Of a stretch of DNA of 43,186 nucleotides, positions 1-43,186 are shown piece by piece. Positions within the stretch are counted from its first letter, which is position 1. Each line of letters opens with the position of its first letter. The notes beneath the pieces are model-generated. The model did no database searches, was not told the DNA's origin, and saw only the letters and a list, made by a program, of their open reading frames with translations. A program made the translations under genes and the position numbers. The DNA comes from a virus. Location: IMG/VR virus record IMGVR_UViG_3300032020_000385, positions 1 through 43,186 of that record; one strand, written 5' to 3'.

Positions 1-342
1 GGATGCAATTATACAACTTATGCTCGAATCATTGGGCAAGGCCTGGCTTGGCAGGGCGAGGCGAGGCGTGGCGGGGCACGGCGTGGCATGGTCGGGCATG
101 GCGAGGCAAGGCAAGGCAGGGATGCAATTATAGAACTTATGCTCGAATCATTGGGCAAGGTCAGGCGGGGCGGGGCTTGGCGGGGCTGGGCGAGGCATGG
201 CTGGGCCGGGCAAGGCACGTCGTGGCATGGTCGGGCATGGCGAGGCAAGGCAGGGATGCAATTATAGAACTTATGCTCGAATCATTGGGCAAGGCGGGGC
301 GAGGCGCGGCAAGGCGTGGCGTGGTCGGGCGAGGCAAGGCAG
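1..342. repeat. GGCNN pentamer array with 34-bp cores (left part)
   Basis: The segment consists of GGCNN pentamers, with the last two bases variable, interrupted by near-identical 34-bp cores at 1-34, 120-153 and 254-287. Cores begin GGATGCAATTATA and end GAATCATTG. Between them lie 17 pentamers (35-119), 20 pentamers (154-253) and 11 pentamers (288-342), all in exact 5-nt register. A few units deviate (GGTCG three times, GGTCA, GTCGT). Each block closes with GGCAA GGCAG before the next core. The array stops 28 bases before the radical SAM start codon. It is open in several frames only because GGCNN rarely makes a stop. GG doublets every five bases could in principle form two-tetrad G-quadruplexes, which is inference. 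Function is unknown. Confidence 0.9.
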
Positions 343-370
343 GGATTTTTGGGTATAAAGGAGATCGAGA

Positions 371-1129
371 ATGCAGGGACCAATTTATAGACCAAAAGGA
401 AGAGCCGCTGAATATTCGCTGCTGGCCCTCAATCATTATCACGGGTGCGGCCACGAATGTGTTTACTGTTATCTGCGCACCAAATACGGCCTGACTAACG
501 AGCCCAAAGCAGTGCCGAACATTCTCGAACGGCTTGCCAAACAGGCGCCGAAATTCGCGGGCACTATCGAGCGGGTCCTTCTCAGTTTCAATAGCGATCC
601 CTATCAACCCCTCAATCAAATCAAAGGCCTGACCCGCGAAGCGATTCAAATTTTAAGGCGGAGCGAGATACCATTCCAGGTGCTGACCAAAAGTTGGGCT
701 GCTACTTGGAACTTCGATCTGTACGGCATCAAGGATGCTTTCGCAGTGACCCTTACCTTTCTCGATGAACGATGGAAGAAATGGGAGCCAAAGGCAAGCG
801 AGCCGGTCTTACGAATGGCGGCCCTTCAGGAAGCACACGAGAGAGGCATAGAGACCTGGGTCAGCCTCGAGCCGGTGCTGGATGCCGAGCAGTCGCTTGA
901 GATTATACGTCAGACTTGCGGCTTTGTCGATCTCTACAAGATCGGCAAGCTCAACTATCAAGAGCCGCCTCAGCCAATTGATTGGAGAAAATTTGGAACG
1001 GCGGCAATTCTACTTTGTGAAACGCTCGCCAAACGGTACTACGTCAAGTTCGATCTCGCCCATCATCTGAAAGGCATCGAATTCCATAATACCGACAACC
1101 GGAGGGCCGGCTGGAAAAGTGCAAAATGA
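371..1129 (+). CDS. Radical SAM protein (SplB-like group)
   Basis: The 252-residue product has C26-x3-C30-x2-C33 in the context HGCGHECVYCY. This is the ligand set for the 4Fe-4S cluster that cleaves S-adenosylmethionine, and the flanking residues recall spore-photoproduct-lyase-like radical SAM proteins. Downstream segments (LLSFNSDPYQP, VLTKSW, SLEPVLDAE) fit the later strands of a partial TIM barrel. The length is that of a minimal radical SAM domain with no auxiliary cluster. The start has a strong AAAGGAG site at 358-364. It is the first gene after the pentamer array and overlaps the next gene by ATGA. The substrate is unknown; DNA photoproduct repair or nucleotide modification are guesses from the family only. 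Confidence 0.85.
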   Translation: MQGPIYRPKGRAAEYSLLALNHYHGCGHECVYCYLRTKYGLTNEPKAVPNILERLAKQAPKFAGTIERVLLSFNSDPYQPLNQIKGLTREAIQILRRSEIPFQVLTKSWAATWNFDLYGIKDAFAVTLTFLDERWKKWEPKASEPVLRMAALQEAHERGIETWVSLEPVLDAEQSLEIIRQTCGFVDLYKIGKLNYQEPPQPIDWRKFGTAAILLCETLAKRYYVKFDLAHHLKGIEFHNTDNRRAGWKSAK

Positions 1130-1422
1130 GTGAATGTTCGGATACATTAGAAACGGTCGAAGCCAAACGCGAATTCGTAATGCGCCAAACCGAGCAGGCT
1201 AAGTCAACCGGGTGGGTGAATATACGGCATTGTGGAATGATACCTGTTTGGATCGCTTTTCGTTGTCTTTATTGTGGTGAGTATTTCAATCAAAGTACGG
1301 CGGAACAACACTTCGGGATAACAGTCGAGGACTTTTTTAAGAGAATAAAAGGGACACACCAGGAGAACCCTCTATGCCGAATATCCAAGAAATCGTCACC
1401 GAAGAAAAAACATACACGATAG
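1126..1422 (+). CDS. Small protein with CxxC zinc-finger-like motif
   Basis: The 98-residue protein starts in an ATGA overlap with the radical SAM gene, suggesting translational coupling. It contains FRCLYCGEYF (a CxxC knuckle near residues 47-50) preceded by a possible H36-C37 pair, so it may bind one zinc. The tail is very basic (SSPKKKHTR) and overlaps the next gene by 49 bases out of frame. No family is recognised. A nucleic-acid-binding role is plausible from charge and knuckle but not shown. Confidence 0.55.
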   Translation: MSECSDTLETVEAKREFVMRQTEQAKSTGWVNIRHCGMIPVWIAFRCLYCGEYFNQSTAEQHFGITVEDFFKRIKGTHQENPLCRISKKSSPKKKHTR

Positions 1423-1601
1423 TTCTGGCGAACGTCACCGGCGACTGCAGAAGGAAGCATCTGTTAGAGGCGGGATTCGAGCGCGATCTTCTCGGCAAAT
1501 TTATCAAGAAGAGTGCATCTCGGCGGGAAGTCCTCGAATATCACGAGCTCGTACAAAGTACCTGGCGGAAAGTCGGGATGAGGTTCATAACAAATGGCTA
1601 A
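1374..1601 (+). CDS. Hypothetical early protein, 75 aa
   Basis: The start at 1374 is preceded by AGGAG with good spacing, which supports the start even though it lies within the end of the preceding gene in another frame. The protein is charged, with no signal peptide or membrane segment, and a single cysteine in VTGDCRRKHLLEAGF. It overlaps the next gene by 8 bases. No homologous family is recognised. Overlap, ribosome site and coding continuity make it likely real. Confidence 0.55.
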   Translation: MPNIQEIVTEEKTYTIVLANVTGDCRRKHLLEAGFERDLLGKFIKKSASRREVLEYHELVQSTWRKVGMRFITNG

Positions 1602-1833
1602 AATGTCAGACCCCAAGTGGGACATAGTTATGCCCATCGAATTGACAGGCATACAATGGCTGCTCATTTACGGAAAATTGGCTGACCTTCATAATGACCC
1701 TATGCTCGAAGAAATAATGCAGATGATCGAGACATGTCTGCATACCGAAGGTCTGCTGACTGCGAAGGAAATCGAGACAATAAAGCAGAAGGAGCTGCAG
1801 AATGGGCCGCGCGACGGGCTTCGGTTCGGATGA
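1594..1833 (+). CDS. Hypothetical early protein, 79 aa
   Basis: This is the last gene of a four-gene overlapping run from 371. The product begins MAKMSDPKWDIVMPIEL and is otherwise helical and acidic (MLEEIMQMIETCLHTEG, LTAKEIETIKQKELQ). It has no recognisable domain, membrane segment or zinc motif. Its TGA stop ends at the first base of an ATTTGCG/CGCAAAT hairpin, so transcription or translation may be regulated just after it. A second start, three codons in, is possible. Confidence 0.5.
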   Translation: MAKMSDPKWDIVMPIELTGIQWLLIYGKLADLHNDPMLEEIMQMIETCLHTEGLLTAKEIETIKQKELQNGPRDGLRFG

Positions 1834-1851
1834 TTTGCGAGGAGCGCAAAT
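1833..1851 (+). promoter_or_regulatory. ATTTGCG hairpin enclosing AGGAG
   Basis: ATTTGCG (1833-1839) pairs with CGCAAAT (1845-1851) around a five-base loop AGGAG. The loop is a Shine-Dalgarno sequence and the 3' arm runs into an ATG at 1850 that opens a six-codon reading frame ending at 1870. The structure could hide a ribosome site, or be one member of a small repeat family also seen at 1913, 2419 and 26786. Its role is inferred. Confidence 0.5.
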
Positions 1852-1912
1852 GAGACGCGGCCCATTTTGAATTGGCAATTGGCAATGCTCGATGGAACGA
1901 TCGCGCTCTTCG

Positions 1913-1933
1913 ATTTGCGCAAGTGCCGCAAAT
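1913..1933 (+). promoter_or_regulatory. ATTTGCG hairpin, second copy
   Basis: ATTTGCG (1913-1919) and CGCAAAT (1927-1933) are perfect arms with a seven-base loop. As in the copy at 1833, an ATG overlaps the end of the 3' arm (1932) and opens a very short frame of nine codons. The rest of 1852-2016 shows no convincing gene. Confidence 0.45.
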
Positions 1934-2016
1934 GACAGGGTGGAAGAGCGAAAATTTTTGAAAGGAAACCAAAATCCAGAAGCATAACGGATTCTCCAGA
2001 GTCACTACGTAGCCAG

Positions 2017-2041
2017 GCCGCCAGCCCTGGGCGGCTTTTTA
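2017..2041 (+). terminator. Rho-independent terminator
   Basis: GCCGCC (2017-2022) and GGCGGC (2030-2035) form a perfect six-base GC stem with a seven-base loop, followed directly by five T residues. It closes the early unit beginning at 371 and lies just upstream of the MazG-like gene. Confidence 0.75.
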
Positions 2042-2064
2042 TCAGCTGGATGAAAGGGAAAATA

Positions 2065-2361
2065 ATGCCAGACCCGACTTTGCGTGAACATAAGCCATTG
2101 AATTGTATCCGAATAGAGCGCATAAAACAGGACATCAAATGGGGAGAACAAAATCATCATGACCTAAAGTGGTTGTCGATATTAATGGAAGAAGTCGGAG
2201 AGGCGGCGGAAATGATAAATGAAGATAATCCAGCCAAAGAGCGACTTTATGAGACAGTTGCGCTTATGGATAATCTTGAATACGAGCTTGTGCAGATAGC
2301 TGCGGTTTGTGTGGCGTGGATAGAATGTATGCGACGGCGAGAGCCTCAGAATGATACCTAA
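2065..2361 (+). CDS. MazG-like nucleotide pyrophosphohydrolase
   Basis: The segments IKWGEQNHHDLKWLSILMEE, EEVGEAAEM and LEYELVQIAAVCVAWIE match the small phage-type members of the all-alpha NTP pyrophosphohydrolase superfamily. These hydrolyse (d)NTPs or (p)ppGpp-like nucleotides, with acidic residues (EEVGE) binding magnesium. About 98 residues is normal for a single-domain member. ATG 2065 is chosen over the in-frame ATG 2050 because AAAGGG lies at 2053-2058, correctly placed only for 2065. The preceding terminator indicates a new transcription unit. The metal-binding core is intact, but substrate is not predictable. Confidence 0.75.
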   Translation: MPDPTLREHKPLNCIRIERIKQDIKWGEQNHHDLKWLSILMEEVGEAAEMINEDNPAKERLYETVALMDNLEYELVQIAAVCVAWIECMRRREPQNDT

Positions 2362-2418
2362 TATCATCACCCTCGACGACTGCCTGTCGGCGGCCCTGGG
2401 CGGTCCTTTGAGGATATC

Positions 2419-2440
2419 ACATTTGCGCGAAGCGCAAATG
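2419..2440 (+). promoter_or_regulatory. ATTTGCGC hairpin, third copy
   Basis: ATTTGCGC and GCGCAAAT are separated by only GAA, giving a tight eight-base-pair hairpin just before the Cys-cluster gene. It repeats the motif at 1833 and 1913. An ATG overlaps the end of the 3' arm (about 2438) and is in frame with the downstream gene, so it may be an alternative, structure-gated start. Confidence 0.5.
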
Positions 2441-2449
2441 AAAGGAACC

Positions 2450-2761
2450 ATGGCGCAAAATGCCAATCAGAAATGCCGCCGATGCGGTCTGTGCTGTCTG
2501 GAAACGGGCAGGACCTTCTGGAAGATCGCCCGGTCAGATCTTTCAGTGCTGCGCCATTGGCCGCCCGCATTGCTTGCCCGGGCTCGGGATGGCGATTATG
2601 AGGGTGGCAATCTGCCCTGTGAGATGCTGGACAATGTCAAGCAACGGTATGTCTGCCTATTGGAAAGCAGATATGGGCGACGCGCCAAGCCTCTGATCTG
2701 CCGGCAATATCCTTTCGATGGTAAAAAATGTTTCCGCCAGCTAATTACGTCCGGATCCTGA
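2450..2761 (+). CDS. YkgJ-like cysteine-cluster protein
   Basis: CRRCGLCC near the N-terminus, followed by PCEML, YVCLL, and CRQYPF, is the conserved cysteine pattern of the YkgJ/Fe-S-oxidoreductase-like family, small proteins thought to bind zinc or an Fe-S centre. The reading frame is open back to ATG 2351 (overlapping the MazG gene). ATG 2450 is preferred because the hairpin family at 2419 is otherwise intergenic and AAAGGA lies just upstream; 2438 and 2351 remain possible. The protein is shorter than chromosomal YkgJ proteins but retains the expected cysteines. Molecular function in the phage is unknown. Confidence 0.6.
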   Translation: MAQNANQKCRRCGLCCLETGRTFWKIARSDLSVLRHWPPALLARARDGDYEGGNLPCEMLDNVKQRYVCLLESRYGRRAKPLICRQYPFDGKKCFRQLITSGS

Positions 2762-2862
2762 CCGATGGTAAGGACCGCTATTGGTTCATAACTTGGAATG
2801 CCCAAAGATATGTTGGCGGCTATTGGATAACTATGTGGATAACTATGTGGATAACCTGTTAG
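2728..2862 (+). CDS. Small ORF, 44 aa, overlapping the DnaA-box repeats
   Basis: This frame overlaps the end of the Cys-cluster gene and has natural-looking composition: it begins MFPPANYVRILTDGKDR, continues with YWFITWNAQRYVGGYW and ends with WITM repeats. The 12-bp tandem repeat at 2825-2855 is read in frame as repeated W-I-T-M. A clear Shine-Dalgarno is lacking. It may be a real small protein, or a C-terminal extension of the upstream gene reached by a frameshift. No family is recognised with certainty. Confidence 0.4.
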   Translation: MFPPANYVRILTDGKDRYWFITWNAQRYVGGYWITMWITMWITC

Positions 2863-2983
2863 GAGTGCTTCAAAATCTTGTTTGCGGACTAGGGGTCCCG
2901 GGACGCACTAGCGCGTCCAATGAGACCAAAGGTAGGGGTCCCGGGACGCACCATATAGTACATTACTAGACATTTACTAGACA
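2823..2983. other. Candidate replication origin: DnaA boxes and iterons
   Basis: Two perfect DnaA boxes in the TGTGGATAA orientation lie at 2834-2842 and 2846-2854, exactly 12 bp apart, with a third partial copy at 2823-2831. Downstream is a 19-bp direct repeat at 2890-2908 and 2933-2951 that contains the palindrome GTCCCGGGAC, then an 11-bp-spaced direct repeat TTACTAGACA at 2963-2972 and 2974-2983. The winged-helix gene begins at 3004. This is the arrangement expected of an origin or of an autoregulated initiator promoter. The DnaA boxes partly coincide with a small reading frame, so coincidence cannot be excluded. Confidence 0.5.
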
Positions 2984-3003
2984 ACAGTAGAACAAGGATG
3001 AGC

Positions 3004-3393
3004 ATGGAGCGCTACATCAAGCTTTATGAATGGATTGTGCAAAACCCAGAATTATCACTTCGAGAAGCGGTCTTGATTGGCTATGTTTCAACTTATCCAA
3101 ACGGCTGCTATGAAAGTCTGAGCAGTATCGCCAGACATCTGGGTATGCAGAGGAAAATGGTTCAGCGGATGCTCTACGGCGATAGACGGGGAGAACGCTT
3201 TAAGGAAGGACTTATCAAGAGAGGATGGTTAAGTTACCTACCTACCAGTAAACATAATCGGATCTTGTATGCGACTCTCAAGTATCCGTCAGCAGGACCA
3301 CTATTCGAGCAGGAAAAAAACAGACAAATTCAAATGCAAAAGGAAGTTCGCAGATTACAGAGCGGCCTGGCCGCGAAATGGGGTGCACAATGA
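3004..3393 (+). CDS. Winged-helix (HTH_36-like) protein, possible replication initiator
   Basis: LSLREAVLIGYVSTYP, followed by CYESLSSIARHLGM and KMVQRMLYG, then GLIKRGWLSYL, is the typical sequence of the HTH_36-type winged helix found in phage and plasmid replication and regulatory proteins: helix, recognition helix, then a wing. ATG 3004 is chosen over 2998 because AAGGATG sits immediately upstream of it. The C-terminus is basic and probably coiled (EQEKNRQIQMQKEVRRLQ). Its position directly after direct repeats and DnaA boxes suggests it binds them as initiator or repressor. It could equally be a transcription regulator. Confidence 0.65.
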   Translation: MERYIKLYEWIVQNPELSLREAVLIGYVSTYPNGCYESLSSIARHLGMQRKMVQRMLYGDRRGERFKEGLIKRGWLSYLPTSKHNRILYATLKYPSAGPLFEQEKNRQIQMQKEVRRLQSGLAAKWGAQ

Positions 3394-3617
3394 ATGAGAG
3401 ACACTTTCGTCTAATGTGGGCGGTCTTTCTGGGCTTCTGTGTGATCATCTGGGTTTTTGCCATTATCGGCCTTGGCCACATGATCGGCGGATGTCAGATT
3501 GAAAAGGTCGAGCCGGCGCCAATTATCAAGCCAACGTGCCCCCCGACAACGGGCAAGGAATTTCAGGAGCTCAAGAAGTGGCGGTCCGTGACAGGGGAGC
3601 GGATTGAATCGCAATGA
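3390..3617 (+). CDS. Small single-pass membrane protein
   Basis: The start overlaps the previous stop as ATGA (3390-3393), and the end overlaps the next start the same way, so the gene sits in a coupled chain. Residues about 7-30 (MWAVFLGFCVIIWVFAII) form one strong membrane segment. A Pro- and Thr-rich linker and a short charged tail follow. No lipobox or holin signature is evident and the function is unknown. Confidence 0.55.
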   Translation: MNERHFRLMWAVFLGFCVIIWVFAIIGLGHMIGGCQIEKVEPAPIIKPTCPPTTGKEFQELKKWRSVTGERIESQ

Positions 3618-4402
3618 ACGATATAACTTTCGGAAGCCTGTTCTCCGGAGCCGGCGCTTTCGATCTCGGGCTGGAGCAAGCCGGGATGAAATGCGTCTTT
3701 ATGGTGGAAAATGAAAAGTACTGTCTCACAATCCTCGACAGACACTGGCCTGATGTACCCAAAAATCAAATCAGACCCTGCATGGGTCTTGTGGGCGGAG
3801 ACCCTTGCCCCATACGAAGCACTGCTTCGGCAATGCAGGGAACGATCAAGCCGGACATGTCGGGATACTTTCTCGCAATGGCAGAGAGATGCAAACCCCG
3901 GTGGATTCTCCGCGAAAATGTTCCTGCACCTGATGTCCTTGACTTTGGACTCGCGCTGGAAATGCTCGGCTACTATATCGTTGTTGTCGAGATCAACAGT
4001 GCCGCATTTACGGGTCAAAGCAGGCGCCGTGAGTTCGTGGCAGGATTCGATCTCAAAGAAAGGCTTGATCGGTTCGTCCGAGCATGCCATGACGCGGAAA
4101 ATGATTCAGGGAATTGCTCGTCGGAGCATAAAACGCAAGGCCGGCGGCTGGGGTCACCATTGTACTGTATTACTTCGAGACCGTTCAGGCTGGATTGCCG
4201 TGAAAATTATGTTTTCGAGGGGCCGGAGCGGGGATTACGTCTGCTCTCATATGCTGAGCGGGAGTCTCTTCAAGGACTGCCTTCTGGATGGACTGACGGG
4301 ATACCTCAATCGGCTCGCGAACGAATGGTCGGAAACGCCGTGACGGTCCCGGTCGCAAAATGGCTGGGCGAAAGGATCAAAGAGGCTTTGAAAGGAGCAT
4401 AG
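3614..4402 (+). CDS. DNA cytosine C5 methyltransferase
   Basis: The 262-residue protein shows the C5-MTase motifs in order: I (FGSLFSGAGAFDLGLEQAG), IV (GGDPCP with the catalytic Cys), VI (RENVP), VIII (QSRRREF), IX-like (ERESLQGLPSGW) and X (GNAVTVPV). The enzyme would transfer methyl from SAM to C5 of cytosine. The usual PCQ of motif IV is PCP here. The target-recognition region between motifs VIII and IX is only about 60 residues, making this a compact enzyme. No cognate restriction enzyme is adjacent, so an orphan phage methylase that protects against host restriction is the simplest reading. Confidence 0.92.
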   Translation: MNDITFGSLFSGAGAFDLGLEQAGMKCVFMVENEKYCLTILDRHWPDVPKNQIRPCMGLVGGDPCPIRSTASAMQGTIKPDMSGYFLAMAERCKPRWILRENVPAPDVLDFGLALEMLGYYIVVVEINSAAFTGQSRRREFVAGFDLKERLDRFVRACHDAENDSGNCSSEHKTQGRRLGSPLYCITSRPFRLDCRENYVFEGPERGLRLLSYAERESLQGLPSGWTDGIPQSARERMVGNAVTVPVAKWLGERIKEALKGA

Positions 4403-4404
4403 AA

Positions 4405-4794
4405 ATGGCTGAAAAACAGACTATTATTCGCCTGAAAATTCCGAGCGTCAAAGACCAGCGAAGATTGGCCGGCATCCTATGGAAGGCTGGTTACAAAATT
4501 CGGTGCGAGCCATCCAAGGCCCCAAAGTATGAAGGGGAAATGCGCCTATGCATCCTGCTTGCGCCGGAACAAATGAAGGAGCAGCTCTTTGCTGCAAGCG
4601 GCGCAATTATACGTTTGAGAATTCCCAACGAAAGCGATCAACGAGCATTGGCGGAGCTGCTTTTCGATAATTGCTACACGCTTTGGTGGGAAGATCTTAA
4701 GAATTCGCCCAATCTCGAATTGCGATTCTGCATCGGTCTAACCGTCGACCAAGCTCAGGAACAAACCTATGAAACCTTTGCCAGAAAAGATTAA
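4405..4794 (+). CDS. Hypothetical protein with two tandem ~60-aa repeats
   Basis: ATG 4405 has AAAGGAG at 4391-4397. The 129-residue protein is an internal duplication: IIRLKIPSVKDQRRLAGIL followed by GYKIRCE in the first half corresponds to IIRLRIPNESDQRALAELL followed by CYTLWWED in the second. Each half ends with a similar LCILLAPEQ or FCIGLTVDQ strand. The pattern beta-helix-beta-beta suggests two small alpha/beta domains. The gene sits between two methyltransferase genes and overlaps the second by 26 bases. Function is unknown; an accessory role in modification is only a guess from position. Confidence 0.6.
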   Translation: MAEKQTIIRLKIPSVKDQRRLAGILWKAGYKIRCEPSKAPKYEGEMRLCILLAPEQMKEQLFAASGAIIRLRIPNESDQRALAELLFDNCYTLWWEDLKNSPNLELRFCIGLTVDQAQEQTYETFARKD

Positions 4795-6277
4795 CCAAAT
4801 TATCTGTGGCGATTGGATTGAAGTCCTCAAAGGACTGCCAGCGACTTTTGTTCATTGTGTTGTAACGAGCCCACCATATTGGGGACAGCGGCTCTATGGC
4901 TGGGGCGGCGATGGTTCGTGCCAGAGAAATAAGGTCTCCCACAACTGGAGCGATAAATCCGGTGCGATTATGATTTGTACAAGATGCGATATGAAGGCCC
5001 CAACGCTCGGCCTGGAACCCACGCCCGAAGAGCACATTAAAAACCTTGTTACTGGTTTCCGCGAAGTCCGGAGAGTGATGCGGGACGATGCCGTCATGTT
5101 TCTGAATTACGGAGATAAATTTGGTGATGGCGGACGGAAAACATACCACGCCGACAAATTGCAATTTGGCCACCAAACGCAAGTACCGGAAAGTCGGCCG
5201 GGTATTGGCGACCATGGGCTTCTCGGTCTTCCCTGGCGGCTGGCACTGGCCCTTCAGATGGATGGCTGGTATCTCCGCAGTGATATTATCTGGGCGAAGG
5301 CCCTGAGCTTCTGCCCGACTTACTCCGGCTCGACAATGCCGGAATCGGTCAACGGCTGGCGGTGGGAAAGACATAAAGTGAAAGTCAAAGGTGGGGATAG
5401 AGGTGCGGAAACACAGAGGACTGGTTCAACACCGGGGCGGCCTCAGCAAGATCACGATGGCAAAGATTTCAAGTCCTCCTCTCAATGGCAGGACTGTCCC
5501 GGCTGTCCCAAGTGCGAACCGAATGGCGGCCTTGTGCTTCGAAAAGGCTCGTGGAGGCCTACGCGGGCGCACGACTATCTTTTTATGCTAACAAAGACGG
5601 ACCAATACTACTGCGATATCGAGGCGATCAGAGAAGAATGTGCCGAGGCAACAATTCAACGCGATAAATATACCCGCATTCTGGAAAATGATGGTCCACA
5701 GGCCGTTCGCCATGACCATGAAACGCCGAGTAATCCTTCCGGTCGCAATCTGCGCGATGTATGGTGCATAAATCCGCAAGCCTACAGCGGCGCCCACTAC
5801 GCAACATTCCCTGAGAAACTTGTAGAGCCGTGTATTAAGGTCGCAACGAGCGAAAGGGGCGTCTGCCCTAAATGTGGGGCGCCATGGGTAAGAATAATAA
5901 ATCGTGGCTATGAATTTCGGTCAAAAAATCCTGCTGGTATATGCAACGAGGGTACATATTTGGAAACATCAGTGGCACGTAAAATTGGAGGCATTCATGC
6001 TTGGCCTATCGCATCGTCAAAAAATACCACTCTCGGTTGGCGTCCCACCTGCAAATGTGGAATACAGGAGACCCTACCAGCCATTGTGCTCGATCCGTTC
6101 ATGGGAAGCGGAACGGTGGCTCTTGTAGCACCCAAACTCAAACGAAACTGGCTCGGCATTGAGATAAATCCAGACTATGTCAGGAATCATGCCGAGTATC
6201 GAGCCGCCGAGGGCGAAACCGGCTTGCCAACTGAAGAGCAAAGGCACGGACAGAAGGCATTATTTGCGGTGAGATAA
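4769..6277 (+). CDS. DNA N4-cytosine/N6-adenine methyltransferase
   Basis: The 502-residue protein has the catalytic motif TSPPYW at residues 33-38 near the N-terminus and the SAM-binding motif DPFMGSGT near residue 445, followed by GIEINPDY. This is the beta-class order IV then I. SPPYW is commoner in N4-cytosine enzymes but also occurs in N6-adenine ones. The centre contains an insertion with cysteine pairs (CPGCPKC, then CPKCGAPW and CKCG) that probably bind zinc and aid target recognition. The gene is complete, and starts inside the end of the preceding gene. Confidence 0.9.
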   Translation: MKPLPEKINQIICGDWIEVLKGLPATFVHCVVTSPPYWGQRLYGWGGDGSCQRNKVSHNWSDKSGAIMICTRCDMKAPTLGLEPTPEEHIKNLVTGFREVRRVMRDDAVMFLNYGDKFGDGGRKTYHADKLQFGHQTQVPESRPGIGDHGLLGLPWRLALALQMDGWYLRSDIIWAKALSFCPTYSGSTMPESVNGWRWERHKVKVKGGDRGAETQRTGSTPGRPQQDHDGKDFKSSSQWQDCPGCPKCEPNGGLVLRKGSWRPTRAHDYLFMLTKTDQYYCDIEAIREECAEATIQRDKYTRILENDGPQAVRHDHETPSNPSGRNLRDVWCINPQAYSGAHYATFPEKLVEPCIKVATSERGVCPKCGAPWVRIINRGYEFRSKNPAGICNEGTYLETSVARKIGGIHAWPIASSKNTTLGWRPTCKCGIQETLPAIVLDPFMGSGTVALVAPKLKRNWLGIEINPDYVRNHAEYRAAEGETGLPTEEQRHGQKALFAVR

Positions 6278-6825
6278 TGCGTGAATTTAGAAATATCAGC
6301 GGCCACTTTTCAATTGGCGGTCACGTCTATGCCTTTAAGTCCATGCTCGAATATCGCTGGGCATGCGCCCTCGAGCTGTGCCGCCGATACCCGCAATTGT
6401 CGATAGCCATCCTGGACCACAAGATCACGGGATGGGAATATGAGCCGGAAGCATTACCCTTTGATGACATCGATCGCTATGATGCCAAGGACCAGCCGCG
6501 GCGGCTGCGAGGCGTCCTGCAATACAGGCCGGACTTTAAAGTGACGAGGGCGGATGGCTCATTCATCTACCACGAGACTAAAGGTTATATGGCCGGTCCC
6601 GACCGGACCAAGCTGCGCCAGTTTCACAAGTATTATCCTGCCCGCCGGCTTGTTATCGTTATTGATGGAATGCCGAGGGGCAGGACCAGCAAAAGCGCCA
6701 TCGCTCGGCGGCGATACGACTTCCTGACCAAACTCAACTACGGAATCCTCGATGCCAGGCCGATCTTCAAATCGCTGGCTGGCTGGTTGGAACACGTAGG
6801 ACATCATGAATGCAATCGAATATAG
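6277..6825 (+). CDS. DUF1064-type PD-(D/E)xK nuclease
   Basis: The core YRPDFKV, followed by IYHETKGYM and LRQFHKYYP, provides the PD...ExK catalytic pattern of the restriction-endonuclease fold, as in the DUF1064 family of phage nucleases. The N-terminal KSMLEYRWACALELC helix matches the usual first helix that carries an acidic residue. These proteins are generally interpreted as junction- or branch-specific endonucleases, which is family knowledge and not shown here. The start directly abuts the methyltransferase stop (TAATG). Confidence 0.75.
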   Translation: MREFRNISGHFSIGGHVYAFKSMLEYRWACALELCRRYPQLSIAILDHKITGWEYEPEALPFDDIDRYDAKDQPRRLRGVLQYRPDFKVTRADGSFIYHETKGYMAGPDRTKLRQFHKYYPARRLVIVIDGMPRGRTSKSAIARRRYDFLTKLNYGILDARPIFKSLAGWLEHVGHHECNRI

Positions 6826-7438
6826 AAAACTGAAGGGACGACTCAAAGGACAATGTACCTGGTGTGGAGCGCAAGTACCCAAAGGCAGGCGCTATTGGTG
6901 CCGGCATCAATGTTTTGTACAATTCCGGTTTCGCTATGATTGGCAATTTACCAGTAGATGGGTCATCAATCGCGATAAAGCAATTTGTCAATGCTGTGGC
7001 TTTGATGATATGTGGCGAGAAAGAATTTTTCGGCGGCTCGAGGATCGATCTTTACGCCGGTATCTGGGACAACTTTATATTCAGATGGGATTTCCGCAAG
7101 ATCGTCATCGCCGTTGGGTCGAGGCCCACCATATATGTGCCAGATCGAAAGGCGGAAGTAACCTACCACATAATCTGATGACATTATGCGTACCGTGTCA
7201 TTGTAGGACGCGAAAGGAATTGCGCGGAATGGTGCTAAATAAAAAACAGATTGAGCGACTGCTTAAATCGCTCGAATGGATGACGACAACGCTTAAATGG
7301 CAATATATTCAGGAGAAGAATCTCTTCGGCCAAGAAGGTGAGCCTGAATATAGTCCCGAGCTGAAAGATGCGATTCAATTGAAAAATGAAATTGAGGCGG
7401 GTTTGAAGGAAGAAAGTCAAAAATGTCCACAAGTATAA
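6806..7438 (+). CDS. HNH endonuclease with N-terminal zinc finger
   Basis: The protein has an N-terminal Cys cluster (CTWCGAQVPKGRRYWC) and then an HNH domain: CQCCGF, VEAHHICARSKGGSN, LPHNLMTLCVPCH. Two CxxC pairs, paired histidines and the Asn-containing loop are all present, so a metal-dependent nicking or cleaving activity is likely. The C-terminus is a long charged helical tail. The gene overlaps the DUF1064 gene by 20 bases. It may be a homing-type enzyme or a component of phage DNA processing, as it lies within the modification cluster. Confidence 0.85.
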   Translation: MNAIEYRKLKGRLKGQCTWCGAQVPKGRRYWCRHQCFVQFRFRYDWQFTSRWVINRDKAICQCCGFDDMWRERIFRRLEDRSLRRYLGQLYIQMGFPQDRHRRWVEAHHICARSKGGSNLPHNLMTLCVPCHCRTRKELRGMVLNKKQIERLLKSLEWMTTTLKWQYIQEKNLFGQEGEPEYSPELKDAIQLKNEIEAGLKEESQKCPQV

Positions 7439-7710
7439 AGTGCAAAAAACATGCCAAGTATAGTGTTTTAGAAGCGCCCGTTCAAAAGGACCTTTACCGA
7501 TATGGCAAATGCTGCGATGTTTTTCGCGCCTTTGTCCGCGCCATGGAATCCGATGTAGTCTACGATCCCTTCGCAGGCAGCGGCACCGGGATGATTGCTT
7601 GTCAAATTGAAAACAAAACCTGGATAGGAATGGAGATAGAAGCAGCAGTCTGCGACATTGCTGTCTTACGCTGGCAAAATTTCACCGGTCAGAAAGCAAA
7701 GCTTGCATGA
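7423..7710 (+). CDS. Partial DNA methyltransferase (SAM-binding half only)
   Basis: The 95-residue product contains YDPFAGSGTGMIACQ, then TWIGMEIE and a short helix, which is motif I and the following strand of a beta-class DNA methyltransferase. No SPPY or DPPY catalytic motif precedes it, and the N-terminal residues CKKHAKYSVLEAPVQKDLYR look like the segment just before motif I. It is therefore a truncated enzyme, either a remnant or a subunit that must associate with another polypeptide. The start lies inside the HNH gene, suggesting continued translation and not random decay. Confidence 0.65.
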   Translation: MSTSIKCKKHAKYSVLEAPVQKDLYRYGKCCDVFRAFVRAMESDVVYDPFAGSGTGMIACQIENKTWIGMEIEAAVCDIAVLRWQNFTGQKAKLA

Positions 7711-7969
7711 TTTCAATGGATAGATTAACTGGATATTATCTATCCTATTTATATCTATGGGTCCTTCCCAGGCTTTGCCAGGTCGCGGGGCAAAGCCTTG
7801 CCGAATCGGGCTACTTGTAAAAATTTTTCTGTTTGTGAAAAAAGAAATGATTTTAGGGGCGAAAAACGGCGTTTTCAGCCTGAAAATAGCGTTGTGACAT
7901 CTGAAAGTCTCTATTAGCGTAAAAGTGGACATAATGAGTAACAAAACGTCAAATTGGAAAGGAAATGAG
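7711..7969. other. Intergenic region with two inverted repeats
   Basis: No convincing gene is seen. GGATAGAT (7718-7725) pairs with ATCTATCC (7738-7745). AGGCTTTGCC (7770-7779) pairs with GGCAAAGCCT (7789-7798) around a nine-base loop; it lacks a T tract, so it is not a typical terminator. The 7810-7870 stretch is AT-rich and could hold a promoter for the following operon, though no clear -35/-10 pair was found. Confidence 0.5.
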
Positions 7970-8572
7970 ATGGCAAAAGGAGAATCCATCGTGAAGATGA
8001 GTCCTGCAAATAAGATTGAGGAGATATTAGATGCGCTGGGTAAGGGTGCTGAATGGATTCAAAAAGCTGGAGAGCTGTACGTGGAGCTGATTGCCGTTGA
8101 GCCGCAGGCGAGAGAAGACTTGAAGCGAGCGGCAGCGGCGCGCGATTTACGGTTTAGCAGTCAGACGCTCAACTGGCTGGAAGGCATCGGGCGCCATCAG
8201 ATGCATCGTCAGCTATTTTTGACCAGAGGGACCGGTCAGGGCCGTCTTATCAGCAGGCTGCCTTTTTCGGACCAGAAGGCAATCTTCGAGGATGGTAAAA
8301 AGTATCCTCTACTTTTACCGAACGGAGATGATATTCTGGTCGATCTCCGCGAGATATCGCACGGACAGGCTGCGCAGATATTTGGAGATGGGTATATCCG
8401 GGACCTGCCGGAGCAAAAAAGCTGGTTGCTCGATAATAAACCACAACAAGAGGACGCCGAGGAAATCAAAGAGCCATACGTATTACTTCAGGGCTTTGTG
8501 GATTTCCTGCCTCACGATAAAAAGTTGAGGCTGAGTAAAGCCAGGCTGCGCGAAATCCTGATGCAAATATGA
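7970..8572 (+). CDS. Hypothetical protein, about 200 aa
   Basis: ATG 7970 is preferred over the in-frame GTG 7925 because AAAGGAAA lies at 7958-7965. The protein is soluble and largely helical in its first half (ANKIEEILDALGKGAEWIQ, EDLKRAAAARDLRF), then has a more beta-rich segment (YPLLLPNGDDILVDLREIS) and a charged C-terminus. The N-terminal helices could form a DNA-binding unit, but no helix-turn-helix is clear. It ends in an ATGA overlap with the repeat protein, indicating co-translation. No family is recognised. Confidence 0.6.
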   Translation: MAKGESIVKMSPANKIEEILDALGKGAEWIQKAGELYVELIAVEPQAREDLKRAAAARDLRFSSQTLNWLEGIGRHQMHRQLFLTRGTGQGRLISRLPFSDQKAIFEDGKKYPLLLPNGDDILVDLREISHGQAAQIFGDGYIRDLPEQKSWLLDNKPQQEDAEEIKEPYVLLQGFVDFLPHDKKLRLSKARLREILMQI

Positions 8573-9411
8573 AAATCATCCTAAGACGATGCACGAAATG
8601 CGGCGACGAAAAGCCGTTAGGCGCATTCAAACGGTGTAAATACGAACCTCATGGTCGCCTCACACTCTGCAAAGATTGCCGGAATGCCCGACTGCGCGAG
8701 CGGTATCATAAGGACCCAGCCTATCGAGCGAAAGTGAAGGCCCGAGCGCGAGAACGGTCGAAGGATCCGGCATATCGGGCGAAGAAGAACTCCCGACAGC
8801 GCGAACGGTATCATAAGGAGCCGGCCTATCGGGCGAAAGTGAAGGCCCGAGCGCGAGAACGCTCGAAGGACCCAGCCTATCGGGCGAAGAAGAACTCCCG
8901 CCAGCGCGAACGATATCATAAGGACCCGGCCTATCGGGCGAAAGTGAATGCCCGAAAGTGCGAACGCTCGAAGGATCCGGCCTATCGAGCGAAAGTGAAT
9001 GCCCGAGCGAGCGACCGGTATCATAAGGACCCGGACTATCGAGCGAAACACCGGGCGAAAAGGAATGCCCGAAGGCGCGAACGCTTGAAGGACCCGGACT
9101 ATCGAGCGAAAGTAAAGGCCCGAGCGCGCGAACGCTCGAAGGACCCGGCCTATCGGGCGAAAGAGAATGCCCGAGCGCGCGAACGCTCGAAGGACCCAGC
9201 CTATCGGGCGAAAGAGAATGCCCGAATGCGCGGGGAATATAAAAAGCGGTGTAACGACTCGGCCTATCGAGCGAAAAGGAATGCCCATAACCGCAACTCA
9301 TATCGCGAATTAATGACGTTCAAAATCCTTTTTTTAGAAATTCCGCTTCTGAAACAGTTGCTTCCTGAAGCAGTTAAAAAACTGAAACATGGGGAGACAT
9401 CGAATATGTGA
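8569..9411 (+). CDS. Zinc-ribbon protein with tandem basic YRAK repeats
   Basis: The N-terminus has C8-x2-C11 and C34-x2-C37 (CTKCGDEKP and LCKDCRN), a zinc ribbon like that at the start of many phage HNH proteins. From residue 43 to about 230 the protein is a tandem array of some eleven 17-18-residue units around DPAYRAK, alternating RERYHKDPAYRAKVKARA-type and RERSKDPAYRAKKNSRQ-type units, so a 35-residue higher-order repeat is visible. The repeats are rich in Arg and Lys and would form long basic helices. No HNH catalytic motif follows; the C-terminus is a short hydrophobic helix (FKILFLEIPLLKQLL). Nucleic-acid binding is inferred. Confidence 0.8.
   Translation: MKIILRRCTKCGDEKPLGAFKRCKYEPHGRLTLCKDCRNARLRERYHKDPAYRAKVKARARERSKDPAYRAKKNSRQRERYHKEPAYRAKVKARARERSKDPAYRAKKNSRQRERYHKDPAYRAKVNARKCERSKDPAYRAKVNARASDRYHKDPDYRAKHRAKRNARRRERLKDPDYRAKVKARARERSKDPAYRAKENARARERSKDPAYRAKENARMRGEYKKRCNDSAYRAKRNAHNRNSYRELMTFKILFLEIPLLKQLLPEAVKKLKHGETSNM
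8695..9234 (+). repeat. In-gene tandem repeat (~51-54 bp units, 105-bp pairs)
   Basis: DNA encoding the DPAYRAK units is itself strongly repetitive: GCCTATCGGGCGAA and GAACGCTCGAAGGA recur at 51-54-bp intervals. The unit length is a multiple of three, so copy-number change preserves the frame. The opposite strand is also open throughout, which is a consequence of the repeat. Confidence 0.85.
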
Positions 9412-9482
9412 GGCGAATTTAGTTAGCGGGTTTGAACCGCAATATATAGGATGGGCATTGATGATCGCGCAGGCAAGAATAA

Positions 9483-10480
9483 ATGAAGAAGGTTAAAAAC
9501 CGGTCAAAAAAAAACGTCATTCGCAAAGGCTGGCAAGGATCGGTGCCCAGCAGATGCAATCACTGGCATTCAGTTATGGCACGCTGATCGAGGCGCAAAA
9601 TTCGCTGCCGCCGAATACCCAAGTCGGCCTCGCCGAACTGATTCAGCATTGTGATAAGCTGGCCGAGGCCTGGCGCCGAGGCCAGTTTCTACGGAACGTC
9701 CGCAACCTTGCTTCGGTTCCAGTCAGTCTGGACGAGGCTGCCAAAAGACTGAATCTCAATGGGCCGGATTATTTGCGGAGAATATTGGAGACCGATGCCG
9801 AGGCCGGCGACTTGTGGCGTCAGACTCGCCAGGAGGCGTTCATCAAGATCAAGCTCGCCCTGGTAAAGACCGCGATGGAAGGGAACCAAACTGCCATTAG
9901 GGCCGTCGAAAACCTTCTGCGGGCTGAGATGGAGTACAAAATCTCCAGCAATCCCCAGAGATTGAGAATTACTGACATTGCCAATCTCATCGGCCAGCTG
10001 CCGGGCACGGTGCATAACTGGATCAGCAGATACCAGATGCCGTTGGGACCGGATAAGGCCATCGAGCTGAAGGACTTCGTAAGATGGTTTGAAACATTCA
10101 CGGCGGAAAAAGCGGCAGCCAAAAACGGTGGGAAAAAAGACCAGTCCAGCCGGCTTCACCAGGTCAAGGCGGAACAGATCGAAATGGAAATAAAGCGGCG
10201 CCGGCACGAGCTGCTCGACCGCGATGAAGTAATGGCCGGCATATTGGCCCGACATCAAGTGCTGATCAATTCGATGAGGCAGAAGGCCCCCCAGATAGCA
10301 CAGCTTTGTCAGGGTCAGAAGCCGGAAAGGGTTATTAAAATTATTAGCGATGCCCTGGCGGACATCTGCCGGGAGCTTTGCCAGATACCCGCACAGCTCC
10401 GCTTGCCTGAAAGCGTTGCCAGAGCCTATCAGAACGTGCTCGAGATGCTCAATGAGCCTTTTGGCCAAAAAGAGAAATAG
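9483..10480 (+). CDS. Terminase small subunit, apparent -1 frameshift near start
   Basis: The uninterrupted frame starts at ATG 9554 but has no ribosome site there, and the same frame is open back to 9497 with sensible residues (KKRHSQRLARIGAQQ). ATG 9483 lies one frame away, in an ATGA overlap with a short upstream frame. It reads MKKVKNRSKK into the nine-A run at 9506-9514 (aaA AAA AAC), where a -1 slip joins the two. The main part has an N-terminal helical region, a possible MerR/Nu1-like helix-turn-helix (LRITDIANLIGQLPGTVHNW) and a C-terminal QVKAEQIEMEIKRRRHELLD segment typical of Nu1-like small terminases. The next gene is the large terminase. A homopolymer sequencing error is the alternative to a real frameshift. 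Confidence 0.7.
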
Positions 10481-12380
10481 CAATCTTCCAATCCAGGCGG
10501 AAGAGCTGGAGAGCCTTACGCCGAAGGACCGGCCGGCAATGTCGGATTGGGCGGAGGCGAACTACGTCCTATCCGCGGAGACAAGCGACATCGCCGGTCC
10601 ATGGAGTAATGATTATACACCCTTTCTAAGGCCGATCATGGATTGGTTCTCCGACGTGACAACATGGCAGATCACCACCATGAAATGCGCCCAGGCAGGG
10701 GGTAGTGAGGTCGCCAATATCGCAGTCGGCTATACCTGCGATATTGACCCGGCGCCTACCTTGATCGTCATGCCGCGAGAGACGGATGCCAAAAGAAGAT
10801 TGGCCACTCGAATTAGACCAATGTTCAAAGCAAATCCCCGTCTTTTGCGCCATTTACCGGGGGGAAGACTCGACAATCTGAACGTGGGCCAAGAGACTGT
10901 CCTTGAAAATATGATTTTATACATCGCCTGGGCGACATCACCGGCGGCCCTTGCCGACAACCCGGTCGCCAAGGTGATTCTCGATGAGGTAGGTAAATAC
11001 CCTGCATCGGTTGGAAAAGAGGCGGACCCGATTTCGCTCGTTAAGAAAAGACAGCGGACCTTTCGCACTCGGCGCAAGCTGCTCATAGTCTCATCGCCCG
11101 TCCATACGGGCGATCTTCTTGACGCCGAATTTCAGAAAGGCGACCGTTGCGAATGGCACGTTCGCTGTCCATTCTGCGGTCGTTTCCACGTCATGAAATG
11201 GCAGAACGTGAGGCTCGACAAGGATGCCCAGGGTGAGCTGCTCGACCCGGAGGCCTACCGCGCCGGCGGTCATTGCAATTACGTATGTCCCTTGTGTCAC
11301 CGGGCGTGGAGCGAATATGAGCGATGGGAAGCGGTAAGCGCGGGCAAGTTTGTGCCGGATGGCTTCGAGCTGGACGATTCCGGCGCGTTTATCAGTCAGC
11401 CGCCGTTCACCGCACATCACAGCTGCCGCATCACCGCCTTGATGCTGCATCCCGTCTTTCAGACGATGGACGAGCTCGCCGGCGACTGGGCGGCTGCACA
11501 AATCGCAAAGAAGGCCGCAAACGTTCTACCGCTGCAAGATTTTATAAACTCACAGCTCGGCGAGCCCTGGAAGGAATCCGTCAAGCCCACTCAGATTGCA
11601 AAACTCAAACCTCACATCGGCACATATCACAAAGGGATCGTCCCGCCAGGCGTACAGCTTCTGACCGCCGGCGTGGACATTCATTCCGACCATGTCTGGG
11701 TCAGCGTCGATGGATGGGGCTACCTATCAGAGGCCTGGAGCATATTCGAGGCAAGATTGGAGACAGGAGACACTATGGACCTCGATAATCTGGACTTGTT
11801 GCGCAAGTTCCTTCTGACACCATGGCAGATCGAGGGCAATGCCGACATTGTCTTCTATATCTCGCGAACGGCAATTGATTGCGGCTACCGGCCGGATATA
11901 GTTACCGATTTCTGTCGCAAATGCACCGAACTATCGATAGTGCCGGTCCGAGGCGATGACAGTGTCAGGGCCCGGCCCTACCGCGTCGTTCCCATCGCTG
12001 GCGGGACCCTTAGACGATATGACCTTAATGTTTGCGAATACAAAAACTGGCTCTATCAATTGCTTTTTGAAACTCCAGTCGGTGGGTCAGGATTTTGGCA
12101 TCTTCACGCCGATACAAGCGAGGAAACGCTGACCCATCTGACATCCGAGCACCAGAGTCTCGTGCGCGGCCGACGGGGCCGCTCTGTGATGTCCTGGACA
12201 TTGAAAAATGAACATCTTCCTAACCACCTCTGGGATTGCAAGGTCTACTCGGCCTTTGCAGCGGAGCTGGTCGGCGCGAGGTCTTTGCAGCCTCTGAAAG
12301 AAAAGCAGCCAGCTATTCACAAGCCAAGAGCCAAGCGAGGAACGTTTTTGGATAATTTGCCGGAGATATTCGCGCCATGA
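10452..12380 (+). CDS. Terminase large subunit, GpA family
   Basis: The 642-residue protein fits the lambda GpA type. An N-terminal packaging ATPase carries a Walker-A-like segment, MKCAQAGGSEVANI, which lacks the usual lysine, and Walker B ILDEVGKYP. A zinc-binding insertion follows (CPFCGRFH and CPLCHRAW). The C-terminal nuclease domain begins at TAGVDIHSDHVWVSVDGWG with a catalytic Asp. ATG 10452 is preferred to the frame's first start at 10350 because the latter would overlap the small subunit by 130 bases. It cuts and translocates phage DNA into proheads; GpA-type enzymes usually act at cos ends. Confidence 0.92.
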   Translation: MSLLAKKRNSNLPIQAEELESLTPKDRPAMSDWAEANYVLSAETSDIAGPWSNDYTPFLRPIMDWFSDVTTWQITTMKCAQAGGSEVANIAVGYTCDIDPAPTLIVMPRETDAKRRLATRIRPMFKANPRLLRHLPGGRLDNLNVGQETVLENMILYIAWATSPAALADNPVAKVILDEVGKYPASVGKEADPISLVKKRQRTFRTRRKLLIVSSPVHTGDLLDAEFQKGDRCEWHVRCPFCGRFHVMKWQNVRLDKDAQGELLDPEAYRAGGHCNYVCPLCHRAWSEYERWEAVSAGKFVPDGFELDDSGAFISQPPFTAHHSCRITALMLHPVFQTMDELAGDWAAAQIAKKAANVLPLQDFINSQLGEPWKESVKPTQIAKLKPHIGTYHKGIVPPGVQLLTAGVDIHSDHVWVSVDGWGYLSEAWSIFEARLETGDTMDLDNLDLLRKFLLTPWQIEGNADIVFYISRTAIDCGYRPDIVTDFCRKCTELSIVPVRGDDSVRARPYRVVPIAGGTLRRYDLNVCEYKNWLYQLLFETPVGGSGFWHLHADTSEETLTHLTSEHQSLVRGRRGRSVMSWTLKNEHLPNHLWDCKVYSAFAAELVGARSLQPLKEKQPAIHKPRAKRGTFLDNLPEIFAP

Positions 12381-12595
12381 AAGAGGGATTCCTCAACGAT
12401 CTCCCTGACCTGAACATGCCGGAAAGTCATCGCAAAGCATCGGACAAAAATCGCAAGGACATTGTGCGATACGTCAAGATGAAATGTCCTCGATGTGGGA
12501 GTCCCAAAGTACGGATTTACAGCACGAGGGATTTGCCAGTTAGACATCACCACTGCTTAGACTGCGGGCATAAATTCGACAGCATTGAATGCTAA
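12377..12595 (+). CDS. Small zinc-ribbon protein (Ogr/Com-like layout)
   Basis: The 72-residue product overlaps the terminase by ATGA. CPRCGSPKVRIYSTRDLP followed by HHCLDCGHKF gives two CxxC pairs about 20 residues apart with an Arg-rich middle, the layout of a zinc ribbon like the Ogr/Delta late activators or the Com family. The basic linker suggests nucleic acid binding. It may regulate the late genes that follow, which is inference from position and fold. Confidence 0.65.
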   Translation: MKEGFLNDLPDLNMPESHRKASDKNRKDIVRYVKMKCPRCGSPKVRIYSTRDLPVRHHHCLDCGHKFDSIEC

Positions 12596-12609
12596 AAAAT
12601 TTCTACCTT

Positions 12610-12628
12610 TGTACTACGCGGTAGTACA
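12610..12628. promoter_or_regulatory. Perfect hairpin/palindrome in late intergenic region
   Basis: TGTACTAC and GTAGTACA are separated by GCG. There is no T tract, so a terminator is unlikely. The symmetry and its position just upstream of promoter-like sequences are compatible with an operator. Confidence 0.4.
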
Positions 12629-12635
12629 GTCATCC

Positions 12636-12696
12636 TTGACTATTCAAACGACGGTCCTCTATTTTGACATTTGGAAATTGGAAATGCTGATATAGA
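12636..12696 (+). promoter_or_regulatory. Possible sigma-70 promoter(s) for the fibre module
   Basis: TTGACT (12636-12641) with TATTTT (12660-12665) at an 18-base spacing is one candidate. A perfect -35 TTGACA (12664-12669) with TGATAT (12688-12693) 18 bases on is a second. They lie in the 316-bp gap before the tail spike gene, the first sizeable gap after terminase. Both -10 elements are imperfect. Confidence 0.3.
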
Positions 12697-12706
12697 AGGA
12701 GCAAAG

Positions 12707-12802
12707 GTGGCCACTATAAGCAAAAGCTGGGGCAGCGAAGCAACCATAATGAACGCGGTCGCCGTGACGACCGGCTCCTGGTCGAGGGTGCGACAAATTT
12801 AG
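12707..12802 (+). CDS. Very small ORF, 31 aa, with strong ribosome site
   Basis: AGAAGGAG (12695-12702) precedes a GTG start, giving MATISKSWGSEATIMN and then a short Trp/Arg-containing end. The beginning resembles the first strand of phage structural proteins but is truncated. It may be a surviving 5' fragment of a lost fibre gene. A second ribosome site (AGGAG, 12801-12805) follows and leads into the degenerate frame at 12813. Confidence 0.3.
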   Translation: MATISKSWGSEATIMNAVAVTTGSWSRVRQI

Positions 12803-12812
12803 GAGAATTGAT

Positions 12813-12896
12813 ATGGCCATTACTTGGGATGTTGGATGAAACAACGATGGCTCATCGCGCAATACCTAAAAAGCGTGCTGGGCAGAAAGTCTGACT
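12813..12896 (+). pseudogene. Degenerate duplicate of the spike N-terminus
   Basis: AGGAG lies seven bases before ATG 12813. The frame reads MAITWDVG, stop, NNDGSSRNT, stop, KACWA. This parallels MATYYMDYVNGDDGNNGSSW followed by ALAKK of the intact gene starting 99 bases downstream. The stops make it non-functional under the standard code. It looks like the decayed start of a related spike gene replaced by recombination. Confidence 0.35.
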
Positions 12897-12911
12897 TAGG
12901 GTAGATTGATT

Positions 12912-14897
12912 ATGGCTACCTACTATATGGATTATGTCAATGGCGACGATGGCAATAATGGCTCATCTTGGGCGCTTGCCAAGAAGACCATACAAGGCTT
13001 TACTGCTGCTATTTTGGGGCCCGGTGATATTATCAGGATTGCCAAAAGTCCAGCTCCTGTTTCTTTAGGAACGACTGGGGCGTGGAATGGAACTGGAACA
13101 GTTACTGAAAGAAAAATCGTAACGCTCGGAGCGGCTCAAAATGTAACTATTGAATTGTGCGAAACCGCCTGGACGGCTTCTACTGATGTTACGGCTACTA
13201 CCTCAGCAACAAGGAAAGAAGGTAGTTATGCCGCATCCCTTGCGATTGTTGCTGGCTTTACTACTGGCAAAGTTGCTTATAAAGCCACAGGTACTCTTAA
13301 TTTATCTGCTTATCAAAAACTTTCTTTTTGGATACAGAATAATGCTGCAATCGCTTCGGCAACTGTTTTGAAGGTCGTTCTTTGTTCAGACACCGCTGGG
13401 GATACTATTGTTGATACTTTTTGGATCCCTGCCATTCCCTCAACCGCCAGGTTTCTTCCTTTGACTATAGCCAGAGAAGGTGGGGGGAATTTGGGGGCTT
13501 CTATTGCGTCAATCGCCGTTTATGCTAACAGTGACCCTGGCACAATAACCCTTCTCTTAGATGATTTTATTGCTTGCACTACTGATGGGCTTAATCTCCA
13601 AAGTTTAATATCCAAGAACTCTGCCGAGCAGGGCGGAACGGAGGGTTGGTATGGAATACAAAGCATAAATGGAGTTACGGTTTTACTAGATAATGATACA
13701 AATACTTTAGCCAATGCTGGCAGGGGATATTCAGGAACAACTGAAACTGTAACTACCTATAAAAGAGAAACGATAAAAACAGATTTGGCTGCGGCTGCTA
13801 CAACGGAAGTTCAGACAGTTCAAGCTAGTGGAAGTTTTGCAGTTGGTAACATCGAATTTCAAGGCGGTTGGAATACTTCTACAACTGTTCAAGAAGGAGA
13901 AACATTTTTTGATGGCTTAAATGGAAATGGTTATGGGATTTATTTATTAACTAAAAGTCATATTACTTTCAATTATCTTAATGTTTGCCGTTATAACTAT
14001 GGGGTCTGCTACAGCACCAGCAGCAACAACACTATTACCACCCTTTCAAATGCTAATAATAACACCTATGGGGTCGTCTACAGTAGCGCCAGCAACAACA
14101 ACACTATTACCAGTCTTTCAAATGCTAACAATAACAGTTATGGGGTCTACTACAGCGCCAGCAACAAGAACACTATTACCACCCTTTCAAATGCTAATAA
14201 TAACACCTATGGGGTCTACTACAGCACCAGCAGCAACAACACTATTACCACCCTTTCAAATGCTAATAATAACGCCTATGGGGTCCGCTATGACATCAGC
14301 AGCAATAATACCATTAAATCTTTATCAACTTCGGGAAATGGAACAACGGGGGTTTACAATGATAGAGGAATAAATTATCTTTTTAACGCCTTAATCGCCG
14401 AACCAACAGAAGTTTCAGGATATACAAGTTTTGGCAATTCAAGGATTTTTTCAAACAAGCACGACCAAACTACAGATAATCATTGGATATTTACCGATGG
14501 CGGGACGATTAACTCGCAAACAACGGTCAGGCATACTGCTTCGGGTATAGCGTGGAAACTGGCGATTACTTCCGCTAACAGGGCCAGCAATTATCCGCTT
14601 ACTTTATCAATAACTAAAATTGCAGTTGCGGCAAATGCTCTGGTAACCGTGAAAGTATGGGTCTATAAGGACTCTGCGGCGGGAGTAGCAGCAAAATTAG
14701 TTTGCAGGGGCAAGCAGATTGCGGGAGTTGATAACGATGTCGTGGCGACTGCGGCGAATGTCTTACAAACGTGGGAGGAATTAACGATAACCTTTACGCC
14801 CACGGAAGCGGGAGTAGTTGAGATTGAAGGTTGGGGTTATTATGTATCGGCTCTGAGCAGCGTCTACTTTGACGACATGACAATTTCTCAGGCGTAA
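12912..14897 (+). CDS. Tail spike/adhesin with beta-helix repeats
   Basis: The 661-residue protein starts at ATG 12912 (an upstream TTG is less likely). The beginning (YMDYVNGDDGNNGSS) is typical of pectate-lyase-type right-handed beta helices. Residues about 90-230 look like a carbohydrate-binding jelly roll (GTLNLSAYQKLSFWIQN, LLLDDFIA). Residues about 355-480 hold five near-identical 23-residue NosD-like units with NNTITTLSNANNNTYGV. The C-terminal 130 residues form another beta-sandwich ending in YFDDMTISQA. Such proteins bind or degrade host surface glycans. The gene is visibly more AT-rich than its neighbours, a sign of acquisition. Confidence 0.75.
   Translation: MATYYMDYVNGDDGNNGSSWALAKKTIQGFTAAILGPGDIIRIAKSPAPVSLGTTGAWNGTGTVTERKIVTLGAAQNVTIELCETAWTASTDVTATTSATRKEGSYAASLAIVAGFTTGKVAYKATGTLNLSAYQKLSFWIQNNAAIASATVLKVVLCSDTAGDTIVDTFWIPAIPSTARFLPLTIAREGGGNLGASIASIAVYANSDPGTITLLLDDFIACTTDGLNLQSLISKNSAEQGGTEGWYGIQSINGVTVLLDNDTNTLANAGRGYSGTTETVTTYKRETIKTDLAAAATTEVQTVQASGSFAVGNIEFQGGWNTSTTVQEGETFFDGLNGNGYGIYLLTKSHITFNYLNVCRYNYGVCYSTSSNNTITTLSNANNNTYGVVYSSASNNNTITSLSNANNNSYGVYYSASNKNTITTLSNANNNTYGVYYSTSSNNTITTLSNANNNAYGVRYDISSNNTIKSLSTSGNGTTGVYNDRGINYLFNALIAEPTEVSGYTSFGNSRIFSNKHDQTTDNHWIFTDGGTINSQTTVRHTASGIAWKLAITSANRASNYPLTLSITKIAVAANALVTVKVWVYKDSAAGVAAKLVCRGKQIAGVDNDVVATAANVLQTWEELTITFTPTEAGVVEIEGWGYYVSALSSVYFDDMTISQA
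13980..14340 (+). repeat. Five tandem 69-bp in-frame repeats
   Basis: The 69-bp unit encodes 23 residues and includes AATGCTAATAATAAC and CACTATTACCACCCTTTC. Copies differ at few positions, mostly in the residue after YGV and in the S/T/A segment. Recent expansion by unequal recombination or slippage is likely, and it would lengthen the beta helix by whole turns. Confidence 0.85.
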
Positions 14898-14899
14898 TT

Positions 14900-15361
14900 A
14901 TGGCGATAGAACAAAAATATCAGGACATAGCAGGGAAATGGCGAGTGCTCTATCAGATAAATTTAGACGAATCCATTATGCTGAAATTTAGTCAGAATCC
15001 TTCTGATGCTGAGGTTCAGTCCAAAGTGGACATTCACATCGCCAGTGATGAATACATCTATAGAGATACATATAAGTTGCCAATCATCATTGAAGATTTC
15101 AAGGAGAGTATTGAAAATGCAGTACGATTCATAAAAATTACTAACCCGACATTGGCACAATGGAATACCTATATTAGCACCCTGCAATGGTATGACGCTT
15201 CAATGGTGAGATGGTTCATATTTGCATTAGCAATAAGGCTTGCAGAACAAAATAGTATTAACCTATCCGTTTACACTGAAGTAGAAATACTTAGTAAGTT
15301 AAAACAATGGATTATAGTAACACCAGCAGCGAAATTAAGAAAGATTATTTGGGGAAATTAA
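14900..15361 (+). CDS. Hypothetical protein of the fibre module
   Basis: The 153-residue protein begins two bases after the spike stop. It shares the low GC of the spike gene. It is soluble, with aromatic and charged residues (EYIYRDTYKLPIIIEDF, WNTYISTLQWYDASMVRW). No membrane segment or known domain is recognised. Co-location suggests a chaperone or accessory of the spike, which is inference. Confidence 0.6.
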   Translation: MAIEQKYQDIAGKWRVLYQINLDESIMLKFSQNPSDAEVQSKVDIHIASDEYIYRDTYKLPIIIEDFKESIENAVRFIKITNPTLAQWNTYISTLQWYDASMVRWFIFALAIRLAEQNSINLSVYTEVEILSKLKQWIIVTPAAKLRKIIWGN

Positions 15362-15362
15362 G

Positions 15363-15566
15363 TTGGCATTACCTACACCGGACAATTTGAAAACGATGGA
15401 TTATGCCTTCCGAGGGCAACCGTTTGTAGATGTTCCGGCAAAGGCAACAATTGACTTAAAGACGATGGATTGGGCTTACCAGGCGCAACCGTTTGTAAGT
15501 AATCTTACAGGAGCGCCGCCTGGTGGAAAAATCCCCTGGCCTTTGCTCTTTAGGAGGGCTGGCTAA
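15363..15566 (+). CDS. Small structural protein with duplicated LKTMD motif
   Basis: The frame starts with TTG, preceded by GGGGAAA, and its stop overlaps the next start at 15566. The product contains two copies of one motif: LKTMDYAFRGQPFVDVP and LKTMDWAYQAQPFVSN. Short repeated MDxAxxxQPFV motifs recur in phage tail regions, possibly as attachment segments. It ends with a Pro-rich segment and a basic tail. Confidence 0.5.
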   Translation: MALPTPDNLKTMDYAFRGQPFVDVPAKATIDLKTMDWAYQAQPFVSNLTGAPPGGKIPWPLLFRRAG

Positions 15567-16264
15567 TGGCTGCCAAGAATATCGCAATCACGGTCACTTA
15601 CACGGCCTGGGACACGGCCAACAATGTCGGCAAGACGGGTGACGCTGCCAGCCATACATTGCGGGGCGTTCGAGATGGGGCGGAATTTACGCCCGCCGCC
15701 AGCCCGGTCGAGGTGGATGCAACGAACCTGCCGGGGACGTACAAAGTTGCCTTGACCGCCGCCGAAAATAATGGTGATGTCCTTTGTCTGGGCGGCAAAT
15801 CTTCTACCTCAAATGTTGTCATAATATGTGTCGAATGGTTTAACGAGGATCCGGCGATGTCAAAGGCTGCATATGACTGGGGAGCATGGACACAATGCGG
15901 CGTAGAAGCAGTTGTCCTGACGACTGGCGGAACGATTCTGGAAATAAGCGATGCCATTGACCTCGATGGCAAGGCCGCTTGCGAAGTCTCGATAGAGGCG
16001 ACATATTCAAACCACGCCAAGGCGACCGGCGGTCTTGAGATAGCCGTGCTTGGCGAGTGCAATAGCACCTATCAAGTGCAGCTTGATATTGGTGCCGGGC
16101 CGGAGATGATTTTCACCCAAAACGATACGCGGCGGGACCGTTTCCGCGTTGACCCTCAGGAATATGGGACGTTCAAGGTCATGCACGATTGGAACAATAC
16201 GACCGCCAGTAGCAGTGTGACCATTACAACGAGGTACAGAACCGCGACCGTTGCGCCGGTGTGA
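15566..16264 (+). CDS. Appendage protein with N-terminal Ig-like domain
   Basis: The 232-residue protein begins with a beta domain (AITVTYTAWDTANNVGKTG, then LPGTYKVALTAAENNGDVL) resembling the Ig-like domains of two nearby proteins at 17809 and 19324, which also contain a GTYxVxLTxxExNGDxL-type strand pair. The C-terminal half is beta-rich (EISDAIDLDGKAACEVSIEA, MIFTQNDTRRDRFRVDP). It is probably a virion decoration or fibre component. The GC content returns to the genome norm here. Confidence 0.6.
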   Translation: MAAKNIAITVTYTAWDTANNVGKTGDAASHTLRGVRDGAEFTPAASPVEVDATNLPGTYKVALTAAENNGDVLCLGGKSSTSNVVIICVEWFNEDPAMSKAAYDWGAWTQCGVEAVVLTTGGTILEISDAIDLDGKAACEVSIEATYSNHAKATGGLEIAVLGECNSTYQVQLDIGAGPEMIFTQNDTRRDRFRVDPQEYGTFKVMHDWNNTTASSSVTITTRYRTATVAPV

Positions 16265-16266
16265 CA

Positions 16267-17070
16267 ATGATAATGAAACCGACAAAATTCAGGATGCCGA
16301 TTAAAGGCCACTGGGCCGCAAAATATCTTATGGGCTTGTGGCTGATGAGCGAAGGTGGTGATCTCCAATTTTACGATTTGAGTGGAAATCAAAATACTGG
16401 CACAATAGCAGGAAATATAACGTGGCAGCCAGGCAAATTCGGCCCCTGCTTGGATTTTGCTGCCACTACCGCCTGTCCCACCATCCCTCATAAATCCTGG
16501 CTTGATTTCAATGGTTATACCGGCAGCTACACCTTTATTATGTCTGTCAAGGGTGCGAGCCAGGCGGCAAGTTACAGATTGATTGAAAAGCTCGGAGGTG
16601 CTGGAGCATATCCGATTGGAATCATGGGGTCCGCAGCAGGGCAGCCTCTTGCATATATCTATGATGGCACAAATAATCCTGGAGTGTCTCTCGGGACGGT
16701 CATCGATGGGAATTGGCATATCATAGCATTCGTAGTCGATAACGCTGCAGATTATCTGTATGGATACAATGATGGCCTTCTGGTAGGCTCAACGCTCAAT
16801 ACTGTAACGGCAGGAACGGCCAATACTGCCCCATATTACCTCGGCAACAGGTATCTCTATGACAGGGATTTCATAGGTCAAATCGGATTCATAATGGCAT
16901 ACAATCGTGCCCTTTCCACCGCCGAAATTGCACGTCTTTACCGAGAGCCGTTCTGCATGTTCGAGCGCACTGCAATTGAACTATGGGGGCGGCCCACCGA
17001 AGAGGCACCCCCGGCTGGCTTAAGTATTCCTGTTGCAATGCGATATTATCGCAATAGGAGGGCCGCCTGA
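16267..17070 (+). CDS. LamG/concanavalin-like structural protein
   Basis: GLWLMSEGGDLQFYDLSGNQ, GPCLDFAATT, SYTFIMSVKG, DGNWHIIAFVVDN and IGFIMAYNRALSTAEIARLY follow the classic LamG-domain order of a jelly-roll lectin fold used for glycan or protein binding. GTG 16261, ATG 16267 and ATG 16273 are all possible starts; 16267 or 16273 is favoured because 16261 overlaps the previous stop. The C-terminus is short and basic (MRYYRNRRAA). It is likely a virion-surface adhesin. Confidence 0.75.
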   Translation: MIMKPTKFRMPIKGHWAAKYLMGLWLMSEGGDLQFYDLSGNQNTGTIAGNITWQPGKFGPCLDFAATTACPTIPHKSWLDFNGYTGSYTFIMSVKGASQAASYRLIEKLGGAGAYPIGIMGSAAGQPLAYIYDGTNNPGVSLGTVIDGNWHIIAFVVDNAADYLYGYNDGLLVGSTLNTVTAGTANTAPYYLGNRYLYDRDFIGQIGFIMAYNRALSTAEIARLYREPFCMFERTAIELWGRPTEEAPPAGLSIPVAMRYYRNRRAA

Positions 17071-17072
17071 TG

Positions 17073-17726
17073 CTAACGACATTCATGGCGCAAAATTCTG
17101 CCAACATGAGTTTTACTGATAGAGAATCGAATGGCAAGTGCCCTGTGTGTCATAATTCCTGCAAGGGCACGAATTTTTTCGATTTGAGAGTTAGAAATTT
17201 TCAAGTGTTTTGCATTCTCTCCATATTGGTTTTGTTTCTCACATTCCTTGCTGTGATATTGCCTTCTCTTGCGAGCCGGAGTGCCTGGACGTGCAAGAAA
17301 TGTCTTTCCGCAACCACGACATATAACCTCAATGAGCTGAGTACGAATTTCCCCTTTCCTTTTATAAAGGTGGTTACAAACATGAGACCGATGAGCAAGG
17401 AGGATAAGATTTTCCAATCTATTGTCAGACCGGTCTCCGTTGATATGATGTACATCTTCACTCTCAGTAAGCGGGCGTCCAAGATGTTCACTCATAACGA
17501 ATCTGTGTTCCAAGATGTATCCGCTTTTGCGGGCATTAAGATGGTTCGGTTTTGCTATCAATACATAACCAGATTCTGTCCTCGCTCTACCACCACGCCA
17601 TCTCGAATTGCGTTCGCCTCGCTGGGTATGTCCATGAAGATAACCAGCATCGTTTCCTCGTTTAAGGCGCCAGATAGTAGATCGGGAAGGTATGAACTCT
17701 TTACCACAGCCGCATTTGCATTGCAT
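17073..17726 (-). CDS. HNH homing endonuclease (HNH_3-like), minus strand
   Basis: On the minus strand, ATG 17726 is preceded by GAAAGGA. The protein has an N-terminal Cys cluster (CKCGCGKEF), a basic linker (RGERNSRWRGGRAR) and an HNH core: LEHRFVMSEHLGRPL, EDVHHINGDRSDNRLENL. A second Cys cluster (CRGCGKTF) and a C-terminal helix-turn-helix (HRALAIRFSISKTHVGRIL) follow. This is the architecture of free-standing homing endonucleases that spread between phages. It is antiparallel to every neighbour and fills the gap between two fibre genes, which fits insertion as a selfish element. Confidence 0.85.
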   Translation of the reverse strand: MQCKCGCGKEFIPSRSTIWRLKRGNDAGYLHGHTQRGERNSRWRGGRARTESGYVLIAKPNHLNARKSGYILEHRFVMSEHLGRPLTESEDVHHINGDRSDNRLENLILLAHRSHVCNHLYKRKGEIRTQLIEVICRGCGKTFLARPGTPARKRRQYHSKECEKQNQYGENAKHLKISNSQIEKIRALAGIMTHRALAIRFSISKTHVGRILRHECR

Positions 17727-17808
17727 AATTTGTCCTTTCAAAAAATTACTGGTATTTCTGATGACATTCTATACTGGTATTACCTAAGAAACAAGAGGTT
17801 TTTAGAAA

Positions 17809-19122
17809 ATGTTGTTCATTAAGCAAAATGCCTCCATAACAATTAAGATAGGTCCAATGCTCGATTCTATCAATGGCAATGATCAGGAGACTGCCCTGAC
17901 CATTGCTCAGGGTGATGTTGTGCTCTCGAAAAATGGAGGCGCTTTTGCCCAGAAGAACGATGCAACGAGCTGCACGCACGATGCCAAAGGCATGTATGGA
18001 TGCCCGCTTAATGCGACCGATACCGGGACGGCAGGCAAGCTGCAATTGCTCGTCCACATGGCCGGGGCACTCGCCGTCTGGCATGATTTCATGGTCCTTC
18101 CGGCAAACGTCTACGATTCGCTGGTCGCCGGCACGGACTATCTGGATGTCGCCGTTGTTGACCAGGCCAACATTGATTTCGGGGCGTTACAAAAGACAAG
18201 CCTCAATGCGGCGACCCCGGCAAGCGTGACGGGAGCAGTTGGTAGCGTCACTGGGAATGTAAGCGGGAATGTAGGTGGGTCGGTGGCCTCAGTCACTGGT
18301 GCAGTTGGAAGTGTCACGGCGGGAGTGACCGTTGCTTGGAACAATGACAAGATGGGATATGGACTGAGTGCGGCGGCGATTCAGGCGATCTGGGACGCCC
18401 TCACATCTGCATTTACCACCGTAGGAAGCATTGGCAAGAAGCTCGCTGATTGGGTAGTCGGCACAATTGATACCTACACCGGTAATACCAAGCAGACGGG
18501 CGATACTTACGCCAGGCTCGGGGCGCCCGCCGGCGTGTCGGTCAGCGCCGATGTTGCGGCAATCAAGGCGCAGACGGCGGCCATCGAGACGGACACTCAG
18601 GACTTGCAAGCCCAGGTTGGAGTGGATGGGGCTGGTTTGACGGCATTGGGCGACACGAGGATTGCAAATCTCGATGCAGGCGTGACAACGCGGGCGGCGG
18701 CAGCCATCTGCACGGAGGCCAGGCTTGCCGAGCTCGATGCGGCCAATGTTCCGGCGGATATCGATACTCTCAAGACCCGGATACCATCAACGGTGGGATT
18801 CACAGGCGCAAATGTCAACGCCCAGGTCAAGGCCATAGATGACATCGATCTATCGGCGACGCAAAAGGCAAGCGTCAACGCCCAGGTTGCAGACGTGATC
18901 AAGACCGACACGGTCTCAGAGATGGCGCAGGGCGCGCCTCCTGTATCTCCAAGTGTAGAGCAGATCCTGAATTACCTGTATCGCCGGCTCAGGAACAAAG
19001 TGACGGATGATGGTTCGAATGTCAAAGTCTACAACGATGCAAAAGATACGGTGCTTATTAAGGCCCCGGTATCGGATGATGGGAGCACGTTTACAAAAGA
19101 CGAATATGTTAGTGGGGCCTAA
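17809..19122 (+). CDS. Fibre/appendage protein with SVTG repeats
   Basis: The 437-residue protein has an N-terminal Ig-like domain (ITIKIGPMLDSINGNDQETA, ending in a WHDFMVLP strand), as in the proteins at 15566 and 19324. Then come low-complexity Gly/Val repeats (VTGAVGSVTGNVSGNVGG), a helical central region with A-D-V-A-A-I-K and N-A-Q-V heptad-like segments suggesting a trimeric coiled coil, and a beta C-terminus (NVKVYNDAKDTVLIKAPVS). It is likely a long fibre or neck appendage. Confidence 0.65.
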   Translation: MLFIKQNASITIKIGPMLDSINGNDQETALTIAQGDVVLSKNGGAFAQKNDATSCTHDAKGMYGCPLNATDTGTAGKLQLLVHMAGALAVWHDFMVLPANVYDSLVAGTDYLDVAVVDQANIDFGALQKTSLNAATPASVTGAVGSVTGNVSGNVGGSVASVTGAVGSVTAGVTVAWNNDKMGYGLSAAAIQAIWDALTSAFTTVGSIGKKLADWVVGTIDTYTGNTKQTGDTYARLGAPAGVSVSADVAAIKAQTAAIETDTQDLQAQVGVDGAGLTALGDTRIANLDAGVTTRAAAAICTEARLAELDAANVPADIDTLKTRIPSTVGFTGANVNAQVKAIDDIDLSATQKASVNAQVADVIKTDTVSEMAQGAPPVSPSVEQILNYLYRRLRNKVTDDGSNVKVYNDAKDTVLIKAPVSDDGSTFTKDEYVSGA

Positions 19123-19320
19123 ATGGCCATAGATTCTCAGAATAAACGCAGGAGCGCCATTAGTGACATGGAGCTTGAAGCATTGATGCCGCTGCCTGAT
19201 GGTGTCATAGACAAATACGACCGCAAGCACTTAGCTGGATTTTATAGCGGGATCGCGGCGGCAGGTCCGCCGACCTTTATGGCCGCCTGGGCCGTAAAGA
19301 GCAATGTTCTGCTGGAGTAA
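19123..19320 (+). CDS. Small conserved-type virion protein, 65 aa
   Basis: The gene abuts the previous stop. The sequence NKRRSAISDMELEALMPLP, then GVIDKYDRKHLAGFYSGI, resembles short proteins found beside fibre genes in environmental phages, with an RRSAI and a DRxHLAxxYSGI motif. There are no membrane or zinc features. A structural or attachment role is inferred from position only. Confidence 0.5.
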   Translation: MAIDSQNKRRSAISDMELEALMPLPDGVIDKYDRKHLAGFYSGIAAAGPPTFMAAWAVKSNVLLE

Positions 19321-19323
19321 ATT

Positions 19324-19830
19324 ATGAGCTGGCTTCGCGCCACACCGTGCCCCATACCCTTTGTCCTGGTCAGCCGCATTGATGGCCAGGGGCTGAGCGG
19401 GGCCGCCGTGACGATCAAGGTCAGTAAGGATGGTCAGGCCCAGCAGACGCCAGAGGGAACGATAAGTGAAATGGGCGGCGGCCAGTACGTCCTGAATGCC
19501 AGCGCGGCCGACATGAATGGAGACGTGCTGGGATTCCTGATGACGGCCGCCAATGCCGTGCCGGTGGAAGTTACGATCAAGACCGCGCTGGATGGGGGGT
19601 CAGCTATCTACACCTATGGCACTGGCGTGACGGTTGGCCAGACCTTGGCCGAACAATTATTGAGTGTTCAAGCGGCGATAACGGCAATTGAGAGTGGCGC
19701 CCAAGAGGTAAGTCTGGATGGCGGAATCTGGACACGGGCGAATGTGTCGGCGCTCTACGACCGGGAGGAGCGGCTCCAGAATCGCATCGTTTGGGCAAGT
19801 CGCGGAAGAAATACGGTTGCCGAGTTTTAA
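19324..19830 (+). CDS. Ig-like domain fused to gpW-like head-tail joining segment
   Basis: The first ~85 residues form an Ig-like domain (AAVTIKVSKDGQAQQ, GGGQYVLNASAADMNGDVL), paralogous to the appendage proteins upstream. The last ~65 residues (AEQLLSVQAAITAIESGAQE, then ANVSALYDREERLQNRI) resemble gpW-like head-completion proteins, with a helix, a short strand pair and a second helix. It lies immediately before the portal, where lambda places gene W. The join would anchor an appendage at the neck. The gpW relationship is by pattern and position and needs profile confirmation. Confidence 0.5.
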   Translation: MSWLRATPCPIPFVLVSRIDGQGLSGAAVTIKVSKDGQAQQTPEGTISEMGGGQYVLNASAADMNGDVLGFLMTAANAVPVEVTIKTALDGGSAIYTYGTGVTVGQTLAEQLLSVQAAITAIESGAQEVSLDGGIWTRANVSALYDREERLQNRIVWASRGRNTVAEF

Positions 19831-19832
19831 GA

Positions 19833-21290
19833 ATGGTCGAGAGAAGAAGAGAAAACTTGTTCCTCAAAAATATCGGATCGTGGGTTGACGATGTCGTGAA
19901 GGCCGTATCGCCCAGGGCAGGGTACAGGCGCATGGCCTATCGGTTTGGCTATGACATCCTTGACAGGTCTCGCCTTCGCACCAAGCGCACCGGACTTGTC
20001 GGCACTGGAGACCAGCAGCTGACGGCCGATGCCCTCGATAAGTTGAGGAACATCTGCCGCGACATGGGTCGAAACAATCCGCTCGTGACTGGCATACTTC
20101 GTGTAGAAGCTAACGGTGTGGTGGGCACGGAAACACAGATACAGGCAAGGACCGCAGATGATGAATGGAACGCGGCCGCCGAGCAGCTCTGGGACGATTT
20201 AATGATTGCCCGGGCGTGTGATGTGACGGGACGATTCAATTTTCATGCGCTGCTCAAAAAATTATTTCTAAGTTATAGGCGTGATGGTGATGCCTTTGTG
20301 CTTTTCCTTGATGATTCATTGCAGGCTATCGAGGGAGAGGAGTGCGGCACCCCCTGGGGAAGCAAGAATGATGCCATAAACTTCGATGTCTATAATGGCG
20401 TGGCATTCTCCAAGCAGACCAAACGGGTCATAGGATACTATATCGGAAAGCGCAACAAATGGGGATATATTCGGAATGAAGATTACCAGAAATATCCTGC
20501 CGATGTCGTACATCACCTATTCAATACGGAGAGATTCAGCTGCTCACGCGGCGAGCCGGCCCTGACCAGCTCGGTGCACTTCATCGATCAGCTGTGCGGG
20601 TACATCGATGCGGAGCTTGTTGCGTCAAAAATCAACGCCTGCTGGCCGATGATGACCAGGACTTATGCGGCCGAGGGACTGCCACGGGGCTACACGGGTG
20701 GGGTCAGCGCTACTGGCAAGACGGAAGATGAGAAACCAATTGATAAAATCGAGCCGGGACAAATCTGGCATGGCACGGCGCCGGGGGAGGAAATCAAGGC
20801 GATAGGCGCGGCCCGGCCGCCATCGGCGTTTGATTCTTTTGTCCTGCGGATGCTGGCCTTTATCGGCAGGCCTTTATGTCTACCCTCGATGCTCATAACG
20901 GGCGATTTCTCGGGCGCTACCTATATGAATGCCCGTATCGCCTATCAGGAGGCCCGCGAAAATTGGAAGGACGAGCAGAACCTGGTTCTTAAACCCTTTA
21001 TCCGCCGGGTGTGGTTATGGAAGCTTGCCAAGTGGATCGAGCGCCGCGATCTGACGCCGCGAGACGATTGGAAAAAGCATGAAATCTGGTGCAAGCGCTG
21101 GCCATATGTGAACCCCTATCAGGAGGCCGATGCCGACAAGCTTCAGCTTGCCAACGGGACGATGACAAGAACGGAAATATGCGCTCGCCAGGGACGCGAC
21201 TTCAGGGACGTCACCGATGAGCGGGCGAAGGAAGAAGAATATCTGCAAACGAAAAAGGTAATTTTAGTAGCGGAAAAAGTCCTGAAATGA
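19833..21290 (+). CDS. Portal protein, lambda gpB family
   Basis: ATG 19833 is favoured over TTG 19791, which would overlap the preceding gene. The 485-residue protein shows the gpB-family features: an N-terminal region with DILDRSRLRTKRTG, NPLVTGILRVEANGVVG, then DRSLQAIEGE-like DDSLQAIEGEE, VVHHLFNTERFSCSRGEPAL and GDFSGATYMNARIAYQEARE. These are strongly conserved in lambda-type portals, which form the dodecameric DNA channel. The C-terminus (LQLANGTMTRTEICARQGRD) is also typical. It is complete. Confidence 0.92.
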   Translation: MVERRRENLFLKNIGSWVDDVVKAVSPRAGYRRMAYRFGYDILDRSRLRTKRTGLVGTGDQQLTADALDKLRNICRDMGRNNPLVTGILRVEANGVVGTETQIQARTADDEWNAAAEQLWDDLMIARACDVTGRFNFHALLKKLFLSYRRDGDAFVLFLDDSLQAIEGEECGTPWGSKNDAINFDVYNGVAFSKQTKRVIGYYIGKRNKWGYIRNEDYQKYPADVVHHLFNTERFSCSRGEPALTSSVHFIDQLCGYIDAELVASKINACWPMMTRTYAAEGLPRGYTGGVSATGKTEDEKPIDKIEPGQIWHGTAPGEEIKAIGAARPPSAFDSFVLRMLAFIGRPLCLPSMLITGDFSGATYMNARIAYQEARENWKDEQNLVLKPFIRRVWLWKLAKWIERRDLTPRDDWKKHEIWCKRWPYVNPYQEADADKLQLANGTMTRTEICARQGRDFRDVTDERAKEEEYLQTKKVILVAEKVLK

Positions 21291-21302
21291 AAGGAGAAAA
21301 TG

Positions 21303-21791
21303 ATGTCACTTATTTCGAACATTAACGTGTGCTTCAACTGGGTCTTGACCAAAGTGCTGGACCTTTCTACGCCGAGGGATTCACAGAGTTTGGATCGGAG
21401 TCAGAGCTTTACGGATGGCATCGGAGATAATCAGGCCAACTGTATGTTTCATGACAGGCGAACCTTGGCCGATGCCGGGACTGAAACACTTGATCTGAGT
21501 GTTCAGACCGACTCCTTAGGAGCTGCAATTACGCCGGCCAAATTAAAGTCGCTTTTCATCTTCAATAAGTCAAGCGATGCAGGATTGAAGTTAGGCGGGG
21601 CCGCCACCGTTCCGATGACCTTGTTGAGTGCAACCGGCATTCTGACATTGCCTCCAGGAGGGATACTTATAGTTACTGCGCCGAAGGCCGCTGGCATTGA
21701 TGTAACCACAAATAAGAATCTGAAATTGGAACATGATGGCACAGGCTCGAGCCCGCTTGACTATGAGATCAAGATGGATGCCGTTGACTAG
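21303..21791 (+). CDS. Hypothetical virion protein after portal
   Basis: ATG 21303 has AAAGGAG at 21290-21296; ATG 21300 would be too close. The 162-residue product starts hydrophobic (SLISNINVCFNWVLTK) and then is beta-rich, with a Gly/Pro strand (TGILTLPPGGILIVTAPKAAG) suggestive of a small decoration or head-fibre fold. It lies between the portal and protease genes. No family is recognised. Confidence 0.55.
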   Translation: MSLISNINVCFNWVLTKVLDLSTPRDSQSLDRSQSFTDGIGDNQANCMFHDRRTLADAGTETLDLSVQTDSLGAAITPAKLKSLFIFNKSSDAGLKLGGAATVPMTLLSATGILTLPPGGILIVTAPKAAGIDVTTNKNLKLEHDGTGSSPLDYEIKMDAVD

Positions 21792-21818
21792 ACTATCGGA
21801 CAGGAAAGCAGGTGATTT

Positions 21819-23174
21819 ATGCCGATGGAAAATTTTCATTCCGCCCGGTTGAGGGATCCTTCGGATTTTGATCCCGATAGCTACCGATATACGCGTGGCG
21901 GGACCATTTATGGCAGAATCCGCGTGCCTAAGACGATTGACATTGTCTGGGCCAAATTGAAGGGTCACGCAAAGCCGAAGGATCCGCCCATGCCCCAGGC
22001 GCTGAGATTTCCCAGTGAGAAATGGACCGTTGCCGAGGCGAAAAAATGGCTGAAGGACAACAATGTTAAATATGAACGCTTCGAGCCGGCGAAGGAAAGC
22101 AAACATTCAGGATCGGATAACGTATTGAAATTTGCCGGTGGGCAAAATAAAGCGCCGATAGGAGCCTGCGTTTTCAACGGGGGCGATGCAGCCTGTGCGC
22201 TGACGGCCGATGACCAGGACAAAAAGATTCTAAAGATTGTCGCCTATTCGGGAGGAATTATCAAGAATCACTGGTTCTGGGGCGACACAATCTTCGACCT
22301 TGAAGGTCTGAAATTTTCAAAGGCACGAACGCCGATCCTTCACGAGCATTTCACAAGCTCGCGGATAGCATTTACCACCAAGCAGGAAATATCAAAGAAT
22401 GTCAGTGCAGAAGCTACGTGGCTCGATAATGTCGAGGCCAGGGCGCTCAGGGATGACATGATTGCAGGCTTTCCGATGGAGGCGAGTCTTCATGTCCCGC
22501 CATTGGTGGTTGAGAACGTTAACGCCGGAATAGAAGTCGAGGTCAACGGGCTAAATTTCAAAGGGCCCGGCACGATTTTTCGCAAGGCCCTGATACGCGA
22601 GATAAGCATATGCGTTTTGGGGGCCGATGCCAAGACAAAGGCAACGGCCTACAGTCAAGATGAGAGCGAACAAATTGCATTTACGATTAAGGAGAATGAA
22701 ATAATGGCAAAAACAGACGTAGAAATGACAATCGAAACTTTTACTGCGCAGTATCCGGACATGCACGGTGAGATTTTCAACGCCGGCAAGGCGGAAGGGC
22801 TGGCTGAAGGCCGGCAGAAAGTGTCCGATCTTTTCAAGGAGCTTCAGGCCGCTTGCGGCACTGACTACGAGCTTATCGTCAGCTCTTTCTCCGGAGGTAA
22901 GACTGCCGAGCAGGCGCGTGCCCTCATGATCGAAAAGCTCAAACAGACGAATGCGAAGCTAGCCGAGGACCTTTCCAGGGCGCAAAAGACAAGGATTGAT
23001 CCGGCGATCCAGGAGTTCACACAGGGCAGCCCAGCGCCGGGCACTGGCCGATTTGATGAGACGAAGGCAACCAACGAGCAGCTCAAGGACCATTTCGGCA
23101 AGACGCAGGAATTGCAGGATGAATTTAGCTCGGCGGATGCCTACATCGCCGCCGTTCATCACCCGGCGAAATGA
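21819..23174 (+). CDS. Capsid maturation protease fused to scaffold
   Basis: The 451-residue protein has three parts. Residues 1-95 form an N-terminal domain (FHSARLRDPSDFDPDSYRYT) seen in phage protease ORFs. Residues about 125-265 fit the caudoviral prohead protease fold (ILKIVAYSGGIIKNHW, TPILHEHFTSSRIAFTTKQE, GFPMEASLHVPP), where the HE and the later Ser are candidate catalytic residues. Residues 296-451 are charged and helical with a coiled-coil segment (IEKLKQTNAKLAEDLSRAQ), as expected for scaffold. An internal start at 22704 would make the scaffold alone. Confidence 0.8.
   Translation: MPMENFHSARLRDPSDFDPDSYRYTRGGTIYGRIRVPKTIDIVWAKLKGHAKPKDPPMPQALRFPSEKWTVAEAKKWLKDNNVKYERFEPAKESKHSGSDNVLKFAGGQNKAPIGACVFNGGDAACALTADDQDKKILKIVAYSGGIIKNHWFWGDTIFDLEGLKFSKARTPILHEHFTSSRIAFTTKQEISKNVSAEATWLDNVEARALRDDMIAGFPMEASLHVPPLVVENVNAGIEVEVNGLNFKGPGTIFRKALIREISICVLGADAKTKATAYSQDESEQIAFTIKENEIMAKTDVEMTIETFTAQYPDMHGEIFNAGKAEGLAEGRQKVSDLFKELQAACGTDYELIVSSFSGGKTAEQARALMIEKLKQTNAKLAEDLSRAQKTRIDPAIQEFTQGSPAPGTGRFDETKATNEQLKDHFGKTQELQDEFSSADAYIAAVHHPAK
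22704..23174 (+). CDS. Nested scaffold protein from internal in-frame start
   Basis: AAGGAG at 22689-22694 lies nine bases before the in-frame ATG 22704, inside the protease gene. The product begins MAKTDVEMTIETFTAQYP and is the charged helical C-terminal third of the longer protein. This mirrors lambda, where Nu3 is made from inside gene C. Overproduction of the scaffold relative to the protease would be the purpose. This is inferred from the ribosome site and domain boundary. Confidence 0.7.
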   Translation: MAKTDVEMTIETFTAQYPDMHGEIFNAGKAEGLAEGRQKVSDLFKELQAACGTDYELIVSSFSGGKTAEQARALMIEKLKQTNAKLAEDLSRAQKTRIDPAIQEFTQGSPAPGTGRFDETKATNEQLKDHFGKTQELQDEFSSADAYIAAVHHPAK

Positions 23175-23191
23175 TTGAAGAGGCCGAAGTG

Positions 23192-23235
23192 CTGCGCAAG
23201 TTAACCTTCTGCGCAAGTTAACCTTCCGCGCAAAT
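23192..23235. repeat. 17-bp tandem repeat in protease-decoration gap
   Basis: CTGCGCAAGTTAACCTT occurs twice without spacer (23192-23208 and 23209-23225), followed by a partial third copy starting CCGCGCAAAT. The GCGCAAAT element links it to the hairpin family at 1833-2440. No gene of convincing length is present in the 119-base gap. Confidence 0.7.
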
Positions 23236-23293
23236 GGGCCATGAGCTATCAAGTGCGAAAGATGAACCAATTATTCAGTAAAGGAGACTAATC

Positions 23294-24070
23294 ATGGGAT
23301 TAACAGCCAATACACCCTTGACATTTATTCGTGGTGAGCAGAGCGAATATCGGGTGAAGGGATCAACCATAATTTATGAAGGAGCCATGCTCGGCGACAG
23401 CTCGGGTTACGCTCGTGGTTTGCTGGGCGGCGATCCCTTCATCGGTCACTCGATGGAATATGTGGATAACTCGTTGGGCGGCGATGGAGCTTTGACGGTC
23501 CAGCGAATGAGGGGCCGCTACCGCTTAGAGGTTACTCTGACCGGTGTGGTGATAACTGATGTCGGTCAGCCTGTATACGCCAGCGCTGATGGCACTTTGA
23601 CTTTTTCGGCGCCCGGTAATAGCTTCGTGGGCATCGTAGCCCGCTACGTGGCGGCGAATACCGCGATAGTGGAATTCCGCCCGGGCGAGAAGGATGAGTT
23701 CGGAGCCAATCCGAACCGAGTCTTGAAATCCGCCAACTATACGACGGACGCCGCCGATTGCGGCAAGATCATTTATGTCGATACCGATGCAGTCGTCATC
23801 ACCTTGCTGGCAGGATCCTCGATTGCCGACTACATGGTGACCGTCGTCAATGCGGCGGCATTCGGGGCTGCCGGAATAGTGGTCGATTTTAACGCCGCCG
23901 ACAACAGCGCCGGCGGTTGCGGCATGGCGGCGGGCGCTGCTGGGAAATGCTTGACGAATACCAAGGGAACGGCGCAGCGCGGGGATTATTTGGTTCTTGC
24001 CAGTAACGGCAAGGCTACGAATGCCGGCTGGCACATCATTGATAAGCGCGGAACTTGGGCGCAGGAATAG
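23294..24070 (+). CDS. Capsid decoration protein (DUF2190-like)
   Basis: AAAGGAG lies upstream. The N-terminal ~130 residues (EYRVKGSTIIYEGAMLGDSS, VVITDVGQPVYASADGTLTF, SFVGIVARYVAANTAIVEF) match the beta-tulip cement proteins of the DUF2190/gpD-like type, which cap capsid threefold axes. A second ~115-residue beta domain follows (CGKIIYVDTDAVVITLLAG, QRGDYLVLASNGKATNAGW) and is probably an exposed head-surface domain. It is positioned between scaffold and capsid genes as expected. Confidence 0.75.
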   Translation: MGLTANTPLTFIRGEQSEYRVKGSTIIYEGAMLGDSSGYARGLLGGDPFIGHSMEYVDNSLGGDGALTVQRMRGRYRLEVTLTGVVITDVGQPVYASADGTLTFSAPGNSFVGIVARYVAANTAIVEFRPGEKDEFGANPNRVLKSANYTTDAADCGKIIYVDTDAVVITLLAGSSIADYMVTVVNAAAFGAAGIVVDFNAADNSAGGCGMAAGAAGKCLTNTKGTAQRGDYLVLASNGKATNAGWHIIDKRGTWAQE

Positions 24071-24140
24071 ACTAAAGGGTCGACCATTAGCTGCGGGTTC
24101 TCTCGCTACCCGGCCAGGTAACGGGGGACGCAAGACAAAG

Positions 24141-24186
24141 AAGCGGCTGTATAGGGGCCTATACTTCCTATGCAGCCGCTTTTTTT
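24141..24186 (+). terminator. Rho-independent terminator before the capsid gene
   Basis: AGCGGCTG (24142-24149) pairs with CAGCCGCT (24173-24180) and is followed by six to seven T residues. An inner stem GTATAGG...CCTATAC strengthens it. It stands between the decoration and major capsid genes, so either partial termination adjusts expression or a separate capsid transcript starts downstream. Confidence 0.8.
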
Positions 24187-24258
24187 GTACCCGCAAACTT
24201 TAACTGGAAATCTGAACCGCCACGGGGCAATGAAAAATTTAATTAAGGAGAATGTACC

Positions 24259-25221
24259 ATGAGATACGTCACAGTACAGGGCGTTCGCGGTGAATTCTTT
24301 TTGCGAATCGCCGAGGCGATGGCCGAATGGATCGATCTTTTGTCGATTCCGTTCGATAGTGATTCGGCCCTCGAGACTTACGCCTGGCTCGGCACACCGC
24401 CGGGACTGACGGAGGTCAAGGGCGAGAAACGCGGCGAGGAGGCGGCTGAGTACTTCTACCAAATCCGCAATCGCGTCTACCAGGGCGGTCTGAATATCAA
24501 ACGTGAAGATATCGAGCGGGATAAAACCGGACAGGTCATGGCCCAGGTCAATGAGTTCGCCACGCGTTGCGTAAATCACTGGGCGGAGCTGATGAGCACA
24601 CTCATGCTCGCCGGCACGGGCACCACGCTGGGCAAGTGTTATGATGGTGCTAATTTCTTCAGCGCCACTCACGGCGAGCGAAAAAGCGGGGTCCAAAAGA
24701 ATCTCCTGGCTTATGGGGATATCCCGGCTCTGAACGTCGTCGCCGCTGGCACGCCGACCTCCGCCGAAGCGGTCAAGGCGATATTGGGCGTCATCACGTG
24801 GATGCTCGGCATTCTCGATGATCAGGCAAAACCTATGAATGAGGATGCCAAAAACTTCCTGGTGATGACGAGCCCTTCCTTATGGATGTATCTCGTTCCG
24901 GCCATCGTCAATCCGGTAATCAACCAGGGGGATACCAATACGATCGAATCACTAAGAAAGGATGGATTCAATGTCCGCGTGGTCGCCAATCCCCGGCTGA
25001 CATATACGGTCGATTTTGACGTGTATCGGACCGATGCGCCATTAAAATCAATGATCCGCCAGGAAGAAATCCCTCTGGCGGACAACGTCGATGTGTTCGG
25101 ACCGGAAAGCGAGCACTACCGGCTCAATGATCAGATGCTCATCAAGGCCTATACGCGCCGGGCAGTCGGGTATGGACGATGGCAGTACGCAGCGCACGCA
25201 ACGCTCCATACGATCTCCTAA
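24259..25221 (+). CDS. Major capsid protein, Mu gpT-like
   Basis: AAGGAG precedes the start. The 320-residue protein shows ALETYAWLGTPPGLTE and the following RNRVYQGGLNIKREDIERDK, GKCYDGANFFSATHGER and EDAKNFLVMTSPSLWMYL, which are the conserved blocks of Mu gpT-family major capsid proteins with the HK97 fold. The length is at the normal size for this family without a long propeptide. It ends GYGRWQYAAHATLHTIS; a diverged copy of this ending lies just downstream. Confidence 0.9.
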   Translation: MRYVTVQGVRGEFFLRIAEAMAEWIDLLSIPFDSDSALETYAWLGTPPGLTEVKGEKRGEEAAEYFYQIRNRVYQGGLNIKREDIERDKTGQVMAQVNEFATRCVNHWAELMSTLMLAGTGTTLGKCYDGANFFSATHGERKSGVQKNLLAYGDIPALNVVAAGTPTSAEAVKAILGVITWMLGILDDQAKPMNEDAKNFLVMTSPSLWMYLVPAIVNPVINQGDTNTIESLRKDGFNVRVVANPRLTYTVDFDVYRTDAPLKSMIRQEEIPLADNVDVFGPESEHYRLNDQMLIKAYTRRAVGYGRWQYAAHATLHTIS

Positions 25222-25272
25222 ACGTTGACGAGTGAAGATGACGGCCTCAGTGCCAGAAATTTTTAATAACAG

Positions 25273-25326
25273 GGGCAATCTGGCTACGGCCGCTCGCAGT
25301 ATGCGGCGCATGCTACGCCGAGCTAA
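25273..25326 (+). pseudogene. Remnant duplicate of the capsid C-terminus
   Basis: In the frame of 25282 the sequence reads GYGRSQYAAHATPS then stop, nearly the same as the end of the intact capsid gene (GYGRWQYAAHATLHTIS) 110 bases upstream. Most differences are third-position changes, so the copy comes from a diverged relative and not from recent duplication. A stop at 25267 separates it from any longer frame. It appears to be a recombination scar. Confidence 0.6.
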
Positions 25327-25335
25327 TAAATAACG

Positions 25336-25686
25336 ATGAAAAGTTTCAATGAAGTCGTCCAGGACATGGGAGCGGCCGTCATTGGTCAATTGGCCAATGT
25401 CACCGTAACCTATCGCAAGGACGATGATGCGCTGTCGGACCGGATCATTTCGGGCCATTGCAGATATCGTACTGAGGAGCCGAAGGACGGCAAGACTCGC
25501 GCGCGGTATCCGACCGTGCATCTATCGGTAATCAACGATGCCGGCAAGGGTATTACAACGTCCGAGATAGATACCGGCGGCGACAAGATTCTTATGGCGC
25601 CGAGACCGGGCGAAATCGCCCGTTGGATGCGGATTGTCCGCATACTGACCCAGAATAGCGGCTGGCTGACTGTGGAACTGCAATGA
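25336..25686 (+). CDS. Head-tail joining protein (gpFII-like position)
   Basis: The 116-residue protein is beta-rich (GQLANVTVTYRKDDDALSD, YPTVHLSVINDAGKG, GEIARWMRIVRILTQNSGW), the profile of small head-closure proteins that sit between connector and tail. It has the size and place of lambda FII. The assignment rests on position and secondary-structure pattern more than on clear motifs. It overlaps the next gene by four bases. Confidence 0.55.
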   Translation: MKSFNEVVQDMGAAVIGQLANVTVTYRKDDDALSDRIISGHCRYRTEEPKDGKTRARYPTVHLSVINDAGKGITTSEIDTGGDKILMAPRPGEIARWMRIVRILTQNSGWLTVELQ

Positions 25687-26312
25687 CGGAAGAAGTAATC
25701 CAAATTAAGATCGAGGACCAGGAGCTGCGGGAATTCGAGCGCAGGCTCGGAGAGACTGCCAATGCCTTGCCGAAGGTCGTATCGCGGGGCATCAATCGTA
25801 CTGCGGACCAGGGTCGCACCCTGATCAGCCGCAGACTTCGTGATGTTATGAAACTGCGGGACCGTGACATTAAGGCGCGGCTGACGATAAATCCGAGGGC
25901 CACATTCCGGCGATGGCTATCGCGGATAAATATCGGGACGCGTGGCATAGTGCTGCTTGGCTTTGCGGCAAGGCAGACTGCCGCCGGTGTGACATGGGCG
26001 CCGCCCCTGGCCATGGGTTTGAGAAGCCTGATCCCTCATGCCTTTAAGGCAACGATGCCGAGCGGACATACTGCGATCTTTATCCGCGAGCCGGTAGGCG
26101 GCGGCCTCAAGGCGAGGATACGAGCTGGCGAAATTTCGGAAGGCGCATTGGTTCCTCGATTACGTATCCTGGAAGTGGTGGGTCCTTCCTTGGCCGAGGC
26201 CTATTTCAATGTTGGGGGCTTGGCGGCATCCTGCGAAAAGGAGGTTTCGGAAAAATTGGTCCCCAATATTAACGACCAAATCTATCTCATATTATCGGGA
26301 AAAAGGACATGA
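25683..26312 (+). CDS. Minor tail protein Z-like
   Basis: VVSRGINRTADQGRTLISRR, then VMKLRDRDIKARLTI, INIGTRGIVLLGFAARQTAA and LIPHAFKATMPSGHTAIFIRE are the conserved blocks of the phage minor tail protein Z family, which completes or connects the tail. At 209 residues the length is normal. ATGA overlaps with both neighbours indicate one translation-coupled cluster. Confidence 0.85.
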   Translation: MTEEVIQIKIEDQELREFERRLGETANALPKVVSRGINRTADQGRTLISRRLRDVMKLRDRDIKARLTINPRATFRRWLSRINIGTRGIVLLGFAARQTAAGVTWAPPLAMGLRSLIPHAFKATMPSGHTAIFIREPVGGGLKARIRAGEISEGALVPRLRILEVVGPSLAEAYFNVGGLAASCEKEVSEKLVPNINDQIYLILSGKRT

Positions 26313-26785
26313 GTCTGCCCGTCATAGAGCAGATTGGGGCCTTTCTTGAGCGTGCGATGTCTGATGTCACTCAGGCCAATGGCTACAGCTACACGCTGAC
26401 GTCGACGCGGGCGAAACGCTTCTTGCTGGCCGACCAGCCGCTCGCGGACCTGACGGCCTACATAATGCAGGGAGGCAGCGACCAGAATAAAAGCCCTGTC
26501 AATCCCGCCACGGGACGTGAGCCGCGAGTGGTCAGGCAGAAGTATTTTATCTGGATCGTTGTCCTTCAGTCAGATGAAGCGAGTGAGTGCATAGATACCA
26601 AGCTCAATTATGTCTGTGCGGACGTGATAAAGAAACTGTGCGAGGATCCAAGGTGCGGCGGCTACGCCAAGTTTCTGGATATTGTCTCGACCGAGGCAAC
26701 CGATATCCCCGAGACCGGCATCCTGATAACGGTGGAAATTCTCTACGCCGTCCAATGGGCGGATCCTTACGTGCTGATACATTGA
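26309..26785 (+). CDS. Tail terminator protein, gpU-like position
   Basis: The 158-residue protein has the alpha-beta pattern of tail terminators: a first helix (VIEQIGAFLERAMSDVTQ), a strand pair (RQKYFIWIVVLQSD), a helix (CADVIKKLC) and a final strand (ILITVEILYAVQW). The order Z-U-V is conserved in lambda. The assignment is mainly by position. The stop is followed by the TTTGCGCAAA palindrome. Confidence 0.6.
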   Translation: MSLPVIEQIGAFLERAMSDVTQANGYSYTLTSTRAKRFLLADQPLADLTAYIMQGGSDQNKSPVNPATGREPRVVRQKYFIWIVVLQSDEASECIDTKLNYVCADVIKKLCEDPRCGGYAKFLDIVSTEATDIPETGILITVEILYAVQWADPYVLIH

Positions 26786-26795
26786 TTTGCGCAAA
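26786..26795. promoter_or_regulatory. TTTGCGCAAA palindrome
   Basis: A perfect ten-base palindrome stands between the tail terminator and tail tube genes, just upstream of the tube gene ribosome site. It contains the same core as the ATTTGCG hairpins near 1.8-2.4 kb. Confidence 0.4.
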
Positions 26796-26814
26796 GTGAA
26801 TGAAAGGATAAACG

Positions 26815-27213
26815 ATGGCAACAACATTATATGGTGGAACACTCGTTGGGGCCGTTACCGGCGCCTTGACGCCCCTGATCGATGTCACTATCGGCGGTCT
26901 CAAGATCAACATGATCACGGCAGCGGCTGCCGCTGATGTCGATCGCATTGCGACAAGCCTTCCAGGGGCCGTTGTAGAGGGCGTGATGACGGCGACCCTC
27001 AAGCCGGATAAGACCGTTCTTGCCGCGTGCAGGACCAAACTTCTGGCGCGGACAAAGGAATCATGGACCTTTACCGATGAGGACGCCAGCACCTTCGTCG
27101 GCAACGGTTATATTTCGGGCGTCAGCAATGTACGCCATAGCCTGACAGGAGAATCGACCTACGAGGTGGAGATAACGCCCGAGACGAAGTGGACTTTTAC
27201 GCCGGGAGCGTAA
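26815..27213 (+). CDS. Major tail (tube) protein
   Basis: The 132-residue protein is small and beta-rich, with ALTPLIDVTIGGLKI, PGAVVEGVMTATLKPD and SWTFTDEDASTFVGNGYISG ending in TYEVEITPETKWTF. This is the typical tube-protein pattern, and it lies just before the tail chaperones. It is shorter than lambda gpV because it has no C-terminal Ig domain. It would form the hexameric tube rings. Confidence 0.7.
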   Translation: MATTLYGGTLVGAVTGALTPLIDVTIGGLKINMITAAAAADVDRIATSLPGAVVEGVMTATLKPDKTVLAACRTKLLARTKESWTFTDEDASTFVGNGYISGVSNVRHSLTGESTYEVEITPETKWTFTPGA

Positions 27214-27283
27214 CTTTCCATTTGTGATTTGAATTTGAGATTGACCCAGGAATCCGCCATTTTATCCAGGAAAGGACGGCACT

Positions 27284-27727
27284 ATGTCAGAACAGGAAAA
27301 TCAGCAGCTAAAACAGGAGACGTATGGTGGAGTGATGGTCGGCCAGAATGGCGAGGCAAATGCCGAGACAATATTCGCGATTGAGACACCAGTAAAAATT
27401 CATGTAATTGAAGGTGCCGGTCTCGTCTATATTCATGGCTTATCGTGTCTGGAAAAGGCACAATGGCAGAAAGAATGCCGCAATGACAATGGCCAAGTCA
27501 ATATCGAGATGGTCGAGCCTTTGATGTTTCAGATGTGCGTCCGCAATGCCAAGGGCCAGCGCCTTTTCAAGAGAGAGCAGATTCTCAAAATCAAGGAAAA
27601 GGCTTCCTCGATTATTTCGCCGGTATGTGACATCTGCATGAGACTGAGCGGCATGGGCCGGGCCACGGACGAAACATTACTAAAAAACTTCGTGACGACG
27701 GACATCGAAGATTCCTTATCCGTCTGA
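27284..27727 (+). CDS. Tail assembly chaperone, gpG-like
   Basis: The 147-residue protein is acidic and helical and lies in the gpG position between tube and tape measure. Near the end, TLLKNF is encoded by CTA AAA AAC TTC, which contains the in-frame slippery heptamer A AAA AAC (27682-27688). Most ribosomes would finish at 27727. A fraction would slip and make the longer product described next. The chaperone coats the tape measure during tail assembly. Confidence 0.85.
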   Translation: MSEQENQQLKQETYGGVMVGQNGEANAETIFAIETPVKIHVIEGAGLVYIHGLSCLEKAQWQKECRNDNGQVNIEMVEPLMFQMCVRNAKGQRLFKREQILKIKEKASSIISPVCDICMRLSGMGRATDETLLKNFVTTDIEDSLSV

Positions 27728-27945
27728 AGACGCATTACCGGTGCACGGAAAATGAGCTGATGTCACGATTTAGCGCTCTTGAGCTGAGAGAGCTGGAGCT
27801 GGCGGAAAGCATTGTGCCATACGGTGAATACGCGGCGGCGCTGAGGGCCAGATATATCGCATACGCAGTGATTGCTGGCGTTGGCGGCAGCCGCGAGGCG
27901 GCCGATGCGGCCAGACAGATTGCAGAGTTTATTTCTTACAGGTGA
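27688..27945 (+). CDS. T part of the G-T tail chaperone, made by -1 frameshift
   Basis: After a -1 slip at A AAA AAC the frame continues from 27688 as LRDDGHRRFLIRLKTHYRC and ENELMSRFSALELREL with no stop until 27945. This gives a G-T fusion of about 220 residues starting at 27284. An independent ATG at 27760 has no good ribosome site, and no stop separates it from the slip site, both of which favour the fusion. The product matches the classic lambda gpG-gpGT arrangement. Confidence 0.85.
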   Translation, partial: LRDDGHRRFLIRLKTHYRCTENELMSRFSALELRELELAESIVPYGEYAAALRARYIAYAVIAGVGGSREAADAARQIAEFISYR

Positions 27946-27948
27946 GAA

Positions 27949-29664
27949 ATGCCTACGACTACGAGCAGGGCCTACTTAGAGATCATTGCAACGGACCGGG
28001 CCACCCGTGTTATGGGAGGTCTGGAGGGAACCTTCAAGAGATTCGGCAGCCAGCTGCTCGGCCTGGCCGGGATTGGCGGTGGTCTTTATGGACTAAAGCG
28101 CGGTCTTGAGGCCTCTATTGGCGCCGCGATGGAACAGGAAAAGGCCCAGATGGACCTCGTTGCCGCGCTGGGCGGAACAGAAACAGCACTTGCTCAGGTT
28201 CAGAGCCGATTCGTGCCTTTCTCAAATCTGATGCAGAAAATGACCGTTTACAGTGATGAGCAGGTTTTGAGCCAGATGGCGTATGCCAGAAATCTTGGCG
28301 TGACGACCGATAAGTTGGAAGAAGCAACGAAGGCTGCTATCGGGCTTGCGGCGCGGTATAGGATAGACCTTGAATCAGCCATGATGCTTGTTGGCAGGGC
28401 ATCACAAGGTCAGACGCAGAGTCTTAGTCGATATGGTATCGTCCTAAACGAGGGTCTTAGTGCGCAGGAAAAATTCAATGAGCTTCTTCGAATCGGGGCG
28501 CAGAGTTTCAGATTGGCCGAGGCTCAGACTAAAACGGCCACAGGTGCGCTCGAGCAGATGCGTAATCAAGTTAATGAGCTCCAAGAGATTTTCGGGGCCG
28601 TTCTTTTGCCGGCTGTTACCGCTGCAAGCCAAGCTATCAGTGAGTATATCAAGAAAAATCAATCCGATTTGCAGAAATTTATATCGTCGCAAGTTGAAGG
28701 CGTTCAGGCCATCTGGGAGGCATATAGTTGGCTCTATGATAAGATCGCCGAACGCGGACCTATTGGCGGTCCGCTAGGAAGTCAGATGCCTTCAGCAAAA
28801 GGATTAGAGGCATGGAAATATTCCTACGGAACATACGGTCTGCCCAAAGGAGCCGATATCCATTCCATGGAAATGTTCCTTAGCCAAACGGAGGCAATCC
28901 GCCAAGCACAAGCCGATTACAATGCCGAATTTGAGAACTGGTATGAGGTGTCACAATACATAGGTGAGTTTGAGGCGGAATGGCAGGCATATACGGAAGA
29001 GCTCGATAAGGCAGCGCTGGCACAAAATAGGATCGCAGTAACGAGCGATGCCGTTTGGGGTGCATTTCATCGTCTCGGTGAAGCGGCCATTGGCGCCGGC
29101 GTCAAGGTCAAGACGACGGCCGAGGAAATGGCGGAAGCGGCGGAGAAGATCGCAAATCAATGGCGACAGGTCTGGAGCACAATTGAATATTCGGCGACAT
29201 CGGCCTTAGATCGAATGATATGGGAAGGCGAGAATTGGCGGGACGCGATGCGAAGTTTTGCACGTGATGTCCTTCGGGAAATGATGCGAGTCTTTATAAT
29301 TCAACCCTTGGTTAGGGGGATTGGGGCGGCGATGGGCTTTCCTGTGCCAGTCGGCCATGCCGGCGGCGTCATCGGAGAGGCGGCATTCCCGACACGAATG
29401 ATGCCGGCCTGGGCGTTCGAACAAGCACCGCGGCTTCACGCCGGCCTGATGGCTGACGAATTTCCGGCAATCCTTCAGAAGGGCGAAATGGTGATTGCCA
29501 AGGGTGGTGCGCCAATTGGAATAACCATCAATAATTACAGTGGCACAAATCTCGCAGTTCGGGGACAGCCGCGATTTGATGGGGAACAGCTCATTGTGGA
29601 TATTGTTAACAGCAATATTATTAGGCACGGCGCATTAAGGTCAACGATTCAGTCAGTCCGGTAA
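27949..29664 (+). CDS. Tape measure protein (short)
   Basis: The 571-residue protein has an N-terminal amphipathic region (YLEIIATDRATRVMGGLEGT), a Gly-rich hydrophobic patch (LLGLAGIGGGLYGLKRGL), extended helices (EQEKAQMDLVAALGGTE, TKTATGALEQMRNQVNELQE) and a C-terminal hydrophobic zone (GIGAAMGFPVPVGHAGGVIG). These are tape measure features. With roughly 1.5 angstrom per residue the tail would be about 85 nm, which is inference. It starts three bases after the chaperone stop. Confidence 0.85.
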   Translation: MPTTTSRAYLEIIATDRATRVMGGLEGTFKRFGSQLLGLAGIGGGLYGLKRGLEASIGAAMEQEKAQMDLVAALGGTETALAQVQSRFVPFSNLMQKMTVYSDEQVLSQMAYARNLGVTTDKLEEATKAAIGLAARYRIDLESAMMLVGRASQGQTQSLSRYGIVLNEGLSAQEKFNELLRIGAQSFRLAEAQTKTATGALEQMRNQVNELQEIFGAVLLPAVTAASQAISEYIKKNQSDLQKFISSQVEGVQAIWEAYSWLYDKIAERGPIGGPLGSQMPSAKGLEAWKYSYGTYGLPKGADIHSMEMFLSQTEAIRQAQADYNAEFENWYEVSQYIGEFEAEWQAYTEELDKAALAQNRIAVTSDAVWGAFHRLGEAAIGAGVKVKTTAEEMAEAAEKIANQWRQVWSTIEYSATSALDRMIWEGENWRDAMRSFARDVLREMMRVFIIQPLVRGIGAAMGFPVPVGHAGGVIGEAAFPTRMMPAWAFEQAPRLHAGLMADEFPAILQKGEMVIAKGGAPIGITINNYSGTNLAVRGQPRFDGEQLIVDIVNSNIIRHGALRSTIQSVR

Positions 29665-29713
29665 TTTGTCATTCCTTTGTCGCCGGCTTTGTCATTAAAA
29701 AAGGAATGACAAA
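29665..29713. promoter_or_regulatory. 14-bp perfect stem-loop after the tape measure
   Basis: TTTGTCATTCCTTT (29665-29678) pairs fully with AAAGGAATGACAAA (29700-29713) around a 21-base loop. It occupies the gap before the gpM-like gene and ends ten bases from its start codon, and it overlaps the purine-rich leader. It has no T tract. It may limit translation of the next gene or protect the mRNA 3' end. Confidence 0.6.
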
Positions 29714-29722
29714 GAGTGAAAT

Positions 29723-30094
29723 ATGGAAAGTTTTCCACAGATGAGCAGGAATTTTTCGATGCAGCAATTCTCGCAGGGAATGACTGTCGATCCCGTTCAC
29801 AGGGCGAGCTTCGAGAGCGGGGCGTATCTGACCAGGACGCGGACCACGGCGGCGCCGAAACGATTCCATGTCGTTTATCCCGCCCTTCCGGATGAAGATA
29901 AAGAGTTACTCGAAAGCTGGGAGCGGGATGTAATTGGTTATGGCGGTGAGGCCTTTACCTGGTTCCATCCGGCAGAGCAGAAACTATACGTAGCCAAACT
30001 ATTGGCGCCTATCGAGTATGCCATCCATCCTCAGAGCGCCGGCGATTTGTGGCAGCTGACTTTTGATTTAGCGATCCTCAGGGAGGCGCCATGA
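29723..30094 (+). CDS. Minor tail protein M-like
   Basis: The 123-residue product follows the tape measure, where lambda has gpM. It has FHVVYPALPDEDKELLESWE and GYGGEAFTWFHP, which resemble the gpM-like distal-tail domain in which a strand pair brackets a helix. It overlaps the next gene by four bases. The assignment is by pattern and strict synteny. Confidence 0.65.
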   Translation: MESFPQMSRNFSMQQFSQGMTVDPVHRASFESGAYLTRTRTTAAPKRFHVVYPALPDEDKELLESWERDVIGYGGEAFTWFHPAEQKLYVAKLLAPIEYAIHPQSAGDLWQLTFDLAILREAP

Positions 30095-31611
30095 CACTGC
30101 CGGCCAAAATTGTGGCCCAAAAGAACAAGCTCGATACAAAATATCCCTGGCTTAATTTAATAGAATTTCAGCTCAACGATTCGCAGGACCAGGTCAAAAG
30201 GTTTGTTCGCAATTACGAAGACCTCTACTGGCTCAGCGAAAAATATTGGGACACCGGATGCGTAGCTCATTGGAAGATGAATGATAATGCGGCAAATAAG
30301 CTGATAGCAGATAGCTCTCCTAATGGATTAAATGGAATTTCTATAGCCGATACTAATACAATGACTGTCGCCGGTAAGATAAATACGGCGTTGGAATTTG
30401 ATGGCGCAGTAGATTATGGCCGAGCTGCACACAATACGTTATTAAATTTTGGAGCTGGTGATTTTGCTATTTCTATATGGTTCAAAACGACTGCTGCGGG
30501 ACAGCGCTGTATTGCGGCTAAAGCAACGGCGGGCTTGATTGGCTGGTACATTGGTTTACATACTACTCATGCCGATCCTTATTTTCTTATTGGAGATGCG
30601 GCTGGGTTTACTGAATGTCATGTCCCAAACTTTCCGGGCAATTTACGAGATGGCAATTGGCATCATCAGGTAGTGAATGTCGACAGGGATGGTATCGTTA
30701 CATTTATCGTTGATGGAATCGTTTACCCGTCATCGAATATTTCTTCAAGGTCTGGATCGATAAATACCAGCACGGATTTGGCTATCGGCATCTATATTGA
30801 TTGGTCAACGACTAAATTTGTCGGACCGATGGACGATATGCGGCTTTATAACCGGCTCCTTACCATAGATGAAGCTAACCTGCTTTACAATGCCGGCGCC
30901 GGCACGGAGAAAATGGCGGCGAAATATGAGAGTTTCAACTTCAGCTGCAGCATGATCAAAGAATCGAGCGAGGGCGAGGCGCCTAAAACTACTTTATCCG
31001 TCTCCAATGTGAGTCAATTTCTCCAGCCCTGGCTGGAGCAGCATGATGGCTGCACGGATTCCAAAATCATCTTCAGTATTATCCACGCAGATAATCTCTG
31101 TGAGGATTATTGCGAGCTGCAGACGGAATTCGATGTGATCGCGCCGCGGATCACGGCAATGGACGTGGCATTCGAGGTCGGAGCGATGAGCCTGCTGAGA
31201 CAAAGATTTCCGCTTCACAGATATTTCGCCGATCTTTGCCGCCATCGCTTCGAGAATGCCCGCTGCAAATATCAACGGAAAACAGTTGCCGGCGTCACAT
31301 TGTCAGGAACGAATCCGGTATCCATCGAGGTGACGGCGCACAATTTCAGCACGGGTAATTTGATCCGCCTGGCCGGCATTGCAGGCATTACTCCTTCATT
31401 GGATGACACATACACGATCACCAAGACTGATGCGAACAATTTTACTCTCAATGGCACAAATAGCAGTAATTTCAGCGGGAGCTATACGAGCGGCGGAACG
31501 GCCGGATATTCGGTTTGTGGCCGGCGCTTGGCCGATTGCAGGGAGCGATTAAATTCAGGGCGCTTCGGTGGGGCGCCCTCGCTTGCCGCCGGCACAATCA
31601 GGTTTGCATAA
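30091..31611 (+). CDS. Minor tail protein L-like with LamG and FCCH-like insertions
   Basis: The N-terminal ~60 residues and the parts after residue ~275 (FNFSCSMIKESSEGEAPKTT, VSNVSQFLQPWLEQHDG) form a gpL-like tail-tip protein. Cys ligands CRHRFENARCKY and CGRRLADCRERLNSGRFGG are the Fe-S-binding set known in lambda gpL. Two foreign domains interrupt it. Residues ~58-272 form a LamG domain (HWKMNDNAANKLIADSSP, GDFAISIWFKT, MDDMRLYNRLLTIDEANLLY). Residues ~400-480, between the second and third Cys, form an FCCH-like beta domain (GNLIRLAGIAGITPSLDDTY). All four Cys are kept. It is 506 residues against about 230 for gpL. Confidence 0.8.
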   Translation: MTLPAKIVAQKNKLDTKYPWLNLIEFQLNDSQDQVKRFVRNYEDLYWLSEKYWDTGCVAHWKMNDNAANKLIADSSPNGLNGISIADTNTMTVAGKINTALEFDGAVDYGRAAHNTLLNFGAGDFAISIWFKTTAAGQRCIAAKATAGLIGWYIGLHTTHADPYFLIGDAAGFTECHVPNFPGNLRDGNWHHQVVNVDRDGIVTFIVDGIVYPSSNISSRSGSINTSTDLAIGIYIDWSTTKFVGPMDDMRLYNRLLTIDEANLLYNAGAGTEKMAAKYESFNFSCSMIKESSEGEAPKTTLSVSNVSQFLQPWLEQHDGCTDSKIIFSIIHADNLCEDYCELQTEFDVIAPRITAMDVAFEVGAMSLLRQRFPLHRYFADLCRHRFENARCKYQRKTVAGVTLSGTNPVSIEVTAHNFSTGNLIRLAGIAGITPSLDDTYTITKTDANNFTLNGTNSSNFSGSYTSGGTAGYSVCGRRLADCRERLNSGRFGGAPSLAAGTIRFA

Positions 31612-31613
31612 TT

Positions 31614-32039
31614 ATGATCGCAGAGACAAAAATTGATGTGAGTGACTTGATTGGCATTCCTTTTCTTCGCGGCGGTCGGGGCCCTGATGCCTTCGATTGC
31701 TTTGGCCTCGTGCGGGAAGTCCAGCGGCGCAGGGGCATCGAGCTGCCGGATGCGCCGAGCCCGCAGTCGATGGAGCTTCAGGCGGCGATGGTCGAAAGGA
31801 TTGCAAGTCACTGGACCGAACCTCTCGACCAAGTGGAACCTTACTGCGTAGTCGTCTTTAATAGTCGACGATTTGGCTGGCATTGTGGCGTTGTCCTGGA
31901 AAATTGTCGCCAATTCGTGCACGTGGCGGAATTTACCAAAACGTCCAAGATCGATCTTCTCGATGAATGGCCCTGGAGTCATTGGATTCATGGATCCTAC
32001 AAATGTAAAAATAACTGTAGCGGGCCTTCAGGACCGTAA
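31614..32039 (+). CDS. NlpC/P60 tail peptidase, gpK-like
   Basis: ATG 31614 directly follows the L-like stop. DAFDCFGLVREVQRRRG has the catalytic Cys, and RRFGWHCGVVLENCRQFVH has the catalytic His of an NlpC/P60 cysteine peptidase. The protein is 141 residues, the peptidase domain alone, without the N-terminal JAB domain found in lambda gpK. It would cut peptidoglycan stem peptides during DNA entry. It overlaps the next gene by 50 bases. Confidence 0.82.
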   Translation: MIAETKIDVSDLIGIPFLRGGRGPDAFDCFGLVREVQRRRGIELPDAPSPQSMELQAAMVERIASHWTEPLDQVEPYCVVVFNSRRFGWHCGVVLENCRQFVHVAEFTKTSKIDLLDEWPWSHWIHGSYKCKNNCSGPSGP

Positions 32040-35000
32040 ATCATTCGATTTGCCTTGTGGAGGTTGTAGTTTGGCAGAGGCGGCCGCGGAGGCGCTGCCG
32101 CCATCGGGCGGATATGCCGTCACCCTGAATGGCAAGATAGTCCCGGCAGAGAAATGGTCATCCACATTGCTTCAACCGAGAGATGAGCTTTTCTTCGTTC
32201 CGGATTTTGGAGACATTGTTGGCGGAATTATTGCTCTAGCCACCTGGATGGTCACGGATATTATCGGCCAGGTTATCATTACTGCGGGCATTATGTATGG
32301 CGGAGCCGTTCTTGGCGGCATGCTGATCAATAGGCTGACCCCCAAACCTGCCGGCGAAGGTCCTAATCCTTCACAGGCGGATAGCTGGGATCCGAGGACC
32401 ACTCAGGAACAGGGATTGGCGATCCTGAAAAGTTATGGCAAAGTCCGACATCACGGCAATATCATTGCCTGTCACGTGTTGCCAAGCACGGACTACATGA
32501 AGCTCAACACATATACCCTTGTGGCCTTCGGCGAAGGGCCCGTGAAAAGTGTAACGGACATTCGCATCGACAAACAAGCCTATACCAACTTCACGGGCGT
32601 CACGGTCGAAACGAGGCGAGGCCTGATCGATCAGCCGGTGGTCAGTTTCTTCGACAAAACGCGGCGATGCTATAAGCCTAACCGCGTCATTAGAAACTCA
32701 GAGGGCCCATTCACGTGGCAGACGCCGGGTGATAATTTCGATGATGTCGAATTGATGCTGCGATTCAATCTGTGGCATTATTACTCCGATGGCGGCCAGA
32801 ACCACGCACGCAACGTTACCGTAAAGATCGAGGCCAAAAAGAGCACCGACTCGGGTTATACGACCGTCTTTGACGGCAGTGTGGTCAACCAGACCGGATC
32901 GGGTCAGTTCATAGGGACGAACACCTTCTGGCGGTTGTGGAAATTAAGCGATGCCATGACGATGGAGCGCGGATTCCACTACGACGTCAAGCTTAGCAAG
33001 ACATGGACGGATATGACGGATGCTCGATTCCACAACGACATCGCTTTTGAGTTCGCCAACGAGGTCCTCAATGATGGCTTCACCTATCCGGGTCTAGTCC
33101 TGGCCGGCATATCGGCCTTGCGGACGGAGGAGCTGTCGCCGCCTCTGGACGTGGATGCCCAGATCGAAGGTGCCATTGTCGATACCTATGATGGCAATGA
33201 TTGGCTGCTGGCTTACAACCCTAATCCCGCCTGGATCATTTATGACGTTCTGACACAGCCCGTCATAAGCGGGGATGGTGCCGGAACGCCTTACGAAGTC
33301 GAAGAATACGAAGGCATGGACTGGCAGCGGATTGTGGATGCCGACTGGTGGGAGCTGGCCCAATGGTGCGATGTGTTGTGTCCAGATGGCAAGGGTGGGA
33401 CGGAGCCGCGGATCACGTTTAATGCCTTTTTCGACTCGGCACAATCATTGTGGGATGCGGTCCTTGCCGTTTGCGAATCGGCGCGGTGCATTCCGTACTG
33501 GCGCGGGGCGAACCTGAGGCTGGCCATAAGCAAGGACAAAAGCCGTGTCGGCATTTTGAGCGTGGGCAATATCCTGGAAGGCTCATTCGAGGAGACTTTC
33601 CTGCGGAAGATCGATCGGGCGAGCGAATTGGAGATCGCCTATAACGACATTGAAAGGGATTATGAGCGGACCATTTTGCCCATTTACAGCTCCAGCCTGA
33701 CCACTTACAAAAGTAAGGTATCGCTTTCGCCGCTGGGTATTAGCAAGGGATCGGAAGGTTGGCGATACGGTAAGTTTATCCTGGCCCACAATGAGCTGCT
33801 CGAGCGCAGCATAAAGGCCCAGGGGGACATTGACTGCATAGGCTATCACTTAGGCGACCGGCTCGGCGTCCAGCACGATGTCCCCAACTGGAACGTCCTG
33901 AAAGATATGGGCCATCGCGGCGGCGGCAGGATAATTTCGTACACGCCCGGGACAAATGACAAACTCCAGGTTGATTGTGACATGACGGACGCCTTCGAGG
34001 CCGGTAAGACCTACGAGATTGCGGTCCGCCTTCATGACGCCGATGCGCCGGTCATAAAAACGATTCAAAGCGTTTCAGGCAGCGAGATCATGATAGCAGG
34101 TCAATTCACGGGCACCAAACCACAGGCGGACGATCTGTGGGCGATAGGCGAGCAGAATCTGGTCCTGAAGGATTTCGTTATCACAACCCGCGAGCAGAGT
34201 GAGGAGCATCAGTTTGTCCTGACACTGATGGAGTACGATGAGAATTTGTGGGCCGCCGATGCGGCCACACCGTTCCTGCCCTGTGCCGCCGCTGTAGCGC
34301 CAAGATCGGACCGGCGGCCGGTCTACGCGGTGAAACGGATTGACCTTAACCTTCGCGTGCCGGATCCGACACTGAACATACCTGTCGTTGATGTTCTCAA
34401 TCCTACAAATCTTAAATGGAACGATAATACACCGAGCGGCCATATATCCTGGAGCGCCGATGATGGGATAAGCGCCATCATAATCAGCTACAGAGGCATA
34501 GGCTACGAGATAGCTCCGGGTAATACGGACATGACATATGTCTATTGGGATCTTTCCTATCCGAATGTCTTTAAGGATAGCAACGTTCGCTCAGACGGGG
34601 TTGGGTCGTATCGTTTCTTCGTGGCATCCAACAAGGGTGGAATCGCATATCCCGTTTATGGCGGCAAGCTGGTATCGGGCCAGATCGTTGCCGAAAAGAC
34701 GATAGGACCAGTGGAAATGCTTAATGCCATGCAGCCCTTCATGCATGATCTGAAATTGCTGCCGGGTGACAATGCCAGTGAAAATAAACACAATGAGGTC
34801 CATTGGGCCGCCGGAACGATCCATTTCTCCGATGGCTCCACCCAGGCGATAAACGCCGGCCAGATTATCGACCTCAATGAGGGAACAACATATTATGTCT
34901 ACTTTTCCATCGGAAGCGCCGATCTTCAAAGTACGAATGACTATGCATCAGTTGCGACGGAGACAACGCGGCTTCTATCAACTCTGATGATCAGCGCCGA

Positions 35001-35580
35001 TGCGCAGCAGGAAATCGGCATTCTGGAAAGCATGAATACCGGAGGCAACTGGATAGGCGACTTCTTGGCGCCCAATTGTGTCACTGACAAGCAGATATTG
35101 GCGGGCGCGGTAATTGCTGAGAAGCTGGGAGTAGGATCCGTAATTGCCGAAAAGATATTTGTTCAATCCCTGAGCGCAATCTGTGCACAGCTCGGATCGG
35201 TGATTGCCGGGACAATAACTGGCACTATCATAACGGGCGCGACCTTGAGAACGGCCACGTCCGGCAAGCGGATCATCTTAGATGAGGATGGATGCAAACT
35301 CATAACGGATGCGACGGTAGGCAAGTTCGGAACCTTCAAGTTCGGTGACGGGACGCATTTCGGGTCCGGATATGTGGCCCAAATCTTCGCCAAGAATAAT
35401 CCGATACCGTTCGATATCCAGCAGGAACAAACGGTGGCTGACATAGGCTTATATAATCGGTCCAGCAACCCATCGGGTCCGGCCAAGATCGGCCAATTGG
35501 CAGCCGTCAACGGCAAATTAAAAATTTGCACCGTTGCCGGAACGCCGGGGACATGGACCATCGTTGGAGCTCAGAGCTGA
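31990..35580 (+). CDS. Central tail tip protein: gpI-gpJ fusion
   Basis: ATG 31990 is preferred because earlier starts would lie deep in the NlpC gene. Residues 1-75 form a ubiquitin-like beta-grasp domain (SLAEAAAEALPPSGGYAVTL, LLQPRDELFFVPDFG). Next is a hydrophobic Gly-rich segment (IGQVIITAGIMYGGAVLGG), as in lambda gpI. The remaining ~1080 residues form the gpJ-type hub (SYGKVRHHGNIIACHVL, VAFGEGPVKSVTDIRIDKQ, FIYPGLVLAGISALR-like FTYPGLVLAGISALR), fibronectin-like and helical stalk regions, and a receptor-binding C-terminus. In lambda, I and J are separate genes. The length is normal for gpJ plus a small gpI. Confidence 0.85.
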   Translation: MDPTNVKITVAGLQDRKSFDLPCGGCSLAEAAAEALPPSGGYAVTLNGKIVPAEKWSSTLLQPRDELFFVPDFGDIVGGIIALATWMVTDIIGQVIITAGIMYGGAVLGGMLINRLTPKPAGEGPNPSQADSWDPRTTQEQGLAILKSYGKVRHHGNIIACHVLPSTDYMKLNTYTLVAFGEGPVKSVTDIRIDKQAYTNFTGVTVETRRGLIDQPVVSFFDKTRRCYKPNRVIRNSEGPFTWQTPGDNFDDVELMLRFNLWHYYSDGGQNHARNVTVKIEAKKSTDSGYTTVFDGSVVNQTGSGQFIGTNTFWRLWKLSDAMTMERGFHYDVKLSKTWTDMTDARFHNDIAFEFANEVLNDGFTYPGLVLAGISALRTEELSPPLDVDAQIEGAIVDTYDGNDWLLAYNPNPAWIIYDVLTQPVISGDGAGTPYEVEEYEGMDWQRIVDADWWELAQWCDVLCPDGKGGTEPRITFNAFFDSAQSLWDAVLAVCESARCIPYWRGANLRLAISKDKSRVGILSVGNILEGSFEETFLRKIDRASELEIAYNDIERDYERTILPIYSSSLTTYKSKVSLSPLGISKGSEGWRYGKFILAHNELLERSIKAQGDIDCIGYHLGDRLGVQHDVPNWNVLKDMGHRGGGRIISYTPGTNDKLQVDCDMTDAFEAGKTYEIAVRLHDADAPVIKTIQSVSGSEIMIAGQFTGTKPQADDLWAIGEQNLVLKDFVITTREQSEEHQFVLTLMEYDENLWAADAATPFLPCAAAVAPRSDRRPVYAVKRIDLNLRVPDPTLNIPVVDVLNPTNLKWNDNTPSGHISWSADDGISAIIISYRGIGYEIAPGNTDMTYVYWDLSYPNVFKDSNVRSDGVGSYRFFVASNKGGIAYPVYGGKLVSGQIVAEKTIGPVEMLNAMQPFMHDLKLLPGDNASENKHNEVHWAAGTIHFSDGSTQAINAGQIIDLNEGTTYYVYFSIGSADLQSTNDYASVATETTRLLSTLMISADAQQEIGILESMNTGGNWIGDFLAPNCVTDKQILAGAVIAEKLGVGSVIAEKIFVQSLSAICAQLGSVIAGTITGTIITGATLRTATSGKRIILDEDGCKLITDATVGKFGTFKFGDGTHFGSGYVAQIFAKNNPIPFDIQQEQTVADIGLYNRSSNPSGPAKIGQLAAVNGKLKICTVAGTPGTWTIVGAQS

Positions 35581-35594
35581 AAGGAGAATGAAAG

Positions 35595-36128
35595 ATGTCT
35601 ACGAATTTTCCTGCCGCCTTAGATAGTTATACAACCTGGGTCGACAATATAGATGATGTCATGGCGGCAATGGTCAACAACCCTCAGGATGCCATAGAGG
35701 CGCTGGAAGCCAAGGTGGGCATTGATGTCAGCGGCGTATCGACCTCGCACGATTACAAGCTTGCCCATCTCATCAAATCATCTGGTGCAACCGCTTTCAA
35801 CGGGACAATGACGGCAGCAGACGCATGGCAGACACTGGATTTATCCTCTTATGTGGGAGTAAATTCTGGATTGGTATTTTTGGAAGTCCATTGTAATCTA
35901 GACAATCAGGTTTTCTATATAAAACCGACTGGATATGGCGGTACGCCACCAAGCGCCAAACACTGGACGAGATCTGAAAGTGGCGGTGGGTCATTCCGGA
36001 CTTATGGGGCCGATTGCTTTACATATTTTGCCATGATGACGGGAACGGCTGGTACGATTCAAATAGCTTCAAATGGTGTATCCGGCACATGGATAATCAA
36101 AGTTGTGAGCTTTATCCGAAATGCTTAA
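35595..36128 (+). CDS. Tail-tip accessory protein
   Basis: AAAGGAG precedes the start. The first ~65 residues are helical (YTTWVDNIDDVMAAMVNNPQ, DAIEALEAKVGI), a segment common at the base of phage tail fibres that joins the hub. The remainder is a beta domain rich in Gly and aromatic residues (WQTLDLSSYVGVNSGLVFLE, GTIQIASNGVSGTWIIKVVS) that is probably a receptor-binding knob. It follows the gpJ-like gene, as side fibres usually do. Confidence 0.65.
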   Translation: MSTNFPAALDSYTTWVDNIDDVMAAMVNNPQDAIEALEAKVGIDVSGVSTSHDYKLAHLIKSSGATAFNGTMTAADAWQTLDLSSYVGVNSGLVFLEVHCNLDNQVFYIKPTGYGGTPPSAKHWTRSESGGGSFRTYGADCFTYFAMMTGTAGTIQIASNGVSGTWIIKVVSFIRNA

Positions 36129-36141
36129 GAGGATTTAACCG

Positions 36142-36381
36142 ATGTCAAATGGAAATTGGCCGATCTTCGGAGTTTTGTTTACCGCGGTAGGCGGCGCCTT
36201 TGGCGCCATCATAAAGCACGTGGCCAATGGCAGGCACCATCCTTCGGCCGACAAAATCGTATGGCGGGACCTTTGTGACGAGCGAAGCTCGCGGATCGAG
36301 AAGAAGGTCGATAGTTTCGAGCGGACATTGAAGGACGAATTTGCCGAAGTGAAGGAGCTTATCCGAAATCATGGACAATGA
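36142..36381 (+). CDS. Small membrane protein, holin-like
   Basis: The 79-residue product has one hydrophobic segment (WPIFGVLFTAVGGAFGAII), then a charged helix (RIEKKVDSFERTLKDEFAEV) at the cytoplasmic end. Such one-segment proteins next to tail genes are often holins or antiholins. The sequence does not identify which. It overlaps the next gene by 11 bases. Confidence 0.5.
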   Translation: MSNGNWPIFGVLFTAVGGAFGAIIKHVANGRHHPSADKIVWRDLCDERSSRIEKKVDSFERTLKDEFAEVKELIRNHGQ

Positions 36382-36592
36382 ATCATCGCGGCTGAACGAT
36401 CTGAATCGGAACATACTGCTGGCCAACGGCGAGTATAACGACCTTGTGGAGCGAATCGAGGCCATGCTGGCCTCACTTAACGTAAGTGCGCTCTTGTTGG
36501 AGGACCGCGTCAAACGAATCGGTGAAGCGATCCGGAAGATCAAAGGCGAAGCTGACGCCGGGCTAAATGGCGATATAGAACGTATGCGTTAA
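36371..36592 (+). CDS. Small coiled-coil protein
   Basis: The 73-residue product is almost entirely helical with heptad-like spacing (NDLNRNILLANGEYNDLVER, LEDRVKRIGEAIRKIKGEA). It overlaps the holin-like gene in another frame. AAGGAG lies 13 bases upstream of ATG. It could be a partner of the membrane protein before it. No family is recognised. Confidence 0.5.
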   Translation: MDNESSRLNDLNRNILLANGEYNDLVERIEAMLASLNVSALLLEDRVKRIGEAIRKIKGEADAGLNGDIERMR

Positions 36593-36638
36593 AGTATATT
36601 ACTTAAGATAATATAGTGACATCGAAAGGAGATTCAAA

Positions 36639-37124
36639 ATGAGAAAGATTCTGATCATGGTAGTATTATTGGTGGCGTTATCCGGTTGCCTCAAGCAGGA
36701 AACAACGGAGCCGAACAGCGGTAAGGTCATTACGACCTATCAGATCGACTCAAATTCGGCTGCAAAACTGGAGGCAACGGCCACGCAAGCTCAGGCCATT
36801 GCCGCCACTGTGGCGGCGGCGGCCATCCCACTAGCGCCCGTTTTTCCTTGGGCACCCGTGGCAGGAGGAATCGCAACCACCATTGCAGGCATTTTAGGAG
36901 CTGCCCTGGGCACATGGGCGAAGATCAAACCAAAGTTGATCGAAGCACAGACCAAACAACAGATCTATTACAATGCAACCAGCTCTGTGGTGACGGCAAT
37001 CGAGAGTTACAAGACGGCCTATCCTGATCAGTGGACCAGTTTAGAGGCGCAGCTAATCAAGGCCATCGGTCCGGAGGCCGAGAATGTAATCAGGGCGCTC
37101 CGCGGATTGCCGGCAAAGACTTGA
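36639..37124 (+). CDS. Lipoprotein with internal membrane segment
   Basis: AAAGGAG precedes the start. The N-terminal signal MRKILIMVVLLVALSGC ends in a lipobox (LSGC), so the mature protein would be lipid-anchored at Cys17. An Ala-rich helix is followed by a second hydrophobic segment (AGGIATTIAGILGAALGTW) and a charged C-terminal helix. Its position after tail and holin-like genes suggests a lysis role, such as an outer-membrane spanin-like component, or superinfection immunity. Neither can be decided from sequence. Confidence 0.65.
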   Translation: MRKILIMVVLLVALSGCLKQETTEPNSGKVITTYQIDSNSAAKLEATATQAQAIAATVAAAAIPLAPVFPWAPVAGGIATTIAGILGAALGTWAKIKPKLIEAQTKQQIYYNATSSVVTAIESYKTAYPDQWTSLEAQLIKAIGPEAENVIRALRGLPAKT

Positions 37125-37285
37125 CAAAGAAGATTCAATATCCGTACAAATGTAGTTGTGGTAAGGACGCCTTTATCGATGTTGGTGCCGACCAGCTCAA
37201 TCGCTGGCCCTGCCGGCCCTGCTATCTTGCCCTGATCGCCGAACGGACCAGGATAGCGGCATCCCGCAAAAGTGCCAAGACATAA
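37121..37285 (+). CDS. Small zinc-ribbon protein
   Basis: The frame contains KCSCGKDAFIDVGADQLNRW and CRPCYLALIAERTRIAAS, a CxC/CxxC pair set that could bind one zinc. A TTG start at 37121 overlaps the lipoprotein stop (TTGA). The frame is open further upstream, but those starts would lie inside the lipoprotein gene. There is no clear Shine-Dalgarno. A terminator follows 28 bases after its stop. Confidence 0.45.
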   Translation: MTKKIQYPYKCSCGKDAFIDVGADQLNRWPCRPCYLALIAERTRIAASRKSAKT

Positions 37286-37312
37286 GACCTTTCCTATAAC
37301 GAAACTTCCGTG

Positions 37313-37339
37313 CTCCGCAAGGAAGTGCGGGAGTTTTTT
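37313..37339 (+). terminator. Rho-independent terminator of the late operon
   Basis: CTCCGCA (37313-37319) pairs with TGCGGGAG (37326-37333, one bulged G) around a six-base loop and is followed by six T residues. It closes the long rightward unit that starts with terminase. Confidence 0.75.
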
Positions 37340-37449
37340 ATTGCCTCTCGATAAAAATCTTCGTGTCCTAAGTCTTTCCTAACCCTTTGCCTGCAAAAAC
37401 GATGCAGACTTATGTACAAGTTATCCACCGAAATCCGACGGGATTTTCC

Positions 37450-37478
37450 TTGCAAATGCTATGGCCGGAAGAGATAAT
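37450..37478 (+). promoter_or_regulatory. Sigma-70 promoter
   Basis: TTGCAA at 37450-37455 and GATAAT at 37473-37478 are spaced by exactly 17 bases. The start would be near 37485. It is the best promoter in the window on the plus strand and uses the same TTGCAA -35 as the integrase promoter. Confidence 0.55.
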
Positions 37479-37484
37479 ATCGTT

Positions 37485-37605
37485 GTATCATTCAAAAGAG
37501 AATAATATGCCATCGTCGAGAATCCAGTTGAACGTTAAAGCCCGCCAAGGAAAAAACCAAGCGCGCTTCGCGCACTCGGCGATGGCCCTGAGGCGGGCTT
37601 TTTAT
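37485..37605 (+). ncRNA. Candidate small structured RNA
   Basis: The promoter at 37450 is followed about 110 bases later by AAAGCCCGCC (37537-37546) pairing with GGCGGGCTTT (37592-37601) and a short T run. The loop holds a further hairpin, GCGCG CTT CGCGC (37561-37573). The transcript would be some 120 nt with its own terminator. The same DNA is open in frame with the lipoprotein downstream (ATG 37507), so a long N-terminal extension of that protein is the alternative. Confidence 0.35.
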
Positions 37606-37635
37606 TCTCCCCATTGCCGTGGATCGGTCCCGTCC

Positions 37636-38097
37636 GTGGTTGTAATCTTGCTCACCTTTTTCTTTTTGAACTTTCTATATTTTGGATGTGCCAAAAAAAT
37701 ACCTTCACAGACCCCCAAAGAGAGATTGGATCGGCGATTAGGCTGGGAGAAAAAACAGAAGGAAAGGGGATATCAAGAGCCATCTATTCCCGATAAACCA
37801 ATAATTACAAGGCAACCTCCAGATAAGATGGGATTGGATCCGAAAGTTATCACCTGGATGAATGAAGCCTTACAAGAAGGCGTTTTTAGTCATCTCGATG
37901 AACAAGGGCATACCATCCGTACGAATATGGTTAATTGGTGTCATCTTTCATTGGAAGCCAAACAGATCTTACTGAGATGTTCTATGATATATTTTAAAGA
38001 GCGGACCGGTCTTGAATACGTAACAATTCTTAGTGACCAAAATGATACTAAATTGGCAAGTTATAGTGTCTGGAGTGGAGAGAAAATATTCTGGTAA
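37636..38097 (+). CDS. Lipoprotein, function unknown
   Basis: With GTG 37636 as the start, the product begins with a hydrophobic signal (VVVILLTFFFLNFLYFGC) and a Cys at a lipobox-like site. A Pro/Lys-rich linker and a charged globular part follow (WMNEALQEGVFSHLDEQGHT, MVNWCHLSLEAKQILLRC, YVTILSDQNDTKLASYSVWS). The open frame extends to 37507, but that stretch holds a terminator-like structure. It may be a lysogenic conversion or superinfection-exclusion protein, since it is next to the integrase; that is inference from position only. Confidence 0.5.
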   Translation: MVVILLTFFFLNFLYFGCAKKIPSQTPKERLDRRLGWEKKQKERGYQEPSIPDKPIITRQPPDKMGLDPKVITWMNEALQEGVFSHLDEQGHTIRTNMVNWCHLSLEAKQILLRCSMIYFKERTGLEYVTILSDQNDTKLASYSVWSGEKIFW

Positions 38098-38244
38098 AAA
38101 TCCATGGGTACTAATTCATTTGAGATTTGCCCGGATCCAACTTTTAGGTTTGAAACTGAAGGCCGAAACCTGGGCACCATCACCTTTCTGGTAACGGAGA
38201 TAAATCTGAAAGTAGAACGAGTAAGATTAAGAGAGGTCAGATTT

Positions 38245-39093
38245 TCATTGATCGAGGACATCAGTGATGCCGAGCAAATCAGTCGGTCCGAAGATATGGC
38301 AGTAAATCAGCTCAGTGGTCCGGGTGTCGGCGTGGCCGGCGATCTTGGAGATGAAGTGCAAAGGAACGCCTCGTTTATAGAGCTGGGTGAAACAATAGTG
38401 CCTGAGGGCATGGGGCCCGAACTTCGGAATGCCGGCCCGGCCGGACAGGCGAAGGCACAGCCGATATAAGACGTTCCTGTGCCGGCGGCTCTCTAAAAAC
38501 TGAATAGGGTTTGTGGCAGGATTGTGTGACGAATGAGCCAGTATCTGACGGCAGGTCTCATTGAGCGGTACGGTCAATCGCTTGCGGCCCTTGCCGGTTA
38601 TCGCGATGTACTTTAGGTCGGGGCTTATGTGACTCCACCGTAGGTTCATCATCTGCGCCTTGCGCAGGCCGGTATTGGCGAGGAACAGGATCACATCTCT
38701 TTCCTCGGCATTGCAGACGGCGAGGATGGCCTGATATTCGGGATCGGAGAGTATTCTCGGATTGGCCGGGTTTTCAGGTAGTTTTTTTATCTTGGTCACC
38801 GGGCAGGCGATATTGTAGAGACTTAGCCATCTGGCAAAAGATTTGAGCGCCATCAGGTGGATATTGGCCGTCTGAGGAGTATTCTTGGCCAGGACGTGGG
38901 CGATATATTGCTCGAAATGTTCCATCGTGAGGTCATTGACGTCCTGAGATGCGAAAGGTTCGAATCTCCGCAGGACCATTTTGTAGAGGGATTGAGTGTC
39001 CGGTGCAAAACGCACGATGGATCGTTTCCACTGCGCAACGGCTTCGCAAAAGATCATCCGTGTCCGGGATTGTAAAAGTTCCGGTGAAGACAT
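38245..39093 (-). CDS. int: Tyrosine recombinase (phage integrase)
   Basis: The 282-residue protein has an N-terminal SAM-like domain (LYKMVLRRFEPFASQDVND, IHLMALKSFARWLSLYNI) and a catalytic domain. This shows the first Arg in FLANTGLRKAQMMNLRW, the beta-strand Lys in ITGKGRKRLTVPL, HALRHYC (His-x-x-Arg), the GHAD histidine, and a Tyr in ELIYCHIFG. All six catalytic positions are present. ATG 39093 is chosen because a promoter lies immediately upstream; GTG 39150 would place that promoter within the gene. It faces the flanking rightward genes. It integrates and excises the prophage; attP was not identified. Confidence 0.92.
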   Translation of the reverse strand: MSSPELLQSRTRMIFCEAVAQWKRSIVRFAPDTQSLYKMVLRRFEPFASQDVNDLTMEHFEQYIAHVLAKNTPQTANIHLMALKSFARWLSLYNIACPVTKIKKLPENPANPRILSDPEYQAILAVCNAEERDVILFLANTGLRKAQMMNLRWSHISPDLKYIAITGKGRKRLTVPLNETCRQILAHSSHNPATNPIQFLESRRHRNVLYRLCLRLSGRAGIPKFGPHALRHYCFTQLYKRGVPLHFISKIAGHADTRTTELIYCHIFGPTDLLGITDVLDQ

Positions 39094-39103
39094 GGTTATA
39101 TGT

Positions 39104-39131
39104 ATTATATCCGTTATCGGGCCATTTGCAA
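39104..39131 (-). promoter_or_regulatory. Integrase promoter, nearly leaderless
   Basis: On the minus strand, TTGCAA (39131-39126) and a perfect TATAAT (39109-39104) are separated by 16 bases. The -10 ends ten bases before ATG 39093, so the mRNA would have a leader of only about three or four bases and no Shine-Dalgarno. An inverted repeat GGGGCAC...GTGCCCC lies just upstream at 39144-39172. Confidence 0.55.
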
Positions 39132-39143
39132 GAAAATCGCATC

Positions 39144-39172
39144 GGGGCACATAACTGGCAGTAAAGTGCCCC
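39144..39172. promoter_or_regulatory. Inverted repeat upstream of integrase
   Basis: GGGGCAC (39144-39150) and GTGCCCC (39166-39172) are perfect arms separated by 15 bases. The spacing suits a dimeric regulator and the site sits just upstream of the integrase -35 box, between divergent transcription units. An operator or recombinase arm site is plausible. Confidence 0.4.
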
Positions 39173-39264
39173 TTATCTTGTTACCTATTTTATCAGGAAC
39201 AAAAGCCTATGTCAAGGATAAAACCAACAGAACCAGAAACACCAAGTTGAGACAAGGAAATGAG

Positions 39265-39510
39265 ATGTTCAAATTTGAATTATACATGATAGTTAGAGAC
39301 CAGATAAGTGGATTTACCGGTGTTATTTTAAGTAGAGCTGAAGAGGCCACAGGTTGTCGGGTATATGGTTTGCAACCACAAAAATTAACAAAAGAAGGAA
39401 CACCAGCTGATTGGGAATGGTTTGACGAATCCCGTCTTGTAACCACTGGTAAAAAGATAAAATCATTGACGGTCATAGGTGGTCCATCGCCATTACCACC
39501 GAGTGAATAG
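39265..39510 (+). CDS. Small conserved-type phage protein, 81 aa
   Basis: AAGGAAATGAG precedes ATG 39265. The product contains RDQISGFTGVILSRAEEATG, followed by CRVYGLQPQ and WEWFDESRLV, a pattern found in small phage and prophage proteins in which a DxxxGFxGxI strand, a TGC turn and a WFDExRL strand form a compact beta domain. The function of that group is not known to me. Upstream starts in the same frame would overlap the integrase promoter region. Confidence 0.6.
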   Translation: MFKFELYMIVRDQISGFTGVILSRAEEATGCRVYGLQPQKLTKEGTPADWEWFDESRLVTTGKKIKSLTVIGGPSPLPPSE

Positions 39511-39581
39511 TTGTGATTATCGGGGAAAATCAAGAGCCAATGGCAAACGTGCTGCCGGACGGAAAATAAAAGGAGAAAAGA

Positions 39582-39947
39582 ATGATTACAGAATGGGAAG
39601 TTTATTGGATTACGAGGATGGATTGGATCATTGGATTGTTCATCACAGGTGGCGTTCTTGGAATAATCCTATCTGCAGTTTTGACCATTTGTTGGTATTT
39701 CGATTGGTGCGACAAGGACGCTCGGAAACTTTTTCGATCACGTATTAAGCATCCATGCCTTGTCGGCATCATTGGTTGCATCTTGTTAGTCGTTTCAGGT
39801 TTTGTGCCAAGTACGAAGGCGACATGCGCGATAAAAATCATCCCTCTAATTGTTAACAATAAAAAAGTTGCTGATCTGCCCGATAAGATTCTGGATTTAG
39901 CAGGTGCGTGGATGGAAAAACTGAGTCCGAAGACTCGTGAAAAGTAA
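39582..39947 (+). CDS. Two-segment membrane protein
   Basis: AAAGGAG lies upstream. The protein has two strong membrane helices (IIGLFITGGVLGIILSAVL and CLVGIIGCILLVVSGFV) and a C-terminal charged segment. The pair with a short cytoplasmic loop (DWCDKDARKLFRSRIKHP) suggests both ends on the same side. A holin or superinfection-exclusion role is possible, but it cannot be assigned. A 12-bp stem with a short T run follows the gene. Confidence 0.6.
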   Translation: MITEWEVYWITRMDWIIGLFITGGVLGIILSAVLTICWYFDWCDKDARKLFRSRIKHPCLVGIIGCILLVVSGFVPSTKATCAIKIIPLIVNNKKVADLPDKILDLAGAWMEKLSPKTREK

Positions 39948-39973
39948 ACCGGCACGAATGTCAGTATAAATGT

Positions 39974-40038
39974 GCTGCCGGCCGGAAAAGAAAAGACCTT
40001 GAAAGCAATAAACATGTGGGCGCCGGCCGGCAGCTTTT
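39974..40038 (+). terminator. Long-stem terminator-like inverted repeat
   Basis: GCTGCCGGCCGG (39974-39985) pairs perfectly with CCGGCCGGCAGC (40023-40034) over a 37-base loop and is followed by TTTT. A half copy of the left arm (GTGCTGCCGGACGG) also occurs at about 39549 before the membrane protein gene, without its partner arm. Confidence 0.55.
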
Positions 40039-40078
40039 GAAAACTTAAAAGATATGGATGGCAGGACGAGAAGGATAT

Positions 40079-40675
40079 ATGGATGGGGAATGGATTCCGC
40101 CTTTTGCCCGTCGGCCGTCCTATGACAACTACGGGGTTGCGATTCATACACCTCCTATCAGCATCCGGGTTGAATACGCAACCCCTAATCTTGAAAATAT
40201 GAAACGAATACCATTGACTCAGGGTAAATTTGCAATCGTAGACGATGAGGATTTCAATAGGATTAACCTCCACAAATGGTATGCGCACAAAACCCATCTC
40301 ACATATTACGCCGTGCGGGGTCAAAAGATAAATGGTAAATGTATTTCCATTTTCATGCATAGAGAAATACTCGGAGTTTTACCTGGTTTTGAAGTAGATC
40401 ACCATAATGGGAATGGGTTATACAATCGGCGGAAGAACTTACGGATCTGTACTCGTGCTGATAATCAGCATAATCAAAGAAGCCGACAATGTGTGGCAAC
40501 CTCGAAGTTCAAAGGTGTATATTGGAATAAACAAGACCACAAATGGATAGCGCAAATACGACTCAATGGTAAGCATAAATATCCTGGCCGTTTCGATAAT
40601 GAGATTGAAGCAGCAAAAGCATATGACCAAAAGGCAAAAGAATTGTTCGGCGAATTCGCCCGAACTAATTTTTAG
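40079..40675 (+). CDS. HNH-AP2 homing endonuclease
   Basis: The core starts MKRIPLTQGKFAIVDDEDF (residue ~41), the usual N-terminus of HNH/AP2 endonucleases, and continues with FMHREILGVLPGFEVDHHNG, then GLYNRRKNLRICTRADNQHN, the HNH motif. An AP2 DNA-binding domain follows: KFKGVYWNKQDHKWIAQIRL and EIEAAKAYDQKAKELFGEF. The ATG at 40079 has AAGGA upstream and adds ~40 residues (WIPPFARRPSYDNYG) not typical of the family, so the enzyme may be fused to, or read from, an older small gene. It is a selfish DNA element. Confidence 0.85.
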   Translation: MDGEWIPPFARRPSYDNYGVAIHTPPISIRVEYATPNLENMKRIPLTQGKFAIVDDEDFNRINLHKWYAHKTHLTYYAVRGQKINGKCISIFMHREILGVLPGFEVDHHNGNGLYNRRKNLRICTRADNQHNQRSRQCVATSKFKGVYWNKQDHKWIAQIRLNGKHKYPGRFDNEIEAAKAYDQKAKELFGEFARTNF

Positions 40676-40842
40676 GCGCCTCATCTTTGCCCTGGGGCTG
40701 CGATTGGTACCTTCTTTCAGCAGAGCTGACTGGACGCAGCCCCATATTTGAGGAATGGCTCTGAGTCCCTGCGACAGAGATTTCGGAGCGAGGGCCGCCC
40801 GGCTCCACGCGGATTTGGGCGGCCCAGATTTGAAAGGAGAAA
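40676..40842 (+). ncRNA. Structured non-coding region, candidate leader RNA
   Basis: TGGGGCTGCG (40693-40702) pairs with CGCAGCCCCA (40735-40744), and GGGCCGCCC (40792-40800) pairs with GGGCGGCCC (40817-40825). Both stems are perfect. The region holds no reading frame and ends at AAAGGAG of the next gene. A cis-acting leader or a small RNA is plausible; neither stem has a T tract. Confidence 0.35.
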
Positions 40843-41307
40843 ATGCTTAAGAACTACACAAGTAGCGTACCGGCAGCTCGGTCGATTGCCTGGATCGAAA
40901 GAAAATTGGCAGATCATAAGGCATCCCAGATTCTAAAAGATTATGATCCTGAAGCGCGTGTTGCGAGCATTGCATTTATTGTTCCGATCAATGGCACGAA
41001 ATTCCCCTTCAAACTGCCTGCCCGCGTATATGAGTGTGAGAAGGTCTTAATGGGACACATTCGACGGCCGCGTCAGGATACAGTGAAACGGGTCAAAAAA
41101 CAAGCGGAGCGCACTGCCTGGAAGATTGTTGCCGATTGGATAGACGCTCAGCTAGCCTTGATTGAGCTTTCACAAGTCGAATTCATGGAAGTCTTTCTGC
41201 CGTATCTTTATGATCCGGCGAAAAAACAGACCTTGTTTGAGATGGTCAGAAAGAATGGATTCCAGAAACTTTTGCCTGGACTGATTCTGGAGAAAGAAAA
41301 ATGCTAA
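40843..41307 (+). CDS. Conserved-type phage protein, about 154 aa
   Basis: GAAAGGAG precedes the start. The sequence ASQILKDYDPEARVASIAFI, FPFKLPARVYECEKVL and QAERTAWKIVADWIDAQLAL, ending with a helix around ELSQVEFMEVFLPYL, matches a pattern I recognise from early regions of many environmental phages, where it is of unknown function. It appears alpha/beta with a helical C-terminal half. It overlaps the next gene by seven bases. Confidence 0.6.
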   Translation: MLKNYTSSVPAARSIAWIERKLADHKASQILKDYDPEARVASIAFIVPINGTKFPFKLPARVYECEKVLMGHIRRPRQDTVKRVKKQAERTAWKIVADWIDAQLALIELSQVEFMEVFLPYLYDPAKKQTLFEMVRKNGFQKLLPGLILEKEKC

Positions 41308-41567
41308 ACCATGGAGAGCAATTATTGAAAGCCGCAGAGTTTCTAAGCAAGGCAAGAGCAGCCCTTGGGACGGGACGAGCCGATTTGCTCCGTCTGAATC
41401 TCCAACGCGCAGCCGGATTCATCGACCAGGTTTCAGCGGAGGTTGACTTGCAACAACGCAATACCGAACGGATACAAACGATTCAAACCACTTGCAGACC
41501 CGTAATATTAACTTCAGACGAACTATATGGGTGTATGGGGAACCCCACAACAATATGGCCGGATTGA
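41301..41567 (+). CDS. Small hypothetical helical protein
   Basis: The 88-residue product starts within the previous gene (ATGCTAA overlap). The first two thirds are helical (GEQLLKAAEFLSKARAALG, LLRLNLQRAAGFIDQVSAEV) and the end is short and less ordered. No motif is recognised. Overlaps on both sides support its being real. Confidence 0.5.
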   Translation: MLNHGEQLLKAAEFLSKARAALGTGRADLLRLNLQRAAGFIDQVSAEVDLQQRNTERIQTIQTTCRPVILTSDELYGCMGNPTTIWPD

Positions 41568-41986
41568 AACAATTCATCAAAGGCAGCAGTGATCCTGAAG
41601 ACATGACGCCGGGCTGCGCCAGCTACGACTATCATTATGGTGGCTGTCTCTTCGCCGATGATTGCAAGGTCGAAAAGAGTCGGCGCTGCGGATACTTCGA
41701 GCGGGCCGTCCTGCCGACTGCCGGCCAATTGAAGCAGGGCAATAAAATTATTGAGGAATATAAAAGGCGGACGGGAATCGAAAAAGGTCTCGAAATAAGA
41801 AAAGCGAAAATACGATTGTGTGAGTGCGGCGCAACGTTGCCTTCAGGCGCCCAATACTGTGACCGCTGCCAAATCCGACATAAGCAAGAAAAGTACCGCA
41901 AATATAGAGATCGGCGGCGAAATGTTTCACGCGCCACCGAAGTTGATATTTTGCCTGTTGTAAGTGCCGATGAATCAAAGACTTAA
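41555..41986 (+). CDS. Cysteine-rich zinc-binding protein
   Basis: ATG 41555 is chosen because it overlaps the previous stop by 13 bases, whereas the frame's first start at 41492 overlaps more. The protein has two Cys clusters: GCASYDYHYGGCLFADDCKV with RCGYF, and LCECGATLPSGAQYCDRCQ. The second is followed by a basic helix (HKQEKYRKYRDRRRN). Two zinc sites plus a basic tail suggest nucleic acid binding. No family is recognised. Confidence 0.6.
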   Translation: MAGLKQFIKGSSDPEDMTPGCASYDYHYGGCLFADDCKVEKSRRCGYFERAVLPTAGQLKQGNKIIEEYKRRTGIEKGLEIRKAKIRLCECGATLPSGAQYCDRCQIRHKQEKYRKYRDRRRNVSRATEVDILPVVSADESKT

Positions 41987-42105
41987 AAACTGCCATTTTG
42001 AAGATACGTAGAATTGGTCTCAGATTGCAAAATGATGTCGAACTTTCGTGGCGCAATGGCCTTTTCGATGGCGAAAATGCAGATTCGAGATGAGAGGTCT
42101 TTTCG

Positions 42106-42372
42106 ATGGTAAAAATACGAGTTTCAGGTCAAGGATCCGGCGATGCCGGTTTCAATGACGAACGGGCCGATCCAAACCGAATGACCGAGCAGCAAATCCG
42201 TGATGCGGCCCTTAAGATAGCGATAGAGCTCAAGGGTCAGTATGGCATCGAGTCTGCCCGCAAGATCGCCAAGCGGATATACCGGGAATTGCGCCTTCCA
42301 ACGGCGGAGCAGATGCGCGGCATCTTCCAGATTATGGAAGCCGAAGAAACGATGACGCCATTCGGATGGTAA
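42106..42372 (+). CDS. Small hypothetical protein, 88 aa
   Basis: AGAGG lies upstream of ATG 42106. The product has a Gly-rich start (GQGSGDAGFNDERADP) and a charged helical body (QQIRDAALKIAIELKGQYG, ARKIAKRIYRELRLP). Forty bases upstream there is a second near-copy of its start region (CTTTTCGATGG) leading to a 14-codon frame. Function is unknown. Confidence 0.5.
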   Translation: MVKIRVSGQGSGDAGFNDERADPNRMTEQQIRDAALKIAIELKGQYGIESARKIAKRIYRELRLPTAEQMRGIFQIMEAEETMTPFGW

Positions 42373-42388
42373 TTTGAAAGGAGATAAA

Positions 42389-42931
42389 GTGGCAATTAAG
42401 ACAATCAAAATTCAAATCAAGGGTAAAACCCCTCTTTTAATGCATCGATTCCCCCTTCTTCCAATAGAGGCAATCGAAAAGAAAAGTCCGGAGGAGCAGG
42501 CAGAAATTGCGGCGTATCGGGACGAAAAAACCAACGAGCTTTACATACCAGGCGTGGCGATCCAGAGGGCGTTGGTCAACGCCGCTACGTACAGTAAGGG
42601 TAAAGGGCGCGCATCACTGCAGAAAAGCGCGGCTGCCTGTCTCATGATAAGCCCTGAATATGTCCTGCTTGGAACAAAGACATATAAAATGGATGCCCGC
42701 GCCGTCGTTATCCCTGCAACGAAGGGCCGCGTTGTCCGCTATCGTCCGCGATTAGATGAATGGTCCTGCTCTTTTGATCTGGATTACGAAGATACGCTCG
42801 TAAAAGAGACCGAAGTTCGCAAGATCGTAGATGATATGGGTGAGCGCGTTGGATTACTCGATTTCCGGCCCGAGCGCAAAGGACCATTCGGCCGCTGTAT
42901 GGTCATTAAATGGCAGAATAAAAAAGATTAA
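42389..42931 (+). CDS. Phage protein with TPLLMHRF motif
   Basis: GTG 42389 has AAAGGAG at 42377-42383 and is preferred to TTG 42374. The 180-residue product begins IKTIKIQIKGKTPLLMHRFP, and later has LYIPGVAIQRALVNAATY, IPATKGRVVRYRPRLDEWS and RVGLLDFRPERKGPFGRCMV. The IxGxTPLL start and a Gly-rich end recall RAMP-type (Cas7-like) RNA-binding folds, but no crRNA genes or CRISPR repeats are present, so this is only a hint. It is the last gene before the pentamer array, whose first unit follows its stop codon immediately. Confidence 0.6.
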   Translation: MAIKTIKIQIKGKTPLLMHRFPLLPIEAIEKKSPEEQAEIAAYRDEKTNELYIPGVAIQRALVNAATYSKGKGRASLQKSAAACLMISPEYVLLGTKTYKMDARAVVIPATKGRVVRYRPRLDEWSCSFDLDYEDTLVKETEVRKIVDDMGERVGLLDFRPERKGPFGRCMVIKWQNKKD

Positions 42932-43186
42932 GGCAAGGCTTGGCGTGGCGGGGCACGGCGAGGCAGGGCGTGGCGGGGCACGGCGAGGCAGGGCCAGGCG
43001 TGGCGAGGCAAGGCAGGGATGCAATTATAGAACTTATGATCGAATCATTGGGCAAGGCTAGGCTGGGCATGGCGAGGCAAGGCGTGGCTTGGCAAGGCAT
43101 GGCAAGGCAAGGCAGGGATGCAATTATAGAACTTATGCTCGAATCATTGGGCAAGGCGGGGCGAGGCGCGGCAAGGCGTGGCGTGG
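42932..43186. repeat. GGCNN pentamer array with 34-bp cores (right part)
   Basis: The first pentamer follows immediately after the TAA stop of the last gene (42929-42931). Seventeen pentamers (42932-43016), a core (43017-43050, one base different from the others), thirteen pentamers (43051-43115), a second core (43116-43149) and seven more pentamers run into the end of the window. Bases 43105-43186 are identical to 243-324. The material upstream of that match differs between the two ends, so the true array is probably longer than either part, or the assembly stopped in it. Confidence 0.9.

Follow-up and report, generated by a model that had tools for sequence, protein, structure and literature searches.

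A probable VIPR locus in a metagenomic phage: a Vipr-like RAMP gene adjoining an array of GGCNN pentamers

The window analyzed here is the entire entry of IMG/VR virus record IMGVR_UViG_3300032020_000385, which is 43,186 nucleotides long and classed as linear. Its two ends, 42932-43186 and 1-342, carry six tracts of GGCNN pentamers on the + strand (Table 1). By position, the complete blocks contain 17, 13, 17, 20, and 11 units, and there is one cut-off block of 7; in all complete blocks the first unit is GGCAA and the last two are GGCAA GGCAG. A near-invariant, AT-rich core of 34 nt follows every complete block except the last. Core copies (32-nt matches starting at 43018, 43117, 2, 121, and 255) have at most one substitution each, those at 2 and 43018 having exactly one, and core-to-core distances are 119, 134, and 99. 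Runs of six GGCNN units with no more than one mismatch occur at 54 places in the window, versus none in 100 dinucleotide shuffles. The first base of the array directly follows the TAA of the gene at 42374-42931, and the far edge lies just upstream of a GGAG sequence and an ATG at position 371. An earlier sequence-only reading had reported a register-locked array in which only the last two bases of each unit vary, with 34-bp cores, these block sizes and distances, a shared block ending, and a stop codon and a ribosome site at its edges. Direct reading bears all of this out, the only departures from strict GGC being four GGT units and one GTC unit.

The final 82 bases of the window are an exact copy of 243-324. 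As the record is also classed as linear, the contig ends inside the repeat, and this assembly therefore does not fix how many blocks there are in total or in what order. The cut-off block is probably either the block at 288-324, which the assembler had run into, or else a duplicate of it. Both halves probably belong to a single array and operon, lying between the + strand genes that end at 42931 and start at 371. No promoter or terminator exceeding the shuffled background was found near the array. Directly 3' of it, 371-1129 codes for a radical SAM protein that weakly matches families of spore photoproduct lyase and of phage DNA photolyase; the remaining neighbors are small genes without assigned function.

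Table 1. Parts of the locus, in the order in which they would be read across the two ends of the record.
Feature	Position	Strand	Basis
vipr gene, 185-aa RAMP (Cas7/Csm3-like), phrog_4652	42374..42931	+	profile match, PDB 36pp match, AlphaFold2
vrRNA variable tract A, 17 GGCNN units, exact 25-nt internal duplication	42932..43016	+	direct reading
34-nt core, presumed vrRNA 3' tail, one substitution (ATGATCG)	43017..43050	+	sequence
vrRNA variable tract B, 13 units	43051..43115	+	direct reading
34-nt core, presumed tail	43116..43149	+	sequence
Cut-off block, 7 units, identical to 288-324	43150..43186	+	sequence identity
34-nt core at contig start, one substitution (ATACAAC)	1..34	+	sequence
vrRNA variable tract D, 17 units	35..119	+	direct reading
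34-nt core, presumed tail	120..153	+	sequence
vrRNA variable tract E, 20 units; 3' end similar to that of tract D	154..253	+	direct reading
34-nt core, presumed tail	254..287	+	sequence
vrRNA variable tract F, 11 units, last block; then GGATTTTTGGGTATAAAGGAG in place of core	288..342	+	direct reading

The reading frame of the gene upstream of the array is uninterrupted from start to stop. Its product has no match in Pfam and matches phrog_4652, a family whose function is unannotated (E = 6e-19). When compared with PDB entry 36pp, "SUSP1 Vipr protein", the window protein alone gave E = 1.9e-4, and a profile of its family (78 members, mean column identity 22%) gave E = 3.9e-41. An AlphaFold2 model of the protein had a pLDDT of 95.9; its best PDB matches were Csm3/Cas7 proteins, with Z up to 13.0 over 161 residues, and the top rows were all CRISPR RAMPs. 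In alignment A1, G159 and G172 are invariant and G155 and R164 near-invariant, which is compatible with the glycine-rich loop of RAMPs. Judging from profile matches and the predicted fold, the product is a Cas7/Csm3-type RAMP and a homologue of Vipr, and phrog_4652, hitherto without function, is identified as Vipr on the same grounds. The likeness to Class 1 CRISPR-Cas is confined to this predicted fold: PADLOC assigned the window RAMP to no cas family, no cas families were found with Pfam among the neighboring genes tested, and the window has no CRISPR repeats and spacers or other recognized cas gene. The array itself was rejected as a CRISPR array, since its 34-nt cores alternate with GGCNN tracts of one grammar and not with unrelated spacers.

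VIPR (Viral Interference Programmable Repeat) was described in a preprint of April-June 2026 (PMC13142463). Found mainly in phages and proviruses, this CRISPR-like system represses competing phages and satellites, and seven types are distinguished. Vipr is a single-RRM RAMP with a glycine-rich loop and a thumb; it binds vrRNAs, which consist of GGY/NN pentamer repeats (9-16 in each of those studied) and a 3' tail that is invariable and of conserved secondary structure. A double-stranded DNA target is read by the NN pairs, one base being skipped between one pair and the next. The arrays are intergenic, flank vipr, and lie on the same strand, and there is an accessory gene, vap (PMC13142463).

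The window locus shares with the SUSP1 system (PDB 36pp) a phage-borne RAMP gene for a protein of ca. 20 kDa, GGY/NN arrays beside that gene on the same strand, and a constant element after the variable tracts. It differs in several respects: the window Vipr is only distantly related to that of SUSP1, the core is AT-rich, 34 nt long, and without a stable predicted fold, blocks reach 20 units compared to the 9-16 given in the preprint, and there is no recognized vap (none among the genes adjoining the array by Pfam) or matched target.

Viral contigs were scanned for eleven GGCNN units; association counts cover the matches listed. Among these matches, viral arrays mostly contained many different NN pairs, while arrays in cellular genomes were mostly low-diversity microsatellites. 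Many of the listed viral arrays start no more than a few bases past the stop codon ending a gene on their own strand; the recurrent neighbor is a very diverse protein of ca. 190 aa. A four-seed profile found this family in 93 of 120 viral and 5 of 120 cellular loci among the matches listed. For variable arrays among them, the family was present in the fetched stretch at 93/114 viral and 5/34 cellular loci, and at none of the 92 monotone loci (0/6 viral single-NN microsatellites and 0/86 cellular loci); the difference between variable and monotone loci listed is highly significant (Fisher p = 6e-30). Arrays lay on the strand of the vipr gene in 372 of 385 listed cases. In a reverse test, all four relatives found by protein alone (57-69% identical) had GGYNN arrays beside the gene, and the family was absent from 20 viral records without variable arrays (0/20). 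Across 485 arrays, GGC and GGT made up most units, all 16 NN pairs were present, and the block-length mode was near 11 units.

Some array loci without the gene have the array at a contig end, and a few have the gene elsewhere in the record. Variable GGYNN arrays for which no Vipr homologue was found include L019, L055, L059, L104, L112, and L115 (IMG/VR records G049, G052, G053, G061, G063, and G064). Vipr-less arrays of this kind could be orphan vrRNAs, fragments, or partners of Viprs that have diverged strongly.

Among the named phages that carry the gene are the Felix O1-like wV8, Pseudomonas LESphi2, Mycobacterium LittleE, and several Gordonia phages. GGYNN arrays were close to the gene in seven of eight fetched named-phage regions; in the case of phiHSIC, no array was found within the 6.4-kb stretch fetched. 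The wV8 gene sits between GGTNN arrays; the deposited record lists the flanking repeats as direct repeats "DR_4". Genes around the wV8 cassette are mostly noted with Felix O1 homologues; gp95 and gp94 are noted without, and the cassette may therefore be mobile. One or two genes flanked on both sides by arrays were seen at loci L016, L026, L061, L108, and L247.

Because the locus agrees with VIPR in protein family, fold, repeat grammar, position, and strand, we conclude, with a probability of roughly 0.93 and on the strength of sequence and a structural model, that the locus is a VIPR system, i.e., a Vipr gene plus a vrRNA array of an already described kind. The association between arrays and Vipr was derived independently of the preprint, and the array is therefore read as guides: going by its sequence, it would encode about five programmable ones, with the 34-nt core most likely serving as the constant 3' tail. 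The sequence-only reading was right that the array is neither coding nor CRISPR and might act through RNA, and the locked register with variation in the final two bases alone, which it pointed out, is the decisive trait. Its statement that no described element resembles the array is refuted by the match to the vrRNAs of VIPR (PMC13142463), whose grammar of a fixed GGY and a hypervariable NN the array follows, and by the neighboring Vipr homologue. Each vrRNA would consist of one GGY/NN block followed by the core. By analogy with the SUSP1 work and with Cas7 filaments, Vipr subunits would line up along the RNA at the GGY triplets, leaving the NN pairs exposed. As in SUSP1, the pairs would jointly recognize double-stranded DNA in the form NNxNNxNN, with one base skipped, a gapped dinucleotide code in contrast to the contiguous spacers of Class 1 CRISPR-Cas. 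Binding would then repress the targeted gene in the competitor, be it phage, prophage, or satellite. The carrier is itself probably temperate, because it has an integrase gene; the virus record also includes a terminase.

The blocks bear traces of their history. In block A (42942-42991), units 3-7 (GT GG AC GA AG) are repeated as units 8-12, an in-register duplication of 25 nt, which suggests from the sequence that guides can change via whole-unit slippage. Blocks D and E carry the tract AC-GT-AT-CG-AT-GA-AA at matching positions toward the 3' end; a rare GGTCG unit near the end is common to D, E, and F, while their 5' parts differ. These shared 3' features suggest that the blocks arose from a single block and had their 5' part replaced.

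Three of the five complete blocks have 17-20 units, and the other two (11 and 13) fall within the 9-16 of the preprint. Close relatives also have blocks of 16-32 units, so the 9-16 range may differ by clade. Arrays in the window's clade (15 members, with a support of only 0.69 for the defining fork) were longer than the rest (median 14 versus 11, Mann-Whitney p = 3e-5), in a sample mostly picked with the 11-unit pattern, which biases absolute lengths. We tentatively propose, as a possibility that we hold to be rather less than even, that the window belongs to a VIPR clade in which guides are long (17-20 NN pairs), begin and end with constant units, carry a short, AT-rich tail of 34 nt, and evolve by whole-block duplication and 5' replacement with the 3' part inherited; such a format is absent from the main text of the preprint (PMC13142463).

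The predicted folding of the core was no better than that of shuffled sequence, and the core is absent from relatives that are 59-69% identical in Vipr. The database search proposed in the sequence-only reading was run across all IMG/VR contigs and gave 0 matches, so no other contig there has the core. Rfam searches of the window and 16 relatives revealed no family at the gathering threshold and one weak chance match at a low threshold. BLAST searches with the array gave no match among plasmids and only a weak Mycobacterium phage match among phages.

Targets were sought in IMG/VR with guides D, E, and F. Exact 10-unit seeds of D and E matched 0 loci each. With 8-unit seeds, 20 loci were found for F, 7 for E, and 3 for D, all of them chance-like: the 20 for F come close to the number estimated by chance for a 16-base pattern, most of them in unrelated genes, and matches of E and D do not extend. 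A scan of all guides against all loci (2.3 Mb, low power) showed no excess under any skip rule.

These results bear on an alternative to a working VIPR system, namely a degenerate locus of real VIPR ancestry whose guides are no longer functional, e.g., after slippage or block recombination. The duplication in block A, the shared ends of D, E, and F, the last block without a core, and the lack of a convincing target in the searches all point that way; on the other hand, the vipr gene is open and its product is modeled with confidence (pLDDT 95.9), all blocks keep register, and the cores are nearly invariant. We consider degeneration improbable, though the most credible of the alternatives.

Two further readings are far less probable. 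RNA sites of TRAP, the trp RNA-binding attenuation protein, are triplets spaced about every five bases, and the array could likewise be an mRNA leader or spacer with triplets, 2-nt spacers, and ca. 11 units, bound by a TRAP-like ring protein that regulates the operon. The 5-nt period, the fixed triplet, the block-length mode near 11, and the intergenic, same-strand position of the arrays would agree with this. However, the adjoining protein is a RAMP, a different fold, the triplet is GGY and not the GAG/UAG of TRAP, and no TRAP homologue was found, the TRAP family PF02081 being present in 0 of 49 array records even at E <= 1; such a reading is very unlikely. We give just as little credence to a DNA-level role by way of G-quadruplexes, R-loops, recombination, packaging, or replication. 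It would account for one strand having GG every five bases, for the contig break within the array, and for the frequent flanking of the gene by arrays on both sides, but GG alone explains neither the fixed pyrimidine at position 3 nor the strict five-base register, and one RAMP family is tightly and strand-specifically tied to the arrays across unrelated phages. The G-quadruplex, packaging, and replication roles raised earlier found no support.

As a form of RNA-guided DNA recognition, VIPR has only recently been reported and may predate CRISPR; the locus adds to it a divergent member with readable guides. According to the survey, GGYNN arrays occur commonly in viral metagenomes, where a simple pattern suffices to find them. 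Finding them this way permits guides to be decoded and perhaps the study of how new guides arise, a point left unexplained in the main text of the preprint (PMC13142463).

Several minor observations were made along the way. In LittleE (L248, 4196-4390) and MakoManhole (L252, 1635-1700 and 2980-3150), the sequence between or before the arrays resembles a tRNA T-arm and acceptor stem with a GGTTCGA loop; Rfam searches of both loci gave no match. At L285 (5644-6081), a relative with 65% identity, a gene for a VRR-NUC-like nuclease, recognized by eye, follows vipr; it may belong to the vap-type nucleases or simply be an ordinary phage gene. Elsewhere in the window, 8569-9411 codes for a basic protein in which a zinc-binding start is followed by ca. 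ten copies of a repeat of 17-18 aa (RERxKDPAYRAKxNARA) and which weakly matches phage endonuclease and regulator families. The product of 12906-14897 contains tandem SNANNNTYGVxYSxSSNNTITTL repeats and is probably a beta-helix tail or surface protein.
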